From Paenibacillus sp. RUD330 (GTDB taxonomy: Bacteria > Bacillota > Bacilli > Paenibacillales > Paenibacillaceae): 64,000 bases of DNA. Made by a program: the position numbers and the translations under genes. Where the stretch lies: positions 3,164,501-3,228,500 of the forward strand of contig NZ_CP022655.2 of the NCBI RefSeq assembly GCF_002243345.2, read 5' to 3'. This document shows positions 1-64,000 of this stretch, piece after piece. The notes beneath the pieces were generated by a model. It was not told where the DNA came from, made no database searches, and saw nothing but the letters and a program-made list of their open reading frames with translations. Each line of letters starts with the position of its first letter. The first letter of the stretch is position 1.

Positions 1-1079
1 CTCCGCTCGTTGCCCGGAATCGCGCCGGCCGCGAGGATCACGGTGTCCCCGGGAGCGATGCTCATCTGGCGGTGGCTGCCTGCGGCCAGCCTGGCAAGCG
101 CCGCCATCGGCTCTCCCTGGCTGCCGGTGCACAGCACGGCAATCCGCTCCGGCGGATGATCCCCTGCTTCGCCGGCGTCGATGATCAGCTCCTCCGGCAC
201 GTTCAAGTACCCGAGAGAGGCCGCGACATCCACGACATTCACCATGCTTCTCCCGAGCAGCACGAGCTTGCGGCCTGTCGCGGCCGAGGCGTCGACGACC
301 TGCTGCACCCGGTTCACATTGGAGGCGAAGGTGGATAGGAACACTCTCTGCTTCGCCTTGGAGAAGGCATCCAGAATATGGCCTCCGACGACCCTCTCCG
401 AGGGGGTGAAGCCCGGCCTTTCGGCGTTGGTGCTCTCGGAGAGCAGCAGCTGGACTCCCTTGCTGCCGATGTCGGCCATCCGATGCAGATCCGGATAGGG
501 ACCGCTGACCGGTGACATGTCGAACTTGAAATCTCCCGTATGCACGATCGTTCCCTGAGGGGTATCAAAGACGATTCCGAGGCAGTCCGGGATGCTGTGG
601 CTGATCGTGAAAAAAGCCGCCTTGAAGCAGCCGCCGAGCTCGACGGCCGAGTCCGCGTCAATGATATGAAGCTGCGCATCGCCCATCAGGCCATGCTCCT
701 TCAGCTTGATCTCGATCAGTCCCATCGTCAGCCTCGTCGCGTACACCGGCACGGGCAGCTGCTTCAATAAATACGGAATGCCTCCGATATGGTCCTCATG
801 CCCGTGGGTAACCAGCAGCGCCCGCACCTGGTCCCTGCGCTCGATCAGATAGGACAGCTCCGGCACGATCAGATCGACGCCGGGCTGGCTCTCGTCCGGA
901 AACTTGGAGCCGCAGTCGATCAGGACGATATCTTCTCCGCACTGAAGCATGTACATGTTTTTGCCGATTTCGTTGACGCCTCCGAGAGCTGCCGCGAGCA
1001 GCCTGGAAGGACGCGGCTGCCCTCCGGCCCCCTCTGCTTCCGGCGCATATCCGCGCCGTTCATTCTTGACTCCATCCAT
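1..1079 (-). CDS. rnj: Ribonuclease J (3' part cut by window edge)
   Basis: Metallo-beta-lactamase/beta-CASP ribonuclease that matures and degrades RNA in the cytoplasm. The metal-binding motif THGHEDHIGG lies at residues 91-100, after the family signature LGGVNEIGKNMY (about 32-43). Downstream come the HTGDFKFD and LLSESTNAERPGFTPSE motifs, typical of the RNase J catalytic core, and CTGSQGEP near the window edge. The ATG at 1079 has GGAGGAAATGGG just upstream, and gives an N-terminal extension of about 25 residues compared with B. subtilis RnjA/RnjB. The C-terminal part lies outside the window. The HEDH form is closer to RnjA than to RnjB, but I cannot fix the paralogue from this piece. Confidence 0.93.
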   Translation of the reverse strand, partial: MDGVKNERRGYAPEAEGAGGQPRPSRLLAAALGGVNEIGKNMYMLQCGEDIVLIDCGSKFPDESQPGVDLIVPELSYLIERRDQVRALLVTHGHEDHIGGIPYLLKQLPVPVYATRLTMGLIEIKLKEHGLMGDAQLHIIDADSAVELGGCFKAAFFTISHSIPDCLGIVFDTPQGTIVHTGDFKFDMSPVSGPYPDLHRMADIGSKGVQLLLSESTNAERPGFTPSERVVGGHILDAFSKAKQRVFLSTFASNVNRVQQVVDASAATGRKLVLLGRSMVNVVDVAASLGYLNVPEELIIDAGEAGDHPPERIAVLCTGSQGEPMAALARLAAGSHRQMSIAPGDTVILAAGAIPGNER

Positions 1080-1192
1080 CCCATTTCCTCCGCTTCGCTT
1101 CCAGCCGATGATGATATTGGGATTCCCGATTGAGCCGGTCGAAATGCGCTTGAAGAGCAAAAAAAACAGAACCGGCCGGCTTGGTCCATGAA

Positions 1193-1235
1193 AAACAAAA
1201 CACCAAACCCCTCAAGCTGAAGGGGTTCGGTGTTT
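1193..1235 (-). terminator. Rho-independent terminator after the MazG-like gene
   Basis: A long stem (AACACC-AACCCCT arms around CAAGCTG) is followed on the minus strand by GTTTTGTTTTT. It lies between the MazG-like gene and RNase J and so separates their transcripts. Confidence 0.8.
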
Positions 1236-1268
1236 CACTTCGAATCTGAAACAGCCTTTTTGCATCGG

Positions 1269-1751
1269 CTAGACTTTGGCCGTCCGCTTCTGCCGCTCGA
1301 TCTCCGCGATCAGCTGCGGCTCCGGCGCCTGCCAGCCGGCCGGCTTGGCGACCTTGCCCTGCTCGTTGTAGATCGGCTTGCCGTCCGGCCCGAGCTTGGC
1401 CATATTGGCGGCATGTACGATCTCGAACAGCCTCTCCGGCTCGACGCCCATCTCGACGAAGGTCCCGAGCGCGAAGTACATCAGGTCGATCAGCGCGTCG
1501 GCCTGATCCTCGACCGTCTCCGCCGCCAAAAACTCGCCGATCTCCTCGGTCATCCAGGATGCCCTCGCCAGCGCCCTTCCGCCTTGCCCTTGAAGCGAGG
1601 CGGCTTTCATCCGGCCTGCCAGCTCCTCGGTCGCCCGCCCGGCTTCGGCGACGGCTTCCCCTTCTCCTCTGAAAGCCATCGTCGGAGCTTCCGCGACCGG
1701 AGCGCCGAAGGCGGCGTGGAATTGCTTCACCTGCTCGTAATGCTTGTTCAT
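1269..1751 (-). CDS. MazG-like / phosphoribosyl-ATP pyrophosphohydrolase-superfamily protein
   Basis: A 160-residue all-alpha NTP-pyrophosphatase-like protein. The metal-binding signature is visible as EEIGEFL followed by EDQADALIDLMYF, the E..E(x)nE..D pattern of the PRA-PH/MazG superfamily. The C-terminal NMAKLGPDGKPIYNEQGKVAKP segment matches bacterial homologues often labelled 'Cof-like phosphohydrolase'. The ATG at 1751 is preceded by AGGGGAACG; the frame stays open upstream, but without a better ribosome binding site. The natural nucleotide substrate cannot be read from the sequence. It is monocistronic, with a terminator just downstream. Confidence 0.8.
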   Translation of the reverse strand: MNKHYEQVKQFHAAFGAPVAEAPTMAFRGEGEAVAEAGRATEELAGRMKAASLQGQGGRALARASWMTEEIGEFLAAETVEDQADALIDLMYFALGTFVEMGVEPERLFEIVHAANMAKLGPDGKPIYNEQGKVAKPAGWQAPEPQLIAEIERQKRTAKV

Positions 1752-2140
1752 CGTTCCCCTAACCCCTTCGCGAATGAGTTCACGTTCCTCATTGTACCAT
1801 CGCGAGCAGGCGATGAGAACGGCCAGGAGCTTCCCTGCTGCATGTCCGCCGTTCATTTTGACGGCACGAAGGCCACCTTCCTTCCGACCGGCATCCGGCA
1901 ACCGCCGCCCCTATCCGGAGCGCCTTGGCCGCAGGCAAGTCTTCCGTCTGCGCCATCGACCGGGAAGCAGCGGACGTAAGGAGTCTCTTGCCTCCCATAA
2001 TAGGACTCCCGCAGGCCATGAACCGGATCCAGAAATCACATTAATGTGGATCAACAGCACAGACGCCTATGAATAAGAGCAAAAACACGGCAACCAGGCT
2101 CCTCCACCGCTGTATGAGATAAATGCCCTTCGTTTGCAAC
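1752..2140. other. Gene-free stretch upstream of the MazG-like gene
   Basis: Short overlapping open frames here look like out-of-frame readings of G+C-rich DNA; none has a convincing ribosome binding site or a recognisable domain. The part next to 1751 should hold the promoter of the minus-strand MazG-like gene. I see no other structure. Confidence 0.5.
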
Positions 2141-2143
2141 AAA

Positions 2144-2171
2144 AATCGGGCGCCCCTTGCGGGGCGCCCTT
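2144..2171 (-). terminator. Terminator after the 274-residue membrane protein
   Basis: GGGCGCCCC-TTGC-GGGGCGCCC hairpin followed on the minus strand by GATTTTT. It lies about 120 bases beyond the stop codon of the membrane-protein gene at 2292. Confidence 0.8.
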
Positions 2172-2291
2172 ATCATGGGAGAGGAGAAACCGGACGAAGA
2201 GCTTATGGGGAAACGTAAGCCTTCTCCGCGGTGTCTACGGCATCTCTCGACGCCGATATCCTCATGATGCCCGCTTACCGGACATTTATAC

Positions 2292-3116
2292 CTAATCGCC
2301 CACGAATTTCTGGACCAGCCGCTCTTCGAAAGATTCCCCTTCCTCGTCGTGCCATTGCTCCTTCGGTTCGGCGGCGGCAAGCAGGACCGAGCACTCCCGG
2401 AGCAGCCTCGACAGCAGGACGGCTGCCGCGGCAAGCGACGCATCCACGAAGGCCAGCACGGCAACTGGATGGTCTCCGAGCGACATGTAGCCCATCATGC
2501 CTCCCATCAGTCCGCCCATGAACCCGGCAAGGGCTCCTTCAAGAGAAGGCAAGACTCCGTGCGGGCTGCCAGCCATATAACCGGCTGCCGCGCAGGCCGC
2601 CGCTGCGGCCATCGCAGAGAGCGAAAAGCTGGCCGTGACGAGAGCGAGCAGCGTCCCCCCCGTCAGCCCCGCCGCCATCGCGAGCGTCATGCTGGCCATC
2701 ATGAGATGCATGCGCGGCGCGCTCCTCATCCATCGAATCCGAAGCGTATAGTAGATGACGGCGATCCCGGCCGCCAGCAAGGACAATACTTTGGCCGCCG
2801 CAAATCCGAACGTCTCGGTTCCGCCGCCGGGAGGCTGGCCATGGTCCATGCCGGCCATGCCGGCATCCGCTGCCGCACGACCTGTATCGGCCGCATCCGC
2901 AGCTTCTCTGGCTTGCCCATGATTTCCGCTGTCCGCCCTCTCTGAAGTCATCGCCACGAAATTCGTGGCCAAGGACATCGCCGCCGGCATCCCCCGCACT
3001 CCCGCTTCCGTTATCAGCCTGCCTTCAGCAGCGGCTGCCGCCCCCGTGCTCAATGTCAATAGCAGGAGCGCCGCTGCAAGCGCTCTCGCCGCCACTCCGA
3101 TCTTCAGCTTGCCCAT
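2292..3116 (-). CDS. Uncharacterised membrane protein with signal peptide and His/Met-rich segment
   Basis: A 274-residue protein I do not recognise. It has an N-terminal signal-type helix (residues about 8-30, AAA cleavage region), an Ala/Asp-rich extracytoplasmic stretch with MAGMDHGQ (about 88-95), and then about four hydrophobic helices. One of these is a glycine-zipper-like GALAGFMGGLMGGMMGYM run. The Met-Asp-His-Gly motif resembles copper-handling proteins, but it is too short to assign a function. The C-terminus (EEGESFEERLVQKF) is charged and cytoplasmic if the topology holds. It has its own terminator. Confidence 0.65.
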   Translation of the reverse strand: MGKLKIGVAARALAAALLLLTLSTGAAAAAEGRLITEAGVRGMPAAMSLATNFVAMTSERADSGNHGQAREAADAADTGRAAADAGMAGMDHGQPPGGGTETFGFAAAKVLSLLAAGIAVIYYTLRIRWMRSAPRMHLMMASMTLAMAAGLTGGTLLALVTASFSLSAMAAAAACAAAGYMAGSPHGVLPSLEGALAGFMGGLMGGMMGYMSLGDHPVAVLAFVDASLAAAAVLLSRLLRECSVLLAAAEPKEQWHDEEGESFEERLVQKFVGD

Positions 3117-3306
3117 GCCTCCTCCTCCAAGCGGATCCGCATCTGCCCAAAAGGCCGTTTCTATAGTTTATAGAAGCCCGGAGCCGCTTAGACTAGCCCT
3201 TTCGGGCCTGTCGGGACAATTCAAGTCTTTTCTTCCTCCTCCGCGCTGGTATACTTTTCTAGTACATACATGCGGCGAAGCCACGGAAAGGAACAGAATC
3301 GACAAC

Positions 3307-3738
3307 ATGAAGAAACTTTTGCCGTTATGGAGCCTGGCCCTGCTGCTCCTGCTGGCTGCCTTCGCAGGCGGCTGCAGCATCGAATGGGAGCAGGCGCCTC
3401 CCGCTCCAACAGGCCACGACGTCACGATCTATTTTCCGTCCGACCGCTACCCGGAGACAGCGGAGCATATCCGCAGCGCCGTCTCCAAAGGAGCCTCCCC
3501 CATCTGTACGATCCAAAGGGAAGGAGCGGAGGAGAACCGCAAGCTGTCGCTCAAAGGCATTCCGACCAAAAAGAAATACGACCGGGACGAATGGCCGATG
3601 GCCATGTGCCGCGAAGGAGGCAGCGGCGCCGATGTCGCCTACGTCAAATCCTCCGACAACCGGGGCGCCGGCTCCTGGATCGGCAACCAGCTGAGCGACT
3701 ATCCGGACGGGACGAGAATCCGGATCGTCGTCCGCTGA
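3307..3738 (+). CDS. NucA/NucB-type deoxyribonuclease, predicted lipoprotein
   Basis: A 143-residue exported protein. The lipobox is FAGG-Cys23 after a leucine-rich signal peptide, so the mature protein should be lipid-anchored on the outer face of the membrane. The domain that follows matches the Bacillus sporulation nucleases NucA/NucB: PTKKKYDRDEWPMAMC, then a SSDNRGAGSWIGNQL block, then DGTRIRIVV. The conserved D-E-W-P core is intact, so it should be active. ATG at 3307 is preceded by GGAAAGGA. Its likely role is extracellular DNA degradation, perhaps during sporulation or DNA uptake. Confidence 0.87.
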   Translation: MKKLLPLWSLALLLLLAAFAGGCSIEWEQAPPAPTGHDVTIYFPSDRYPETAEHIRSAVSKGASPICTIQREGAEENRKLSLKGIPTKKKYDRDEWPMAMCREGGSGADVAYVKSSDNRGAGSWIGNQLSDYPDGTRIRIVVR

Positions 3739-3753
3739 GAAGCCCTCTCGCAC

Positions 3754-3798
3754 AAAAAAAGCGTTCCGCCCTGTCGAACAGGGGCGGAACGCTTTTTT
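3754..3798. terminator. Bidirectional terminator
   Basis: AAAAAAAGCGTTCCGCC / GGCGGAACGCTTTTTT hairpin between two converging genes, the NucB-like gene (+) and glnQ (-). There is a T-run on both strands. Confidence 0.88.
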
Positions 3799-3802
3799 CA
3801 CC

Positions 3803-4531
3803 CTACAAAACCTTGTCCAGGAAGCTGATCGTACGCTCATGCTTCGGACTGCCGAACACCTGCTCCGGCGAGCCTTCCTCCACGATGTAGCCGCCGTCCA
3901 TGAAGATGACGCGGCCGGCCACCTCGCGGGCAAAGCCCATCTCGTGGGTGACGATGACCATCGTCATGCCCTCGCGGGCCAGATCCTTCATGACGCCGAG
4001 CACCTCGCCGACCATTTCCGGATCGAGAGCCGAGGTCGGCTCGTCGAACAGCATGATGTCGGGGTTCATCGCCAGCGCGCGGGCGATCGCCACGCGCTGC
4101 TTCTGCCCGCCGGACAGCGAGGCCGGATAGGCATTCGCCTTGTCCGCCAGTCCGACCCGGTCGAGCAGCTTCAAGGCCGCGGTCCTGGCTTCCTCCGCCT
4201 TCAGCTTGTTCAGCTCCACGGGAGCGAACATGATGTTTTTCAGCACCGTCATATTGGGGAACAGGTTGAAATGCTGGAATACCATCCCGATATTTTCGCG
4301 AACCTTGTTGATATCCGTGCGGCGGTCGTTGATGTCCATCTCGTCCACCATGACCGTGCCTTCCGTGATGTCCTCCAGCCGGTTCAGGCAGCGCAGCAAG
4401 GTGCTCTTGCCGGAGCCGGAAGGTCCGATGACGCAGACGACCTCGCCTTCCTGGACCTTCAGGTCGATGCCTTTGAGGACATGGTTCGTGCCGAAGCTCT
4501 TTTTAAGTCCGGTGACGCTGATTTTACCCAT
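3803..4531 (-). CDS. glnQ: Polar amino-acid ABC transporter ATP-binding protein (GlnQ family)
   Basis: A 242-residue ATPase of the polar amino-acid uptake family. Walker A is GPSGSGKST (residues 36-44), the family Q-loop text is [14 protein letters not shown], the signature is LSGGQKQR, and Walker B is [11 protein letters not shown] followed by the [12 protein letters not shown] switch region. The ATG at 4531 overlaps the stop of the upstream fused binding protein/permease, so the two are translationally coupled. It would power uptake of glutamine or another polar amino acid; the substrate is set by the partner protein. Confidence 0.92.
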
Positions 4532-5960
4532 TCTTGATCTTCCTTTCCATCCCGTCGGCAATCTTCGTCAGCACCGTGATGACGATGAGGTACATGACCG
4601 CTACCGTGGCCCAGATGATGAACGACTCGAACGTGCGGGCGATGACGATCTTGCCCGACTGGGTCAGCTCCACGAGTCCGATGACGGACAGAATGGACGT
4701 ATCCTTGAGCGTGATGACCATCTGGTTGATGAAGGATGGGATCATGACCTTCACCGCCTGCGGAATGACGATTTTGATCATCGCCTTGCGGTAGGACAAG
4801 CCCAGCGAGCGGGCCGCTTCCATCTGGCCGCGGTCGATGGACTGGATGCCGCCGCGGATGATTTCCGTCATATACGCGCCGGCGTTGAGCGAGAGCGTCA
4901 GGACGGCCGCCAGGAAGAGCGGCATCTTGAAGTCGAGCGCCTGCGGAATGCCGAAATAAATGAAGAATGCCAGCACGATCAGCGGTATGCCGCGGAAGAT
5001 GTCCACGAATACCGTGGCGATGCCGCGCAGCCAGCGATTGCGGCCGACCTTCATGAAGCCGAAGATCAGGCCCAGAATGAAGGCGAAGAAGAGCGATACG
5101 ATCGTGTACAGCAGCGTTTTGCCGAGTCCCTTGAGCAGCGCCGGCAGCGATTCGACGACGAGCGCCCAGCCGGTTTTGTTCGCAGCCGCTACGAGGTATT
5201 TTTCTTTTATTTCTTTCAGCTTGCCGTTCTGCTCCAAGTTCGCAAAGCCTTGGTTGAATTTTTCCAGCAGCTCGGCATTTTGGCCCTTCCCTACTGCAAA
5301 CCCATAGGAAGCACCTTCGGTCCGCTCACCGACCGTTTTCAGGCCGTTGTTCTGCTTGACGCCATACTCCAACACGGGATAATCGTCGAAGCAGGCAGCC
5401 GAATTGCCGCCCTTGACCTCGTCGTACATCTGGGCGGAGTCGTCGAACGGCACGAGTTTGAAGCCGTATTTGGCGCTGATGGATTCCGCATACGAATAAC
5501 CTTCCGTACCGGTTTTGACGGCTACCCGCTTGCCCTTGAGGTCTTCATAGCCCTTGATGGAGTCGTTGTCGGCCTTGACAGCCATGATGACCCCGGACGT
5601 GAAGTACGGAGTGGAGAAGTCGAACTTCGCCTTGCGCTCGTCGGTGATGCTCATGCCGGCGATGACGCCGTCCACCTGCTTCGCCTCGAGCGCCTGCACG
5701 GCTGCGTTGAAGCCGAGCGGCTTAATGTTGACCTTGAAGTTCTGATCCTCGGCGATCGCCCGGATCAGATCCATGTCGATGCCGACATACTGTCCGTTGA
5801 CATCCTGGAACTCGAACGGAGCGAACGTGACATCCGTGGCGATGTCATACGTTTTGACGGCCTGCTCGGCCGCCGACGCCGGCTGTACGGACCCGGCCAG
5901 TCCCGTCGCGGCAAACAGCATGACTGCCATTGTAAACCATAAAGCGCGCAATGATTTCAT
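4524..5960 (-). CDS. Fused amino-acid substrate-binding protein and permease (GlnH-GlnP type)
   Basis: A 478-residue fusion. A signal peptide (residues 1-31, ending ASA) leads into a periplasmic-binding-protein module (about 36-255) with the [25 protein letters not shown] start and the [10 protein letters not shown] motif of the type-3 (HisJ/GlnH) family. A permease module (about 258-478) follows, with the coupling-helix pattern [14 protein letters not shown]...[17 protein letters not shown] 5960 sits 5 bases after GGAGG. With GlnQ it forms a complete two-gene importer. Such tethered-receptor fusions are known in lactic acid bacteria and other Firmicutes. Confidence 0.92.
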
Positions 5961-6093
5961 ACAGACCTCCGCATTCTTTTTCAAACAGTACAGATGTTTA
6001 TAAACGAATACCCCACGATTTACGCACTCGGCGGGGATTTTTCATTGTACCAAATTTCGCGGCCGTTTGCGAAAGGCCTCTGGATTAGCATGC

Positions 6094-6121
6094 CAAAAAG
6101 CCCCGGCGGAATACCGGGGCG
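6094..6121 (-). terminator. Terminator after the phosphodiester glycosidase gene
   Basis: GCCCCGG-CGGAATA-CCGGGGC hairpin, followed by CTTTTT on the minus strand. Confidence 0.75.
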
Positions 6122-6197
6122 AGCTTCATTCTGTTCCTGCCGTTCTAAGGGCTCCTCATCGCCTTGCGGAGCTGCGGATCGAAGGCATCCGCCCGAA

Positions 6198-7364
6198 TCA
6201 TTTCACCAGACGGACCATCAAGGCGTTGCTCAGAAGGCGGCCCGGCCTCGTCAAGTACTTGCCGTCGTAATAAAGGCCGCTCGATGCGCCTCCATCGAGG
6301 TTCATCGCCTGCCAGGCGCCGAGGCTCTTCATGACGGCGGCCAGCTGCGGAATGGTCGCGCCTCCGGTCGTCACGATGATCAGCTTGTGGTCGCGGGTCA
6401 GGCCCAGCGCGCTGCGGGAACCGCCGCCCGTCAAAATCTTCGGATCGCGGAAGCCTTCCGTCTTCGGATCAATCGCCGCAGCTCCATCCTTCAGCAGCCT
6501 TGGTCCTGCCTGCACCGCTCCGTCCACACCGCCGTCCGGATAGCGGGCCTCGAACTCGGCGCCGGACAGCAGCTCGGTCAGCATATTGGAATCGAAGGTG
6601 AAGACCGTCTTTTTGTCGCCGGAGCTCTTGTAGAGCATCTGCCCTCCATTGAACAGGTATCCGTATGGATTTTTGACGCTGGAATCGGTATACGCGTCGA
6701 AGAAAGCCCCGTTGACGGCGAGAACCGCCCCTCCGCGCTTCGCCATCGCCGCCAGCTCCTCGGTACGTCCCGCCTTGCCTCCGGCGACAGCCACCTCCAG
6801 GTCGACGCGGGGGTCCATCAGCGACACCTTCGCCGTCTGGACGGAGAAGCTTCTGCCTGCCGCCTTGACCGACCTGCTTTCGATGACGATCGGCTTTCTC
6901 GCCACGCTGAAGGCGCCTCTCGGCACAAGCGGCAGCCTGAGCTTCCCGCCGTCCAGGGACAGGGATACGGCATTAGCCGACAGGAGCCGCTCCGACCCGA
7001 TGCCGAATTGCTTGCTCAAAAAGGAAAGAGGCACGTAAGCAGCCCCGTTTTCCAGAAAAGGAGCTCTATTCAACGAGGCCTTCTCCCCGTTCGCGACGGC
7101 TTCTTTTTTGCCGATCGTCAGAACGGCCTTGCTGCCGTCCCGCACAATTTCGGCCGTCTCTTTGCCTGCGTCCCAGGACACGCTCATCCCGGGCAGCTGC
7201 TTGAGCGCGCGGAGCGGCACGAACGACGCGTCGGCGTCCGTGTATCCGTATGTTTTCTCCGCCGCATGAGCCGGCGCGGCTCCCAGCGCCAGGCCCGGAA
7301 ACAGCGATGCTGCCGCCAGCAGCAGCATTCCCCTCGATTTTCGGCTTGCAGATGATGTCTTCAT
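6198..7364 (-). CDS. Exported phosphodiester glycosidase family protein with stalk domain
   Basis: A 388-residue secreted protein. A signal peptide ends near AHAAEKTYG. Residues about 35-130 form a stalk (copper-amine-oxidase N-like) domain with FVPLRALKQL and AYVPLSFLSKQFG repeats. The C-terminal half is a phosphodiester glycosidase (NAGPA/PF09992) domain, with VNGAFFDAY, GGGSRSALGLTRD, MNLDGGASSGLYYDG and LSNALMV. The family removes capping phosphodiester sugars; here it probably acts on cell-wall or exopolysaccharide glycans. ATG 7364 has GGGAG upstream. Confidence 0.87.
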   Translation of the reverse strand: MKTSSASRKSRGMLLLAAASLFPGLALGAAPAHAAEKTYGYTDADASFVPLRALKQLPGMSVSWDAGKETAEIVRDGSKAVLTIGKKEAVANGEKASLNRAPFLENGAAYVPLSFLSKQFGIGSERLLSANAVSLSLDGGKLRLPLVPRGAFSVARKPIVIESRSVKAAGRSFSVQTAKVSLMDPRVDLEVAVAGGKAGRTEELAAMAKRGGAVLAVNGAFFDAYTDSSVKNPYGYLFNGGQMLYKSSGDKKTVFTFDSNMLTELLSGAEFEARYPDGGVDGAVQAGPRLLKDGAAAIDPKTEGFRDPKILTGGGSRSALGLTRDHKLIIVTTGGATIPQLAAVMKSLGAWQAMNLDGGASSGLYYDGKYLTRPGRLLSNALMVRLVK

Positions 7365-7474
7365 TGCCTGACTCCCTTTCGTTCCAGCCTTGCTGTAGTC
7401 GCGGTCCGACCGCACTGCAGCCGCGGACCGCCTTTATTTATGTCGACCTCAAGGCTTGCCGCTGTTAGTCTTTT

Positions 7475-7548
7475 TCCTGATGAAAGGGAGGATTTGGAAG
7501 CAACGAAGGAGAAACTGCTTGTCAAAAACATTCCTGCTTTCATCAGGA
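7475..7548. repeat. 12-bp perfect inverted repeat, arms about 50 bp apart
   Basis: Arms TCCTGATGAAAG (7475-7486) and CTTTCATCAGGA (7537-7548) lie between two minus-strand genes. The loop is long and no T-run follows, so this is either a regulatory structure upstream of the phosphodiester glycosidase gene or chance. Confidence 0.5.
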
Positions 7549-7562
7549 TTGAAAACAGGGCA

Positions 7563-7630
7563 TAACAAAAAGCTCCCCTCGCGATAGCAGGCATTTTATT
7601 CTTTCACCTGTCTACCTTATGGGGAGCCTA
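7563..7630 (-). terminator. Long hairpin terminator after the DUF1906-SLH gene
   Basis: On the minus strand GGCTCCCC...TAGACAGG pairs with CCTGCTA...GGGGAGC, and CTTTTTGTT follows. The stem is imperfect with an internal loop, but its position just past the stop at 7677 and its T-run fit a terminator. Confidence 0.6.
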
Positions 7631-7676
7631 TCAACTTCCGGCTGCCGCTTGCTCTTCTCTTCGCCTCCCGACGGAA

Positions 7677-8429
7677 TCAGCCCCTGTCGAGCAGACGGGA
7701 CAGAATGACCGCCATCTCCGCCCTCGTAAGCGGCTGATCCGGCTTGAAGGTTCCGTCCGGGTAACCTGCCATCAGATTTTCCTTCACCGCTCTCCCGATC
7801 GCCGAGCTCGCCCAGTAGCTGTCGGGAACATCCTTGAATGCCGATGCCATCGTATTCCACCATCCTTCTCCACCGAATGATTCGTTGAAATCCACCGTCA
7901 TGCCCGCAAGCTTCTGATCGTTGCTGTACTGGCGGATATTGGCGCGGCTGCTGAGCTTGCCCCGGCTCCAGGAATACGTCTGCCAGTACGCCTGGGCCGC
8001 TCCTCGCCTGGCCATCTCCTCCACGACGGCATAGGAGCCGTACACGCCGATCCGATAAGCCGGAATTTGCGCCCGGGCCGCTGTCAGATAAGCCTCGATC
8101 GCGGCATAATCCGATGCCTGGGCATCATAGTCGACGGCGAAATAGATGACGCTGCCGGCCGGCTGCCCGACGGCTTGCGCCTCCAGAAGCGCAGCCGCTC
8201 CGTCGGCCTTGCCGGCCGCCGCTCCCGATGCCGCGCGGTTGTTCGCCGTCTCGTATACGGAGACGATCATCATGCCCGCTCCCGTGATGGCCTCGGCCTC
8301 GGCGCGCGTCAGCCTCTTCCAGGCATACGCCGCCGGCACGAGGTAGCGGCAGGCGAAAGCATAGCCGGCCGCGGCCGCCGCCTTGGCCGTTGAAGCGGTC
8401 AACGGAACCGCGCAATCGATTCCTTTCAT
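7677..8429 (-). CDS. DUF1906 glycoside-hydrolase-like protein with C-terminal SLH domain
   Basis: A 250-residue protein. Residues 1-190 match the DUF1906 / Rv2525c-like TIM-barrel family: MKGIDCAVPLT start, CRYLVP, IYFAVDYDAQ, RIGVYGSYAVVE, AYWQTYSW and VDFNES. A single S-layer-homology module follows (about 193-248: FKDVPDSYWASSAI, MAGYPDGTFKPDQPLTRAEMAVIL). The family is thought to act on the peptidoglycan or wall of the cell or its neighbours. Oddly, no signal peptide is visible before the catalytic domain, although SLH domains work outside the cell. ATG 8429 follows AAGGAGGAGAGGAAG. Confidence 0.85.
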   Translation of the reverse strand: MKGIDCAVPLTASTAKAAAAAGYAFACRYLVPAAYAWKRLTRAEAEAITGAGMMIVSVYETANNRAASGAAAGKADGAAALLEAQAVGQPAGSVIYFAVDYDAQASDYAAIEAYLTAARAQIPAYRIGVYGSYAVVEEMARRGAAQAYWQTYSWSRGKLSSRANIRQYSNDQKLAGMTVDFNESFGGEGWWNTMASAFKDVPDSYWASSAIGRAVKENLMAGYPDGTFKPDQPLTRAEMAVILSRLLDRG

Positions 8430-8600
8430 CTTCCTCTCCTCCTTGCATCCGTTCTCTCCCTATCAGTCTATGACGGGACTGCCGGATTCTCTCGGGCTGA
8501 CGCCGCTCCGTCCTTCAAAAATATGTCGCGCCATCCGCGCGAACCTCTTCACCGAACGGCGTCCAGGCAAAACAGGCGTGCACCGCTTTTGGTCCCCTAC

Positions 8601-8634
8601 CAAAAAAAGCAGGCTGCCGCGCAGCCTGCTCCCA
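8601..8634 (-). terminator. Terminator after miaB
   Basis: AGCAGGCTGC-CGC-GCAGCCTGCT hairpin with TTTTTTT on the minus strand, just past the miaB stop. Confidence 0.88.
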
Positions 8635-8641
8635 ATGGATC

Positions 8642-10183
8642 TCAACCCGCCTCGCTCGTCTCCGCCACGAGCTCGCCCTTGATGTACCAGGTGTGGGCAT
8701 CGACGATTCTCGCCTGGACGAACTGTCCGATCAGCGACTTCGGCCCTTCCAGATGAACGAGCTTGTTGCTGCGCGTGCGCCCGGACAGCATATCCGGCCG
8801 GTTCTTGCTTTCGCTCTCGACCAGCACTTCAACCGTCCGCCCCAGCAGCGCCTCATGGGCTTCCCGGCCGATCTCGGCGAGCAAGGCGTTCAGCCTCGTC
8901 AGCCGGGCTTTCTTGACCTCCTCCGGCACGTCGTTGTCCATGCCCGCAGCCGGAGTTCCCTCCCTCGGCGAGTGGATGAACGTATAGGCGAAGTCGAACC
9001 TGACCTCGCGAACGAGCGACAGCGTCTCCTCGAACTGCTCCTCCGTCTCGCCGGGAAACCCGACGATGATGTCGCTGGTCAGCACCGCGTCCGGAATCGC
9101 CGCCCGGATTTTGCCCGTGAGCTCCAGATACGCCTCTCTCGTATACTTGCGGCTCATCCTCTTCAGCACCTCCGTGCTGCCCGACTGGACCGGCAGGTGG
9201 ATATGCTCCACGAGATTGCCGCGCTGCGCGAGAACGGAAATCAGCTGATCGTCGAAGTCGCGCGGATGGGAGGTCGTGAAGCGGACCCGCGGGACGGCGA
9301 TGCCGGCAATATCCCGCATCAGATCTCCGAACCGGTAACGGATATCCTCGAAGTCCTTGCCGTAGGCGTTGACGTTCTGGCCGAGCAGCGTCACTTCCTT
9401 GTAGCCTTGAGCGGCCAGCTCCCGGACCTCGGCCAGCACATCCTCCGGACGGCGGCTGCGCTCCTTGCCGCGCGTGTAGGGGACGATGCAGTACGTGCAG
9501 AACTTGTCGCAGCCGTACATGATGTTCACCCATGCCCGAAGCCCCTCGCGCTTCTTGGGCATGTTCTCGATGATGTCGCCTTCCTTGGACCATACCTCGA
9601 CGACCATTTCCTTGCTCAGCGCCGCCTCCTCGAGCAGACGGGGCAGCCGATGGATGTTGTGGGTGCCGAAGACCATGTCGACGAAGCCGTGCTTCTGGAG
9701 AATGCGGCCGACGACCGTCTCCTCCTGCGGCATGCAGCCGCAAAGGCCGAGCAGCAGGCCGGGCCGTTCGGTCTTGAGCTTTTTAAGATGCCCCAGCTCG
9801 CCGAACACCTTGTCTTCCGCATTCTCGCGGATCGCGCAAGTATTGAGCAGGATGACGTCGGACAGGGCGTACTCGTCCGTCGCTTCATAACCCATCTGCT
9901 CGAACATTCCCCGCATCGCCTCGGTATCATGCTCGTTCATCTGGCAGCCGTAGGTGCGGATCAGATAGCGCTTGCCCCGGCCGAAATCCTTCATCCGCTC
10001 GGGAATGAGGAATTCCCGGTGGACCTCCACCTCTTCCTTGCCGCGCTTCTTCTCCTCCTTGTAGGACGGTGCCGAGCTGATCTGGATCGTGCGGCCGTTG
10101 ATCCGGTAGACCGTCTTGCCGTCCTCCTGGCGCATAAGCTTGGCGTTCGAAAAATCAAAATACTTGGAGTAGTCCTTGGACAA
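8642..10183 (-). CDS. miaB: tRNA-2-methylthio-N6-dimethylallyladenosine synthase MiaB
   Basis: A radical-SAM methylthiotransferase that adds a methylthio group to i6A37 of tRNAs. The N-terminal MTTase cluster cysteines are Cys80 (YGCQMNEHD), Cys116 (NTCAIREN) and Cys150 (GCMPQE). The radical-SAM motif CDKFCTYC supplies Cys225, 229 and 232, and a TRAM-like domain ends the protein (about 440-505). At 513 residues it has the usual Firmicute N-terminal extension of about 65 residues. The start is TTG at 10183, preceded by AGGAGGAAACCATT. Confidence 0.96.
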
Positions 10184-10263
10184 AATGGTTTCCTCCTCTT
10201 ATGTACCGGCATCGGCCGACATGATGCTCCCCTGCTCTGATCCAGAATCCCGAATGGCTTCAT

Positions 10264-10611
10264 CTTACCATGCCCCGCATGCCGGAGTAAGGAGGTGCGC
10301 CCAGAGATCGCTGCAGTTCTAGACTGTTCAAATATAAAACCAGCGGCAGATTAGGACCTGAAAATAAGTCCTAGACTGCTGCTGGTTTATGGAACTATCG
10401 TTTTCCGTTACTTTAAGTTCAATCTTTCACATTCTTTTATTAATTATATCATTATGAAAGGATGAGCTTAGTGGTGTAGTCATCCGAAAGTCTGCGGTTA
10501 CAACATATGATCAGTAATATGATCCAACCTTCATAAAATCGCTCCAGGTGTCATATATTACTTTATATTTCGTTACCAAAGATAAGATTTAATTCATCAA
10601 TACTTAAAAGG
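10264..10611. other. A+T-rich intergenic stretch with one large hairpin
   Basis: Base composition falls sharply here compared with the flanking genes. Apart from the hairpin at 10335-10389 I see no gene. The segment next to 10611 should hold the promoter of the DUF1259 gene, but no confident -35/-10 pair stands out. Confidence 0.5.
10335..10389. repeat. Large near-perfect hairpin at the edge of the A+T-rich patch
   Basis: AAACCAGCGGCAG-ATTAGGAC and GTCCTAGA-CTGCTGCTGGTTT face each other across about 10 bases, giving a stem of about 21 bp. There is no long T-run, so it is not a classic terminator. It could be a mobile-element end remnant, a REP-like unit or an RNA structure. Confidence 0.6.
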
Positions 10612-10620
10612 GTGATCGAA

Positions 10621-11025
10621 TTGAATGGACACCAAATGATTTGTCAACAATTTGGTCAGATTCTAAAAGGGGAGGGTAAGTTTGAAAATGGTGTATGCTC
10701 TGTTTCATTAAAACGGAACTTTCCAGTAATGGTAATGGGACGTCCAAGTAAAGGTTTTTTGCTCGCAAATGTTTTGTTCGAATCTTTAGACGAGAAAGGA
10801 AATGCTCTCAATATAGGGGAGGTAGCCATTTTAGAAGAAGAAGTGTATGCATTTAATCGGGCATTGGTTCAACAAGGGATCATCGTGAGCGCATTACATA
10901 ATCATTGGATATTCATTCAACCAAACCTGTTGTATATTCATTTTCAATCCGTAGAGCCTCCTCTTAATTTTGCTGAAAAGGTTGCCTATGCTTATTCAAC
11001 ATTAACAAGCTACCCTGCGATGTAA
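10621..11025 (+). CDS. DUF1259 (LpqO/LppY-like) domain protein
   Basis: A protein of about 134 residues matching the DUF1259 family through the block EVAILEEEVYAFNRALVQQG, then IIVSALHNHW, then LLYIHF. This is equivalent to the family's LEDEV..L..NGI.VTALHNH...P...MH core. The family's function is unknown. No signal peptide is present, unlike many LpqO proteins. A GTG at 10612 is possible, but AAAGGGTGATC places the ribosome binding site correctly for the TTG at 10621. The gene is far richer in A+T than its neighbours, which suggests transfer. Confidence 0.7.
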   Translation: MNGHQMICQQFGQILKGEGKFENGVCSVSLKRNFPVMVMGRPSKGFLLANVLFESLDEKGNALNIGEVAILEEEVYAFNRALVQQGIIVSALHNHWIFIQPNLLYIHFQSVEPPLNFAEKVAYAYSTLTSYPAM

Positions 11026-11093
11026 GAGCACTGCTGCAAATGATTTCACTCCTTTTTTATTCCTCCCTAAATTAATCTCTCCCTGTTAGTTGA

Positions 11094-11133
11094 GCGAAGG
11101 CTGCGGATCCATTGCGATCGGCAGCCTTCATTT
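11094..11133 (+). terminator. Terminator after the DUF1259 gene
   Basis: GAAGGCTGC...GCAGCCTTC stem followed by ATTTTGTT on the plus strand. Confidence 0.7.
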
Positions 11134-11225
11134 TGTTGGTGTTATCGTTTCCCGACAGCTCGATGGAGGCCGTCAGGATCAAATATTGGGTTTGATAGAT
11201 GTCTCCTGACCATTTAACAGTTGAG

Positions 11226-11627
11226 CTAATTCAGAATTTCGCCTTTATCTATTTTCGCCAAACGTTCTCTCCAGACTGCGAGTTGTTCAGGCGTTTGTCG
11301 CACCCAATCTTTCACTTCGCCAACAATTTTCAGTGGGGCTGTGCTGCGATAGGATCGCGTCGGATTGCCTGGAAATTTCTTGTCCGTCACATTTGGATCA
11401 TTTTCCCAGCCGCCAGTCGGCTCAACGAGATACACGCGCGGTGCACCATTGCCTTTTGCCAACTCAGCAGCCAGCCCAGCCCCATCGCGCAAAGCCGTAA
11501 AATAAATGTGATTCATCACAACATCGGGATTGTAATTGGAGCGAAAGCCAGCTGTGAGCAAGTCTCCAATCTGCAAATCTGCTCGTGTCCCATGATAATA
11601 AGGACCTTTGTCAAGACTTTCAGCCAT
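11226..11627 (-). CDS. arr: NAD+-dependent rifampin ADP-ribosyltransferase (Arr)
   Basis: A 133-residue protein matching Arr over its whole length: GPYYHGTRADLQIGDLLTAGFRSNY at the start, YFTALRDGAGLAAELAKG, RVYLVEPTG, NVTDKKFPGNPTRSYRSTAPLKIVGEVKDW, and TPEQL near the end. Arr inactivates rifamycins by ADP-ribosylation in the cytoplasm. The catalytic His/Tyr/Asp-type pocket residues (YHG, YL, DW region) look intact. It lies in an A+T-richer patch together with a DUF1259 gene, with no mobile-element gene visible beside it. The ATG is preceded by GGGGTGGTGGCGAG. Confidence 0.93.
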   Translation of the reverse strand: MAESLDKGPYYHGTRADLQIGDLLTAGFRSNYNPDVVMNHIYFTALRDGAGLAAELAKGNGAPRVYLVEPTGGWENDPNVTDKKFPGNPTRSYRSTAPLKIVGEVKDWVRQTPEQLAVWRERLAKIDKGEILN

Positions 11628-11794
11628 CTCGCCACCACCCCTATCTCAGTCAGATAATCTAATTTTATCATGAAATCCGCCCGATACCTTAATGCCGACT
11701 GCCAGTCTTCAACTTTACTTTCACGGTCCAAACCTTTATTTTTCAGTCTTACACTTTATTTTCACAACACAGCTGGGCCTTGAGGCCCGTGGAC

Positions 11795-11838
11795 AGAAAA
11801 AAAAGACGGCCTTCCTTCGCGAAAAGGAAAGCCGTCTG
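11795..11838 (-). terminator. Terminator after the DHA2 exporter gene
   Basis: AGACGGCCTTCCTT / AAGGAAAGCCGTCT hairpin with T8 on the minus strand. Confidence 0.88.
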
Positions 11839-11882
11839 GATAGGCTGTCTTGCGGAAACCGGCAGCAGCCTGCGGCGGGCCG

Positions 11883-13373
11883 TTAAGCTTCTTGTACGGC
11901 CGACTTCGTCGCCGTGCTTGTGGATTCCACTTCCGTCACTTGCTTGACTTTCTTGATGAAGAAGGAAAGGACCAGCGCGACAACGCCGATTCCGACGATG
12001 ACGAGGTAGGCATCGTTGATGCCTTGGATGGAGGCTTGCATCGCCAGCTGCTCCTTCGTCTGGGCCGCGCCCGATGCCATCATCTCCTGAGCATGCGTCT
12101 TGGCGCGGCTGGACATGACGGTAATGAGCAGGGAAGTGCCTACGGCGCCGGCTACCTGCCGCACCGTGTTGGAGATGGCCGTGCCATGCGCATTAAGCCG
12201 GTTCGGCAGCTGGTTCAAGCCTGCGGTCTGCACCGGCATCAGCAGCAGCGCCATCCCGATCCTGCGGCCTGTGGACATGAGGACCAGATACGTATAGCTG
12301 GTGGAGTCCGTCAGGTCCGTGAAGCCGATTGTCGTCACGATGGTGATGATTAGGCCTACGACAGCCAGCCACTTGGCGCCGAAGCGGTCGAACAGCCTTC
12401 CGGCAACCGGCATCATGAAGCCCATGACAAGCGCGCCGGGAAGCAGCAGCAGGCCGGATTCGAGAGCCGTATAGCCGCGGGCATTTTGGAGATAGAGCGG
12501 AAGCAGCATCATATCCGCGTACATGACCATCGTAATCGCGACATTAATGACCGTCGTCAAGGAGAACATATTGTACTTGAACGCCCGCAGGTCAAGCAGC
12601 GGACTTTTGGAGGTCAGCTGCCGCAGCGAGAACAGGACGAGCGCCAGCACGCCGGCAGCGATGGTGGAGATGACTTCCGCGCTCGACCAGCCTTTGCCGG
12701 CGGCCCGGCTGAAGCCATAGAGCAAAGCGCCGAAGCCGACGGTGGACAGCAGCACGCTGAGCATGTCGATCTTCGCCTGGCCCCGCTCCGATACATTCCG
12801 CAAGAAGATGAATCCGCAGACGATGACGATAAGAGTAAAGGGAATCATTCCGTAGAACAGCGTTTCCCAAGCGTAGTTTTCCAGAATATAGCCGGCGAGA
12901 GTCGGGCCGATGGCCGGGGCGAAAATGATGGCCAGACCCATCATCCCCATGGCGGCTCCCCGCTTCTCCGGAGGGAACAGCGTCAGGATGACATTCATGA
13001 GCAGCGGCATGATGATGCCTGCGCCTGCCGCCTGGATCATCCGTCCGGTCAACAGGACAGGGAAGCTATGCGAGAGAGCCGATACGATCGTTCCGACAAG
13101 GAAGATCATCATGGAGGCCTGGAACAGCTGCCTCGTCGTGAACCGCTGCATGAAGAAAGCCGTGATCGGGATCAGCACCCCGTTGACGAGCATATAACCC
13201 GTCGTCAGCCACTGCGCGGTCGCAGCCGTAATGTTGAAATCGTTCATCAGCTCCGGAGTGGCGACGCTCATGATCGTTTGATTCAGCGTCGCTAAAAAGG
13301 CTCCCAAAATCATGATGAACAAGATCGGTCCCTTTTTTATGTTACTGGCGTTTAATTCCTTGCTTGTGCTCAA
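11883..13373 (-). CDS. DHA2-family (EmrB/QacA-type) multidrug exporter
   Basis: A 496-residue, 14-helix proton-driven exporter of the major facilitator superfamily. The DHA2 motifs are visible: LGAFLATLNQTIMSVATPEL in helix 1, QWLTTGYMLVNGVLIP, GRMIQAAGAGIIMPLLMNVI, and motif C AIGPTLAGYI. The cytoplasmic tail is Lys/Thr-rich. The start is TTG at 13373 after GGATGGAGCAAG. It is divergently transcribed from a TetR gene across an A+T-rich operator region, so it is probably repressed by that regulator and induced by its drug or metabolite substrate. Confidence 0.9.
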   Translation of the reverse strand: MSTSKELNASNIKKGPILFIMILGAFLATLNQTIMSVATPELMNDFNITAATAQWLTTGYMLVNGVLIPITAFFMQRFTTRQLFQASMMIFLVGTIVSALSHSFPVLLTGRMIQAAGAGIIMPLLMNVILTLFPPEKRGAAMGMMGLAIIFAPAIGPTLAGYILENYAWETLFYGMIPFTLIVIVCGFIFLRNVSERGQAKIDMLSVLLSTVGFGALLYGFSRAAGKGWSSAEVISTIAAGVLALVLFSLRQLTSKSPLLDLRAFKYNMFSLTTVINVAITMVMYADMMLLPLYLQNARGYTALESGLLLLPGALVMGFMMPVAGRLFDRFGAKWLAVVGLIITIVTTIGFTDLTDSTSYTYLVLMSTGRRIGMALLLMPVQTAGLNQLPNRLNAHGTAISNTVRQVAGAVGTSLLITVMSSRAKTHAQEMMASGAAQTKEQLAMQASIQGINDAYLVIVGIGVVALVLSFFIKKVKQVTEVESTSTATKSAVQEA

Positions 13374-13397
13374 CTTGCTCCATCCTCTCCAAACCTA

Positions 13398-13481
13398 TAA
13401 TCTAGACTTAATTTACAATGTGTAAGATAATCGACACTGTATAAATTAGATTATATTCAGAAAGCAGTATCTTACAAGTAA
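13398..13481. promoter_or_regulatory. Divergent operator/promoter region between DHA2 exporter and TetR gene
   Basis: Several nested inverted repeats occur. TTACA-ATG-TGTAA (13413-13425) is a perfect palindrome. TGTAAGATA (13421-13429) pairs with TATCTTACA (13468-13476), and TAATCT (13398-13403) with AGATTA (13448-13453). This is the usual place and form of a TetR-family operator; which dyad is bound cannot be decided by eye. Confidence 0.6.
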
Positions 13482-13596
13482 CGCATCGGGGCAAAATGTA
13501 AACTAGTCATCACATTGTGGATATATGTCGTTCAGTTCGCACATAACAGACATAAAACGAATTATTGTAAAGTATCTGATGAAGGAGCCGAAAACC

Positions 13597-14199
13597 ATGA
13601 CAGAACCCGCCAAGCCTCGTGTCGATCCCCGGGTGCTCCGTACTCGGCAGCTGTTGAAGGATGCTTTGATCGATCTCCTGCAGGAAATGGATCTCGAAAA
13701 AATATCCGTCAACCGGATCGCGGAGCGCGCGACGATCAACCGCGTCACCTTTTATTTGCACTATCGCGATATACCCGACATGCTGGAGAAGATGGCGGAC
13801 GATATGGTAGATGATATCCAGCGGGTATTGAACCAATCCGAGGTGAACGACCGATCGCCGGAAGAAGCCGAATCGCTCAAGCTGGTCAACCTTCTCCAGC
13901 ATATCGCGGAGCATGCCAAGTTCTATAAGATCGTTCTCGGCTCGAAACGGACGCCGGTGTTTACCGAACGGTTGCTCAAGATGCTGTCGGAATCGATCGC
14001 CTTAAGAATCGAAAGGTCGGGCAGCGACGCTTTCCTCACGAAAACGGGCACGCCTAAGGACATTGCGATCTGGTACGGATCCGCGGCTCTGATCGGAACG
14101 ATCGTAGCTTGGGTGAGAAACGACATGCCTTATTCGCCGGCCTTTCTGGCCAAGCATTTCTCGATCATGACGAAAACGAACGATGCGGGGGCATCATAA
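13597..14199 (+). CDS. TetR/AcrR-family transcriptional regulator
   Basis: A 200-residue repressor. The helix-turn-helix lies at about residues 26-50, with ISVNRIAERATINRVTFYLHYRD; the C-terminal ligand domain is of the TetR_C_33-like type seen in Bacillus YxbF-like regulators. Three in-frame ATGs exist; AAGGAG at 13580 is spaced correctly for the ATG at 13597, so I chose that one. It is divergent from the DHA2 exporter and probably represses it and itself. Confidence 0.87.
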   Translation: MTEPAKPRVDPRVLRTRQLLKDALIDLLQEMDLEKISVNRIAERATINRVTFYLHYRDIPDMLEKMADDMVDDIQRVLNQSEVNDRSPEEAESLKLVNLLQHIAEHAKFYKIVLGSKRTPVFTERLLKMLSESIALRIERSGSDAFLTKTGTPKDIAIWYGSAALIGTIVAWVRNDMPYSPAFLAKHFSIMTKTNDAGAS

Positions 14200-14278
14200 A
14201 TAACGGCAAGATTCCGCAGATGCGCCGCTTCGAACGGAATTCGGATCGGCTCCAGAACCGCTCCGGCCCGTCGAAATC

Positions 14279-14794
14279 TCAAGTCTTCCGGCTCAGCTGC
14301 AGGATCGGCAGGAGATTGGCCCTTCGTCCCGTGTGCTCCTCGGTCAGCCAGTTCTCGCGGACGTGGTCGACATACAGGATTCCGTCCAAATGATCGATCT
14401 CATGCTGCATGCAGCGGGCCAGATAGCCTTCTCCGTGCAGCACGGCGGTCTCGCCCGACCGGGTCAGCGTTTTTACTTGCACCCTCTGCGAGCGCGTCAC
14501 ATTGCCGTAATACCCTGGCAAGGAGAGGCAGCCCTCCGCTCCCGTCTGCTCGCCTTCCCGGTGGATGATCTCCGGATTGATGAGCTCGATCAAGCCCTCT
14601 CCGCAGTCCATGACGATGAGGCGCCGCAGGATGCCGACCTGCGGAGCGGCAAGTCCCGCCCTGCCTTCCCGTGCGTACAGCGTCTCGGCGAGGCTGTCGA
14701 GGTAGCGGATCGTGCGCTCATCGACGCTGTCGACCTCGCGGGCCCTGCGGCGGAGAATGGGGTCTCCGAACGGCAGGATTTCTTTTACGGCCAT
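14279..14794 (-). CDS. def: Peptide deformylase
   Basis: Removes the formyl group from nascent protein N-termini. All three motifs are present: GLAAPQVG (residues 47-54), EGCLSLPG (87-94, with Cys89 as metal ligand) and HEIDHLDG (131-138, with His131, His135 and the catalytic Glu132). At 171 residues it is a normal size. ATG 14794 is preferred to the GTG one codon earlier because GGGAG is spaced better for it. It is a single-gene unit here and probably one of several deformylases in such genomes. Confidence 0.94.
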   Translation of the reverse strand: MAVKEILPFGDPILRRRAREVDSVDERTIRYLDSLAETLYAREGRAGLAAPQVGILRRLIVMDCGEGLIELINPEIIHREGEQTGAEGCLSLPGYYGNVTRSQRVQVKTLTRSGETAVLHGEGYLARCMQHEIDHLDGILYVDHVRENWLTEEHTGRRANLLPILQLSRKT

Positions 14795-14907
14795 CACTCA
14801 GGCTCCCTTCTATTTTTGCGGTGGAGCATGTCTCCGCAAGCTTACCGGCATGCGCTCCTGCGCCATGCCGATTCCTTTCAGCTGATGCCGGCATAGGGTG
14901 AACCGAC

Positions 14908-15408
14908 CTAAAATACTTGAGGATCCTTGAGCTCGCTCCATTGCATGACCGCTTCTTCGTCCTCGCCCGCCTTGATCGTACCGGAATAGACAAGCCGTTC
15001 GTCGCGATGCCGAAAATAATGCAGCAGCATTTCCCGAATTACTGCAGACAGATGCAATCCCGTCAGCTCGTGTTCGGCGATCCAATGAAGCTTGCCTTCG
15101 TCGGAGTTTACGAGCTCTGCCTTCTCCGTTCGTCCAAAATAGACATACTGGATTCGAATTTCATCATCCTTTTGCCGCATCAGCACATACCGGAGCATCA
15201 GATCCGTCACCTCATCCAGCAGAAGGCCGCTCTCTTCAAGAATTTCTCTCCGCACAGCCGTGTCCGGATCCGAAATTTCCTCCGGCTCCAGATGCCCTCC
15301 AAGCGCAGTCCAGAACGGGAAGCCGAACCAGCGGCTCTTGTCCTTCTCCATCATGATGTAATGTCCGTCCCGGCTAATGAATGCGGTGGCCATCTGTCTC
15401 AGCTTCAT
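14908..15408 (-). CDS. Nudix hydrolase
   Basis: A 166-residue NDP-X hydrolase. The Nudix box runs from GGHLEPEE (about 37-44) to RREILEESGL (53-62); the spacer is two residues longer than the strict consensus, but all metal-binding glutamates are there. The substrate is unknown. Its ATG overlaps the GrpB-like gene's TGA (ATGA), and AAGGAG is positioned for it, so the two are co-translated. Confidence 0.88.
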   Translation of the reverse strand: MKLRQMATAFISRDGHYIMMEKDKSRWFGFPFWTALGGHLEPEEISDPDTAVRREILEESGLLLDEVTDLMLRYVLMRQKDDEIRIQYVYFGRTEKAELVNSDEGKLHWIAEHELTGLHLSAVIREMLLHYFRHRDERLVYSGTIKAGEDEEAVMQWSELKDPQVF

Positions 15409-15941
15409 GGATTTGTCTCCTTGCCCTGTGCCCGCCTCCCCGCCCGCTCCATCACGGTCCGGATGAACGGCCCCTTATGAGCCGTATAAGCCGCCCGGTC
15501 ATCCGGATGCCGGCTGGCCAAATCAGCCTTCAGCTCGGCATACTGCCTCAGCAGTCCCGAATCGCTGCGTAGGCTGTCGCGGAACAGCAAATTGTCCTTC
15601 CACTCCTTGCTCCCGATCTCGTAGACATGCAGATGATGGGTTCCCTTTCCCCATTGGCCCCGCCGAAAAAAGCGCCGCTCGGGGAATTGTGGCTTGGGCA
15701 CATATTCATAGCCGAGTGCAGCCAGCGGCTGGATGAATGAATCGGCGACGGCCAGCTGCTCCACGCCAACGGCTATGTCCAGAATCGGCTTGGCGGCCAG
15801 ACCCGGCACCGAGGTGCTGCCGATATGCTCCACCCTTATGCTCTCCCCGGCCAGCGCGGCAAGAATGTGAGCCTTTTCGCTTTCGTATTCCATTTGCCAT
15901 GAAGGATCGTATTCCATGACGATGACTCGGTTCGTTCCCAA
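15405..15941 (-). CDS. GrpB family protein (UPF0157)
   Basis: A 178-residue protein of the GrpB/DUF152-like nucleotidyltransferase-fold family. Signatures are VEHIGSTSVPGLAAKPILDIAVGV (about 37-60) with the GS..VPGL..K..IDI pattern, then FFRRG...THHLHVYE and the DNLLFRDSLR block. The function is unknown; the fold suggests nucleotidyl transfer. The start is TTG at 15941 after GGAGGGGATGGAGCAAG. It is coupled to the Nudix gene. Confidence 0.87.
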   Translation of the reverse strand: MGTNRVIVMEYDPSWQMEYESEKAHILAALAGESIRVEHIGSTSVPGLAAKPILDIAVGVEQLAVADSFIQPLAALGYEYVPKPQFPERRFFRRGQWGKGTHHLHVYEIGSKEWKDNLLFRDSLRSDSGLLRQYAELKADLASRHPDDRAAYTAHKGPFIRTVMERAGRRAQGKETNP

Positions 15942-15982
15942 CTTGCTCCATCCCCTCCTATATATGTTCCTGTCCTGTCTGC

Positions 15983-16387
15983 CTATCCTGTTTCCGATCT
16001 TTTTCTGGCCGCCCAGGTCACGACGTCGCTGCTCAGGGAGACCGGCACCCCGTCGCGCTCGATTTCCAGCGCGTAAGGCTTCACGGCGTGACGCAGCAGC
16101 TCCCAGCCCCGGTACTTCTCCGCCAGCAAGGAGCCCAGCTCCTCCGCATCCAGCAGCAGCTCGAACTTCGGATCCAGCTCCTCCCCCGTCGCCAGGCTGA
16201 CTTCCCTTACGCCTGCATTGACGATGAGAGCGTGGATGCCGCGCCGGCGCTCCAGCTGCCCGAACAGGTCGAGCACGGTCCGCACCGGCTTTTCCAGCCA
16301 GGAGCCGCTTTGAAACAGAATCTGGTTTTCGTAGCAGTCGTCATGGTATTTCTTTTCGTAATCGCGGATGAGCTGCAATCGGTTCAT
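15983..16387 (-). pseudogene. Methyltransferase remnant with the SAM-binding core missing
   Basis: A 134-residue open frame. Its first 47 residues (RDYEKKYHDDCYEN, SGSWLEKPVRTVLDL) and its last 80 (ALIVNAGVREVSLATGEELDP, WELLRHAVKP, SSDVVTWAARK) resemble the two ends of a class I SAM-dependent methyltransferase of about 240 residues. The central part, with the LDLGxGxGR nucleotide-binding motif, is absent. The join near 16243 is in frame. It has a good ribosome binding site (GGGAGGGAAT), so a short protein may still be made. The family assignment rests on my memory of homologues. It could instead be an unrelated small protein. Confidence 0.55.
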
Positions 16388-16420
16388 ATTCCCTCCCGGA
16401 CTGTCCGCCGATCTGGATAT

Positions 16421-17095
16421 TCAGGACGGACCCGACGGTCCATCCCCGTTCATTCCTTCCCCGCCCACCCGCTTACCGCCGGCGGGAGCCTCCTTCAAGC
16501 CGAGCGCGACGAGCGGCCCATAGTGCATGGTGCGGATCATGATTCTCGCCATCTCTTCGGAGGTCAGGTTCATTCCCGATCCGATCCAATGCATGAGGAG
16601 ACCAAAGTTCGCCGACGTCACATACGCGGCGAAATAATCCGGCGGCATGCTCGATTTGCGCTCCGGCATGTCTTTGGCCTTCTCGTAGACATGCTCCGTG
16701 AACAGCTGGCGGAACCGCAGGGCGTAGGACATGTCGCCTAGCGGCCCGAACATCGCGCGGAGAAAGTCGGCATGCGCCGCCAGCGTGTCGAAGATGGCAA
16801 CGCTCTGGGGATAAGCCTCATCCCGATCGGCGTACGCCCACGCTTCCGCCTTATCCAGCTTCTCCACCTCGGTCCGGATCCGGTTGAACACCTCGTCCTT
16901 CAGCTGCTGGAGCATGTCCGGCACGTCCCGGTAATGCAAATAGAACGTTCCCCGGTTGACGTCGGCGCGTCCGGCGATATCGGTCACGGTCACGTTCTCC
17001 GCCCCCTTTTCCAGGACGAGGCTCATAAGGGCTTCATAGAGCAGCTGCTTCGTGCGGGCTCGTCTCCGATCCGGCTTTCCTGTGTTTGAATGCAT
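16421..17095 (-). CDS. TetR/AcrR-family transcriptional regulator
   Basis: A 224-residue regulator. The helix-turn-helix is at about residues 29-53 (VTVTDIAGRADVNRGTFYLHYRDVPDML), and the C-terminal domain is related to that of the TetR at 13597. The frame is open much further upstream, but ATG 17095 follows GGGAGGAATAGAC. It is divergent from the YhgE-like membrane protein and most likely controls it. The C-terminus is Gly/Ser-rich. Confidence 0.87.
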   Translation of the reverse strand: MHSNTGKPDRRRARTKQLLYEALMSLVLEKGAENVTVTDIAGRADVNRGTFYLHYRDVPDMLQQLKDEVFNRIRTEVEKLDKAEAWAYADRDEAYPQSVAIFDTLAAHADFLRAMFGPLGDMSYALRFRQLFTEHVYEKAKDMPERKSSMPPDYFAAYVTSANFGLLMHWIGSGMNLTSEEMARIMIRTMHYGPLVALGLKEAPAGGKRVGGEGMNGDGPSGPS

Positions 17096-17177
17096 GTCTA
17101 TTCCTCCCGGATCAGGCTGTTGCTGAACACTTCCGCCGATCATGACGAATACTCGACACTCCGGTGAAATGTGATGA

Positions 17178-17205
17178 TTGTGCTTTATGCTCCTCTCATT
17201 ATAAT
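17178..17205 (+). promoter_or_regulatory. Promoter of the YhgE-like gene
   Basis: TTGTGC (17178-17183), 16-bp spacer, TATAAT (17200-17205). It lies between the divergent TetR and membrane-protein genes, about 65 bases before the ATG at 17270, and is the likely target of the TetR protein. Confidence 0.65.
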
Positions 17206-17269
17206 TAACAACGTGCTTTGTATTCAACATAGTGTTCATTTGCACATTGAGAAGGAGCGGATAGGAGTT

Positions 17270-18451
17270 ATGGCCATCTTCAAGCAAAAAATGGTATGGA
17301 TTGGAATGATCGTCGTTCTTGCCGTTCTCGTCGTGTTCGGTGCCGCAATGATGGGGTCCGTGCTCGGCACGAAGCCGAAGGAGGTGCCGGCGGCTCTGGT
17401 CATTCTCGACCGGCCGGCGGAGCTTCCCGGCGGAGGCTCGCTTGCGGTCGGCGAGAAGCTGAAGGAGCAGCTGCTCTCCAATGACAAGCTGCCGATCAAA
17501 TGGACCGTCCTCGATTCGGAGCAAGCCGCCCGCGAGGCTTTGGACGCCAGGGAATTGTACGGAGCGCTCATCCTCCCCGCCGATCTCAGCTCCGGCGTCG
17601 CCTCGATATCCGGAGCCGCTCCGCAGCAGCCGACCGCGCGGATTCTCGTCAGCGAAGGCTTGAACGCCCAAGCCTCGACCGTCGTCCGGCAAGGACTGGG
17701 GCAGGTCATGAGCATGGCGGGAGCTGAGCTGTCCCGATCGATGCTCGCCGGAATCGCACCGAACTCGCAGCAGCTTCCGATCGCCGCGGCTCAGGCGCTT
17801 CTGGCCCCGATCCGGGTGCAGGAAGAAACCGTTCATCCGGTCGGCGCCAACAACGCTTCCGGCAGCGCGCCCGGCCTGCTTACCCAGATCATGTGGATGG
17901 GCAGCCTGGTCAGCGCCATGATGCTCTTCCTGGCCGGCGGCAAAGCCGTCCAGGCAGGAGCGGGGAGGCCGGCGGCAGTCGCTTGGCAGCCGGTCATCGG
18001 CATCGTCATCGCCGGCATCGCGTCGGGATTCCTCGTGTGGACCGCCTCCTCCTGGTATGGCATGGAGCTCGCGCACTCGCTGGACACCTGGCTGTTCCTC
18101 TGGCTTGCCGCCGCCGCCTTCTATATGCTGCAGTCCGCGCTGCTCAACTGGATCGGGTTCCCCGCGATGGGAATTCTCGTCCTGCTCATGTTCTTCTCCA
18201 TGCCTCTGCTCAACATGGCCCCGGAATTCCTGACAGAGACATCCCGGCTCTGGATCTACTCCTGGACTCCGCTGCGGTTCGCGGCTTACGGCTTGCGGGA
18301 AGTGATGTACTTCGGCGGCCTGGACTCAGCCGGCGGCAGCGCCACAGTGCTGGCATGCATCGCCGGCGGATGCCTTCTGGCGCTGCTGGGATCGGGATGG
18401 AGGAAACCCCGGACCGGCAGCAAGGCCGACACGGTTCCGGCGTCGGCGTGA
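17270..18451 (+). CDS. YhgE/DUF3533-like membrane protein (ABC-2-type permease related)
   Basis: A 393-residue membrane protein. There is one N-terminal helix (about 8-30) ending in a VLGTKPKEVPAALV segment, a large outer domain (about 35-200), then five or six helices (about 215-375) with the SYTPLRF-like SWTPLRFAAYGLREVMYF near the end. This layout matches the YhgE/Pip and DUF3533 group, related to ABC-2 permeases but without an ATPase. The family is linked to export or tolerance of toxic compounds. ATG 17270 follows AGGAGTT. Confidence 0.75.
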   Translation: MAIFKQKMVWIGMIVVLAVLVVFGAAMMGSVLGTKPKEVPAALVILDRPAELPGGGSLAVGEKLKEQLLSNDKLPIKWTVLDSEQAAREALDARELYGALILPADLSSGVASISGAAPQQPTARILVSEGLNAQASTVVRQGLGQVMSMAGAELSRSMLAGIAPNSQQLPIAAAQALLAPIRVQEETVHPVGANNASGSAPGLLTQIMWMGSLVSAMMLFLAGGKAVQAGAGRPAAVAWQPVIGIVIAGIASGFLVWTASSWYGMELAHSLDTWLFLWLAAAAFYMLQSALLNWIGFPAMGILVLLMFFSMPLLNMAPEFLTETSRLWIYSWTPLRFAAYGLREVMYFGGLDSAGGSATVLACIAGGCLLALLGSGWRKPRTGSKADTVPASA

Positions 18452-18551
18452 AGGCCGGGCTTCTTTTCCGAGCCGGCTTCGGGTATTCTGACAGGACAGG
18501 CCGCCGTCCACTCTTATTGTCGGAGCCTGACCGGATAAGGAGAAGAACGCC

Positions 18552-19124
18552 ATGATGCAGCTGCTGCAAATTCCCCAGGAGGATTGTCCTGCACACCTGA
18601 AAGACCAGATCATCGCCTTCATGCGGACGGAATGGCCCCAAGCGTTCCGGGACGGGGAGCCCGCCGCTTGGCCGGGCCAGCCCTCCACCCGGCCCCATTC
18701 GCTGATTTATGCCGACAACGGCGTCGTCATCTGCCATCTCGCCATTCCCCGCATGACGATGCTTCATGAGGGCGAGACGTACGAAGCCTTCGGAATCAGC
18801 GAAGTGCTGACGAATCCTCTCTACCGCCGGCAAGGCTTCGGACTGAGGCTGATTCGGGAAGCCTTTTCCTATACGATGTCGCAAAAAGCCGATATAAGCT
18901 TGTTCACCTGCCATGCCGATCTGGTCCCCTTTTATACCCGGGGCGGATGGGAACGGGCCGGCGGGCTTGCCTTGATCGGCGGCACGCGGGAGCGGCCTTT
19001 GCGCAGCGATTCCCTCGGCCTCGCGACCATGCTTCATCTGGCTTCTCCCAAGGCCCGCCACCATCGCGAGTCCTTCCGGTCTGGCGGCGTGCAGCTGGAG
19101 CTCGGCGAAAGAATGCTGTGGTGA
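18552..19124 (+). CDS. GNAT-family N-acetyltransferase
   Basis: A 190-residue acetyltransferase. The acetyl-CoA pyrophosphate-binding motif is NPLYRRQGFGLRLIREAF (about 92-109), followed by FTCHADLVPFYTRGGWERAG, as in aminoglycoside-acetyltransferase-like and general GNAT proteins. The substrate is unknown. AAGGAG is 9 bases before the ATG. A strong terminator follows. Confidence 0.85.
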   Translation: MMQLLQIPQEDCPAHLKDQIIAFMRTEWPQAFRDGEPAAWPGQPSTRPHSLIYADNGVVICHLAIPRMTMLHEGETYEAFGISEVLTNPLYRRQGFGLRLIREAFSYTMSQKADISLFTCHADLVPFYTRGGWERAGGLALIGGTRERPLRSDSLGLATMLHLASPKARHHRESFRSGGVQLELGERMLW

Positions 19125-19154
19125 GCAAGCTGCGGCTTGTCCATCGGCGAAACT

Positions 19155-19206
19155 TGAACAGCGGCAGAACCTGGCTTGACGCCCATTCGGTTCTGCCGCT
19201 GTTTTT
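19155..19206 (+). terminator. Strong terminator after the GNAT gene
   Basis: A 15-bp perfect stem (AACAGCGGCAGAACC / GGTTCTGCCGCTGTT) followed by T8. Confidence 0.92.
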
Positions 19207-19308
19207 TTTGCCGGGGGCATCCGCCGACAGGGACGGGGCTTTTGCCGCTTCCGTCCGCTCTCAGCAAGGCAAGAAAGCGATCAAATACACAGGTTGCGAA
19301 AAAAGGGC

Positions 19309-19355
19309 TTGCGAAAACTAATATCATTAGTTATATTGAGACTAATCAGATTAGT
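19309..19355 (+). promoter_or_regulatory. Promoter with two palindromic TetR-type operators
   Basis: The -35 TTGCGA (19309-19314) and -10 TATATT (19332-19337) are 17 bp apart. The spacer contains the palindrome ACTAAT-ATC-ATTAGT (19317-19331), and a second copy with a different centre, ACTAAT-CAG-ATTAGT, lies at 19341-19355, 24 bp downstream. They should be bound by the TetR encoded as the second gene of the operon. Confidence 0.82.
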
Positions 19356-19378
19356 TTTAATGAAGGAGCGGATTCCCT

Positions 19379-20116
19379 ATGAAAACGGTTCGGAACCAAA
19401 CGGTTCGCCAGCTGGCCTTTCTCCCCCGCCTGTTCCCGGTCAACGCTTATTTCGTCGAAGAGGAAGACGGGCTGACGCTAATCGACGCCGCGCTTCCGTA
19501 CAGCTCGAAGGGCATCCTCCAGGCGGCCGCCTCGATCGGCAAGCCGATCGCCCGCATCGTGCTGACCCATGCCCACGGCGACCATGTCGGAGCGCTGGAC
19601 GCTCTCAAGTCGGCGCTGCCTCATGTTCCCGTCTATCTGTCAGCCCGAGATGCAAGGCTGCTGGTCGGGGATCTGTCCCTTGACGAAGGAGAGCCGTCCA
19701 CTCCGATCCGCGGCGATATTCCGAAAAACCTGAAGACCCGCCCCGACGTGCTGCTGCGGGACGGCGACGCGCTCGGCTCGCTGACCGCCATCGCCGCTCC
19801 CGGACACACTCCCGGCTCGATGGCGTTCCTCGATGGCCGCAACGGGTCGCTGCTGGTCGGGGATGCGTTCCAGGTCCGCGGCGGCCTCGCCGTCAGCGGC
19901 CAGATGCGGATCCTGTTCCCGTTTCCCGCCATGGCTACCTGGAACGCGGATGTCGCGCTGGAGTCCGCCCGCAAGCTTGCCGCTCTGAAGCCGACGCTTC
20001 TCGCAGCCGGCCACGGACGCATGATGCAGCAGCCGGGAGCCGCTCTGCAACAGGCCATCCGGCAAGCCGAATTCCGCCAAGGAGGCAAAGCCCATGTCGC
20101 CGCGAATCGGTCTTGA
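19379..20116 (+). CDS. MBL-fold metallo-hydrolase
   Basis: A 245-residue metallo-beta-lactamase-fold enzyme. The zinc motif THAHGDHVG is at residues 63-71 (His64, His66, Asp68, His69), with later ligands in APGHTPGS, GDAF and AAGHG. It resembles the glyoxalase II/YqgX-like hydrolases usually found next to TetR genes in Bacilli; the substrate is unknown. AAGGAG precedes ATG 19379. It overlaps the next gene by 23 bases, so they form one operon. Confidence 0.88.
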   Translation: MKTVRNQTVRQLAFLPRLFPVNAYFVEEEDGLTLIDAALPYSSKGILQAAASIGKPIARIVLTHAHGDHVGALDALKSALPHVPVYLSARDARLLVGDLSLDEGEPSTPIRGDIPKNLKTRPDVLLRDGDALGSLTAIAAPGHTPGSMAFLDGRNGSLLVGDAFQVRGGLAVSGQMRILFPFPAMATWNADVALESARKLAALKPTLLAAGHGRMMQQPGAALQQAIRQAEFRQGGKAHVAANRS

Positions 20117-20663
20117 CCAAGCAGCGCTGCTGGGAGCGGCGGCCGAGCTTGCCGACGCCCATGGCTTCGAGGCCGTGACGCTGGCGTCGCTGGCCCAGAA
20201 GCTGAACGTCCGCTCTCCGTCTCTCTACAACCATGTGGCCGGCCTGCCCGAGCTCCGGCGGCTGCTCGCGCTGAACGCGCTGGAGCGGCTGAACGGCCGC
20301 CTCGTGCTGGCGCTCGACGGCAAGCAAGGCGACGAGGCCATGCGTTCGTTCTGCGCCGCTTATCTTCAGTTCGCGCGGACGCATCCGGGACTGTACGAAG
20401 CGGTCCAAAGGGCTCCCGAGCCGGAGGACGAGCAGCTTCAGCAGGCCGGCGGAACCGTTGTGCGGCTTGCGCTCGATGCCTTGTCCGGCTTCGAGCTGCA
20501 GGGCGATGCCGCCATCCATGCGGTTCGCGGCATCCGCAGCCTGCTGCATGGCTTCGTTTCGCTGGAGAGAGTCGGCGGCTTCGGCATGCCGCTGGACACC
20601 GACGCCACTTTTCGCATGCTGGTGGATACGTATATGGAAGGCCTTCGGCAACGGGCAAAATAA
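20094..20663 (+). CDS. TetR-family regulator with WHG-type C-terminal domain
   Basis: A 189-residue repressor. The helix-turn-helix segment VTLASLAQKLNVRSPSLYNHVAGLPELRRLL is at about residues 28-58, and the C-terminal part has the RGIRSLLHGFVSLE...FGMPLDTDATF text of the WHG domain. It is translated from within the end of the MBL gene and probably represses its own operon through the two ACTAAT-N3-ATTAGT sites. Confidence 0.9.
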   Translation: MSPRIGLDQAALLGAAAELADAHGFEAVTLASLAQKLNVRSPSLYNHVAGLPELRRLLALNALERLNGRLVLALDGKQGDEAMRSFCAAYLQFARTHPGLYEAVQRAPEPEDEQLQQAGGTVVRLALDALSGFELQGDAAIHAVRGIRSLLHGFVSLERVGGFGMPLDTDATFRMLVDTYMEGLRQRAK

Positions 20664-20702
20664 TCGAAGAGGCGCCCGGATACAATCCGGGCGCCTCTTC
20701 GT
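20664..20702. terminator. Bidirectional terminator
   Basis: GAAGAGGCGCCCGGAT-ACA-ATCCGGGCGCCTCTTC, a 16-bp perfect stem between two converging operons. Confidence 0.85.
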
Positions 20703-20705
20703 GTC

Positions 20706-21764
20706 TCAGGAAAAATACAGCCGGCGCGCGTTCGCCGCCAACGCAAAGGCAGCCTCTCTCTCGTCCATCCCTCTCAGACGGGCGATTTCCCCGACCGACT
20801 CCCGCATCATGAGCGGATGGGTCGCCTGCCCGGCGAACGGCCCCTCGAACGGCCACGGACCGTCCGTCTCCGTCATGAGACGCTCCAGCGGGTACGAGAC
20901 GGCAAGCGGGCGGATTTCCTCCTCGTAGAGCACATCCGGAGTGAGCGAGATGTAGAATCCGGCATCCGCGAGCATTCGCGTCACGGCCTCGTCTCCCTTG
21001 TACCAGTGGAAATGCGCGCGGGCGACGCCGAATTCCCGCAGCAGCTCCAGCGCCTTGGCGGCGTCCTCGTAGACGGCATGCAGAATGATGACTCGTCCGG
21101 TATCGGCGGCAAGGGAGACGAATTCCCGCAGGATGCGCAAATGCCCCGCGTCGTCGAATTTCCGTCCCGCCGCTTCGGCCTCCGTCCGCATGTAGTAAGG
21201 AAGGCCGACCTCGCCGATCGCGAACGCCTCCCCGGCTTCATGGCGCTCCCGGATCCAGGTCAGCAGCGCCTGCATCTCGGCCTCGTCCGGAAGCTCCTGC
21301 TCCGGATGCCAGCCGTAAGCCGGCATGATCCGGCCGGGATGCGCCCGGGCGAGCTCCCGCGTCCGCTTGGCGGAATCCAGATCCATGGACACGGCGACCG
21401 CCCCCGTCAGGCCGCCGCTGAACGACTGCTCCAGCATGCTCTGGAGCTCATCCGCGGCATACTGCTCCAGATGGATGTGGGTGTCGATGAGCGGCAGCCG
21501 GGCCCCGCTCATCGACGCCGCTTCATTCCGGCAGTCGGAGGCGTCGCCCCGGCTCTGCGGCGTCTGCGGAAGCCCCGGCTCCGAAGCGCTGCCGGGCAGC
21601 TCCAGCCGCGGCGCGTTCCCCGACGGCTCCAGCTCGGAGCGCTTCCAGGCAGCTCCAGCTGCGGTGCGTTCCCCGACGGCTCCAGCTTCGGAGCCCTTCA
21701 CGGCAGCTCCAGCCGGCGGCGATGACGACTTTCCGGATCCAGCATCTGCTCCCAACGGGTTCAT
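20706..21764 (-). CDS. TatD-family metal-dependent hydrolase, last gene of the thiamine-precursor operon
   Basis: A 352-residue protein. An 85-residue low-complexity extension rich in Gly, Ala, Glu and Pro precedes a TatD-type amidohydrolase barrel. Candidate metal ligands are visible: His95 and His97 (IDTHIHLEQ), Glu in GEVGLPYY, His in IILHAVY, His in AHFHWYKG and Asp in ETDGPWP. The ATG overlaps the ThiZ stop (ATGA), and GAGGGGG lies upstream, so translation is coupled and the long start is favoured. A second ATG at 21512 would remove the extension, but it has no ribosome binding site. TatD proteins are usually nucleases or amidohydrolases. The context suggests an enzyme acting on imported thiamine breakdown products. 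Confidence 0.82.
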   Translation of the reverse strand: MNPLGADAGSGKSSSPPAGAAVKGSEAGAVGERTAAGAAWKRSELEPSGNAPRLELPGSASEPGLPQTPQSRGDASDCRNEAASMSGARLPLIDTHIHLEQYAADELQSMLEQSFSGGLTGAVAVSMDLDSAKRTRELARAHPGRIMPAYGWHPEQELPDEAEMQALLTWIRERHEAGEAFAIGEVGLPYYMRTEAEAAGRKFDDAGHLRILREFVSLAADTGRVIILHAVYEDAAKALELLREFGVARAHFHWYKGDEAVTRMLADAGFYISLTPDVLYEEEIRPLAVSYPLERLMTETDGPWPFEGPFAGQATHPLMMRESVGEIARLRGMDEREAAFALAANARRLYFS

Positions 21765-22537
21765 AGCGGCATATCCCCCTCTTCCAGGCTTCCGAGCGAT
21801 TCATAGAGCGACTCCTTCAGCTCGCCGAATCGCGGATCGCTTCCCAGCTTTCCGCTGCGCGGGCGCGCAAACGGCACCTGGAGCTCCTGTACGACGACGG
21901 CCGGCGATGCCGACAGGACGAGAACGCGGTCGGACAGCAGCAGCGCCTCCTCGATGGAATGGGTGACGAACAGCACCGAGCGGCGCTCCTCCTCCCACAG
22001 CGACAGCAGCCAGCGCTGCATCCGCTGCCGGGTAAGCGCGTCGAGCGCTCCGAACGGCTCGTCGAGCAGCATGAGCGGCTGCGGGGACAGCAGGGCGCGC
22101 AAAAACGAGACGCGCTGCTGCATGCCGCCGGACAGCACATGCGGATACGAGCGGGCATAGGCCTCCAGACCGAGCCTGCGCAGTCCTTCCTCGGCAAGAC
22201 GCTTCGCCCCGGCGCGGTCTCTGCCCGCGATGCGCAGCGCCAGCTCGATGTTGCCCTGGACCGTCCTCCAGGGCAGAAGCGCGGCCTGCTGCGGCATGTA
22301 GGCGGCGCGGCCGGCTCCATCCGTAGCCGGCTTCCCGGCGAGCATGATCTCGCCGGAGTCCGGCCGCTCCAGCCCCCCGATGAGGCTGAGCAGCGTCGTT
22401 TTGCCGCTGCCGGAAGGGCCGACGAGCGAGACGAACTCGCCTTCGCCCACAGTCAGGGACAGTCCGCCAAGCACTTCGATGACGCCGCCGCGGCCGGTGA
22501 ACGACTTGCGCAGATTCCGGATTTCAAGCATGTTCAT
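21761..22537 (-). CDS. thiZ: Thiamine-precursor ABC transporter ATPase (ThiZ-like)
   Basis: A 258-residue ATPase of the nitrate/sulfonate/taurine class. Walker A is GPSGSGKTT (40-48), the Q-loop is MPQQAALLPWRTV, the signature is LSGGMQQRVSFLRAL, and Walker B is MLLDEPFGALD followed by VTHSIEEA. ATG 22537 follows GGAGGGAGGACG and overlaps the permease stop. Operon position behind a TPP riboswitch points to uptake of hydroxymethylpyrimidine or formylaminopyrimidine. Confidence 0.88.
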   Translation of the reverse strand: MNMLEIRNLRKSFTGRGGVIEVLGGLSLTVGEGEFVSLVGPSGSGKTTLLSLIGGLERPDSGEIMLAGKPATDGAGRAAYMPQQAALLPWRTVQGNIELALRIAGRDRAGAKRLAEEGLRRLGLEAYARSYPHVLSGGMQQRVSFLRALLSPQPLMLLDEPFGALDALTRQRMQRWLLSLWEEERRSVLFVTHSIEEALLLSDRVLVLSASPAVVVQELQVPFARPRSGKLGSDPRFGELKESLYESLGSLEEGDMPL

Positions 22538-23310
22538 CGTCCTCCCTCCTTGCGCGGCCGCCAGGACAGCGCCAGCTTCTCCGCTCCTGCGACAGCTGCG
22601 AACAGCAGCAGGCTGAGCAGCACGACAAGCGCGACTCCGGCGAATACGAGCGAAGTTTTGAAGCCCTTGGAGGACAGCAGCATGAAGTAGCCGAGCCCCC
22701 GGTCGGAGCCGATCCACTCCGCCACGACCGCGCTCGTCACGCTGTACGAAGCGGCGATCTTGAGGCCGGAGAACAGCTGCGGCAGCGAGCCGGGCAGCTC
22801 CAGGCTGAGGAAGCGGCGCCAGCGCCCCGCTCCGATCATCCGCATGTACCGCTCCAGGCCCGGATCCGCTCCCTGGAGGCCGCCGAGCATCGCGACGCAG
22901 ACGGGGAAAAAGCAGACGAGCATGACGAGCAGCAGCTTGGGCAGCAGCCCGAAGCCGAACCAGATGACGAGCAGAGGCCCGATCGCGATGACGGGAATGT
23001 TCTGCGACAGGACGAGCAGCGGATAGAAGCCCGACCTCATGAGCGGCAGCAGGTGCAGGACGGCTCCCAGCAGCAGGCCCGCGGCCGCGCCGCCGGCGAA
23101 GCCGAGCAGCGTCAGGCTCAAGGTCGCTCCGGTGTGCTCTGCCAGTCTCGGGCGGGCCGCCCAGGCATCGCGGGCGATATCGCTCGGGGCGGGCAGCAGC
23201 CACGCCTCCGTCCCGGACAGACGGACGGCCGCCTCCCACAAGAGCAGGAAGGCGGCCATGACGACGACCGGGGGCAGCAGAGCCCCCCATCGGATCGTTC
23301 TACTGTCCAT
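22534..23310 (-). CDS. thiX: Thiamine-precursor ABC transporter permease (ThiX-like)
   Basis: A 258-residue inner-membrane permease of the SsuC/ThiX type with about six helices. The coupling motif region is GADPGLERYMRMIGAGRWRRFLSLELPGSLPQLFSGLKIA, and AEWIGSDRGLGYFML is family-typical. The gene overlaps the thiamine-binding gene upstream by 11 bases and the ATPase gene downstream by 4 bases. Confidence 0.88.
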   Translation of the reverse strand: MDSRTIRWGALLPPVVVMAAFLLLWEAAVRLSGTEAWLLPAPSDIARDAWAARPRLAEHTGATLSLTLLGFAGGAAAGLLLGAVLHLLPLMRSGFYPLLVLSQNIPVIAIGPLLVIWFGFGLLPKLLLVMLVCFFPVCVAMLGGLQGADPGLERYMRMIGAGRWRRFLSLELPGSLPQLFSGLKIAASYSVTSAVVAEWIGSDRGLGYFMLLSSKGFKTSLVFAGVALVVLLSLLLFAAVAGAEKLALSWRPRKEGGR

Positions 23311-23602
23311 CCGGGTATTTCTCCAGCAGCCGGTCCATCGAGGCGCCGTTCTCCGGGTTGTAGTAAATCTTCACCTGAGAGATGACGGACGGGCAGCCCA
23401 TCGCCGCCATCTCCTTGCTCATCTCCGCGACGACGGCGAGCAGGCGCACGAGGTCGCCCTCCATCGTCGTCTCGAGCGGCGCGACACGGTACGGAACGCC
23501 GGCCTCCTTGATGATCTCGATCGCCCGGTCCACGTACGGAAGCACGCTTTCCCCGCCGGGCGTCGTCGGCAAAATCTGAATGCTTACGAGTGCATTGGCC
23601 AT
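23300..23602 (-). CDS. MTH1187-family thiamine-binding protein (UPF0045)
   Basis: A 100-residue ferredoxin-like-fold protein. Recognisable text is ALVSIQILPTTPGGESVLPYVDRAI, then YRVAPLETTMEGDL and SQVKIYYNPE. Family members bind thiamine-type ligands and are commonly encoded with ThiXYZ transporters. ATG 23602 follows GAGAGGGAACCGGAT. It may act as a cytoplasmic thiamine/HMP-binding or sensing partner of the transporter. Confidence 0.88.
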   Translation of the reverse strand: MANALVSIQILPTTPGGESVLPYVDRAIEIIKEAGVPYRVAPLETTMEGDLVRLLAVVAEMSKEMAAMGCPSVISQVKIYYNPENGASMDRLLEKYPDGQ

Positions 23603-23631
23603 ATCCGGTTCCCTCTCCCCGTCAGCCGGCA

Positions 23632-24693
23632 TCAAGATGCCGGCAAGTAATCGTTCGTGAACGCCTTGGACAGATCCGGCAAGGTGCCCAGCAGCTTGTG
23701 CTCATGCATCCATTCGGCATAGTTCGTCCAGACCTCCGCCTTCTGCTCGCCCCAGCGCGGAGCGTCATCCTGATATTTGGGGCTCAGCCACTTCTGGCTG
23801 GCGCGCACGAGCTCCGGATTGAGGTCCGGAACGGCCTTGATCAGGATGTCCGCGGCGGCGGCGGGCTCGGAGATCGCGTAGGCATAGCCCTCGGAAGCTC
23901 CGGCCATGAATGCCTTCACCACATCAGGGCTTTCCTGGATCAGCTTCTCGCTCGTTTCCAGCACCGGCGTGTAATAATCCAGCTTTTTGCTGTAGTCGGT
24001 CAAGTACACCATGTTCAGCTTCTCCCCGCGCAGCTCCGCCTCTACCCCTGTCCAGGCGTAATAGATCCAGGCGAAGTCGATATTCCGCTTCACGGCGGTG
24101 AAAAAGTCCGCGTTGCCCATGTTGACGATCTTGACCTTGCCGACATCGGCGCCCTGCTCCTGCATGAGCGAGGAGATGACCTCCTGCTCGACCGGCGCTC
24201 CCCAGCCGCCGTAGGTTTTGCCCTCGAATGCTTTCGGGTCCTTGATGCCTTTGGCTTCCGGCGAAGCAAAGCCGGAAGTGTTGTGCTGGATGACGGCCGC
24301 CAGCGACACGAGCGGCAAGCCCTCGCTGCGGGCGAGCGTGATGTTCTCCTGGTAGCCGACGCCGAATTCAGCCTCCCCCTTGGCGACCAGCGTATCGGCG
24401 GCCGTCCCCTCCGGCGGCTGCACGATCTCGACGTCGAGGCCGTGGTTCAGGAAAAAGCCTTTGTCCCGGGCGACGTACAGCCCGGTATGATTCGTGTTCG
24501 GCGTCCAGTCGAGGACGACCTTCACTTTTTTGACCGGCGCGGCCGTGGCGGTGCCGGAAGGCGCCGGCGTCGCCGCGCCGCCGTTCCCGCTGCTTGCGCC
24601 GTTTCCGCTGCCGTTGCCGCAGCCTGCCAGCAGCGTCGCCAGAACAAGCGCGGCCAGCCCCGCTTTTTTGCCCATCTTGCTTGGAATGCCCAT
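23632..24693 (-). CDS. thiY: Thiamine-precursor substrate-binding lipoprotein (ThiY/NMT1 family)
   Basis: A 353-residue exported binding protein. The lipobox is LLAG-Cys25, followed by a Gly/Asn/Ala linker, then the NMT1/THI5-like domain: VKVVLDWTPNTNHTGLYVARDKGFF, DTLVAKGEAEFGVGYQE and AWIYYAWTGVEAE. This subgroup is typical of ThiY, which captures formylaminopyrimidine or HMP. ATG 24693 follows AAGGGGAAGCAAC. First gene after the TPP riboswitch. Confidence 0.92.
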   Translation of the reverse strand: MGIPSKMGKKAGLAALVLATLLAGCGNGSGNGASSGNGGAATPAPSGTATAAPVKKVKVVLDWTPNTNHTGLYVARDKGFFLNHGLDVEIVQPPEGTAADTLVAKGEAEFGVGYQENITLARSEGLPLVSLAAVIQHNTSGFASPEAKGIKDPKAFEGKTYGGWGAPVEQEVISSLMQEQGADVGKVKIVNMGNADFFTAVKRNIDFAWIYYAWTGVEAELRGEKLNMVYLTDYSKKLDYYTPVLETSEKLIQESPDVVKAFMAGASEGYAYAISEPAAAADILIKAVPDLNPELVRASQKWLSPKYQDDAPRWGEQKAEVWTNYAEWMHEHKLLGTLPDLSKAFTNDYLPAS

Positions 24694-24767
24694 GTTGCTT
24701 CCCCTTCTTTCTCTCGCAGCCGTGAGCCCGGCCGAGCCCTGTCCGGAGCGCCAGCATGTCAGGGAAT

Positions 24768-24800
24768 AAAAAAAGACGTCTCCCAAGGAAGACGTCTTCG
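24768..24800 (-). terminator. Riboswitch-linked terminator
   Basis: AAGACGTCT-TCCTTGGG-AGACGTCTT followed by a T-run on the minus strand, between the TPP aptamer and thiY. It is the expected expression platform: ligand binding should favour this hairpin and stop transcription. Confidence 0.85.
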
Positions 24801-24845
24801 TCACTTGAATCCATTTGCGCCCGAGGGCGGCAAAAGGCTCGGCTG

Positions 24846-24940
24846 ACATGCGGTTCCTACGCTGGCATTATCCAGATCAGGTTTAACGGGTCGGGATGCT
24901 TCTCCCCTCTCAGCCGGCGTACGCCAGCTCCCCAGGCTCA
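24846..24940 (-). ncRNA. TPP (thiamine pyrophosphate) riboswitch
   Basis: The minus strand carries the THI-element core: GGGGAGCTGG near the 5' end, CTGAGAGG in the pyrimidine-sensing arm, ACCCGTTAAACCTGATCTGG, and AATGCCAGCGTAGGAA at the 3' end. All invariant blocks are recognisable. It precedes a terminator hairpin and the thiY operon. Confidence 0.96.
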
Positions 24941-24959
24941 TTCGGTTGTCAATAGAGCC

Positions 24960-24987
24960 ATTATAGCAGAGGAGCCTTTTATTGCAA
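24960..24987 (-). promoter_or_regulatory. Promoter of the riboswitch-controlled thi operon
   Basis: On the minus strand TTGCAA (24982-24987), 16-bp spacer, perfect TATAAT (24960-24965). Transcription would start a few bases before the TPP aptamer. Confidence 0.78.
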
Positions 24988-25019
24988 CCTTCCGTGTCGA
25001 AATTTGCGGGCGCGCGGCA

Positions 25020-26441
25020 TCATGTAGAGCCGGCCTCCGGACTTTCCGAGCCTGAAGACGGCTTCTTGGCGCCGGAGTCGGCCGGCGCTCCGCGAGCCTT
25101 GTTTCGCCCGCCGTCCTTGCCGGCTTGCGAGCCTTGATCGGCGCCTTCCTGCCCGTCCTGGCCTCCGGCCTTGTTGGCGCTGTCATCGGCGCCTTCCTGC
25201 CCGTTCCCCGGCTGTCCGCCTCGGCCCGTCCCGGCGCCGCCGGCTGCCTTTCCGGCACCGCTTTGGCCGCCGCCGCTCTGGCCGCCGGCTCCGCGGCCCT
25301 TGGCCTGCCCGCCGGCTCCCGCCTTTCCGCCGCCCTGCCCCGCCTGCCGCTGCGCTTTCTTTTTGACCCAGCCGATTCCCATGACCAGCATGAGCAGCGG
25401 AAGCGCGATCTGGTAATAGGGACTGAATTTCAGGTAGACGGTCATGCCCGTCCATAAATGCTGCGACAGGACAGGCTCCAGGAGGCTCGCCGTGAAGATG
25501 AGCGGAGCCATGACGAGGGCGCCCGCCCGATAGGGAACTCCCCAGGCTGTCCGCAAAGCGATGACCGAACCGAAAAACAGTCCGGTCGCCTTGACGTACA
25601 GCCCGATGTACAGCAGCAGCGTCACGAGAATATCGAGCCGCTCCAGAAAGTTGAACAGCCGGATCTGCTCCACCGCCTCCAGCGTCGGAAGCTCGGCGAG
25701 CCGATACAGCTCCGGACCGAGCACCATGATCAGCACCATGTTGACCGCAATCAGGAACAGCGAGACGCCGGCATAGGCGCCATAAGACATCGCGCCCGTG
25801 GACGGAGAGCGCCTCGCATAGGTCCAGAACATCATCAGCACCATGACCTGTCCGAACGGAAACGACAGGATATCGGGAAACGCCGCGTGCAGGACAGGCC
25901 TGAAGCCATGCTCCAGCACGGGCCGCAGACGGTTGAGGTCGAGCAGGCCCGACGCCAGAAACAGCCCCAGAAGGGAAATGTAGCTGACGGCCAGCACCGG
26001 AATCAGCACTTGGTTGACCCGGAAAAACGCCTCTACTCCCTGCTTCGAGGTGTAGTAGACGATTCCCGTCAGGACCAGCATCGTGCACCACATCGGCGTC
26101 TGCGGCAGCAAGGTGGCGGAGATCAGCTCCCCGAAGTCGCGCACGTTGCGCATCGATTCCAGGGCGAAGACGACAGCCAGCGCCGCGCCGAGCAGGCCGC
26201 CGAGCAGCTTGCCGAAATGCAGCTTGTACAGTCCGGCCAGATTCGTATCGGGGGCCCGGTTGTAGAGCGCGCGGTAGACGAGCAGCAGGCAGAAGCCCGC
26301 GGCGGCGGCGATGCCGATCGCAATCCAGGAATCCTGTCCCGCCTCGGATCCGAGCTCGAACATCGGCGTGCTGCCGATGGTGAACAGCACGAGAAAGACG
26401 GCGATCTGCCCCGCGCTTACGCTTGCTTCCTTGGCTTTCAT
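25020..26441 (-). CDS. Spore germination permease, GerB/GerKB family
   Basis: A 473-residue protein. The first 365 residues form a ten-helix amino-acid-permease-like (APC) domain: ASVSAGQIAVFLVLFTIGSTPMF start, SKQGVEAFFRVNQVLIPVL, and the PFGQVMVLMMFWTYARR block. It is the B subunit of a germinant receptor in the spore inner membrane. The last 105 residues are an unusual hydrophilic tail of Gly, Gln, Ala and Lys, far longer than in typical GerB proteins. ATG 26441 lies 5 bases after the gerC stop, with its ribosome binding site inside gerC. Confidence 0.9.
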   Translation of the reverse strand: MKAKEASVSAGQIAVFLVLFTIGSTPMFELGSEAGQDSWIAIGIAAAAGFCLLLVYRALYNRAPDTNLAGLYKLHFGKLLGGLLGAALAVVFALESMRNVRDFGELISATLLPQTPMWCTMLVLTGIVYYTSKQGVEAFFRVNQVLIPVLAVSYISLLGLFLASGLLDLNRLRPVLEHGFRPVLHAAFPDILSFPFGQVMVLMMFWTYARRSPSTGAMSYGAYAGVSLFLIAVNMVLIMVLGPELYRLAELPTLEAVEQIRLFNFLERLDILVTLLLYIGLYVKATGLFFGSVIALRTAWGVPYRAGALVMAPLIFTASLLEPVLSQHLWTGMTVYLKFSPYYQIALPLLMLVMGIGWVKKKAQRQAGQGGGKAGAGGQAKGRGAGGQSGGGQSGAGKAAGGAGTGRGGQPGNGQEGADDSANKAGGQDGQEGADQGSQAGKDGGRNKARGAPADSGAKKPSSGSESPEAGST

Positions 26442-26445
26442 GCCC

Positions 26446-27684
26446 TCACTTCCTCTCCCGGCTGTCCTCGCTCGCCTGCTCGTAGGAGCGGTTGCTCCGG
26501 CCTGTCTTGATCAGTCCGACATCGACCCTGATCTCGGCTTTCATCTCGGGGTAGAGCCTGCCGTTCCACTCCGAAGCGATTCCTTTCCACGTGCGCGGAT
26601 ACTTCCGCCGCACCGCTTCGCCGATGCCGGCCACATCCGCCTTCAGTCTCTGGGAAGCTTTCAGTCCGTCCTCGATGTCGGATCGGACCTGCTGGCCGAG
26701 CAGGCGCTCGATGCCGGCAACCGCAGCCGGATCATGAAGATTTCCGCCGCATGTATACTCGAACAGGGTTGCGTCCGCCTCGACATTCGCCTGGAGCAGC
26801 CAGCCGTCTCCGCTCCGCGAGGGCTTCATCTTCGTCTTGAGCCCGGTGATCCGGGCGCTGTTGACCTTGGGCCCTCCTTCACGGCATGGAAAGGAGATCG
26901 TCGTCCCGGACACTTCGCTGCGCAGCCAGAGCAGGCCCCGGCTCTCATGCGTGCGGATCCAGCCGATCATATGGTCGTCCCGGAACAAGGCCAGCTTCTG
27001 CAGCCTCACCTTCGAAGGCGTCGACGTGTTCTTGTTCGCGTCCACGTTGCGCACGCCCTCGCCCGATCCGCTGATCGCGATGCCGGGAGCGGCGGAAGCG
27101 TGGAGAGGGCCGAGCAGCTGCAGCAGCATCGAATAGACGGTCTGGGGGCGGAAGTTGCCCCCGCTCTCTTTTTCCAGCGCGATCAGCTTCGTCAGGGCGG
27201 TGCCCGATATCCTCTCCATCGGAAGCAGCTGCTCCAGGATGGGCCGGGCTTCGCCCTCGGTCACGAACACCATGACCGTCTCCCGGGAATTGCCGTTGCG
27301 GAGATAGACGTCGAGCAAGCCGCCGATGCCCTTGCGGGCGGCGCGCTCGCCGATGACGACGACTTGGTTGTGCCCGAAGTAGAGGCTCCGGGACATCTCC
27401 TGCGTCGCCCGGGATACGGCGCCCCGCACGCTGTCTCCTTCCGTGGAGAAGACGTTGACCGGAGATTCCGTCGTGCTCGTGAAGCCGTTCTGGGAAGAGA
27501 TGGCGCTTGGAATGACCAGCTGATAGCTGATTTTCCACTTTCCCTCCTCGGTGAGGTCGATGCCGGTCGCAGAGATGATGCCGAGCTCGTTGAGCTCCTT
27601 CCGGTCCCAGCAGCCGGCAAGCGGAAGGAGCAGCAGCGCCGCCGCCAGCAGCAGCGCCCAACGTCCGACGATGCCCCGGCTCAT
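26446..27684 (-). CDS. Ger(x)C family spore germination lipoprotein
   Basis: A 412-residue C subunit of a germinant receptor. The lipobox is PLAG-Cys25 followed by the diagnostic WDRKELNELGIISATGID. Then come YFGHNQVVVIGERAARKGIGGLLDVYLR and the C-terminal domain up to NGRLYPEMKAEIRVDVGLIKTG. It is anchored to the outer face of the spore inner membrane. Its ATG overlaps the gerA stop (ATGA). Confidence 0.93.
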   Translation of the reverse strand: MSRGIVGRWALLLAAALLLLPLAGCWDRKELNELGIISATGIDLTEEGKWKISYQLVIPSAISSQNGFTSTTESPVNVFSTEGDSVRGAVSRATQEMSRSLYFGHNQVVVIGERAARKGIGGLLDVYLRNGNSRETVMVFVTEGEARPILEQLLPMERISGTALTKLIALEKESGGNFRPQTVYSMLLQLLGPLHASAAPGIAISGSGEGVRNVDANKNTSTPSKVRLQKLALFRDDHMIGWIRTHESRGLLWLRSEVSGTTISFPCREGGPKVNSARITGLKTKMKPSRSGDGWLLQANVEADATLFEYTCGGNLHDPAAVAGIERLLGQQVRSDIEDGLKASQRLKADVAGIGEAVRRKYPRTWKGIASEWNGRLYPEMKAEIRVDVGLIKTGRSNRSYEQASEDSRERK

Positions 27685-29357
27685 GAATTCTGGCGCTTGG
27701 GCTTGCCTCCGGGCTGCCTGCGCCTGCCTCCCTTCTGCGCGATGACCGGCCGTCTGACGAGGCTCCAGCGCGGCGCCCGGACGAACGTATCCTTCCATTC
27801 GCCTTTGACATACGGAGCGACCGGCTTGAGATAGGGCACGCCGAAGGAATACAGGCCGGCGAGGTGGATGATGACGAACAGATCGACCGAGATGATGCCG
27901 ACAAAGCCGAGAATTCCCGCGCTGACCATGAGCAGGAAGCGGATCAGCCGCGCGGCGATGGCGATGTTGATCTGCGGAACGACGAAGTTGGAGATCGCCG
28001 TGAAGGCGACGATGATGACCATCGCCGCGGAGACCAGCCCCGCCTGCACGGCCGCCGTGCCGAGCACGAGCGCTCCTACGATGGAGATCGCCGGTCCGAT
28101 GGCGCGCGGCATGCGGACCCCCGCCTCGCGCAGCACCTCGAAGGTCAGCTCCATCAGGAACGCTTCCACCAAGGCCGGGAAGGGGACCCCCTCGCGCTGC
28201 GCGGACAAGCCGATGAGCAGATTGCTCGGAAGCATTTCCTGATGGAAGGTCGTGATGGCGATATAGAGAGCCGGCAAATGCATGGAAATGAAAAAGGCCG
28301 CGATCCGGATCAGCCGCAGGAAGCTGGCGATGTCGAAGCGCTGATAATGGTCCTCCGGCGATTGGAAAAACCGGAAAAACGTCACGGGACCGAGCAGCAC
28401 GTAAGGGCTGCCGTCGACCACGACCGCGAAATGTCCCTCCAGCAGCCCGGCTGCCGCCTGGTCGGGACGTTCCGTGTTGAGCACGGTCGGGAACGGGGTG
28501 AACGAGGAATCCTGGATGAACTCCTCGATGTAGCCGCTGTCCAGGACGCTGTCGATGTCGATGTCGTCCAGGCGACTGCGCGCCTCCTGCACGATCTCGG
28601 CATCCGCGATGCCGCTCATGTACAGCAGAGACACCTCCGTGCATGTCTCCCGCCCGATGCGCCGCGACTCCACCGTCAGCCTCTCCGAGCGGATGATTCT
28701 GCGGATGAGGCCGACATTCGTCTGGGCCGACTCCGTGAACGCATGCTGGGGTCCCCGGATGACCGTCTGGGCCGTCGGTTCGCCGACAGGGCGGGTTTCC
28801 CCGCCCGCAGCCTCCGCCGCCACGGCTTCGTCGCTGCCTTCGACGAGCAGCAGGCAGCAGCCGAGCAGCAGCGCGTCGAGCGCTCCTTCCAGCGTCCGCA
28901 CCGGCTCCGTCAGGCCGGTGGAGATCACGTTCAGGCGCAGCCGCTGGATGCGCTCCTTGAGCCGGCCCCTTCCCTTGAAGCTGCCGGGCTCCGCTTCCTC
29001 CGCCGCCTGCAGCGGCTCAAGGACGTTCTTGCGGATCGCCTCCTCGTCCACGATTCCCTGCACATACAGCGCGGCCAGCTGGACGCCGGGCAGAGCCCCG
29101 CTGGACAGCAGCCGCAGGCGCAGGTCTCCGCTGTGATGGAACTGCATGCGGATCGCATGGGCGTTGGCGGCCAGCGACGGGCTCAGCGCGGTGGCCGTCT
29201 TCCTCCTTCCGAGAGGAGGGGGCTTCGGCGCGCCGCCGTTGCCGCCGCCGGCTCTTCCTTTGCCGTCCTTGCCGCCGCTTGCCCCGGCGCCCCCGCTGCT
29301 TTGGCTGCCGCTTGCGCTGTTTTCCGCCGAGCCGTTTCCGCTTTGGGCTGCAGACAA
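27681..29357 (-). CDS. Spore germination protein, GerA family
   Basis: A 558-residue A subunit. After a 60-residue Ser/Gly/Lys-rich start come a soluble N-terminal domain, then VDGSPYVLLGPVTFFRFFQSPEDHYQRF, then about five membrane helices with the family block STMHLPALYIAITTFHQEMLPSNLL (here beginning FISMHL) and REAGVRMPRAIGPAISIVGALVLG. It forms the germinant channel with the B and C subunits. The start is TTG at 29357 after GGGAGGGG. Confidence 0.93.
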   Translation of the reverse strand: MSAAQSGNGSAENSASGSQSSGGAGASGGKDGKGRAGGGNGGAPKPPPLGRRKTATALSPSLAANAHAIRMQFHHSGDLRLRLLSSGALPGVQLAALYVQGIVDEEAIRKNVLEPLQAAEEAEPGSFKGRGRLKERIQRLRLNVISTGLTEPVRTLEGALDALLLGCCLLLVEGSDEAVAAEAAGGETRPVGEPTAQTVIRGPQHAFTESAQTNVGLIRRIIRSERLTVESRRIGRETCTEVSLLYMSGIADAEIVQEARSRLDDIDIDSVLDSGYIEEFIQDSSFTPFPTVLNTERPDQAAAGLLEGHFAVVVDGSPYVLLGPVTFFRFFQSPEDHYQRFDIASFLRLIRIAAFFISMHLPALYIAITTFHQEMLPSNLLIGLSAQREGVPFPALVEAFLMELTFEVLREAGVRMPRAIGPAISIVGALVLGTAAVQAGLVSAAMVIIVAFTAISNFVVPQINIAIAARLIRFLLMVSAGILGFVGIISVDLFVIIHLAGLYSFGVPYLKPVAPYVKGEWKDTFVRAPRWSLVRRPVIAQKGGRRRQPGGKPKRQNS

Positions 29358-29361
29358 AACA

Positions 29362-29406
29362 AACCCCTCCCTTATCCAGAATGACCTTATTCTGGGCAGA
29401 GAGGGG
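29362..29406 (-). promoter_or_regulatory. Leader hairpin covering the gerA ribosome binding site
   Basis: On the minus strand CCCCTC pairs with the GAGGGG of the ribosome binding site, around an inner CCAGAAT...ATTCTGG stem. If it forms, it would hide the start region of the operon's first gene. Confidence 0.5.
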
Positions 29407-29463
29407 CTTAATTATCCGTCCGCCCTCCTGGCGGGCTGCCGGCTTCAATCGGGATGCCGTTTT

Positions 29464-30102
29464 TCAGCTTCCTTCCTTCTGCCGCAAATTCGCTACGACC
29501 CCGATCATCGCCGTCAGCCCCTGCAGCATCATCTCCTGCGGCATGAACGGGACCGAAGGCTGCGCGGCCGCCATCTCCGCCGAGGCGGGAAAATGCACGA
29601 ACCCGGCCAAGACCGGAAGTCCGAGGCTGCGGATGTGATGGAGCGCCCGGTACATCGTGTTGTTGCATATGTAGGTTCCGGCTGTATTGGAAATTTCGCA
29701 GGGGATGCCGAGCTCCGCCAGACGCTGCGTCATGGCGCGCACCGGCAGCGTGGAGAACAGTCCGTCCGGCCCCTCCTCGGCAATCGGCTCGTCGGAAGGC
29801 CGGGCGCCCCGGTTGTCGCCATGCGAACGGACCGGGACATCCTTGACGTTCACGGCGATCCGCTCCGGCGTAATGGCCGTGCGGCCCTTGGCCAGTCCGC
29901 ATGCGATGACGGCATGAGGCTTGAACGCGTCCATCTCTCCGATGAGCCGGTCGCCGCATTCGTCGAAATGAACCGGAAGCAGCACCGTGCGAAGCTCCAC
30001 GCCCTCGAGACGCTCCTCCTTCAGCTTCTCCATCAGCCAGCCGGTCGGATTGACGTCGTCGCCTCCGAACGGCTCGAAGCCGGATACCAGCACCTTGATC
30101 AT
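29464..30102 (-). CDS. pcp: Pyroglutamyl-peptidase I
   Basis: A 212-residue cysteine peptidase (C15) that removes N-terminal pyroglutamate. The catalytic triad is visible: Glu80 (TPERIAVNV), Cys146 (NTAGTYICNN) and His170 (GFVHFP). The N-terminal VSGFEPFGGDDVNPT motif is typical. ATG 30102 follows AAAGGAGAG. Length and motifs are normal. Confidence 0.95.
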   Translation of the reverse strand: MIKVLVSGFEPFGGDDVNPTGWLMEKLKEERLEGVELRTVLLPVHFDECGDRLIGEMDAFKPHAVIACGLAKGRTAITPERIAVNVKDVPVRSHGDNRGARPSDEPIAEEGPDGLFSTLPVRAMTQRLAELGIPCEISNTAGTYICNNTMYRALHHIRSLGLPVLAGFVHFPASAEMAAAQPSVPFMPQEMMLQGLTAMIGVVANLRQKEGS

Positions 30103-30215
30103 ATGCGCCCACTCTCCTTTTCTTTTCCATAGTAAGACATGCCGGCTCCGCAGGGAACCCGCACGGCCTCACATAGCCGCCCCGCGCATGCCCGATAGGA
30201 TGCGCTCTTCGGCCG

Positions 30216-30705
30216 CTAATTCCTGATCCAGCCTTCAGCATGATCTTCCACAAAGCGAATTTCGTTCTCATCATGCGCCAGATGTCCCTCATCGACCATT
30301 TTTTGAAAGGCTGGATTCCCTTCGGCGGCACCGGTCTTCAATGTCTCGCATAGTGCCGTCAGGCGCTGAACGATCCACTTCGGCAAATCATCGGGTACAG
30401 GCATTCCATAGGATTCGAAAAACAGCCGAATTCTGCGGCGGCGTCCTTTCGTCCGACCACATGTACGGCTGAAGGTCGGGATAGCCGTTTCCTGGAACCT
30501 CTCCAGAAGCAAAGGTCAATATTTCACGATCGGAGGAATCGATTCCCAGAAATCTTGGCGCTCCCTCGAACCCTCGTTGCTCCAGCTGTCTCAGAAGCCG
30601 ATGGACAGAAGGACTCCAATAGCCGGTCGGGCGGCGTACGGTGTCCGCCATGCGGACAATGTGATTGATATTGCCGCCTTTTAACACTTCCTCATCCTGA
30701 GCCAC
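30216..30705 (-). pseudogene. Aminoglycoside-phosphotransferase-like gene broken by an internal deletion and frameshift
   Basis: Two pieces in different frames form one family. The 5' piece (GTG 30705, after GGGAGG) has INHIVRMADTVRRPTGYWSP, then RFLGIDSSDREILTFASGEVPGN and PYMWSDE, the N-lobe of APH-type kinases. From about 30430 the other frame gives RLFFESYG, LCETLKTGAAEGNPAFQKMVDEGHL and ENEIRFVEDH, the C-terminal end. The catalytic middle with HGDxxPxN is gone, about 130 residues judged from memory of the family, and the frame shifts at the join (30428-30444). It cannot make an active kinase. Confidence 0.8.
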
Positions 30706-30819
30706 GCCATTTCGCCTCCCGCTTTTCACAAAGTACACGTATTGCAGCCGGCTTCATGATACACTAGATCCCAATGTTTATGGTATCGGTTTGATGAAAA
30801 AGCACAAAGGATGGGGCCT

Positions 30820-31803
30820 ATGGAAGGACAAAGCATTTGTTTTCATGCATTCGGCGAACCGCAGGACGTCTTGGCCGTGGAACAGCGGACCGCTGCCCGC
30901 CTGGAGCCGGATGAGATTCTGGTGGAGATGATCGCCCGCCCGATCAATCCGTCGGACTTGATCCCGATCCGCGGCGCTTACCGGCACCGTATCCCGCTGC
31001 CGTGCATACCGGGCTATGAGGGCGTGGGATCCGTCATCGCGGTTGGCAGCAGAGTGCAGAAATCCATGCTGGGCAAGCGTGTATTGCCCCTTCGGGGAGA
31101 AGGGACCTGGCAGCAATACGTAAAGGCTTCTTCCTCCTTGTCTGTCGAGGTCCCCCATTTCATCCCGGATGATGATGCTTCCCGATCCTACATCAATCCT
31201 CTCACGGCATGGATCATTTGCAAGGAGCTTCTGGAGCGCTCCCCGGATTCCTTCTTGCTCGTCAATGCGTGCAGCTCTGCGATCGGACGGATTTTCGCCC
31301 AATTGTCGGCTGTTTTCGGATACAGGCTCATCGCCGTCGTGCGGAGCTCGGACTCTACGCAAGAACTGCTGCAATTAGGAGCGCGGCATGTGGTCGACGG
31401 TTCGGAGAGCGGAGTCTATGACACGGTGATGGACATAACGATGGGGCGGGGCGTCGCGGCCGCGATCGATTCCGTCGGCGGAGGAGAAGGCTATGATCTT
31501 GCGCGCGCTGTCCGGCGGGGCGGCCTTTTTGTGTCCATCGGGCTGCTGTCAGGGCTGCAAGTGGATTGGAAGCGAATCGCGATGGAGCTTGATGTCCGAT
31601 CGAAACTGTTTCATCTGCGGCATTGGCTGCAAGGGATCTCCGTCGAGGAATGGCAACACTCCTTCCTGCAAATTTTCGCATTGCTTCGTCAAAAGCAGCT
31701 CGTCCTGGGAAATATTGAAGCGAGGTATCCTTTGGCCGAGATTGCAAAAGCGGTGCAGGCAGCCGAACGATCGGGACGGCAAGGGAAACTGCTGCTGACA
31801 TGA
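30820..31803 (+). CDS. Medium-chain dehydrogenase/reductase (quinone oxidoreductase-like)
   Basis: A 327-residue NAD(P)H-dependent oxidoreductase. The GroES-like N-domain has the RPINPSDLIPIRGAY and PCIPGYEGVGSVIAVGS motifs; the Rossmann region has NACSSAIGRIFAQLSAVFGYRLIAVVRS in place of the usual AAAGGVG. The C-terminal GKLLLT is typical. No structural-zinc cysteine cluster is seen, so it belongs to the zinc-free quinone/enoyl reductase branch. AAAGGATGGGG fits the ATG at 30820 better than the one at 30811. Confidence 0.85.
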   Translation: MEGQSICFHAFGEPQDVLAVEQRTAARLEPDEILVEMIARPINPSDLIPIRGAYRHRIPLPCIPGYEGVGSVIAVGSRVQKSMLGKRVLPLRGEGTWQQYVKASSSLSVEVPHFIPDDDASRSYINPLTAWIICKELLERSPDSFLLVNACSSAIGRIFAQLSAVFGYRLIAVVRSSDSTQELLQLGARHVVDGSESGVYDTVMDITMGRGVAAAIDSVGGGEGYDLARAVRRGGLFVSIGLLSGLQVDWKRIAMELDVRSKLFHLRHWLQGISVEEWQHSFLQIFALLRQKQLVLGNIEARYPLAEIAKAVQAAERSGRQGKLLLT

Positions 31804-31833
31804 TGGAATCCATTCCGCGGATCAGCTCAACAG

Positions 31834-31922
31834 GCCAGGGTGTGCAATCCCGATCGAAGCGAAGTGAGCGCACACCCTGACGCAACAAAGGAGCCGTCTG
31901 CCCCGGGCAAACGGCTCCTTGC
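31834..31922. terminator. Two adjacent hairpins between converging genes
   Basis: First hairpin: CAGGGTGTGC (31836-31845) with GCACACCCTG (31870-31879). Second hairpin: AAGGAGCCGT (31888-31897) with ACGGCTCCTT (31911-31920), followed by GCTTTGT on the plus strand. They probably end the oxidoreductase transcript and the SOS operon transcript. Confidence 0.65.
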
Positions 31923-31943
31923 TTTGTCGCGCCTCATTCGGCT

Positions 31944-32420
31944 TCACTTCCCCGCTCCGCCCTTCAGCAGCTCGCCGATCTCCGTCGTGTAACGGGACAG
32001 CTGCCAGCTGATCTCCGAGCGCATGACCTCCCGCGTCATGCCGAAATGCTCCTCGTAGCCCCGGCAGTAATAGCGGTGGTACACGACCGAGTTCGACTGC
32101 TCCTCCGCGAGGATGCGGATGTTGCGCGCCTTGAGCTCCCGCCGCAGGGCGTACAGGTCCTGCATGATCCGGTCCAGCACCCGATGGCCCGCCATCCCGT
32201 ACAGGCGCCGCATCAGATTGGACGAGTTCTCGAGCTCGGACAGGCTTTTCTGGACCATCTTCTCCATATGGGGCAGCAGGATGTAATCCCGGATCATGAC
32301 GCGCTCCTCCGCCGTCGTCACCTTGGCCTCCCGGGCGGAATGCTGCCCGTCGTACTGCTCCACATGCTCTGTCAGCAGCATCTTGGACTTCCAGCGCTCG
32401 TTGCCGTCCAGCTTGCTCAT
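31944..32420 (-). CDS. Conserved protein of unknown function in an SOS operon
   Basis: A 158-residue, highly charged, mainly helical protein with no domain I can name. It starts MSKLDGNERWKSKMLL; later segments are VMIRDYILLPHMEKMV, ALRRELKARNIRIL, and a basic-aromatic stretch VVYHRYYCRGYEEHF. Its ATG overlaps the stop of the Y-family polymerase (ATGA), so both are made together under LexA control. It occupies the place that a YolD-like partner takes beside UvrX-type polymerases in Bacillus. I recall similar proteins beside such polymerases in Paenibacillus. Confidence 0.75.
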   Translation of the reverse strand: MSKLDGNERWKSKMLLTEHVEQYDGQHSAREAKVTTAEERVMIRDYILLPHMEKMVQKSLSELENSSNLMRRLYGMAGHRVLDRIMQDLYALRRELKARNIRILAEEQSNSVVYHRYYCRGYEEHFGMTREVMRSEISWQLSRYTTEIGELLKGGAGK

Positions 32421-33670
32421 TTGTAATGCCCCCCAATTTGTTCGGCCCGCTCGCGGGCCACGCCCGATTCCAGCAGCGAGGAAGCCCGCATGATGGCATC
32501 GGATCCGAACCGCTGCTTGATCCGGTCGATCGTCTTCTCCTTGCTGTACGCCCGGGTGCGGTCCTCGAACAGCGTCAGCTGCATGACGCTGTCATCCGTC
32601 AGTCCGGACAGGGAGATGTTCAGCCGGCCCACCGGCAGGCCGCTCCAATGCCGGACGAACAGCTCCCGCACCGCCGCGGCGACCTCATGCGTCAGCGAGG
32701 TCGGCTGGGGCAGCGTCAGCTGGCGGCTGAACCAGGACGAGCGCTCGCCGTCGGTCTCCATGGCGGCGACCGAGACGACCGAGCCCATGCAGCCATGCCG
32801 CCTCGTGCGCTGGCATACCTCCACGACGAGCTCCAGCAGCACGACCTCGATGTCCGGCAGATGGCGGTACAGCCGCCAGCGCAGCGCCTTGCCGTGGCTG
32901 ACCGACTTGAGCTGATGGCGGATGCCGGTCACGACCGGGCTGGGATCGATCCCTCTCGCCGTCTGCCAGTAATAGCCCGCCTGGATGTCGCTCTGCTTGC
33001 CCATCTCCAGCCGCATCCGCCGCTTGAACTCGGAGAAGTCCAGCCGCGCGATGTCCCCGATCGTATTCAGCCCCATCCGCGTGAAATGCCGCGTCATCCG
33101 CGAGGCCACCATGAACATCTGGTGCACGGGCAGCGTCCACAGCGTCGACTCCAGCTTGCCGGGGTTCAGCTCGAAGACGCCCTCCGGGCTTTTCTTGGCG
33201 TAATTGTCCGTCGCCATCTTGGCGAGGATCTTGGTGGGGCCGATGCCGACCCTCGACCAGATGCCCGTGGACAGCTGGATATGGTTCTGGATATTGCGCG
33301 CCATCTCGTCCGGCGAGCCGTAGTAGCCTGCCGAGCCGGTCACGTCGAGGAACTGCTCGTCGATGCTGTAAGGCTCCACGAGATCGGTGTACGTCTCGAA
33401 TATCTTCGTGATGAACAGGGACACTTCGATATACATGGCCATCCGCGGCCGGATGACGACCAGCTCCGGGCAGTGGGCCAGCGCCTCGCCGACCCGCGAG
33501 GCCGTCGTCACGCCGCGGGCCTTGGCCATCGGGCAGGCGGCCAGCACGATGCCGTTCATCCGGGACGGGTCGCCCACGGCAACCGGCTTGTCGTGATATT
33601 CGGGATGCGCCGCCTTCTCTACCGAAGCGTAGAACGACTGGCAGTCTGCCAGCATGATCACTCTCTCCAC
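32417..33670 (-). CDS. Y-family DNA polymerase (DinB/UvrX type), SOS-regulated
   Basis: A 417-residue translesion polymerase. The start is GTG 33670, directly after AGGAGGTGCCCG. The catalytic acids are Asp9 (VIMLADCQSFYASVEK) and Asp104-Glu105 (YSIDEQFLD). SRVGIGPTKILAKMATDNYAKK marks the palm/thumb, and NTIGDIARLD the helix-hairpin-helix. The little finger follows, with a LTLFEDRTRAYSKEK segment near the C-terminus that resembles a QLTLF-type beta-clamp motif. Two LexA boxes lie upstream, so it should be induced by DNA damage and copy lesions at low fidelity. Confidence 0.92.
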   Translation of the reverse strand: MERVIMLADCQSFYASVEKAAHPEYHDKPVAVGDPSRMNGIVLAACPMAKARGVTTASRVGEALAHCPELVVIRPRMAMYIEVSLFITKIFETYTDLVEPYSIDEQFLDVTGSAGYYGSPDEMARNIQNHIQLSTGIWSRVGIGPTKILAKMATDNYAKKSPEGVFELNPGKLESTLWTLPVHQMFMVASRMTRHFTRMGLNTIGDIARLDFSEFKRRMRLEMGKQSDIQAGYYWQTARGIDPSPVVTGIRHQLKSVSHGKALRWRLYRHLPDIEVVLLELVVEVCQRTRRHGCMGSVVSVAAMETDGERSSWFSRQLTLPQPTSLTHEVAAAVRELFVRHWSGLPVGRLNISLSGLTDDSVMQLTLFEDRTRAYSKEKTIDRIKQRFGSDAIMRASSLLESGVARERAEQIGGHYK

Positions 33671-33728
33671 CGGGCACCTCCTGTTCTGCGGGAGCGGGCT
33701 CGCGGAGACTTCCCCTCTCCCTGCCGAT

Positions 33729-33742
33729 CGAATGTATGTTCG
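33729..33742. promoter_or_regulatory. LexA (SOS) box 1
   Basis: CGAATGTATGTTCG, one base away from the Bacillus consensus CGAAC-N4-GTTCG. It lies about 60 bases before the polymerase GTG, just downstream of the predicted transcription start. Confidence 0.82.
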
Positions 33743-33768
33743 CATCTTGCTCTAGACGTATTATATAC

Positions 33769-33782
33769 CGAATGTATGTTCC
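33769..33782. promoter_or_regulatory. LexA (SOS) box 2, in the promoter spacer
   Basis: CGAATGTATGTTCC shares twelve-plus bases with box 1. On the minus strand it falls between TTGCAT (-35) and TATATA (-10) with a 17-bp spacer, so LexA bound here would block RNA polymerase. Confidence 0.8.
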
Positions 33783-34022
33783 CTATGCAAGGAGAAAAAT
33801 CATCCAGCCGCCGAAGCCGCGCCGCGGCTGGGAGGACGACGTCCGGCGGCCTTGAGGCGGAGGCTGCCGGACGCTCCGGACTCGCGCTTCCGCTTGCCGG
33901 AGGCGCGGCCCTCTCCCTTGTTTGGAAGGCGGAGCAGGATGGTATTTTATGTCTGAAGCCGGATGGCCGCCGCCGATCGGGGCCGGCCTCCGGCGCAACC
34001 AGATGATCAAGGAGAGATGACG

Positions 34023-35948
34023 ATGCTGCGGGAAGCGGTCTATCACCGGCCCAAGCTGAATTGGGCCTATGCGTATGACACGGAGACAGTGCATCTGCGC
34101 CTGCGCACGAAGCGCGGCGACATCGACCGGGTGCAGGCGGTAGCCGGCGACAAGTACGGATGGGAGCAGACCGCAACGGACATCGAGCTGCGCGTGTTCG
34201 CCAGCGACGCCATGTTCGATTACTGGGAGGCGGCGGTCATCCCCGCCTTCCGCCGCCTCCGCTACGCCTTCAGGCTCCATTCCGGCGGGCAGACGCTCTA
34301 TATGACCGAAGCAGGCTTCGTCGAGGAGCTTCCCGACAATCCGCCGGCGCTGTTCGAGTTCCCCTATTTGAACGCCGCGGATGTGTTCGAGCCCCCCGCC
34401 TGGGTGAAGGACGCGGTATTCTATCAGATCTTCCCCGAACGGTTCGCGAACGGCGACCCGTCCCTCGATCCGGAAGGAACGCTGCCCTGGGGAGGGGAGC
34501 CTTCCGAGGAAAGCTTTTTCGGAGGAGACCTCCAGGGAGTGATGGACCGGCTGGACCATCTGACGGAGCTCGGCGTGAACGCGATTTATTTCACGCCCGT
34601 GTTCGAGGCCGAGACCAACCATAAGTACGACACGCAGGATTACATGCGGGTCGACCGCAGCTTCGGCACCAACGCCAAGCTGAAGGAGCTCGTGGACCTC
34701 TGCCATGCGCGAGGGATACGCGTGCTGCTGGACGCCGTCTTCAACCATTGCGGGCAATCGTTCGCGCCGTTCGCGGATGCGCTGGAGAACGGGGAACGCT
34801 CCCGTTATGCCGGGTGGTTCCACAGGCGTCCATGGCCGAGCGGCAGCGGCGGCTCCTCCCCCTACGAGACCTACGCTTTCGAGCCGCTCATGCCCAAGCT
34901 GAACACGGCTCATCCCGAGGTCAGGAAGTACCTGCTGGAGGTCGCTCGGTACTGGATCGAGGAGATCGGCATCGACGGCTGGCGCCTGGACGTGGCCAAC
35001 GAGGTCGATCACCGGTTCTGGCGCGAATTCCGCCTGGCCGTCAAGGAGGCCAGACCCGATGCGTACATTCTCGGCGAAATCTGGCATGATTCCATGATGT
35101 GGCTGCAGGGCGACCAGTTCGACGCCGTCATGAACTACCCGTTTTCCAGCGCCGTGCTGGAATTCTTCGCCCAGGAGGACATCGGCGCCGGCGAATTCGC
35201 CGATGCGATCGGCCGCCAGCTGGCCGCCTACCCGCGCCAGGCGACCGAGGCGGCGTTCAATCTGCTCGGCAGCCACGACACGCCGCGCCTGCTGACGATA
35301 TGCGGCGGCAGCGTCCCCAGGATGAAGCTGGCCGCCCTGTTCCTGCTCGCTTATCCCGGGGCGCCCTGCATCTACTACGGCGACGAGGTCGGCCTCGACG
35401 GCGACGGGGATCCCGGCTGCCGCAAATGCATGGAATGGGATGCCGGCCGGCAGAACGCCGACCTGCTCGCCTTTTACAAGGCCGCCATCGCCCTGCGCCG
35501 CTCCTCTCCCGCGCTGCGGAGCGCCGGACTCCGCTTCCTGCAGGCGGATCCGGGCGAAGGCGCTCTCGCCTACGAGCGCGCGGGCGGCGGACAGCGCCTG
35601 CTCATCGCGATGAACGCCCGCGGCGAGACGGCGAGCCTGCGGTTCGGCGCGGCGCCTCCGCACGGCAGCGATGCCGCTCAGCCCCTCTCCTTCCGCGGGT
35701 TCGGCGAGCCGGGCGAATCCGCGTCCTCCAGCCCTTCGCCCGGACAAGCCGTCCGCCCTGAAGCCGCCTCGCCGACGCTCCCGGCCGCTCCGTCCGGGAC
35801 GGATTCCGCCGGGCGGAATCCCGCTTGGAGGACGCTCCTCTCCAGCTTCGAGGAACGCGGTTCCATCCGGACGGAAGCCGACGGCCTGCTTGCCGTCGAG
35901 CTTCCGCCCTACGGCTTTGTCGTCCTCGAGGCGGCGGAGGCCGGTTGA
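34023..35948 (+). CDS. GH13 alpha-glycosidase (neopullulanase/cyclomaltodextrinase type)
   Basis: A 641-residue cytoplasmic enzyme that splits alpha-glucans or cyclodextrins. It has an N-terminal domain of about 120 residues, then the (beta/alpha)8 barrel with DAVFNHCG (region I), the nucleophile Asp323 ([10 protein letters not shown]), the acid Glu352 (ILGEIWHD) and Asp419 (GSHDTPR). Near the C-terminus a Ser/Pro-rich stretch of about 60 residues interrupts the beta-sandwich, which is unusual. ATG 34023 lies 8 bases after AAGGAG. No signal peptide. Confidence 0.92.
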
Positions 35949-36056
35949 GGAGCGGGCTTCTCCTCCGGCTCCGGCGCGGGATCATTCTTTTTTGAAACAT
36001 TTCCCTTTCATTCCCGTCCGTTATACGGACACTCATTCGAAAGCGAGGGAAACCAA

Positions 36057-36965
36057 ATGAAAGCTGTCAAAGCCATGAAAGCCGCAGCGGCTGCGGCGCT
36101 GATCGCGGGAGCGGTCCTGCCGGGCAGCGGCGTGGCCGAAGCGAAAGCGGCGGCTCCCGCCCCTCTCCTCTTCATCGACGGGCAGGCCCAACCGTCCGCC
36201 CTCAGCTTGGGCGGGCGCATGCTGCTCCAGCTCCGCTCCCTCCAGGATCCGGACTGGCTGACCTACTCGTACGATGCCAAGACGCGCACCGTGCGGGCCG
36301 CCAGCAAGGACAACAGCAAGGTCATCGAGCTGAAGGAGGGCTCCAGGACGGCAATCGTCGACGGCAAGCCGGTTCCGCTCGACGTCTCCATCGTCATCCG
36401 GGACGGCAAAACCTATGTGCCGGTCCGGTTCGTAAGCGAGAGCATGGGGGCTTATGTCGCCTACGACAGCGCCAAGAGCCGCACCATCGTCCGGACGCCG
36501 AACGGGCAAAGGAAGTACGACGCGCTCATGGGCGGCGATCTCGCCGCGGCCCGCCAGGCTGCGATCGCCCTTAAAGCCCTCTCGCTGAAGGACCCGCTGG
36601 CTGCGGAGGGCGAGGGCTTCTCCGTCACCTACAGCTTCCCGGCAGGCGAGGCTCTGCGCTACGAGATGGTGTACAAGCAGCTGCTCTCCTCGGTTGTCAT
36701 CGACGCGGATGGAATCGCTCAGACCGTCTATCAGAGGAGCGAGATCTACGGCCAGCCGCCCAAGGAAAAGGGAACCAAGCCGAAAAGCATCGCTCCCGGC
36801 TACTATTTCACGGACAATGTCATGGCCGGTTATATGTATTACGGCTCCATCGATTCCAATGGCGACGCCAAGGAGCTCGACGCCATCGAGCGCGCCAGCC
36901 ATCCGGAGTACAAGAACAAGCTCATCGTCCCGATTGACGGGGAAAAGCGCACCGACGGAAAATAA
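36057..36965 (+). CDS. Secreted stalk (copper-amine-oxidase N-like) domain protein
   Basis: A 302-residue exported protein with a signal peptide of about 31 residues (AEAKAAA). Two stalk-type repeats follow (about 35-145) with the signature IVIRDGKTYVPVRFVSESMGAYVAYDSAKSR. The second half (about 165-295) is unrecognised and contains AGYMYYGSIDSNGDAKELDAIERA. Stalk domains are common wall-associated modules in Paenibacillus. Despite the name they show no amine-oxidase activity. Confidence 0.82.
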   Translation: MKAVKAMKAAAAAALIAGAVLPGSGVAEAKAAAPAPLLFIDGQAQPSALSLGGRMLLQLRSLQDPDWLTYSYDAKTRTVRAASKDNSKVIELKEGSRTAIVDGKPVPLDVSIVIRDGKTYVPVRFVSESMGAYVAYDSAKSRTIVRTPNGQRKYDALMGGDLAAARQAAIALKALSLKDPLAAEGEGFSVTYSFPAGEALRYEMVYKQLLSSVVIDADGIAQTVYQRSEIYGQPPKEKGTKPKSIAPGYYFTDNVMAGYMYYGSIDSNGDAKELDAIERASHPEYKNKLIVPIDGEKRTDGK

Positions 36966-36977
36966 CTCTTCGCAAGC

Positions 36978-37023
36978 AAAAAAAGAGCGTGTCCCTCCTT
37001 CGGAAGGGACGGCGCTCTTTTCA
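36978..37023. terminator. Bidirectional terminator
   Basis: AAAAAGAGCG-GTCCCTCC-TTCG-GGAAGGGAC-CGCTCTTTT hairpin with a TTCG loop, between converging genes. Confidence 0.85.
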
Positions 37024-37079
37024 CTTTTCGGCCAGGCCGCCGAGGAAAGCCTCCAGCGCCCGGGAAATCCAGCTGGTTA

Positions 37080-37673
37080 TCACTTCTTGGGATAGATCCG
37101 TTCCCCGCGCTCAAGCATGTCGGCAAACGCGAGGATACGGGCCGCGCGCGTCTCCGGCTTTTTGGCCTGATGGACGCGATACAGCATTCCATACCGGTTC
37201 CGGCTGTCCAGCCCGGCGAAAAAATCCCGGGCCGCGGGCCGCCGCTCCAGCTCCGCCGCGAAATCCTCCGGCAGCTCCATGCCGCTCTGGCTGTCGTAAG
37301 CCTTGTCCCATGAGCCGCTGCGGCGGGCTTCGTCGACCGCCTCCAGGCCGGGCGGCTGCATCCGCCCTTCGGCGATGAGCCGCTCCGCCTTGTCGCGGTT
37401 GATCCGCGACCAGACGCTCCCGGAGCGGCGCGGCGTGAAATGCTGCAGCCAGCTGTCCTCGTCCGCCTTCTCCTTGCGGCTGTCGATCCACCCCCAGCGC
37501 AAGGCGCATTCCAGAGCCGCCTCGTAAGCAATCGAATGGTCCGCGGCTCCTTTTTTGGCGATCCTCAGCCTGATTCCGGACGAATCCCCGTGGAACTCTT
37601 CCAGCCAGGCGTCGAATCGAGCCGCATCGGCGAACGTCAGGATCGGCTTTCCTGGTCCGTTTGGTTTCGGCAT
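37080..37673 (-). CDS. YdeI/OmpD-associated family protein
   Basis: A 197-residue protein matching the YdeI-like family. Signatures are WLQHFTPRRSGSVWSRINRDKAERLIAEGRM and the start FADAARFDAWLEEFH, with IAYEAALECALRWGWIDSRKEK between. The biochemical role is unknown; some relatives are linked to peptide or bacteriocin tolerance. ATG 37673 follows AAGGAGGGGCAGGC. Confidence 0.85.
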   Translation of the reverse strand: MPKPNGPGKPILTFADAARFDAWLEEFHGDSSGIRLRIAKKGAADHSIAYEAALECALRWGWIDSRKEKADEDSWLQHFTPRRSGSVWSRINRDKAERLIAEGRMQPPGLEAVDEARRSGSWDKAYDSQSGMELPEDFAAELERRPAARDFFAGLDSRNRYGMLYRVHQAKKPETRAARILAFADMLERGERIYPKK

Positions 37674-37923
37674 GCCTGCCCCTCCTTTTCCAAGTCGTAA
37701 TCGAATGTCAATCCAAACGTCCCGCAGCCATCTCTTCACGGCCGTCTCTGGGGAACGGGAGCCGTCCAGGCCGCTCTTGCTTTCACAGAATCCCCTCCAG
37801 CCCTATCATGCCATAAAATTTTCCAGCAGGATAGGCGGCGCAGCCTTCCGCTCCCGCGCCGCTGAGGATGGACGCACACCGCCGCCGGGCGATGCGGCCA
37901 GCGCCTTCCGTCTCGGCCAGGAA

Positions 37924-37972
37924 TAAAAAACCAGGCCCGAGCGCTCCACGGAGCGAACGGGCCTGGTTCGGA
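37924..37972 (-). terminator. Terminator after the STAS/SpoIIAA-like gene
   Basis: AACCAGGCCCG...CGGGCCTGGTT stem with an inner CGCTCC/GGAGCG stem, followed by TTTTTT on the minus strand. Confidence 0.88.
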
Positions 37973-38041
37973 TATTTCTTCTTCGCCATCCGCCGATTCA
38001 AGACTGGATCTCCGCAAGGGCCGCTTCGCCTTTCCCGTCGA

Positions 38042-38413
38042 TCAGGCTTTTTCAGTCAAATATTGAAGCGCCTCTTCATAGGAGGACCAATGCGTTTCGG
38101 TCGAGTGCTGGGATTCGGCAGCCGTGCGGCGCAGCTGAAGCTCGCTGATCTTGCTGGCGACGACAACAGCAGCCGCGCTCAAGCCCGCAGCCTTGATGTC
38201 GCGCTGATGCTCCACCAGCCGCTCCCGTGCCGCTGGATTGAAGGCCTTCATCTCCCGCATGTCGACGATAAGGCTGAAATCGTCCATCCCCTCGTCCTTC
38301 ACCATTTGCAGCAGCTGGGAATTGATGGCGTCGACTTCTTCGGGAGCCACATTGCCGTCCCAGACGATTTCCAGAATACGCTTGGCCTTATGAATGATTT
38401 TGACGGAACTCAT
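38042..38413 (-). CDS. STAS/SpoIIAA-like small protein
   Basis: A 123-residue single-domain protein. Secondary-structure-like text SVKIIHKAKRILEIVWDGNV, then DFSLIVDMREMKAFNPAARERLVEHQRDIKAAGLSAAAVV fits the STAS/SpoIIAA-like fold that occurs in lipid-binding and regulatory proteins. No phosphorylatable anti-sigma-antagonist serine motif is evident, so the role is unclear. ATG 38413 follows AGAGGTGGATT. Confidence 0.7.
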   Translation of the reverse strand: MSSVKIIHKAKRILEIVWDGNVAPEEVDAINSQLLQMVKDEGMDDFSLIVDMREMKAFNPAARERLVEHQRDIKAAGLSAAAVVVASKISELQLRRTAAESQHSTETHWSSYEEALQYLTEKA

Positions 38414-38507
38414 AATCCACCTCTTGAATGAATTTACTCTACCGACTTCTTTATTAACGGAAGATCCGGCTCAAATTCTTAGGTCTTTTTGCCTAGAGAA
38501 TTAAAAA

Positions 38508-38546
38508 AAACGAAAGCCGCCTTCCCGGGGAAAGGCGGCTTCTCCT
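38508..38546 (-). terminator. Terminator of the GH38/lpl-type operon
   Basis: AAGCCGCCTT-TCCCCGGG-AAGGCGGCTT followed by CGTTTTTTTT on the minus strand, just past the stop at 38553. Confidence 0.88.
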
Positions 38547-38552
38547 TATTCA

Positions 38553-40946
38553 TCAAACCCATTCCATCGTGATCCGGACGCCGGACGGACGGCCGGGATG
38601 CCGCAGAAGCAGCGTCGACGATGCCGAATCGAACACGGTCTCCACGGAAAGCTCATCGGCCTCTACGGCCGCATCCCGGCCGGATAAGCCCGCGGAGGAG
38701 CCGGATGTTTCCCCGGACGCTCCGGCATCGGCCGGCTCAGCCGAAACCCGGGCCGGGCTGGAAGGGACCCGCAGCCTTGTGCTCACCAGGATGCCGGCCG
38801 GCGACTCCGACACATAGGAGAAGCAGGAGCCTTCCCGGCGCTCGTCCCGGATGCGCGACGAGCTGACGAGCAGTGCCGCCCCGCAGCCGCCGGCCTCTCC
38901 GGCCTCACGGCTCCCTCCCTCCGGCGCAGAGCCCGCAGAAGCTTCGGCGCATGTTCCGGCATAGCTCAAGTCATAGAGCAGGCAATCCTCGCCCGGCGCC
39001 AGCTCGACCCGCCGCAGAACGGGCAGGTCGGCCTCGAACAGATCGATGAAGCCGCCTTGAAGCACCGTCTGCGCGGCCTTCTTCTCCGTCGCGAAGACGG
39101 CAGCCGTTTCCGTTGTTTCCGTTGTTTCCGTTGTCTCCGCTTCGTCCAGCGCATGCGCGATCACATACGGGCCGCGCTGGATGCGCAGAACGCCGCTTTC
39201 CCTGTACGCATCCGCTTCTCCGCGCAGCTCCAGCGCGCGCCGGATCAAGGCGAGCACCTTCTCTGCGCCTTCCGGAGAACGGGACAGCTCGGCCGGATGG
39301 CGGTTCAGATGCAGGACCGCTCCGTCCCCCACGGCATGCTCGCCTTCCTCCGGGTCTCGTCCGAGCCCCATCGATTCGAACAGATGCTCCTCCGGACGCT
39401 CATATACCCGGCTGCCTGCGCCGCGGTTCCACCATTCCCTGACGCCGTGATAGGGATCCGAGCCGTCGCCGGCGTAGATCAGCACGCCGCCCTCGCGCAC
39501 CCACTGGCCAAGCGCCTGATGGATGCCGGGATGCTCCGGCTTCATGAATTCATAGCTCAGCAGCAGCACGCGGTAGCCCTCCAGATAACCGGGGAAGGTC
39601 AGCATATTGTCCAGCTGGACAGGACGGAGAGGAATGCCCTTCTTCACCGGCGGCAGCGCCAGCCCGTAGAACGCCGACCAGTCGAGCAGCTCCTGCTGCC
39701 GCTCCGTCAGGCCGTCTGCCGCTGCGGTGCCGTCATAATTGAAGCCCTCTTCCTCCTCCCCCTCCGCCAGAACGTCTCCGCGCTGGTACATGGCCGAGTT
39801 GGCGAGGCAGAGCCCGATGCCTCCCGTCCGGGCAGCCCATTCCCCGTCGGCCCCGGAAACCTCGTTGTGGTTGTGCATGTCGCGCAGCGCGTTCATGACC
39901 GTCAGCAGAACGGTGGCGTACCCGCCGGGAATCGTCTCCTTGCCCTTCCCGTCCTCGGTCGGGTAGGGAAGCTCGAACACCCGCCAAGGCCAAGGACAGA
40001 CCTCGTACCGGCTGACTCCGGGATGTAGCAGCGAGGCGGTTACCGTCGCCCGATAGTTGCGGCGGTAGTCGCTCCAGCTGTAGCGCGGATTGTCCTCGAT
40101 CGGATCGTGCAGGAACCACATCTCCCGCCCTGTTCCGCGCGTAAGCTCCTGCATGATGCCGTACTCCAGATACGCCGTCTCGAAAGTCCGCTCGCGGCGG
40201 ACTCCCTTGTAGACGTTGGCCGTGCGCGCCGTTCCGGTCCAGATCTGGGCGATGAAGCCGTCGCAGGACGGCATCGAGACGAGCAGCGCCTCGGGACTGA
40301 CGATCCGCCACTGCGTGTAGTTGATCAGGCTGTGCGTCGGCACGTAGAACCGGACCCGCCGTCCGTAGGCGACGAGGGAGTATTCCTTCATCTCGCTGCA
40401 GATCCGGTCGAGAGCGCGGTAATACATCGCCGCCTTCAGCTTGGAGGCGCGGTACTGGGCATCCGGCGAGGAATGCGGCTCCTGCCACTCCGTTCCGTAA
40501 TGGTTCAGCCACTCCCGCTTGAACGCTCCCTCGTAGCCCGCCTGCGCCCAGAACTCCGGCTCCTCCAGATGAATCGCCTCGACGCCGCAGTCGATCGCCT
40601 TCCTGATATGCGCGGCCAGGTAGTCGGCGAAAGAGATCGTCGGCACCATGTACGGCACATCCTTGCCATGCAGCAGATGGCCGCCGGAGCGCTCCGTCTG
40701 CGCTTCATCCCAATGCTCCCGGCCGTCGAAGCGGCCGTACAGATAATCCTGGTACTCTCCCCAAGAGACGCCGGTCATGAGATGGATCCTGTAGCCGGCT
40801 TTTTTCCACCCTTCGATCCGCCGCGGCAGATCCTCCGAGATGCCGTACACCATGACGAAATCGGTGCGCAGATCGTACTTCGGCCCGTAGGGACGGGATT
40901 CCTGGAATCCCGTCCATTCCTGCCTTTCCTGCCCGTTCCGGTTCAA
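38553..40946 (-). CDS. Large protein of unknown activity in a mannosidase/sugar-transport operon (putative glycoside hydrolase)
   Basis: A 797-residue cytoplasmic protein I cannot place in a numbered glycosidase family. The first half has features of a TIM barrel: GYRIHLMTGVSWGEYQDYL, AIDCGVEAIHLEEPEFW with candidate catalytic acids, LLVSMPSCDGFIAQIWTGTAR, and HPGVSRYEVCPWPWRVFE. Around 450-540 there is a GATase/trimerisation-like segment (YRVLLLSYEFMKPEHPG...WVREGGVLIYAGDGSD), as in GH42 beta-galactosidases. The C-terminal part has low-complexity inserts, including tandem ETT repeats. It is the last gene after GH38, two permeases and a binding protein. Confidence 0.65.
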   Translation of the reverse strand: MNRNGQERQEWTGFQESRPYGPKYDLRTDFVMVYGISEDLPRRIEGWKKAGYRIHLMTGVSWGEYQDYLYGRFDGREHWDEAQTERSGGHLLHGKDVPYMVPTISFADYLAAHIRKAIDCGVEAIHLEEPEFWAQAGYEGAFKREWLNHYGTEWQEPHSSPDAQYRASKLKAAMYYRALDRICSEMKEYSLVAYGRRVRFYVPTHSLINYTQWRIVSPEALLVSMPSCDGFIAQIWTGTARTANVYKGVRRERTFETAYLEYGIMQELTRGTGREMWFLHDPIEDNPRYSWSDYRRNYRATVTASLLHPGVSRYEVCPWPWRVFELPYPTEDGKGKETIPGGYATVLLTVMNALRDMHNHNEVSGADGEWAARTGGIGLCLANSAMYQRGDVLAEGEEEEGFNYDGTAAADGLTERQQELLDWSAFYGLALPPVKKGIPLRPVQLDNMLTFPGYLEGYRVLLLSYEFMKPEHPGIHQALGQWVREGGVLIYAGDGSDPYHGVREWWNRGAGSRVYERPEEHLFESMGLGRDPEEGEHAVGDGAVLHLNRHPAELSRSPEGAEKVLALIRRALELRGEADAYRESGVLRIQRGPYVIAHALDEAETTETTETTETAAVFATEKKAAQTVLQGGFIDLFEADLPVLRRVELAPGEDCLLYDLSYAGTCAEASAGSAPEGGSREAGEAGGCGAALLVSSSRIRDERREGSCFSYVSESPAGILVSTRLRVPSSPARVSAEPADAGASGETSGSSAGLSGRDAAVEADELSVETVFDSASSTLLLRHPGRPSGVRITMEWV

Positions 40947-41036
40947 ATGCGTCCGTCCCCTTTCCCGTTCGGTCTCAAGCTCGCCCGCAGCCTTCCCCTT
41001 GCGGCTCCGGCCTCCCCGCAGCCTTGCGGACCAGCG

Positions 41037-42698
41037 TCAGTTCGGCATCGCCAGCTTGACGACTTCCTTGCCCTTGAGGTTGTCGTTCACGTACTTGATC
41101 GCCTCCGGATAGCCGGTCTTGTTCAGCTGGTCGCGCAGCGCGCCGATGACCTTGAGCGCCGCGTCGTCGGACTTGGTGAAGATCGCTTCCTTCCACACGT
41201 CCCCGATCTGATCCATGGACGGCTTGAGCGCCTCCCACTGAGGCGACTTGGCCATGACGTCTCCCGGGTTGTAGGCCGAGATGACCGAGATGCCGTTCGG
41301 ACGCAAAATCTTGCGCGCATTGTCCATCTTGGAGATCCGGTCCTGATCCGCCCAGATGTCGCCTCCGAGAGTGTTCGTGCGGTCCTGGCCGGTCATGTCC
41401 TCGTAGCCGATGGCGAAGCCTTCGTTCTTCTTGGCCTTGCCCGTCGTGTCGCCGGCGAACTTGTCGAAGTAGTCCGGCTTGGCGACGGGCTTGCCGTCCA
41501 CCATGTCGTAATGGACCCCTTCCACGCCGTAATGGACCAGCCTGAAGCCTTCGTCCGAGGCGAGGAAGTCAAGCAGCTTCAGCGCGGCGTCGACGTTTTT
41601 GCATGCCTTGGTGATGACGGTCACGTTGTTGCCCTGGATGCCCAGATCGACCGGACGATCCGGCTCGGCGCCGGCCCGCTCCAGCGGGCCTACCGGGACA
41701 TAGTCGGTTCCCGGATGCGCTTTCACATAATCCTTGGAGGCGTCGATGATCGCGGGCAGATGCGCGGCCAGGACGGCGATGCGCCCTTGCTTGATCTTCT
41801 CGTTGGCGATCGGGTCGGTCTGCGTGAACGCCTCCGGATCGAGCAGCCCCTCGGAGATGAGCTTGCGGTAGTACAGCGTGTAATCCTCGTAAGGCTTGGT
41901 GAAGAACACATGCTCAAGCGTGCCGTCGCCCTTGTCGACGTAATCGGAGCCGTAGAACATCGTGCTGCCGATGCCGACGGCCCAGCCGCTGTGGAAGCCG
42001 CCGAGCGGGATGACCGGCATTCCGTTCTCCTTCAGTCCCGCATCCTTGATTTTCTTGAGGAAATTGTACATGTCGTCCTTCGTCTTGACCGACTGCGGAT
42101 CGATGCCGACCTTCTCGGCGATGTCCTTGCGCACGTAGAAGCCGTACAGCCAGTCCATGGCGTCCTTGTCGGTCGAAGGCTGGTTCTGGTACATCATGTA
42201 CTTCTTGTCGCCGAATGCTCCGATCGCCTTGTCGTACAGGGCGGGCGGCACGTTCTCCTTGGCGATCGCCTTGGCGAGGTTCGGGTAGTTGCCCAGCTTG
42301 CCGGAGATGTCGACGAGCTGGTCCTCATTGGCCGCCTTGATGATGCCGTCCAGCTCCCCGCCCCAGGCCGGTCCCGTGTAGATGTCCGGCAGATCCTGCG
42401 TCGCGAAGATCTGGTTCACCTTCTCGACCTCGCTGCCTTTGGTGTAATCCATCTTCACCTTGACGCCGGTCTTCTCCTCGATCGCCTTGGCGACGGGCGT
42501 CGGATCGACATCCCCGGTGCCGGATCCGTTCCAGTTGTGCAAAATCTTCAGCGTCACTTCCTTGCCCGAGCCGCCGTCCCCGCCGCCATTGCCCGCTGCC
42601 GCATCGTTGCCTCCGCCGTTGCTGCAGCCGATGAGCGTGCCGCCCATCACCGCCGCCGCTAGCAGCGCCGCCGCAGCCTTCGTCCGCTTGTTCCTCAT
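41037..42698 (-). CDS. Sugar-binding lipoprotein of a CUT1-type ABC transporter (LipO/LplA family)
   Basis: A 553-residue extracellular solute-binding protein. The lipobox is TLIG-Cys25, then a Gly/Asn-rich linker, then LKILHNWNGSG, and a bi-lobed binding domain with ALKLLDFLASDEGFRLVHYGVEGVHYDM, the family hallmark. It sits next to two LplB/LplC permeases with no ATPase gene; such systems share a genome-encoded MsmX-type ATPase. The ligand is probably an oligosaccharide related to the GH38 substrate. Confidence 0.9.
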   Translation of the reverse strand: MRNKRTKAAAALLAAAVMGGTLIGCSNGGGNDAAAGNGGGDGGSGKEVTLKILHNWNGSGTGDVDPTPVAKAIEEKTGVKVKMDYTKGSEVEKVNQIFATQDLPDIYTGPAWGGELDGIIKAANEDQLVDISGKLGNYPNLAKAIAKENVPPALYDKAIGAFGDKKYMMYQNQPSTDKDAMDWLYGFYVRKDIAEKVGIDPQSVKTKDDMYNFLKKIKDAGLKENGMPVIPLGGFHSGWAVGIGSTMFYGSDYVDKGDGTLEHVFFTKPYEDYTLYYRKLISEGLLDPEAFTQTDPIANEKIKQGRIAVLAAHLPAIIDASKDYVKAHPGTDYVPVGPLERAGAEPDRPVDLGIQGNNVTVITKACKNVDAALKLLDFLASDEGFRLVHYGVEGVHYDMVDGKPVAKPDYFDKFAGDTTGKAKKNEGFAIGYEDMTGQDRTNTLGGDIWADQDRISKMDNARKILRPNGISVISAYNPGDVMAKSPQWEALKPSMDQIGDVWKEAIFTKSDDAALKVIGALRDQLNKTGYPEAIKYVNDNLKGKEVVKLAMPN

Positions 42699-42791
42699 GG
42701 TAACCCCTCCGATATTCGTAAGTGGTATATGATAAAGTCCCTTCCCGGCCGGCCGGCTTGAGCCCGATCCGCCGGCTGCGGGACGTTTACC

Positions 42792-43688
42792 CTAGCCTTT
42801 GACCGAGCCCATCATGACGCCCTTGACGAAGTATTTCTGCAGAAACGGATAGATGCACAGGATCGGGAACACGGTGATGACCAGCAGCGCCATCCGCAGC
42901 GATTCCGGCGTCGCTCCCGCCACGTTGACGTTCATCGTCTGGCCGCCCTGCTGGGCCGCCCGCTGCATGGAGGACGACAGCGCTTCCGCTTCGGTGAGCA
43001 TCTGCTGAAGCAGCGTCTGGACGGGAATGAGGCTCTTGTCGGAGACGTAGTAGGCCCCGCTGAACCAGTCGTTCCAGTGGGAGACGCCGATGAAGAGCGA
43101 GATCGTCGCCAGCACCGGTCCCGACAGAGGGAGAATGATCCTCAGGAAGATCTGGAAGTCGCCGTAGCCGTCGATGCGGGCCGACTCCTCCAGCTCCTCC
43201 GGAATTCCTTGCAGGAACGTGCGGATGATGACGATGTGGAAGAAGCTGAACAGCATCGGAATGACGTAGACCCAGAAGCTGTTGATGAGATGGAGCTTCT
43301 GGAGCGTGATGAAGTAGGGGATGAAGCCCGCGCTGAAGATCGTCGGCAGGAAAATATAGAAGGTGAAGAACGTCCGGCCGGGCAGCGTCTTCTTGGAGAG
43401 CGCGTAGGCCATCAGCGTGCACAGCGTCACATGCAGGAACGTGCCGAGCAGCGTCCGCAGCAGCGTGATCTTGTAGGCCTGCCAGATCTTGGCGTTGTCG
43501 AAGATCTGCGCGTAGTTGTCGAGCGTGAACTGGCGGGGGTAGAAGTAGAGCGCCCCCATCATGGAATCTTTGCCGTCGTTCAGCGAGTAGACGAGAATAT
43601 AGATGAACGGGTAGATCATCGACAGCCCGAACAGCGTCAGGACGGTGTAGTTGAACACGCTGAAGAGGGAGAATTTGCGCCTTCCCAT
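42792..43688 (-). CDS. lplC: Sugar ABC transporter permease, LplC/YtcP type
   Basis: A 298-residue inner-membrane permease with six helices. The coupling motif is EELEESARIDGYGDFQIFLRIILPLSGPVLATI; the C-terminal LQKYFVKGVMMGSVKG is diagnostic for this branch. The ATG at 43688 has AGGAGG 11 bases upstream. It pairs with the LplB-type permease. Confidence 0.92.
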   Translation of the reverse strand: MGRRKFSLFSVFNYTVLTLFGLSMIYPFIYILVYSLNDGKDSMMGALYFYPRQFTLDNYAQIFDNAKIWQAYKITLLRTLLGTFLHVTLCTLMAYALSKKTLPGRTFFTFYIFLPTIFSAGFIPYFITLQKLHLINSFWVYVIPMLFSFFHIVIIRTFLQGIPEELEESARIDGYGDFQIFLRIILPLSGPVLATISLFIGVSHWNDWFSGAYYVSDKSLIPVQTLLQQMLTEAEALSSSMQRAAQQGGQTMNVNVAGATPESLRMALLVITVFPILCIYPFLQKYFVKGVMMGSVKG

Positions 43689-43711
43689 GTTGAGCGGAGC
43701 CTCCTTTCGGA

Positions 43712-44629
43712 TTAGAAAAGGGATACGTCGCTGACCTTGCGGGCGATCCGGTTGACGGTCAGGATCAGCACGAGCGCGATGAAGCTCTGGAACAAGCCGA
43801 CCGCGGCCGCATAGCTGAGCCGTCCTTCGCCGATGCCGGCGCTGATGACATGCACGTCGAGCACGCTGCCGATGGCGGCGGTCGCCGGCCCGTTCAGCAG
43901 CAGCAGCTGCTCGTAGCCCGCGCTCATGAGGCTGCCGGTGGCGAGGATGAACAGGATGACCGCGATGTTGCGGACGCCCGGCAGCGTGACATGCCAGATC
44001 TGGCGGAACCGGCCCGCGCCGTCGATCCTCGCCGCCTCGTACAGCTGCTGGTCGATGCCGGCGATGGCGGCCATGTAGATGATGGAGTTCCAGCCGATGT
44101 TCTTCCATACGTCGGAGCCGACGATGATCTGGTAGAACCAGGTGGTGTTGTTGAGGAACTGGACAGGGTCCTTCAAGGCCCCGGAGGAGAGGAGCAGATC
44201 GTTGACCGGACCGCCGTAAGGAGTGAGCAGGCGCTGCATGAGCGTCACGACGACGACCCAGGAGACGAAGTAAGGCAGATAAGAAAGCGTTTGCAAAGTT
44301 TTCTTGAATTTAAGGATCCGAACCTCGTTGAGCAGGATCGCCAGCAGGATCGGCATCGCGAATCCGATCAGCAGCTTGAGGCCGCTGATGAGCAGCGTGT
44401 TGCGGATCAGCTGGCTGGACTGGTAGTAATCGAAAAATTGATGGAAGTATTTCAGGCCGGCCCACGGGCTGCCGGTAAAGCCGCCGGAAAACCGGAAATC
44501 GCGGAAGGCGACTTGAATGCCGTAAAGAGGAACGTAGGAGAACAGGAAAAACCAGACGATGCCGGGCAGCATGAACAGATAGAACAGCTTGTGCCGCCAG
44601 ATCCGCTTCAGCAGCGGGTTAGCCATCAT
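43712..44629 (-). CDS. lplB: Sugar ABC transporter permease, LplB/YteP type
   Basis: A 305-residue permease. The start AFRDFRFSGGFTGSPWAGLKYF segment and the LYEAARIDGAGRFRQIWHVTLPGV coupling motif are typical. A TTG at 44638 is possible, but AAGGAGG is 9 bases before ATG 44629, which I chose. It ends with the NRIARKVSDVSLF terminus seen in the family. Confidence 0.92.
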   Translation of the reverse strand: MMANPLLKRIWRHKLFYLFMLPGIVWFFLFSYVPLYGIQVAFRDFRFSGGFTGSPWAGLKYFHQFFDYYQSSQLIRNTLLISGLKLLIGFAMPILLAILLNEVRILKFKKTLQTLSYLPYFVSWVVVVTLMQRLLTPYGGPVNDLLLSSGALKDPVQFLNNTTWFYQIIVGSDVWKNIGWNSIIYMAAIAGIDQQLYEAARIDGAGRFRQIWHVTLPGVRNIAVILFILATGSLMSAGYEQLLLLNGPATAAIGSVLDVHVISAGIGEGRLSYAAAVGLFQSFIALVLILTVNRIARKVSDVSLF

Positions 44630-44673
44630 GGGATTCAACCTCCTTGTCGGGTTGGGGAACGGCCGGATCGGAC

Positions 44674-44700
44674 GGCGCCTGCTGTCGTTCGGCAGGCGCC
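44674..44700. repeat. Strong hairpin inside the operon, between GH38 and lplB genes
   Basis: GGCGCCTGC / GCAGGCGCC with a 9-base loop. There is no T-run, so it is more likely an mRNA processing or stabilising structure than a terminator. It may set different levels of the enzyme and the transporter. Confidence 0.55.
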
Positions 44701-44791
44701 GCGTCTCCGGTGAGTCGGTTCGGGGGAAGCCGCGGCTTCGCAGAATGGGGCTCGATTGGCGGCCAGCCGAAAGCCTCGGCTGACCGGATGC

Positions 44792-47700
44792 TTACGGCTG
44801 CAGAGACAGCTTGAGCGTCTTGACCTCGAACGGGTCGAAGGCCAGCTCGAAGGCATCGCCGGTTACTTCCAGCCGCTCCTGCTTCTGCTCCATCAGATCG
44901 GCCAGCCACGCTCCCGAGAGGGCGAAGCCCGCCTGCAGCGTCGTCCGCAGCCGCGTGCCGGCCGTCTCGTACAGCCGGATGACGAGATCTCCGTCATCCT
45001 CGGCGCGCTTCACCGCCTCCACCATCACATGCGGATGGTCCGGCAGCAGGAACGAGCGTCCTTCCTGCCAGCCGGCGGCTCCCGCCGAAGGCATGCCGGC
45101 CGCTGCGGCGGTCTCGGCCGCTGCGGCGGTCTCGGCCGCCGCGGCGCCTGCGGACACCGCCGCAGCCTGCGCCGTTGTCGGAGCGGCGCCGTCCTGAGAG
45201 GACGGAACAGGCGATGCCGCAGCTACGGTACGCAGAGGCACGTTCAGCTCGTAGCCGCGCCGGTAGATGCCGGCCTGGACATGGTCGCCGGAATGCGGAT
45301 ACAGGGAGTAGGTGAACTCATGCTCGGCCCTGTCGGCTTCCGGATCGGGATAGGACGGACTGCGCAGCAGGTTGAGATCCAGCTCTCCGCCCTCGGCGCG
45401 ATGGCCGTACTTGCAGTCGTTGAGCAGCGCCACGCCGTAGTCGGGCTCGGATAGATCCGCGTAATGATGGGCGCAGATCTCGTCCTTGGCGTAATCCCAC
45501 ATCGTATTGCGATGCGTCGGCCGCTTCAGATAGCCGAACTGGATGTCGCAGCTGACGGAATCGCAGCGGATGCCGAGCGGGAACGAGGTGCGGAGCATCT
45601 TGCCCGACTCCTTCCAATCGACCTTCGTCTCGAAGTCGATCCGGCGGCTGCCGTCCGTCAGCATCACCCGCTGGACAAGGGTCGAGCTGCCGATAGCATA
45701 CCGCATGATCAGGCCGGCCTTCGGCCCGTCCGCGAACGCTTCGATCTCCTCGAGACGCAGCGCCGTTCCTCCGGCTGCCCGGTAATCCTGGCGGAAGTCC
45801 CAGGCATCTCCGTCATCGGAGTAGACGCGCAGCGCGTTGGCGCCCCGTCCCGGCTGCACGAGCTCGCGGCCGGCCTCCTTGTCGAGGATCGAGACAATGC
45901 CTCCCTCCGCATCGAAGGCCAGCGCCAGCAGCCCGTTCTCGATGGCCCGGCCCTCGGCCGAAACCCGCAGGCCAGGGAATTCAGCGGCATCCTTCGCCTC
46001 TGGAGCAGCTCCTGCGACCGAAACGAAGCCCATCGCAGGCACGCGCACGAGCTGCCAGCGGCCGTCCAGATGCATCCATTCCTCCCGCTCCCAAGGAAGC
46101 GAGTTGAAGACGGCGGTGCCGGACGCTCCGCCGGACGCGCTGGCGTAAGCTTCCGTCATGAGCTCTTCCGTCCGCTCCAGAAGAGCTTCATACCGTTCCA
46201 GCGATTCGTCGTAGACCCGCTTGATCGAGGAGCCCGGCAGTATATCGTGGAATTGATAGAGAAGCACTTCCTTCCAGATCTCCTCCAGCTCCCGGGCCGG
46301 ATACGGACTGCCGTCCGCCATCTCGGCGAGCACGGCGGCGAATTCCAGCTCGCGCAGCGCCTTCTCCAGCTTGCGGTTGTAGCGCTTGCTCCGGCCCTGG
46401 CTCGTCAGCGTTCCCTGATGCTTCTCCAGGTACAGCTCTCCGCGCCACGTCTCATAGCGCTCCGAGCCCTCGGCGAGCCGCTCGAAAAAGCGCGAGGACG
46501 GCTCCTGCTCGACCGGGCTCAGCCCGAGCAGGTCATGCTCCCGGGCGAGCCGCTCGAGATGCTCTTCTCCCGGTCCGCCGCCGCCGTCGCCGATGCCGAA
46601 CAGCATGAGCGCGCGGTCGGATATGCCTTTGTCCAAATACTCCTGCTCCGCCTTCACGATCGAGCGCGGCGCCGCCGGACTGTTGTACGTATCCTCGGGA
46701 GGCATATGCGTCAGCACCTGCGAGCCGTCGATCCCCTCCCACATGAACGTGTGGTGCGGATGGCGGTTGTACACGCTCCAGCTCAGCTTCTGCGTCATCA
46801 TGTAATCGACGCCGGCCTTCTTCAGCAGCTGCGGCAGGCTGGCCGTGTAGCCGAACACATCCGGCATCCAGAGCGACTTCATCTCCTGGCCGAACTCTTG
46901 CTGGAAATACCGCTTGCCGTAGAGCAGCTGGCGCACGAGCGATTCTCCGCCCGGAACGTTCGTGTCCGACTCGACCCACATCGCGCCCTGCGGCTCCCAG
47001 CGTCCCTCGGCTACGCGCTCCTTGATCCGTCCGTACAGCTTCGGATAATGGATCTTCATCCATTCGTACAGCTGCGGCTGGCTCGCTCCGAACACATAGT
47101 CCGGATAGCGCTCCATCATGGACAGCGCCGTCGAGAACGTCCGGGCTCCCTTGCGGATCGTCTCCCGGATCGGCCAGAGCCACGCCAGATCGATATGCGC
47201 ATGGCCGACGGCGCTGATCGTCAGCACGGGATCGCCGCCGCGCTTGGCGAGCTGCTCGCCGAGCAGGCTCCGCGCCTGCGCGATCTCCTCGTCCGTCAGG
47301 CCCGCGAGCCGATGCAAGGCGTCATGCAGCGTGCGGAAGATCCGCTCCTTGCGCGCGGAGCCGGCAGGCAGCCGCTCCGCCGTCTCCAGCAGCACCTCGA
47401 AATCGTAGTACAGCTGCCGCAGCTCCTCCCTGCAGACGGCGACGACCGCTTCCTTGAGCGTGCCGCTGCGGTAGCGGCCGAACAGGTCGTTGCAGCCCGC
47501 ATCGCCCCACAGGTCGATGGCTTCCGTTCCGCTGCAGCGCTCGCTTACAGGCACGACCCGCTTGCCCGGCAGGCCGAGCGAAAAGTCGAACTCGGAATTG
47601 ATGTTGGTCAGCCCCTGGACCGGCGACCCTTCCTCGTCCACCAGGCAAAGCTCGCCGTTCACGTCGATGAGCAGCACGACTTTTCCGCCCTTGGCCGACT

Positions 47701-47926
47701 CCGGCACGGAGCCGGAGAAATGGAACCAGGCGCAGTCCCACAGCTCTCCCCAGCGCTCTCCCGGCCGGAGCCGGACGAGCCTTCCCGACCTGCGCTCCTC
47801 GTACGGCACCGGCTCGGGCGTCACCCAGGCCGATACGGCAAGCTCGGCGACGGGCTCGTATATGTTGGCCTGCAGGCGTCCCAGCACGCCTCTCAATTGT
47901 TCAGGCCGGATGACTTCGTATGGCAT
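44792..47926 (-). CDS. GH38 alpha-mannosidase
   Basis: A 1044-residue retaining alpha-mannosidase. Zinc ligands lie in GHAHIDLAWLWP (His242, His244, Asp246), and the nucleophile is Asp356 in WMPDVFGY. LLYQFHDILPGSSIKRVYDE marks the helical bundle, and the central and C-terminal beta domains follow. An Ala/Glu/Thr-rich insertion of about 50 residues near 910-955 looks like a repeat expansion. No signal peptide, so it acts on imported mannosides. AAAGGAG precedes ATG 47926. First gene of the operon with the lpl-type transporter. Confidence 0.95.
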   Translation of the reverse strand: MPYEVIRPEQLRGVLGRLQANIYEPVAELAVSAWVTPEPVPYEERRSGRLVRLRPGERWGELWDCAWFHFSGSVPESAKGGKVVLLIDVNGELCLVDEEGSPVQGLTNINSEFDFSLGLPGKRVVPVSERCSGTEAIDLWGDAGCNDLFGRYRSGTLKEAVVAVCREELRQLYYDFEVLLETAERLPAGSARKERIFRTLHDALHRLAGLTDEEIAQARSLLGEQLAKRGGDPVLTISAVGHAHIDLAWLWPIRETIRKGARTFSTALSMMERYPDYVFGASQPQLYEWMKIHYPKLYGRIKERVAEGRWEPQGAMWVESDTNVPGGESLVRQLLYGKRYFQQEFGQEMKSLWMPDVFGYTASLPQLLKKAGVDYMMTQKLSWSVYNRHPHHTFMWEGIDGSQVLTHMPPEDTYNSPAAPRSIVKAEQEYLDKGISDRALMLFGIGDGGGGPGEEHLERLAREHDLLGLSPVEQEPSSRFFERLAEGSERYETWRGELYLEKHQGTLTSQGRSKRYNRKLEKALRELEFAAVLAEMADGSPYPARELEEIWKEVLLYQFHDILPGSSIKRVYDESLERYEALLERTEELMTEAYASASGGASGTAVFNSLPWEREEWMHLDGRWQLVRVPAMGFVSVAGAAPEAKDAAEFPGLRVSAEGRAIENGLLALAFDAEGGIVSILDKEAGRELVQPGRGANALRVYSDDGDAWDFRQDYRAAGGTALRLEEIEAFADGPKAGLIMRYAIGSSTLVQRVMLTDGSRRIDFETKVDWKESGKMLRTSFPLGIRCDSVSCDIQFGYLKRPTHRNTMWDYAKDEICAHHYADLSEPDYGVALLNDCKYGHRAEGGELDLNLLRSPSYPDPEADRAEHEFTYSLYPHSGDHVQAGIYRRGYELNVPLRTVAAASPVPSSQDGAAPTTAQAAAVSAGAAAAETAAAAETAAAAGMPSAGAAGWQEGRSFLLPDHPHVMVEAVKRAEDDGDLVIRLYETAGTRLRTTLQAGFALSGAWLADLMEQKQERLEVTGDAFELAFDPFEVKTLKLSLQP

Positions 47927-47987
47927 GCTTTAACCGTCTCCTTTATGCAGGCTCAGCCTCTAATTCTTTCCTCAAGCTCAAACCAAC

Positions 47988-48010
47988 TATAATATATCTA
48001 TTGTATATGT
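47988..48010. promoter_or_regulatory. A+T-rich operator-like motif upstream of GH38
   Basis: TATAATATATCTATTGTATATG resembles motifs at 49368-49387 and 49530-49552 that flank the regulator gene. It is a candidate site for the GntR-LacI hybrid and may overlap the GH38 promoter. Confidence 0.4.
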
Positions 48011-48085
48011 TCAATATGTTTTTTAGGAAATAAAGGAATAAAAAATCCGGCCCCCTGGAGGAACCGGAATCCATAAAAAAGCGCC

Positions 48086-48126
48086 ATCAAAAAACGGCTC
48101 CGACGCCTTGAAGGCGAGGAGCCGTC
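48086..48126 (-). terminator. Terminator after the regulator gene
   Basis: ACGGCTCC-CGCCTT-GAAGGCG-GGAGCCGT on either strand, followed by TTTTTTG on the minus strand. A weaker hairpin with a T6 tail follows at 48044-48068. Confidence 0.8.
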
Positions 48127-48180
48127 TGCAGGAAATCGGCGGCGCGGGCCGGACAGGCCGATGCGACGCGCAGGGCATCT

Positions 48181-49341
48181 CTAAAGCGGCGGGCCCGATG
48201 TCGTCTGGCGGACGACGAGCTCGGGCTCCAGCAGCGTTTTCGTGTAGCCGCCTCCAGCTCCGCCTTTGCCTATGACCTCCAGCAGCTTGTCGGCCGCCCG
48301 GCTGCCCATATCGAATTCGAACTGCCGGATGTGCGTGAACATGCTGAATTCCTCCACGATCGAGGTGGGATCGTCGAAGCTGACGATGGACAGATCCTCC
48401 GGCACGCGCAGCCCGGCCTGCAGCGCCATCTGGTAGATCTGAACCGCCAGCCGCCCGTTCAGCGTGATATAAGCGGTCGCCATCCGGTTGCGGATATATC
48501 GGAACAGCGGATGCGTCTCCGCTTGCTTGAGGCTTTCCACCCGGAAGCCGGTGATCATATGGGCGGGATTGATGAGCGCTCCTTTGTTTTTCAGCTCGTT
48601 CATGTAGCCTTCGAGACGCTCCTGCACCGTAACGGTCTGCATCGGCGAGTCGGAGCAGATGGCGATCTCGCGATGTCCGAGCTCCCATAGATGGTCCACC
48701 GCCAGACTCGTGCCCATCCTTCCGTCGGCGGCGATGTAATTCGTCTCCACCCCGGGCAGATAGCGGTCGATCAGCACGAACGGAAATCCGGAGAACTTCA
48801 TCGCGAGAATTTCTTCATTGTACTGCTCCTCGTCCACGGGAAAGATCAGCAGCCCCTCGGCCCCGATTTCCTTCAGCGTCTTGATCGCTTCCTTCTCCTG
48901 GTCCACCTGGCCTCCGGAGAGCAGGATCACGCTTCGATAGCCCTTGTCCTCGAGCGCCATGCGCACGCCGTCGATAAGCCGGATGGCGAAATAGTCGTCG
49001 ATGGACGGCATGACGAGGCCGATCAGGCCGCTCCGCCGCCTCCCCGCTCCCCGCTCCGGAGCCGCCGCCGCGCCCGGCTGGAGCAGCGGGGCATCCGGGG
49101 CGGCCTCTTCGGGCTGCCTTCCGCTCACGAAGCTGCCGCGCCCGGGCACCCGGGTGATCAGCTTCTCGGCGGCCAGGCCGGACAAGGCGTTGACGACCGT
49201 GATCTTGCTTACGTTGAACCGCTCCATCAGCTCTTTTTCCGTCGGAATCCGTTCGCCTTCCTTCAGCTCGTTCGAATCGACAAGGTCGCGGATGTAATCC
49301 TGAATTTTCTGATACAGCGGAGTTCGATCTGTCGAGCTCAT
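48181..49341 (-). CDS. GntR-type HTH / LacI-type effector domain transcriptional regulator
   Basis: A 386-residue repressor. Residues about 8-75 are a GntR winged helix (PLYQKIQDYIRDLVDSNELKEGERIPTEKELMERFNVSK). After a Pro/Ala-rich linker comes a periplasmic-binding-protein-like sugar sensor (IGLVMPSIDDYFAIRLIDGV, FVLIDRYLPGVETNYIAADG, LSIVSFDDP). This is the AraR layout. It is located between the GH38 operon and a GxGYxYP gene and is therefore the likely sugar-responsive switch for both. Confidence 0.92.
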   Translation of the reverse strand: MSSTDRTPLYQKIQDYIRDLVDSNELKEGERIPTEKELMERFNVSKITVVNALSGLAAEKLITRVPGRGSFVSGRQPEEAAPDAPLLQPGAAAAPERGAGRRRSGLIGLVMPSIDDYFAIRLIDGVRMALEDKGYRSVILLSGGQVDQEKEAIKTLKEIGAEGLLIFPVDEEQYNEEILAMKFSGFPFVLIDRYLPGVETNYIAADGRMGTSLAVDHLWELGHREIAICSDSPMQTVTVQERLEGYMNELKNKGALINPAHMITGFRVESLKQAETHPLFRYIRNRMATAYITLNGRLAVQIYQMALQAGLRVPEDLSIVSFDDPTSIVEEFSMFTHIRQFEFDMGSRAADKLLEVIGKGGAGGGYTKTLLEPELVVRQTTSGPPL

Positions 49342-49367
49342 TTTCCATCACCAGTTTCGGTCCGAGA

Positions 49368-49387
49368 TTTGTATATATAATATATTC
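49368..49387. promoter_or_regulatory. A+T-rich operator-like motif upstream of the regulator gene
   Basis: TTTGTATATATAATATATTC lies about 25 bases before the regulator's ATG. It contains TATAAT-like elements and may be both promoter and autoregulatory operator. Confidence 0.4.
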
Positions 49388-49529
49388 TTGCTTATCGTTG
49401 CGCAACCGTTTTCCTTTTCTCCTCCCTGGGCACGGAGCCGCAAATCCCTTTTGATATCCCCTGCTTCGCTAGAACTAAACCCCAGCCTTTTGGCGTGTTT
49501 TCACCGCATTCTTTGTCGAATAGCTTGAA

Positions 49530-49552
49530 TTATATATGTATAATATATTTAA
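49530..49552. promoter_or_regulatory. A+T-rich operator-like motif upstream of the GxGYxYP gene
   Basis: TTATATATGTATAATATATTTAA includes a TATAAT; a TTGTCG (49513-49518) lies at about the -35 distance. Similar to the motif before the divergent regulator gene. Confidence 0.4.
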
Positions 49553-49686
49553 TATAAATGCAAGCGCATTCAAACCCAATCGTTTCGCCACTCCCCATCA
49601 AGGAGGTGAGCCTCGGGAGCGCAGGGACCGATCTCCCGAACAAGGCTTGGAAAGCAACCTATTCCGAACAAAAGAGGTGTTTCGTG

Positions 49687-51792
49687 ATGATTCGCAAGCT
49701 TGCGGCAGCCAGTCTCGCATTGGCCTGCACATTGTCCTTCTCCTTCGCCGCATCCGCCGAGCCGGACGCTCAGAAGAGCCTCCCGTCCGGTTCCATCTCC
49801 TGGCCCCAGCAGCAGCAGCTCCCCCGCTTCGCCAAGGCCAAGCAGCTTGAAGTGGCGGATATCTATGACGCTCCCGGCGATGTGAAGCTCCTTCTGGCCA
49901 CGCTCCAAGGCCTTGTCAACCGCAGCGAGCCGCGCATTTATTTGCTCGAGAGCAAGGAAGAGGGCAAGTTCGCCTGGCTGAACGATCTCGACGTCCCTTA
50001 CAAGGTCCGCGACAATGAATGGTCGCTGCTGGACAAGTTCAAAAGCGAGGTCAAGGGCATCGTCGTTTATGACCCTGGAGTGCCTGATTCCATCAACGTG
50101 GCGACCACCCTGGCGGGAATCAAGGATGCGGTCGTCGCGAGCCCCGAGCTGGCGAAAAAGCTGACGGCTCCTCCTTATTCCTTCAAGGTGCTCGACGACC
50201 TGCAGGGCCGCTTCAAGGACCGGCTCGATGCCTACGCCTGGCAGTACGAGCATCTATGGAGCCAGACGACCCACCGGATGCTCGTCGGCCTCAGCCCCGA
50301 TACGTCCGTCCGCCTGCCGTCCACCGGCATCCCGGCCTCGTACAAGACGGTCGCGCAGGAGACGTCGCAGGAGCGGGACGCGGGCAACCGCAAGGTGTAC
50401 GACCTCGACCTGTCGCCTTTCCTCGGCGGGCAATCGGTCTATCTGCGCTTCGACGACGCCTTCCCCGAGGACGGCTGGGGACCGGCCGTGCACGAGGTTA
50501 CCGTCAAGGCCGACGGGCAGACGATCGCGAGCTTCGTTCCCGGCACTCCCGAGGAGGAGCCGTTCCTGTACGACGCCCAGAGCTCCCAGGTATCGGCCGG
50601 CAGCGGCGGCCACCGCTTCGCCGACAACGGACGTTACTTCGTCTACCGCTTCACGCCTCCGGCAGGGACCAGGCAGCTGACGGCATCCGTCGAGATGTGG
50701 AACCAGTTCAAGGTCAGCGCCGGCAGCGAGCAGCCGGCATCCTCCGGGCAGAGGGAGCCTTACGGCTACCTGCGCGACTACGCCGTCGCGAACAAGGCGA
50801 TGGTATTTTGGCTCGACTCCAACGTGCCGGCGCAGCGGGAGCTGTTCGAGCGCATCCTGTCGGATGTGCAGCCCGGCACCCCTTATCTCGGCTGGTTCAG
50901 CAACGATACCGTCGGCGAATTCAGCTCCGTGGAGATCACCTCCAGGCACAGCGTGTACGTGCTTGCCGCCGACTGGTTCAGCAACATGACCGTATTCTCG
51001 GGCGGCAGATCGGCGGCTTCGCCGCTCAAGGCGGCCAAAGCTCCGAAGCTGCAGAACAAGATCTACGTCACCTATACATTCAGCGAAGGCGACAACCTCC
51101 AGTACAACCAGCATCGGATGCGCGTCCTGTGGGACGATCCTTCCCGCGGCAAGGTGCCGCTCAACTGGACGTCCAGCCCGCTGCTGTACGACGGCGCTCC
51201 GGCCATTCTGGACTACTACCTGAAGACGGCGACGTCCAGCGACCAGCTCATCTCCGGACCTTCCGGCGCCGGGTACTTCTATGCGAACGCCTGGCCGGAC
51301 AGCACCTTCCCGTCCTATTTGAAGGCAACCTATCCGTACCTGAAAAAAACCGGCATGACGATCCCGTACGTGCTGAACCGCAACGACAGCGAAAACGTTC
51401 CGCTCAGCGACGCGAAGGCGGAAGCCTATGCCGACGAATACCATGCTCCCGGCCTGTTCCTCAGCTGGGAAGACCGCTTCGGCGTCGAGCTGGCCAAAAA
51501 CAAGCTGCCGGTCTCGACGATCCAGGGCATCGGCACGGTCAAGGACGGCCAGCGCATTCTGGCGGAAGCCAAGGCGAAGTGGGACGGCAAGTCGCCCCTC
51601 TTCATCTCGCTCGGCCTGCTCGCCTGGAACATGACCCCGAGCGACGTCGTCGCCTTGAACAGCTCTCTCGGTCCTGAATTCGAAGCCGTCCGGGCCGATC
51701 AGTACTTCTCGCTCGTCCGCGAGGCGAACGGGCTGCGGCCGTTGTCCGGCAAGGCGGAACAGGAGCAGCAGGAGCAGCAGGAGCAGCCATAA
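49687..51792 (+). CDS. Secreted GxGYxYP-domain protein (putative glycoside hydrolase)
   Basis: A 701-residue exported protein with a signal peptide at residues 1-27 (ASA cleavage). The GxGYxYP family of unknown catalytic type is recognised by LLATLQGLVNRSEPRIYLL near the start, FWLDSNVPAQRELFERIL, TYTFSEGDNLQYNQHRMRVLWDDP and the name motif as GPSGAGYFYANAWP. A beta-sandwich-like insertion (about 210-340) resembles a carbohydrate-binding module. AGAGGTG precedes ATG 49687. The C-terminus is an EQQ repeat. Divergent from the GntR-LacI regulator. Confidence 0.85.
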   Translation: MIRKLAAASLALACTLSFSFAASAEPDAQKSLPSGSISWPQQQQLPRFAKAKQLEVADIYDAPGDVKLLLATLQGLVNRSEPRIYLLESKEEGKFAWLNDLDVPYKVRDNEWSLLDKFKSEVKGIVVYDPGVPDSINVATTLAGIKDAVVASPELAKKLTAPPYSFKVLDDLQGRFKDRLDAYAWQYEHLWSQTTHRMLVGLSPDTSVRLPSTGIPASYKTVAQETSQERDAGNRKVYDLDLSPFLGGQSVYLRFDDAFPEDGWGPAVHEVTVKADGQTIASFVPGTPEEEPFLYDAQSSQVSAGSGGHRFADNGRYFVYRFTPPAGTRQLTASVEMWNQFKVSAGSEQPASSGQREPYGYLRDYAVANKAMVFWLDSNVPAQRELFERILSDVQPGTPYLGWFSNDTVGEFSSVEITSRHSVYVLAADWFSNMTVFSGGRSAASPLKAAKAPKLQNKIYVTYTFSEGDNLQYNQHRMRVLWDDPSRGKVPLNWTSSPLLYDGAPAILDYYLKTATSSDQLISGPSGAGYFYANAWPDSTFPSYLKATYPYLKKTGMTIPYVLNRNDSENVPLSDAKAEAYADEYHAPGLFLSWEDRFGVELAKNKLPVSTIQGIGTVKDGQRILAEAKAKWDGKSPLFISLGLLAWNMTPSDVVALNSSLGPEFEAVRADQYFSLVREANGLRPLSGKAEQEQQEQQEQP

Positions 51793-51825
51793 ACGGAAGC
51801 CGTTTGGGCCGCTCCTGCTGGCAGA

Positions 51826-51868
51826 AAAAAAGCCAATCCAGCCCTTTTCAGGCCGAATTGGCTTTTTC
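51826..51868. terminator. Bidirectional terminator
   Basis: AAAAAAGCCAAT / ATTGGCTTTTT hairpin between the converging GxGYxYP gene and the Opp-type operon. Confidence 0.85.
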
Positions 51869-51887
51869 GCTTATCCCCGGCCGCTTC

Positions 51888-52703
51888 TCAGGCCAGATTC
51901 CATTCCTCATGAATTTTCGGCACATCCGCGATGAGCTGCTGCGTGTAGGCATGCTGCGGCTGCAGGATGACCCGCTCCGCCGGCCCTTTTTCCACGATGC
52001 GGCCTTTCTCCATAATATAGAGCGTATCGCTCACGTAATAGGCCAGCCCGACGTCATGCGTGATGAAGATGATCGTCATCCCGTTCTCCTCCCGCAGCTT
52101 CATGAGCATGTCGAGAATGGTGGAGCGGGAGCAGGCGTCGATCATCGAGGTCGGCTCGTCGGCGATCAGGATGCGCGGCCGCATCATGAAGATGCGCGCG
52201 ATCATGAGCCGCTGCATCTGCCCGCCGGACAGCTCGAACGGGTACTTGTTGTACAGCTCGTCGAATTTCAGGTTGACGAACGAGCAGGCGTCGATCATCC
52301 GCTTGCGCTCTTCGTCCTTGGTCAGCTGCAGATTCTGCAGGGCGATGCAGTCCCGCAGCAGCTTCTCGACCCGGTGGAACATATTGAACGAGGAGAACGG
52401 GTCCTGGAAAATCGCCTGGATGTCCTTCCAATAATTCCGGCGCTCCTTATGCCCCTTCAGCCGTCTGGGAGCTCCTTCGTATTGTATCCTGCCGCCCGTT
52501 TCCTTGAGCAGGCCGAGCAGCATCTTGGCGAGCGTCGTCTTGCCGCTGCCGCTCTCTCCGACGATGGAAATGATCTCGCCCTTGTGGAAGGCGAAGTCCA
52601 CTTCCCGCACGGCCGTCTTCTTCTTTTTGCCGTAGCCGAACACCTTGGTGACGCCGACTCCGGCGAGCAGAATGTCCTTATCGCTGAACTTCTTCATCCG
52701 CAT
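51888..52703 (-). CDS. Opp/Dpp-type ABC transporter ATPase (OppF-like)
   Basis: A 271-residue ATPase. Walker A is GESGSGKTT (about 48-56), then [15 protein letters not shown], the signature [14 protein letters not shown] and Walker [13 protein letters not shown]. The C-terminal zinc/iron-type cysteine segment of OppF is short. A second ATG two codons in has better ribosome binding site spacing. It overlaps the OppD-like gene by 26 bases. Substrate: peptide or oligosaccharide (see the cre site entry). Confidence 0.9.
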
Positions 52704-53739
52704 ACCACTCCTTCAAGGTTTCCACGCCGAATATGCAGCGGTACGTCCTGCCGGCCTCCCCGCGCATCGGAATCTTGCCGCTGCGGCATTCCTCCCGCGC
52801 GAAGTCGCAGCGCTCCGCGAAGCGGCAGCCTTCCGGCACGTTCTTGAGGTTGGGCGGAGCTCCGGGAATGGCGGACAGCTTGTGGTCCTTCATGCCTTCC
52901 TCGGGGACGATGATGGAGCCCATCAGCCGCTTGGTGTAAGGATGGACAGGATCGAACACCATCTGCTGCGCCATGCCCCGCTCGACGATCTCGCCCGCAT
53001 ACATGACCATGATGTCGTCCGTCACATGGTAGAGCAGCGGCAGCTCATGCGTGATGAAGATGAGGGAACGGATGAATTTCTTCTCCAGCAGCTCCTTGAG
53101 CAGGCGGATGACCGCCTTCTGCGAGGTGACGTCGAGCGCGGAGGTCGGCTCGTCGGCGACGAGCACCTTCGGATTGAGAATGGTCGAGATGGCGATGACG
53201 GTCCGCTGCTTCATGCCGCCCGACAGCTCGCTCGGATAGGCGTCCAGCACCTCCGGAGCGAGATGCAGCGTGCGGAACCTCTCCTCCGCCATCGCCCTCA
53301 CCTGCGGCTTCGTCAGCTTGGGCTGATGCTCCTTCATGAGATCCTCGATGAAGCGGATGATCTTCAGCGTCGGATTGAGCGCGTTCATCGCCGCCTGCGG
53401 AATGTAGGCGATCTCCCGGCCGAGAATCTGCTTGCGCAGCCGTTCCTTGCCGAGCTTCATGATATCGATGCCGCCGATGGAGATGGAGCCTTCCCCGTAA
53501 TAAAGAGGCGGGAAATAAAAGCCCATCAGGCTCATCGACAGCGTCGACTTGCCGCAGCCGGACTCGCCGGCGATGCCGAGCGCCTTGCCCTCCTCGAGCG
53601 CGAAGTCGACGCCGTCGACGGCGAACACCTTTTCGTTCAGGCGCGTCCGGTAATACGTCTTGAGCCCCTCGACCTCCAATACGCGCCGCAGGGGCTCGGG
53701 GGCAAGTTCGGGTTGCAGATCCGCCAGCTTCCGGCTCAT
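52678..53739 (-). CDS. Opp/Dpp-type ABC transporter ATPase (OppD-like)
   Basis: A 353-residue ATPase. Walker A is GESGCGKST (about 59-67), then [15 protein letters not shown], signature [13 protein letters not shown], Walker [13 protein letters not shown]. The C-terminal [15 protein letters not shown]...YRC cysteine cluster is the Dpp/Opp type that can hold an iron-sulfur centre. It overlaps both neighbours by a few bases. Confidence 0.92.
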
Positions 53740-54581
53740 GCGCGCTCACTCCTGATTTTCGGATTGAAGATCTCGTCCATGCCGGTGTTGATCATGTACA
53801 GCGAGAAGGTGATGACGGCGATCGAGAAGGCCGCCGGGATGAACGCCCACCACGCCCCGGCCACCGGAGCCTCGAAGACGAGCGCCCAGTTCATGATGAT
53901 GCCGAGCGAAATCGTGTTGTACGGCCCCAGGCCGAGCATCGAGATGGAAGCCTCCGACAGGATGCCGGAGGCGACCTGCAGGATGAAGGCCATGACGACA
54001 TAGGAAGCGATATACGGCAGGATTTCGAAGACGATGATCTTCGGTGTGCTGTGTCCCGATATTTTGGCCAGATTGACATGGTCCCGGTTCCTCAGCGAGC
54101 TCGTCTGCGCGCGTACCGCCCGCGCGGTCCACGGCCAGCTCGTCAGGCCGATGATGACGGCGACGAGCAGCGAGCTGCGGGAGTTGATGCTGACGGAGAT
54201 GAGGATCAGGATGATGAACGACGGAATGACGATGAACATGTTCGTGACCGCGGTCAGGATATTGTCGAGCAGGCCCCCGGCGTATCCGCACAGCAGCCCG
54301 ATCGCCAGGCCGATGATCGTGGCGAAGACGCCCGCGACGAGGCCGACCATGATGGAGGTGCGGATGCCGTAGACGAGCTCCAGGAACAGGTCGCGGCCGA
54401 AGTTGTCGGAGCCGAGCAGCAGCCTCCCGCCCGGAGGCTGGAACGCCAGCGCCTCCATCGACAGCGGGTCGGCCCGGTTGATCAGCGGCACGATGACGAC
54501 AAGCGCGACCATCAGCAGCAGCATGATGGCGCCGAACATGAACTTGGGCGAACGGATCAGAATGCCTACGGAATGCTTCAT
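53736..54581 (-). CDS. Opp/Dpp-type ABC transporter permease (OppC-like)
   Basis: A 281-residue inner-membrane permease. The OppC N-terminal helix is followed by [34 protein letters not shown], the signature of the C-type permease, then the [24 protein letters not shown] coupling loop. One base separates its start region from the OppB-like stop, so they are one operon. Confidence 0.92.
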
Positions 54582-54582
54582 C

Positions 54583-55602
54583 TCAGTTCTCCTCCATTTG
54601 GGACGCCTTGATGCGGGGATCGACGATGCCGTAGACGATCTCGATCGTGAAGTTCGCCAGCAGCACCGTCAGCGCGATCAGCAGCGTGCAGCCGGAGATG
54701 AGCGGGTAATCCAGCTGCCGGATGGCCGTGAACAGCCAGGTGCCGATGCCGGGGTAGCTGAAGACGATCTCGCAGATGAGCGAGCCGCCGACCATCGTGC
54801 CGATGGACAGGGCAAGGCCCGTAATTTGCGGCAGCATCGCATTCTTGAACACATACCGCGCCACTCGGGAATCGCGGATGCCGAGCAGCTTGCTGTACAG
54901 CACATAGTCGGAGTTCAGCTCGTAGATGCTCATCTCCCTCATGCCGATCGCCTGGCCGCCGATCGTGACGAGCACGATCGAGAGGAACGGCAGCGTGTGG
55001 TGGCGGAGCACCGAGAGGATGAAGTCGAGGCTGAGATGCGGCACCATCTGATAATCGTAGCCTCCCGACATCGGGAACCATTTCAGCGTGATCGCGAGCA
55101 GGTACAGCATGATGATGGCGAGGGTGAAAAAAGGGATCGAATTCACGAACAGCGCCGCCGGGAACAGCACCTTGTCGAAGACGCCCTTGCGGTAGGCGGC
55201 CACCGCGCCGAGCACGTTGCCGATGATCCAGCCGACGAGGATGGCGGGAAGCTGGAGCGCGACCGTCCAGGGGACGGCGGCCATCAGGATGTCGGACACC
55301 TTGCGCGGGTACAGGCCGAATGACGTTCCGAGGTCGCCGGTGACGAGCTTCTGGAGGTAGATGCCGAACTGCGCGAGGAGCGGTTTGTCCACCCCGAACT
55401 CCTTCATGAAGTTGTCGTACACCTTCTTGATGGAATCGCTGTCCGTCATTCCTTGCGACACCTGGGAGGCGATCGTGCTGACCGGGTTGCCCTCGATGAG
55501 CCTCGGCAGCAGGAAATTGAGAATCAGCGCGATCAGCAGCGTGACGAGATACCAGCCGGACTTCTTCAGGAAATAGCGGGCGTAGGCGTTCAAGAGCTTC
55601 AC
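54583..55602 (-). CDS. Opp/Dpp-type ABC transporter permease (OppB-like)
   Basis: A 339-residue permease. It has the LIALILNFLLPRLIEGNPVS start, GDLGTSFGLYPRKVSDILMAAVPWT, and the coupling loop ELNSDYVLYSKLLGIRDSRVARYVFKNAMLP. The start may be GTG 55602 or TTG 55593; AAAGGAAGG is spaced better for the TTG. Upstream lie a strong hairpin and the 191-bp repeat array, which separate it from its binding-protein gene. Confidence 0.9.
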   Translation of the reverse strand: MKLLNAYARYFLKKSGWYLVTLLIALILNFLLPRLIEGNPVSTIASQVSQGMTDSDSIKKVYDNFMKEFGVDKPLLAQFGIYLQKLVTGDLGTSFGLYPRKVSDILMAAVPWTVALQLPAILVGWIIGNVLGAVAAYRKGVFDKVLFPAALFVNSIPFFTLAIIMLYLLAITLKWFPMSGGYDYQMVPHLSLDFILSVLRHHTLPFLSIVLVTIGGQAIGMREMSIYELNSDYVLYSKLLGIRDSRVARYVFKNAMLPQITGLALSIGTMVGGSLICEIVFSYPGIGTWLFTAIRQLDYPLISGCTLLIALTVLLANFTIEIVYGIVDPRIKASQMEEN

Positions 55603-55618
55603 CTTCCTTTAAGGGAAA

Positions 55619-55644
55619 GGGCCGGCCGCATTTGCGGCGGCCCT
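55619..55644 (-). terminator. GC-rich hairpin between the repeat array and the OppB-like gene
   Basis: AGGGCCGCCGC / GCGGCCGGCCC arms around AAAT on the minus strand, followed by TTTCCCTT. It is shaped like a weak terminator and sits just before the permease ribosome binding site, so it may reduce read-through from the binding-protein gene. Confidence 0.55.
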
Positions 55645-55689
55645 GTGGTTGCGAGGCGATGATTGCGGACAAGGCTTGACCATGCATGC

Positions 55690-56357
55690 GCGATCGGAGG
55701 AGAGATCGGCACGCGCAGCGGCGGTTCGGTCCGGCTGCAAGCGGAGATGGCCGCGCAGCTTCAAGGTCCGGCTGCCCGGAGCGGAGCGGGCCGATTCTCT
55801 CTGGAGAAGCAACGCGTTCGCCTTTGAACGAGGATGCCTACCCTGGCAGGGGTCAGCCATCAGAGCATCCGAGTTCAACCGCGATCGGAGGAGAGATCGG
55901 CACGCGCAGCGGCGGTTCGGTCCGGCTGCAAGCGGAGATGGCCGCGCAGCTTCAAGGTCCGGCTGCCCGGAGCGGAGCGGGCCGATTCTCTCTGGAGAAG
56001 CAACGCGTTCGCCTTTGAACGAGGATGCCTACCCTGGCAGGGGTCAGCAATCAGAGTATCCGAGTTCAACCGCGATCGGAGGAGAGATCGGCACGCGCAG
56101 CGGCGGTTCGGTCCGGCTGCAAGCGGAGATGGCCGCGCAGCTTCAAGGTCCGGCTGCCCGAAGCGGAGCGGGCCGGTTCTCTCTGGAGAAGCAACGCGTT
56201 CGCCTTTGAACGAGGATGCCTACCCTGGCAGGGGTCAGAAATCAGAGCATCCGAGTTCAACCGCGATCGGAAGAGAGATCGGCACGCGCAGCGGCGGTTC
56301 GGTCCGAATGTCCGGAAGCAGAGCCGGCCGGCGCAGCTTCAAGGTCCGGAGGAACTG
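55690..56357. repeat. Tandem array of a 191-bp repeat, three full copies plus a partial fourth
   Basis: Copies begin at 55690, 55881, 56072 and 56263, each with GCGATCGGAGGAGAGATCGG. Copies 1 and 2 differ at two positions that I can see, copy 3 at a few more, and copy 4 diverges after about 47 bases. Each unit holds the dyads GGATGC...GCATCC and CCCTGGCAGGG. The unit is not a multiple of three and is stop-poor in every frame, so open frames across it need not be genes. It lies inside an operon, between binding-protein and permease genes. Confidence 0.93.
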
Positions 56358-56364
56358 AATTCCG

Positions 56365-58209
56365 TCAGTTCGAAATCTTATAGAGAGCCTTGATGCCCGC
56401 CCCGTCCATCGCGATCTGCGGCGGAATGTTGCTGCCGTCCCCGTCGACCGGGAAGCCCTTCCAGACCGACTCGTTCACGGTGTAGAACACCCAGGGACGG
56501 TACATCAGCGGAATGGACGGAACGTCCTTCAGCCAGATTTGCGTCAGCTCCGTGTACATCGTCTTGGCTTCGGCGTCGGATGCGGTCGGGATCTTGTCGA
56601 TCAGCTGGTCGGCCTTGTCGTTTTTGTAGCGGCCCCAGTTCCAGAAGGCCATCTCGCCTGCCGGCGCCACGCCTTTGGAATACATGATCGTGCGTGCGCG
56701 GCTCCACGGATTGCTCGGCGTCACGTTGCCCGCCGGCGTGTTCATGATGATGTCGAACTTACCCGTCTGCAGGTCGTTCGTCCATACCGGAGCTTCCGGG
56801 AATTTCGTGCGGATCTCGATGCCGATCGCCTTGGCGCTCTGGGCGACGATCTCCAGCGCGGCGTTCCAGTCGGACCAGCCGTACGGGCATTCGACATCGT
56901 ACGGGCCGAGGCGCTGGCCGTTCAGCACGCGAATGCCGTCCTTGCCCTTCTTGGCCCCGATGCTGTCGAGCAGCGCGTTCGCGGCCTTCGTGTCCGTCGT
57001 CCACTGCAGCGACTTGATGGCGTCCTGGTCGACGAACTTGGACTCCGCCGGCGTATCGAGCGTCAGCGAAGGCTTCATGTCGCCCGAATAACCGCTCATG
57101 GCCAGCTGCGACACTTTCTTGTAGTCGATGGACATCGCGATCGCCTTGCGGACTTCCGGCGAATCGAGGCCTTTCTTCGACATATTGAAGAAGATGGACG
57201 GCATCGAGCCCGGCAGATAATAAGGAGCCTCCTTCAAATAAGTCTTGATCGGAGCGTTCTCCTGCATCTTCCACACCTGCGGCGTGAATTGCTGCGAGAC
57301 GTCCACCTGGCCGCTCTTGAACGCCAGGTCCCCGGCCGCGTTGTCCTTGTAGATGACATGCGTGATATATTTCGGAGCAGGCAGCTTGCCGAACAGCTTC
57401 TGGCCCCAATAGCTGTCGTCGCGGATGAGCGTGATCTTCTGGTCGTTGTAGAACATGAGCTTGTAGGGTCCGGTGCCGACCGGATCGGCGTTCATTTCCT
57501 TGCGGATCGTCGCCAGGTCGTTGTTCGACTTCGTCTCGATCGCTTCCCAAATATGCTTCGGAAGCATCGGCATCAGCTCGATGCTCTCGGTTACGGTCAG
57601 TTTGTTGGCGTTGGCAGGGTTCAGGCTGATGACGACCGCATTGACTCCGTCCGCCTTGACGTCCTGGATGTAATCCCAGTAGCTGGACCAGTTGAGCTCG
57701 TATTTTTTGCCGAGGCCATAGGTATACACGACATCATCGGAAGTAAAAGGCTGGCCGTCGCTCCACTTGGCGTCCGGGTTCAGCTCGATGCGCAGCGTCT
57801 TGTCGTCCGTCCAGCTGTACGACTTGCCGAGGAGAGGCTCGAGCTTTCCGTCGATCATGTTAATCATGAACAGCGTTTCATACACGAGCTCGCGGGAGTT
57901 GCCGTAGTTGATCGGAAAAGCCGGGTTGCCGCTCAGCAGGTTGAAGTTGGTCGGCGCTCCCCACTGCAGGCCGTTGATATAGAGCGTCTCGTTGCGCGGC
58001 GTTTCCTTGGCTCCGCCGGAGCTGTCGGTGCTCGCGGTCGGCTGCGGGCTGGCCGAAGGATCGGCGCTCGCGGCCGGCTCCTTGGTCGCCTCCGTCCCTC
58101 CGGTGTTCGCCGCGCTTGTCGGCGGCGGCGTGGAATTGCTGCATGCGGCCAGCAGCGACCCCGTCATCATGACCGAGGCGAACGTTAAGGCTAGCGCTTT
58201 ACGCTTCAT
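56365..58209 (-). CDS. Family 5 (Opp/Dpp-type) substrate-binding lipoprotein
   Basis: A 614-residue exported binding protein. The lipobox is LLAA-Cys23, followed by a Thr/Ser/Pro-rich linker, then NETLYINGLQWGAPTNFNLLSGNP and the family core WSDGQPFTSDDVVYTY, DPVGTGPYKL and RKAIAMSIDYKKV. ATG 58209 follows GGGAGAGGAAGCC. The WGxPxNFN start is one I associate with Opp-like proteins that bind oligosaccharides; this and the cre site suggest a sugar ligand, but peptides cannot be excluded. Confidence 0.9.
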   Translation of the reverse strand: MKRKALALTFASVMMTGSLLAACSNSTPPPTSAANTGGTEATKEPAASADPSASPQPTASTDSSGGAKETPRNETLYINGLQWGAPTNFNLLSGNPAFPINYGNSRELVYETLFMINMIDGKLEPLLGKSYSWTDDKTLRIELNPDAKWSDGQPFTSDDVVYTYGLGKKYELNWSSYWDYIQDVKADGVNAVVISLNPANANKLTVTESIELMPMLPKHIWEAIETKSNNDLATIRKEMNADPVGTGPYKLMFYNDQKITLIRDDSYWGQKLFGKLPAPKYITHVIYKDNAAGDLAFKSGQVDVSQQFTPQVWKMQENAPIKTYLKEAPYYLPGSMPSIFFNMSKKGLDSPEVRKAIAMSIDYKKVSQLAMSGYSGDMKPSLTLDTPAESKFVDQDAIKSLQWTTDTKAANALLDSIGAKKGKDGIRVLNGQRLGPYDVECPYGWSDWNAALEIVAQSAKAIGIEIRTKFPEAPVWTNDLQTGKFDIIMNTPAGNVTPSNPWSRARTIMYSKGVAPAGEMAFWNWGRYKNDKADQLIDKIPTASDAEAKTMYTELTQIWLKDVPSIPLMYRPWVFYTVNESVWKGFPVDGDGSNIPPQIAMDGAGIKALYKISN

Positions 58210-58255
58210 GGCTTCCTCTCCCCATTCCTCAACTAAATTGGATGCCTTCCCCATA

Positions 58256-58269
58256 AGTAAGCGTTTACA
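58256..58269 (-). promoter_or_regulatory. cre (CcpA) site
   Basis: TGTAAACGCTTACT on the minus strand matches the catabolite-responsive element almost perfectly (TGNAANCGNNNNCA). It spans the predicted transcription start of the binding-protein gene, so CcpA should repress it when a preferred sugar is present. Confidence 0.85.
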
Positions 58270-58275
58270 TAAATA

Positions 58276-58304
58276 AGTATAAAACGGCCCCGAAGGACCG
58301 TAAA
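58276..58304 (-). promoter_or_regulatory. Promoter of the Opp-type operon, overlapping a terminator-like hairpin
   Basis: On the minus strand TTTACG (58299-58304), 17-bp spacer, TATACT (58276-58281). The spacer also encodes ACGGTCC-TTCG-GGGCCGT followed by TTTTAT, which could end the transcript of the upstream peptidase gene. Confidence 0.6.
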
Positions 58305-58369
58305 TGGTGGCAGTTTTGGGATTATATCTATTTTTTTGGGGTAGAGCCTCCGATCTGCGGCAGCCGCTC

Positions 58370-59080
58370 TCAGGAAACGTCGGCCGCCGGCATGCGCAGG
58401 CGCACGCTGCGGACGAGGAAGGCGTCCCCGGCGCGGTTCGGACGGGAAGGAATCGCCGTGACGATGCCGTTCTGGACCATAATGCCCCGCTCCGCCCCAG
58501 TCAGCTCCGGATTCCGGCCGTTGAGGCGGCAGCAGCGGAATGCTGTCGGCGTCAAGCGGGCCATGCGGGTGATGGCTCCGCCGATGGCCGGAGCCTCCAC
58601 GATCCACTCCGCCGACGTCTGCGGCCCCTTGTACGCCTGGACGGTCCGGAACAGCCAGCCCCGGGTGACGTTGCGCAGCCGGATGAGCCATTTGGACAGG
58701 CTCAGCTTGACGATGGAAGCCTCGATAAGGTCTCCGGGAAATACCGGCAGCCTGATCCTCGTCTCGGCCCGGGGCAGAATTTCCCACCAGGCGTAATAGT
58801 TCGCTTTGCCGTTCACGCATTCATGCTCGGTACCGGTCTGGATCAGGCTGCTGTTGTTGTAGCCGTCGATGCCGATCCAGGCGGAGGAATACGAGGAGCG
58901 CTCCGAGGGCAGCACGAACGGCACGGTCCAGGAGGCGGAGATGCTTCGGAACGCGCCTTTGCTGCCGGTTGCCGCGTATCCGCTCCAGTTCGACGAGGTC
59001 CAGCCTGCGTTAGCGAGGACAGGCGAATTTTTTTTGCCGCGGCAAGCGGCTTGCATTGCTCGGGATAACCGATAGGGCAT
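58370..59080 (-). CDS. Peptidase G1 (glutamic endopeptidase) family protein
   Basis: A 236-residue protein. The G1 fold shows as SSNWSGYAATG (29-39), SASWTVP, AWIGIDGYNNSSLIQTGTEHE, NYYAWWEILP and SAEWIVEAP. The catalytic pair should be Gln81 and Glu158. G1 enzymes are acid-active endopeptidases, usually secreted. Here no signal peptide is visible from ATG 59080 (AAAGGTTGTGAACAG upstream), and longer starts lack a ribosome binding site. It may act inside the sporangium, leave by another route, or need a longer unproven start. Confidence 0.85.
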   Translation of the reverse strand: MPYRLSRAMQAACRGKKNSPVLANAGWTSSNWSGYAATGSKGAFRSISASWTVPFVLPSERSSYSSAWIGIDGYNNSSLIQTGTEHECVNGKANYYAWWEILPRAETRIRLPVFPGDLIEASIVKLSLSKWLIRLRNVTRGWLFRTVQAYKGPQTSAEWIVEAPAIGGAITRMARLTPTAFRCCRLNGRNPELTGAERGIMVQNGIVTAIPSRPNRAGDAFLVRSVRLRMPAADVS

Positions 59081-59299
59081 CTGTTCACAACCTTTTGAGG
59101 GAGATGCTATATCCATTATGCATCGGCCAGGAAGCCTGCATGGGCATCCGGCTGCCAGCGAGAAAACGGGCCCAAGCCGTTCCATGCCGCTTGAGCGCAG
59201 CTCTGCCCGGCAACAAGGAATGCCGATCCCTTTCCGAAGACATGCACCCCGCTCCATGCGGAGCTGAGCTCCGTCCCTCACGGCTCCATTGGAGGAGCT

Positions 59300-60040
59300 T
59301 TACATGCCGGCTGCTTTCTTGATGCGCTCCCGTTCGCCGACGACTAGCCGCTTCAGCTCTTCGGTGCCGTAAGCGCCGGCCGAAAAACTGTTGTTGCCCG
59401 TGTAGAAGGCGATCCATGAAGTCGTTCCGTCCTCCAGAAGCAGAGCGATCTGAGCGCGGTCGCTGCCCGCATGCTTGAACATCTCCCTCGTATCGTCCAA
59501 CAGAGGCAGCGGCAGCAAAGCCTTAAGAAAAGCCTCGGAAGCTTCCGGCGTGAAATCTCCAATGCGTTTGCCGTCCATGCCGCTATGCAAGCTGACGGCG
59601 ACGACCTTGCCTTCAATATCCATCAGCTCCCCGATCGTCCTCGCCCGGGGATTGGACTGCACTTCATAAATCTTGCCGCCCGCTGCCAGGCGGAAGTCCG
59701 GCCTGTACCCCTTCAAGGCATGGATTTCGGTGCCGATCGGCAGAAAAGCGGCGTCCCCGTCCTTCATTTTGTAGTCGGTGCAGGCGTTATCCGCCATCCT
59801 GAACTTCACGCTGCCGATGCGGGGACCAAGCCGTCCAACCGGCAAGGCTGCCGCCGCTTCGGAATTGCGCACATAGGAGAGCCCGTTGACATGCAGAATA
59901 TCCACCCACTCGGGAATCGACATGCACTTCGTTCCTGCCGCCCCCCTAGCGCCGTTGAACGATAGAAGACCGGCGCAAACCGTCAAGGCGATCAACGCCA
60001 TCGCCACGGCAGCCGGGCGAACCCGTATACGTCTGTTCAT
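59300..60040 (-). CDS. Uncharacterised exported protein
   Basis: A 246-residue protein with an N-terminal helix (about 8-34) that is either a signal peptide or an anchor, followed by a soluble domain I do not recognise. It contains IPEWVDILHVNGLSYV, FRMADNACTDYKMKDGDAAFLPIGTEIHALKGY, and near the C-terminus DRAQIALLLEDGTTSWIAFYTGNNSF. The last two segments look like a small beta domain. AGGGGGATGGAAA precedes ATG 60040. No neighbour gives a clue. Confidence 0.7.
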   Translation of the reverse strand: MNRRIRVRPAAVAMALIALTVCAGLLSFNGARGAAGTKCMSIPEWVDILHVNGLSYVRNSEAAAALPVGRLGPRIGSVKFRMADNACTDYKMKDGDAAFLPIGTEIHALKGYRPDFRLAAGGKIYEVQSNPRARTIGELMDIEGKVVAVSLHSGMDGKRIGDFTPEASEAFLKALLPLPLLDDTREMFKHAGSDRAQIALLLEDGTTSWIAFYTGNNSFSAGAYGTEELKRLVVGERERIKKAAGM

Positions 60041-60434
60041 TTTCCATCCCCCTTATGCCGGCCTGCGGCCCTCCAATCAGAACGGCGGCAACGAAGAAAA
60101 GGCCCCTGGATCTTGTCCTATTCAACGCTCATCGCCTCCATGATTTCATGCCGAATCCCGCCGCCCTTGCGCCGATCGGTTGGAAGCACGGATGCGGCAT
60201 ACGCAGAGCGCGGCCTCGGCTGAAACGGAAGCTTCGGCCTCGGCAGGCTGCTGGGCATCATCATGGTCCTCCAAGCTGATCAGGACCGCTTCTTAACCAG
60301 ACGTGCCGCTGCGCCCAAATGTTTCCTTCCCTAGGCATGTCTCCGGCCAGACAAGAGCCGGAAGCCGGGGTGATCCTCCTCGTTGCCCATATCGGCATTC
60401 CCTGTCGGCTCCCTGCATTCCCGATCGGAGCCAA
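60041..60434. other. Gene-free stretch
   Basis: It holds the promoter region of the minus-strand exported protein at its left end. Nothing in the rest has a convincing start, ribosome binding site or domain. Confidence 0.5.
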
Positions 60435-60437
60435 ATC

Positions 60438-60472
60438 AAAGAGACGCGGAATCTAGCATTCCGCGTCTCTTC
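60438..60472 (-). terminator. Terminator of YjcZ-like gene 1
   Basis: AAGAGACGCGGAAT-GCTAG-ATTCCGCGTCTCTT on the minus strand. The GACGCGGAAT core recurs after the other two copies. Confidence 0.8.
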
Positions 60473-60499
60473 CTTTTGAAGCCATCCTGTTGAAACGGA

Positions 60500-60598
60500 T
60501 CAGGACATGAAAGAACTAACGACGATGACGAGCAGCACATACAGGACCAGAATGGCGCCTGTGCTGGAGAAAGCATTGCCATAGCCAGCTTCCGGCAT
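60500..60598 (-). CDS. YjcZ-family sporulation micro-protein, copy 1
   Basis: A 32-residue protein: an N-terminal Gly/Tyr segment (MPEAGYGNAFSS) and one hydrophobic helix, TGAILVLYVLLVIVVSSF. This is the YjcZ pattern found in spore-associated micro-proteins. AAGGGG precedes the ATG. It has its own sigma-K-like promoter and terminator. Confidence 0.82.
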   Translation of the reverse strand: MPEAGYGNAFSSTGAILVLYVLLVIVVSSFMS

Positions 60599-60628
60599 GA
60601 TTCAAAACCCCTTTCGCAAGTTCTACTC

Positions 60629-60658
60629 TACGTTATGTATCTCCCGTACGCGACGTTT
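60629..60658 (-). promoter_or_regulatory. Sigma-K-like promoter of YjcZ copy 1
   Basis: AAAC, 17 bp, CATAACGTA on the minus strand, matching the mother-cell sigma-K pattern (AC at -35, CATAnnnTA at -10). The flanking block of about 70 bp recurs before copies 2 and 3. Confidence 0.65.
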
Positions 60659-60764
60659 GGACGGGAAGTATAATTGTGCTTATGCTAGGGAATTCGGCAG
60701 ATTCATAGACAGCCGTCCCCGCCTGCATGGCGGTCCGGAGCAAGGCGGATGCATGAGCCGAAAT

Positions 60765-60797
60765 GAAAAAGACGCGGAATTTGCATTCCGCGTCTCC
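60765..60797 (-). terminator. Terminator of YjcZ-like gene 2
   Basis: GACGCGGAAT-GCAA-ATTCCGCGTC followed by TTTTTC on the minus strand. Confidence 0.82.
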
Positions 60798-60824
60798 CCA
60801 TGCGCCCTCATGCCGCTCCTTGAA

Positions 60825-60917
60825 CTAGTTCAGGAAAGAGGCGCTTACGATGACCAGCAGGATGAACAGGACCAGGATGGCGCCTGTGCTGAGTCTGCCA
60901 TGACCATATTCGGACAT
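60825..60917 (-). CDS. YjcZ-family sporulation micro-protein, copy 2
   Basis: A 30-residue protein, MSEYGHGRLS then the helix TGAILVLFILLVIVSASF. AAAGGGGAAATGAAAA precedes the ATG. It shares upstream and downstream sequence with copies 1 and 3, so it arose by tandem duplication. Confidence 0.84.
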   Translation of the reverse strand: MSEYGHGRLSTGAILVLFILLVIVSASFLN

Positions 60918-60947
60918 TTTTCATTTCCCCTTTCGTTCTTGCTACTC

Positions 60948-60977
60948 TACCTTATGTATCTCCCATGCACGATGTTT
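60948..60977 (-). promoter_or_regulatory. Sigma-K-like promoter of YjcZ copy 2
   Basis: AAAC, 17 bp, CATAAGGTA on the minus strand; same arrangement as copy 1. Confidence 0.68.
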
Positions 60978-61084
60978 GGACGGGAGGCATATTTGTGCTT
61001 ATGCTAGGGTATTCCGCAGTTTTATAGACAGCTGCATGGGGTGCGTGACGGCGCAGCCGCCATGCCGGAATGGAAACGGAAAAA

Positions 61085-61115
61085 AGAAAAAACGCGGAAG
61101 CTTTCGCTCCGCGTC
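61085..61115 (-). terminator. Terminator of YjcZ-like gene 3
   Basis: ACGCGGA-GCGAAAGCT-TCCGCGT followed by TTTTTTC on the minus strand. Confidence 0.8.
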
Positions 61116-61143
61116 TTCATCTGGAAAGCTGATTTTTACCTGA

Positions 61144-61239
61144 TTAGTACAGGAAAGAGGCGCTTACGATGACCAGCAGAATGAACAGGACCAGAACAGC
61201 GGCTGTGCTGATGGATTTGACGTGGCCGACTTCAGACAT
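61144..61239 (-). CDS. YjcZ-family sporulation micro-protein, copy 3
   Basis: A 31-residue protein, MSEVGHVKSIS then the helix TAAVLVLFILLVIVSASF, nearly identical in the helix to copy 2. AAAGGGGAAATGGAAG precedes the ATG. Confidence 0.84.
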   Translation of the reverse strand: MSEVGHVKSISTAAVLVLFILLVIVSASFLY

Positions 61240-61270
61240 CTTCCATTTCCCCTTTCACTTGAGTATACCC

Positions 61271-61300
61271 TACCTTATGTATCTATCGGCAGCGATGTTT
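61271..61300 (-). promoter_or_regulatory. Sigma-K-like promoter of YjcZ copy 3
   Basis: AAAC, 17 bp, CATAAGGTA on the minus strand; same arrangement as copies 1 and 2. Confidence 0.68.
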
Positions 61301-61449
61301 GGACGGGAGGTATAGTTGTGCTTATGCTAGGGGCAGCCTGATCTCCTCAAGCGGAAGGGCCTATTTTCGCGCCCATTTCTCCCGGAGTCCAGCCATAACC
61401 GGAACGGCCGGCATAGGATATCTCAGTCTACCGAAGGGAGAAATGACAA

Positions 61450-61581
61450 ATGTCTTATGGAGTCGGCGGAGTAGGCGGAGAAGGCGTAGGCTGCGGATAC
61501 GGCGGGTTCGGCATGAGCACGGCCGCGATCCTGGTCCTCTTCATTCTGCTCGTCATCATTACACGCGCTTTCCTTTGCTAG
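61450..61581 (+). CDS. YjcZ-family sporulation micro-protein, divergent copy 4
   Basis: A 43-residue protein with a glycine-rich head (MSYGVGGVGGEGVGCGYGGFG) and the helix TAAILVLFILLVIITRAF ending in Cys. It is closer to the classical YjcZ layout than the other three. GGGAG precedes ATG 61450, and CATAGGATA at 61412-61420 could be its sigma-K -10 element, although the -35 is poor. Confidence 0.82.
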   Translation: MSYGVGGVGGEGVGCGYGGFGMSTAAILVLFILLVIITRAFLC

Positions 61582-61605
61582 TGCTGAATGTCATTTTCTA
61601 AGGCA

Positions 61606-61632
61606 AAAGAGGACCTCCGCGGTCCTCTTTTT
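61606..61632. terminator. Bidirectional terminator
   Basis: AAAGAGGACC-TCCGC-GGTCCTCTTTTTT between YjcZ copy 4 (+) and the GNAT gene (-). Confidence 0.87.
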
Positions 61633-61664
61633 TGATTTCGTCCTGCCGCAGGGACATGAAAGCT

Positions 61665-62360
61665 CTAACGAACGTGGATATCCACGCCGTATGCATGCAG
61701 GCCCAGCTTGCGGGCGACCGACTGCGAAGCGAAATTGTCCCATGAGGTGCTGTAAAACGGCAGCATGCCGCCGGCCTGCAGCGCCTGGGCCCATGCTTCC
61801 GCGCACATGATCGCGAGCCCCCGGCCTCGATGGCCCGGCAGCGTCTCCAGCCCGGCCTCCGCTCCAAGGGGGCTTTTTCTTGCGCTGAAGCAGACCGACA
61901 CGGCCCGCCCGTCTGCGACGACGGCAAAAACCGGCTGCCGGTCCTCCAGCCCTTCGGCCAAGCCCGGAAATCCGGAATCAAGCAAATTCCTGTTCTCGCT
62001 CGCAATTCGGATGGCTCCGCCGGCTGCCTGAACAGGGTTTTTGAACAGATAAGCCGGTCCCATCCAGACCGACTTCAATTCACGAATGCCGTTCCCGCTC
62101 CGAATCAGCTCCGCCAGCTCCAGCCCGGTCCGGCCTCTCCCCGCCGCACGCTCAAAACCATCCCGCAGGTCGTCCGGAAAATCCTCGCCGAAGCGGATCA
62201 CATCTCCCTGTCTCGTCCTCCCGAGAAAAAAGAGCGGCGCAGCCGAGCCGGACGGCTCGTTGACCGCGATCATCCTGCCGCAGCGACCGCTCTTGAACAA
62301 AATATCCGCTTGAATCGCCATCAGTTCATAATCGCCGATCCTATCCGCCTTTCCCGCCAT
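61665..62360 (-). CDS. GNAT-family N-acetyltransferase
   Basis: A 231-residue protein. The N-terminal half is divergent. The C-terminal half has the GNAT core: AVVADGRAVSVCFSARKSP, GLETLPGHRGRGLAIMCAEAW with the acetyl-CoA loop HRGRGL, and PFYSTSWDNFASQSVARKLG. The substrate is unknown. ATG 62360 follows GGAAGGAAGA. It lies 27 bases after the binding-protein stop, so co-transcription is possible. Confidence 0.82.
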   Translation of the reverse strand: MAGKADRIGDYELMAIQADILFKSGRCGRMIAVNEPSGSAAPLFFLGRTRQGDVIRFGEDFPDDLRDGFERAAGRGRTGLELAELIRSGNGIRELKSVWMGPAYLFKNPVQAAGGAIRIASENRNLLDSGFPGLAEGLEDRQPVFAVVADGRAVSVCFSARKSPLGAEAGLETLPGHRGRGLAIMCAEAWAQALQAGGMLPFYSTSWDNFASQSVARKLGLHAYGVDIHVR

Positions 62361-62387
62361 TCTTCCTTCCCCCTTCCGCAAGCTCAA

Positions 62388-63740
62388 TCATCCTCCCGCA
62401 TCTGCTTCAGCGGCTGATTGAATCCTTGCCGCCAGCGCCTCCGGAGTCAGCTCCGAATCCGTCCGCAGCAGCTCCTGTATCCCGTCATACATCGCCTCGG
62501 TGACACCGGCGGGCAGCCGGACATCGAACACCGGCGTCAGGCGGACCTGGCGCATCAACGACAAATACTCCCTGAACAGCGGCGTCGACGCGCCCTCATT
62601 GTAATCGGTCGGATGCGAGCCGGACAAGTCGCCTCTCTCGGCGGCCCGATTGGCCTGCTCCGAGCCGGTGAGCAGCTTCACGAGCTCCAATGCGCTCTCA
62701 AGGCGTTCGCCGCTCAAGCCCGCCTTGAAGGCGATGCCCCAGCCGGAACCGCCGGATACCGTCAGGCCGCCGCCTTCTTGCCCGTCCGGTGCGGCGGCCG
62801 GCGCCGGCAGCAGCGCCAGCCTGGTCTGCGCGGCTACATGCGGAGGCGCATCCGCGGCGAACGACGATACGGCCCAGCCGCCCTCCAGCACGACCGCCGC
62901 TTTGCCCTGATAGTACAGCTCCCGCTGCTGCACGTTGTCGAGCGTTCCCCGATCGGCGTTCAGCAGCCCTTTGTCTGCCAGGCTGCGAACGGCCCGAAGC
63001 GCCTCCACGAACGGGGCGTCACTGTACTTGGCCGTGCCGGCGACGGCATCGTTCATCCACGCCTCTCCGACATAACGTTCCGCCAGCGTGCTGAACAGGC
63101 ACGAGCCTGCTACCCAGGCATCCCTGTTGCCGAACGAGATCGGCGTATAGCCCAGCTTCTTGAGCTTCTCCAGCGCCTGGAGAAGCTCCTCCCAGCTGTC
63201 CGGAAACCGTTCGTACCCCGCTTCGCGGAACATGGCGCTGTTGTAGAATACGAGCGAGGTCGCCGTAATCTGCATCGGGACGGCCGCCCGCCTGCCGTCG
63301 AAGGTGAAGTCGTCGAACGCCTCGGGCCTGAATCCGCCGCTCCAGCTAGGATCGGCCGCTAGAACGCCGTCCACCGGCTGGATCAAGCCGTTGCCGAGCA
63401 GCATCCGGGCATCCGAGCCGAGCACCATGAAGACATCCGGCAGAGCGTTTCCTGCTGCCAGCGTCTTGATTTTCTGCTTCAAGGCGTTGTTGTCCAGCAC
63501 ATCCTCGGCCAGCTCCAGGCCGGGATGCTCCCGGCGGAACTGGTCCACCAGCTCGCGATGGACGACATCGACGGCGGCGGTAGAGGTGGGCAGCCAGGAA
63601 TCCGTGAGCGTTATCCGCATCGGATCTCCCGTCCCCGCTGCAGGCGCCGCTGCCGGCGGCGACTCCGGATCGCTGCGGCAGCCGGCGGCGGCCGCGGCCA
63701 GAACCGCAAGCAGCAGCGCCGCCGCGATCCGCTTGATCAT
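62388..63740 (-). CDS. Sugar ABC transporter substrate-binding lipoprotein (CUT1 family)
   Basis: A 450-residue exported binding protein. The lipobox is AAAG-Cys21, then ITLTDSWLPTS, LPDVFMVLGSDARMLLGNGLIQPVD, MFREAGYERFPDSWEELLQALEKLKKLGYTPISFGN and AAVVLEGGWAVS, which identify family 1 sugar-binding proteins. An AraC-type regulator precedes it, a pairing common for two-component-linked sugar uptake in Paenibacillus. No permease genes follow it here. Confidence 0.9.
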   Translation of the reverse strand: MIKRIAAALLLAVLAAAAAGCRSDPESPPAAAPAAGTGDPMRITLTDSWLPTSTAAVDVVHRELVDQFRREHPGLELAEDVLDNNALKQKIKTLAAGNALPDVFMVLGSDARMLLGNGLIQPVDGVLAADPSWSGGFRPEAFDDFTFDGRRAAVPMQITATSLVFYNSAMFREAGYERFPDSWEELLQALEKLKKLGYTPISFGNRDAWVAGSCLFSTLAERYVGEAWMNDAVAGTAKYSDAPFVEALRAVRSLADKGLLNADRGTLDNVQQRELYYQGKAAVVLEGGWAVSSFAADAPPHVAAQTRLALLPAPAAAPDGQEGGGLTVSGGSGWGIAFKAGLSGERLESALELVKLLTGSEQANRAAERGDLSGSHPTDYNEGASTPLFREYLSLMRQVRLTPVFDVRLPAGVTEAMYDGIQELLRTDSELTPEALAARIQSAAEADAGG

Positions 63741-63768
63741 GAAGCATTCCCCCCTTGGCTCCAGCCGG

Positions 63769-64000
63769 CTATCGATTGCGGTAGTCCCGAGGGGACATTC
63801 CCGCGTGCTTCTTGAACATCAGCGAGAAATACTTGTAGTCCTGATACCCGACCTTGCAGGCGATATCCGCCGTCCTCATGCGGCTGCCCCGCAGCAGCCG
63901 CTGCGCTTCCTCCATCCTGTGCCTCGTCAGCCATTTGATGAAGGTCGTCCCCGTCTCTTCCTTGAACACCTTGCTCAGATGAGCCGCCGTCACTCCCGCA
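63769..64000 (-). CDS. AraC/XylS-type regulator, C-terminal part (5' end outside window)
   Basis: Only the last 76 residues are inside the window. They form the second helix-turn-helix of an AraC DNA-binding domain: TAAHLSKVFKEETGTTFIKWLTRHRMEEAQRLL and IACKVGYQDYKYFSLMFKKHAGMSPRDYR. This is typical of YesN-like response regulators paired with sugar-binding lipoproteins, but the receiver part is not visible. Confidence 0.88.
   Translation of the reverse strand, partial: AGVTAAHLSKVFKEETGTTFIKWLTRHRMEEAQRLLRGSRMRTADIACKVGYQDYKYFSLMFKKHAGMSPRDYRNR

Follow-up and report, generated by a model that had tools for sequence, protein, structure and literature searches.

We found that the 191-bp tandem array in a transporter operon of Paenibacillus sp. 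RUD330 is most probably a local amplification of a non-coding, hairpin-forming repeat that is dispersed through Paenibacillus and related genera, with dozens of copies in Paenibacillus genomes. The observations computed here are the dispersal of the repeat, covariation within its fold, its presence or absence at matching sites of different species, its avoidance of promoter-side gaps, and arrays of various periods at several loci. Our best reading of the element itself is an apparently mobile, structured small repeat like bcr1, BOX and ERIC, for which we found no existing name.

The array and its operon

The array stands out in the window (the whole 64,000-nt stretch of DNA analysed) with 96% matches and a TRF score of 1200; the eight remaining TRF rows score at most 209. 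Its 191-bp unit is composed of a 133-bp core and a 58-bp linker (Table 1). The preliminary description had placed a tandem array of this period between the binding-protein and permease genes, with three near-identical copies and a partial fourth, dyads of its own in each unit, and a GC-rich hairpin at its end. TRF confirmed the array in this gap, three full cores and a 33-bp core tail were found, and a dyad search within the units showed the dyads to be real; the hairpin also exists, but it stands beyond the array, close to where the permease gene starts, rather than forming its end. Cores 1 and 2 are identical at 131 of 133 positions and core 3 agrees with either at 129 of 133, while the two linkers between cores are identical at 57 of 58 positions. 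According to the dyad search, pairing across the linker between adjacent array copies is also possible.

Table 1. Positions in the window of the array components and of the surrounding operon genes
Feature	Position	Strand	Basis
Second ABC ATPase	51888..52703	-	Pfam
ABC ATPase with oligo_HPY domain	52678..53739	-	Pfam
Second ABC permease, BPD_transp_1	53736..54581	-	Pfam
ABC permease, BPD_transp_1 (PF00528)	54583..55602	-	Pfam
Intergenic gap, binding-protein gene / permease gene	55603..56364		ORF positions
GC-rich hairpin beside permease start, outside array; similar sequence in G004	55620..55643		Dyad search and G004 comparison
191-bp tandem array, 3.4 copies	55689..56349		TRF
Partial core: 33-bp 3' tail of element, permease side	55689..55721	+	TRF and copy alignment
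58-bp linker	55722..55779	+	Copy alignment
Element core, copy 1, 126.0 bits	55780..55912	+	Covariance-model match
58-bp linker	55913..55970	+	Copy alignment
Element core, copy 2, 125.4 bits	55971..56103	+	Covariance-model match
58-bp linker	56104..56161	+	Copy alignment
Element core, copy 3, 129.3 bits	56162..56294	+	Covariance-model match
Degenerate linker remnant, after third core, before binding-protein stop	56295..56364	+	Copy alignment
Solute-binding protein, SBP_bac_5 (PF00496), family 5	56365..58254	-	Pfam

The operon lies on the minus strand, and the better-folding strand of the core (plus) is antisense to it. Adjoining the operon on the opposite strand is a putative GxGYxYP glycoside hydrolase with four GxGYxYP Pfam domains (49558-51792, plus strand). 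Other features of the window are Rfam matches to a TPP riboswitch (24836-24944, minus strand, 63.3 bits) and a ylbH leader (2138-2231, plus strand, 76.3 bits), and a further tandem repeat at 21578-21721 (TRF; 53 bp x 2.7, 84% matches).

A dispersed repeat family

DNA searches of the own genome found scattered relatives of the unit, most at 68-76% identity, and all eight genus genomes searched, the own genome among them, had DNA matches to the element. We extracted 41 copies and aligned 33 for a covariance model, omitting eight that were near-duplicates or had diverged outer arms. With this model the own genome gave 42 matches at E<=0.01, of which 39 reached E<=4.5e-7 (20 on the plus and 19 on the minus strand); the genome-wide search for the 191-bp unit that the preliminary description had proposed thus yields 39 confident copies. 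That the array arose by local amplification from a dispersed family goes beyond what that description could see.

The family was found at E<=1e-4 in 121 of 148 genomes of the taxonomic family (up to 22 matches scored per genome) and in 86 of 119 genomes of the order (up to 28). At E<=1e-5 it was found in 27 of 299 genomes of the class (up to 11), and all 27 come from the same taxonomic family. A motif scan of named genomes has Paenibacillus species, Gorillibacterium timonense and Saccharibacillus sacchari among the matches listed. Phage records gave no element matches and plasmid records gave two, from P. cellulosilyticus; one plasmid match (L363 2501-2637) ends about 28 bp from the glyS stop and is antisense, as the window's copies are.

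The window copies matched no Rfam family at gathering score; with the search relaxed to E 10, the best match inside the array was radC, at E 1.1 and 16.9 bits against a cut-off of 40. No such Paenibacillus repeat is described in the titles and abstract openings listed by our searches of open-access literature, and a description elsewhere is possible. An RNA-seq study of P. riograndensis reports 27 intergenic small RNAs, most without known function (PMC5670726), and the element might be among them; the portion of its text examined does not contain the word 'repeat'.

A covarying hairpin

The core folds best on the plus strand, as one long irregular hairpin. RNAalifold predicts 35 pairs from the 33-copy alignment, which was built from sequence alone, and 28 of these show changes on both sides. 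Cells pair under the predicted structure in 95.9% of cases, against 77.8% after shuffling and 31.7-46.6% when the structure is slid along the alignment. None of 500 shuffles attained any of five measures, a result that is not a p-value because the structure was tested on the alignment it came from and the copies are related; the sample also leans towards structure, since several of the eight omitted copies had diverged outer arms. Despite this circularity the distance from the slid controls remains large. The covariation supports the proposal in the preliminary description that the unit could belong to a structured family.

On the plus strand G-T cells outnumber A-C cells, by 45 to 17 in alignment A1 and by 143 to 80 in alignment A2, for which 105 matches at 80 named loci were fitted to the model. 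Folded as a single sequence, core 2 has z -3.11 on the plus strand and -1.89 on the minus strand; folding of the whole unit is weaker (z -1.67 and -0.54).

From the outside in, the hairpin is predicted to comprise a variable outer stem, then a stem that covaries, then an asymmetric internal loop in which a nearly invariant GGAGAAGC motif faces the GCGATCGGA strand, and finally an inner stem whose tip varies. The outer stem extends beyond the model: among 102 isolated copies, the window's array copies being left out, 36.3% score at least 20, against 4.2% of mismatched flanks, which come mostly from other species. In 15 of the 20 best cases, several of them related and from one species, this stem starts no more than 5 bases from the core on either side. 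Its sequence varies among copies and by species, yet is complementary within a copy.

Genomic placement and inverted pairs

Gene context was assigned with a crude codon-based gene caller at 103 loci holding 152 matches (100 of the 105 from named genomes, 33 of a further 38, three from the window and 16 from other own-genome loci), truncated, weak or antisense partial matches being excluded. Four matches fall inside called ORFs. The 91 element-bearing gaps divide into 67 codirectional, 22 convergent and 2 divergent, as compared with 149, 26 and 48 among the 223 other gaps of at least 60 bp. Divergent gaps are thus rarer (p=2.6e-6) and convergent gaps commoner (p=0.009) where the element occurs, although a few of the loci are orthologous and the p-values are somewhat too good. 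Orientation relative to neighbour genes shows no strand bias, with 102 on the same strand and 100 on the opposite. A riboswitch-like cis-regulatory RNA would hold a fixed sense position ahead of related genes; the element instead occurs in both orientations, with 2 of its 91 gaps divergent.

Where two copies form an inverted pair within one gap, their 5' ends point inward in 16 of 16 cases, of which L119 and L120 are probably one event. The complete own genome has five inverted neighbours less than 1.2 kb apart, again all with 5' ends inward. A common spacer was considered for these pairs and rejected: similarity over long stretches is confined to P. cymbidii and to the comparison of L119 with L120, while copies in P. 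baekrokdamisoli have short flanks in common and some short matches to L126 occur. The P. cymbidii spacers (L172 5829-6449, L174 3980-4623 and L166 4759-5588) contain another palindromic repeat around GCCAGTGA..TCACTGGC, and L172 and L174 have the whole composite of about 660-690 bp in common, at 84%.

Evidence for mobility

At all three own-genome sites tested (L070, L087 and L124, chosen by us), five congeneric species (G001, G003, G005, G006 and G007) have a short gap instead. At L070 the element is present in G000 and G004, flanked by a terminator-like hairpin and a ribosome-binding site, and the five gaps measure roughly 40-110 bp against about 300. At L087 it is again present in G000 and G004, the gaps in the five measure roughly 23-97 bp against 280, and the region has no match in G002. 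L124, where the comparison is one of gap lengths, has an inverted pair embedded in unmatched sequence of about 1.5 kb, in place of which the five species have roughly 67-120 bp and G002 about 350 bp. Presence in two species and absence in five could also be loss. At the L070 site, the G002 gap (L343) holds by eye an element-like sequence that runs the opposite way, suggesting that it was inserted independently.

When 26 own loci were compared with 1.59 Mb of G004, the element position was covered at seven (L065, L070, L076, L081, L083, L086 and L087) and the element was kept at all seven; movement is therefore slow.

The units have discrete ends in some species. In P. baekrokdamisoli, nine copies of one subfamily have a unit of about 200 bp in common, with roughly 94.5-98% pairwise identity that ceases at the unit ends; a second, more diverged subfamily adjoins several of these copies. 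P. thalictri has a discrete unit of about 160-175 bp, and boundaries are less sharp in P. cymbidii. By eye we saw no clear or general target-site duplication, and palindromic ends would mask short ones. In P. thalictri, a flank of about 16 bp is repeated on both sides of the element at L163, and elements lie within terminator-like stems at L163 4985, L181 5715, L192 7444 and L215 2662.

A Y1 transposase (PF01797, RAYT) was considered as mobiliser and rejected for lack of any match in the own genome; 5 of 14 control genomes do match. A scan of 3.1 Mb of sequence for an autonomous parent, taken as two element halves around a gene, gave two separated same-strand pairs; its 3' motif misses the GTGGAATCGGA subfamily, so that many of the 86 lone 5' halves are false.

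Probable amplification of the array

In the close relative G004 the operon is also present but carries a single element, which lies 17 bp from the binding-protein stop, and the left flank there has a small duplication of its own; at E<=1e-30 the region had no match in the other six genus genomes. The array cores are identical to the G004 copy at 121-122 of 135 positions, and among themselves at 129-131 of 133. Being closer to each other than to the G004 copy, they indicate that expansion or homogenisation of the array followed the split of the two, unless G004 underwent contraction or its assembly, a draft of about 110 contigs in which repeats could be collapsed, lost copies. Two expectations of the preliminary description agree with this comparison: copy number differs between relatives, with one in G004 and three here, and copies so nearly identical accord with recent expansion or homogenisation.

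Tandem arrays of the element occur elsewhere, with periods of 171 bp in G002, 274 and 420 bp in G007, 210 bp at another own-genome locus and, by match spacing, 151 bp in Paenibacillus sp. NEAU-GSW1. The linkers differ between arrays, and duplication in place is therefore favoured over repeated targeted insertion.

Some loci have smaller repeats as well: the 3' part of the element is tandemly repeated at L123 5075-5390 (86-bp spacing) and at L122 4220-4327 (38-bp period), and in G007 (L119 3388-5101) the element arrays have 18-bp and 50-bp tandem arrays next to them and in the stretches that separate them.

Alternative explanations

It is possible, if somewhat doubtful, that the array is chiefly there because it was selected for cis-regulation of this operon, with stacked mRNA hairpins determining how much binding protein is made relative to permease, a reading compatible with amplification of a dispersed repeat. 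It would account for an array that separates the binding-protein gene from the first permease gene, and for the retention of one element at the same place in G004. The 762-nt operon-strand intergenic RNA also folds well (z -2.41, with none of 20 shuffles as good), and the operon strand carries three terminator-like sites, one per copy, where shuffles average 0.8. However, these sites, the only terminator-like ones found, are stems of five pairs, other copies adjoin varied genes in both orientations, and the region is unmatched in six of the eight genus genomes, which leaves no long-term conservation to judge by.

An independently transcribed or trans-acting plus-strand RNA, for example a sponge for a protein that binds the internal loop, appears improbable. 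The G-T excess favours plus as the folded strand and the unpaired motifs are nearly invariant, but a sigma-70-type scan found no sigma-70-like promoter in the array, the copies are unbiased in strand relative to their neighbours, and they are present or absent between species.

Action as DNA only, whether as a cruciform, a protein-binding site or a replication or recombination signal, is in our view also quite unlikely. The palindromic nature of the element, its tandem amplification at several loci and the one-way inverted pairs would suit such a role. The element ends AGCGG appear to match the Chi sequence of Bacillus subtilis. The excess of G-T over A-C on one strand points the other way, though single-stranded DNA would show the same, and the avoidance of divergent gaps does not discriminate.

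Near-identical tandem copies such as these are a known assembly hazard, but an assembly artefact is very improbable here, the own genome being assembled in two contigs, the array copies differing at 2-4 positions, and similar arrays occurring in the single-contig genomes G002 and G007.

Comparison with known repeats

Compared by description, the element resembles several known families. Like bcr1 of the Bacillus cereus group, with a mean of 39 copies per strain, it is a dispersed non-coding repeat of Bacilli with mobile-element traits, but its host group is another, and BCR mobility there is linked to a TTTAT motif (PMC6542083). BOX, RUP and SPRITE of Streptococcus pneumoniae are likewise small, interspersed and slow-moving, with strong predicted RNA folds; BOX can influence neighbouring genes and has variable tandem boxB arrays, but it amplifies an inner module, whereas our element amplifies the whole hairpin and one flank (PMC3049150). 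ERIC/IRU, whose transcripts form long stem-loops and take part in mRNA stability, and other MITE-like repeats share its length of about 100-200 bp and its long stem-loop (PMC2229807). It differs from ERIC/IRU in that we established no consistent terminal inverted repeat and target duplication, and in the GC-rich cores of the own genome. Like REP/REPIN sequences it is palindromic and extragenic and occurs in inverted pairs, but REPs are 20-40 bp (PMC3733652) and the core here is about 133 bp, with no match to the RAYT-type Y1 transposase in the own genome.

As for MITEs in general, the element is small and non-coding, has discrete ends at sites that are unrelated to each other in P. baekrokdamisoli and P. 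thalictri, and differs in presence between relatives at three of three sites against five species, where loss would be an alternative. As to terminal inverted repeats, about a third of isolated copies have an outer stem, the sequence of which differs by species. Bacterial MITEs are described as AT-rich (PMC3049150), in contrast to the 62-63% GC of the window cores and the 42-61% GC of the matches in named genomes.

Proposed origin and significance

We infer that copies spread as a non-autonomous mobile unit for whose propagation the fold matters. One copy would have entered behind the binding-protein gene before the split between the own species and G004, and slippage or unequal exchange would later have turned it into three. 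The preliminary description suggested that the array could tune how much transcript reaches the permease, and an influence on permease expression is plausible: three strong hairpins between the binding-protein and permease messages, if co-transcribed, could shift the relative stability of the two. In E. coli, REP sequences between malE and malF protect the upstream message. ERIC (PMC2229807) and BOX (PMC3049150) are further repeats with such effects. We tentatively suggest that stacked hairpins might act on message stability here too, protection of the upstream binding-protein part being the likelier direction, although ERIC in Yersinia, which lowers the stability of upstream transcripts (PMC2229807), speaks against that direction. 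Counting against local amplification of a mobile, dispersed repeat are the missing Y1 transposase match, the lack of a clear target-site duplication, cores that are not AT-rich, and a better-folding strand that is antisense to the operon. Taken as a whole, the interpretation in the preliminary description is partly supported.

A more speculative proposal, which we consider rather unlikely as it stands, is that these are structure-propagating elements across the order, with a mobilising machinery that recognises the folded strand itself, as RNA or as a single-stranded DNA hairpin. The stems would then drift by compensatory change while the two internal-loop motifs stay fixed, and inverted pairs would form in one orientation only. 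If the fold does drive propagation, the family would lend itself well to studying selection that acts on the shape of a hairpin and not on its sequence.

With about 40 copies in a genome and a presence in most sampled genomes of the order, the element would rank among the common non-coding features of Paenibacillus. It also offers natural experiments, in one operon that occurs with a single copy or with three, and in gene pairs that differ between species in whether they hold the element.
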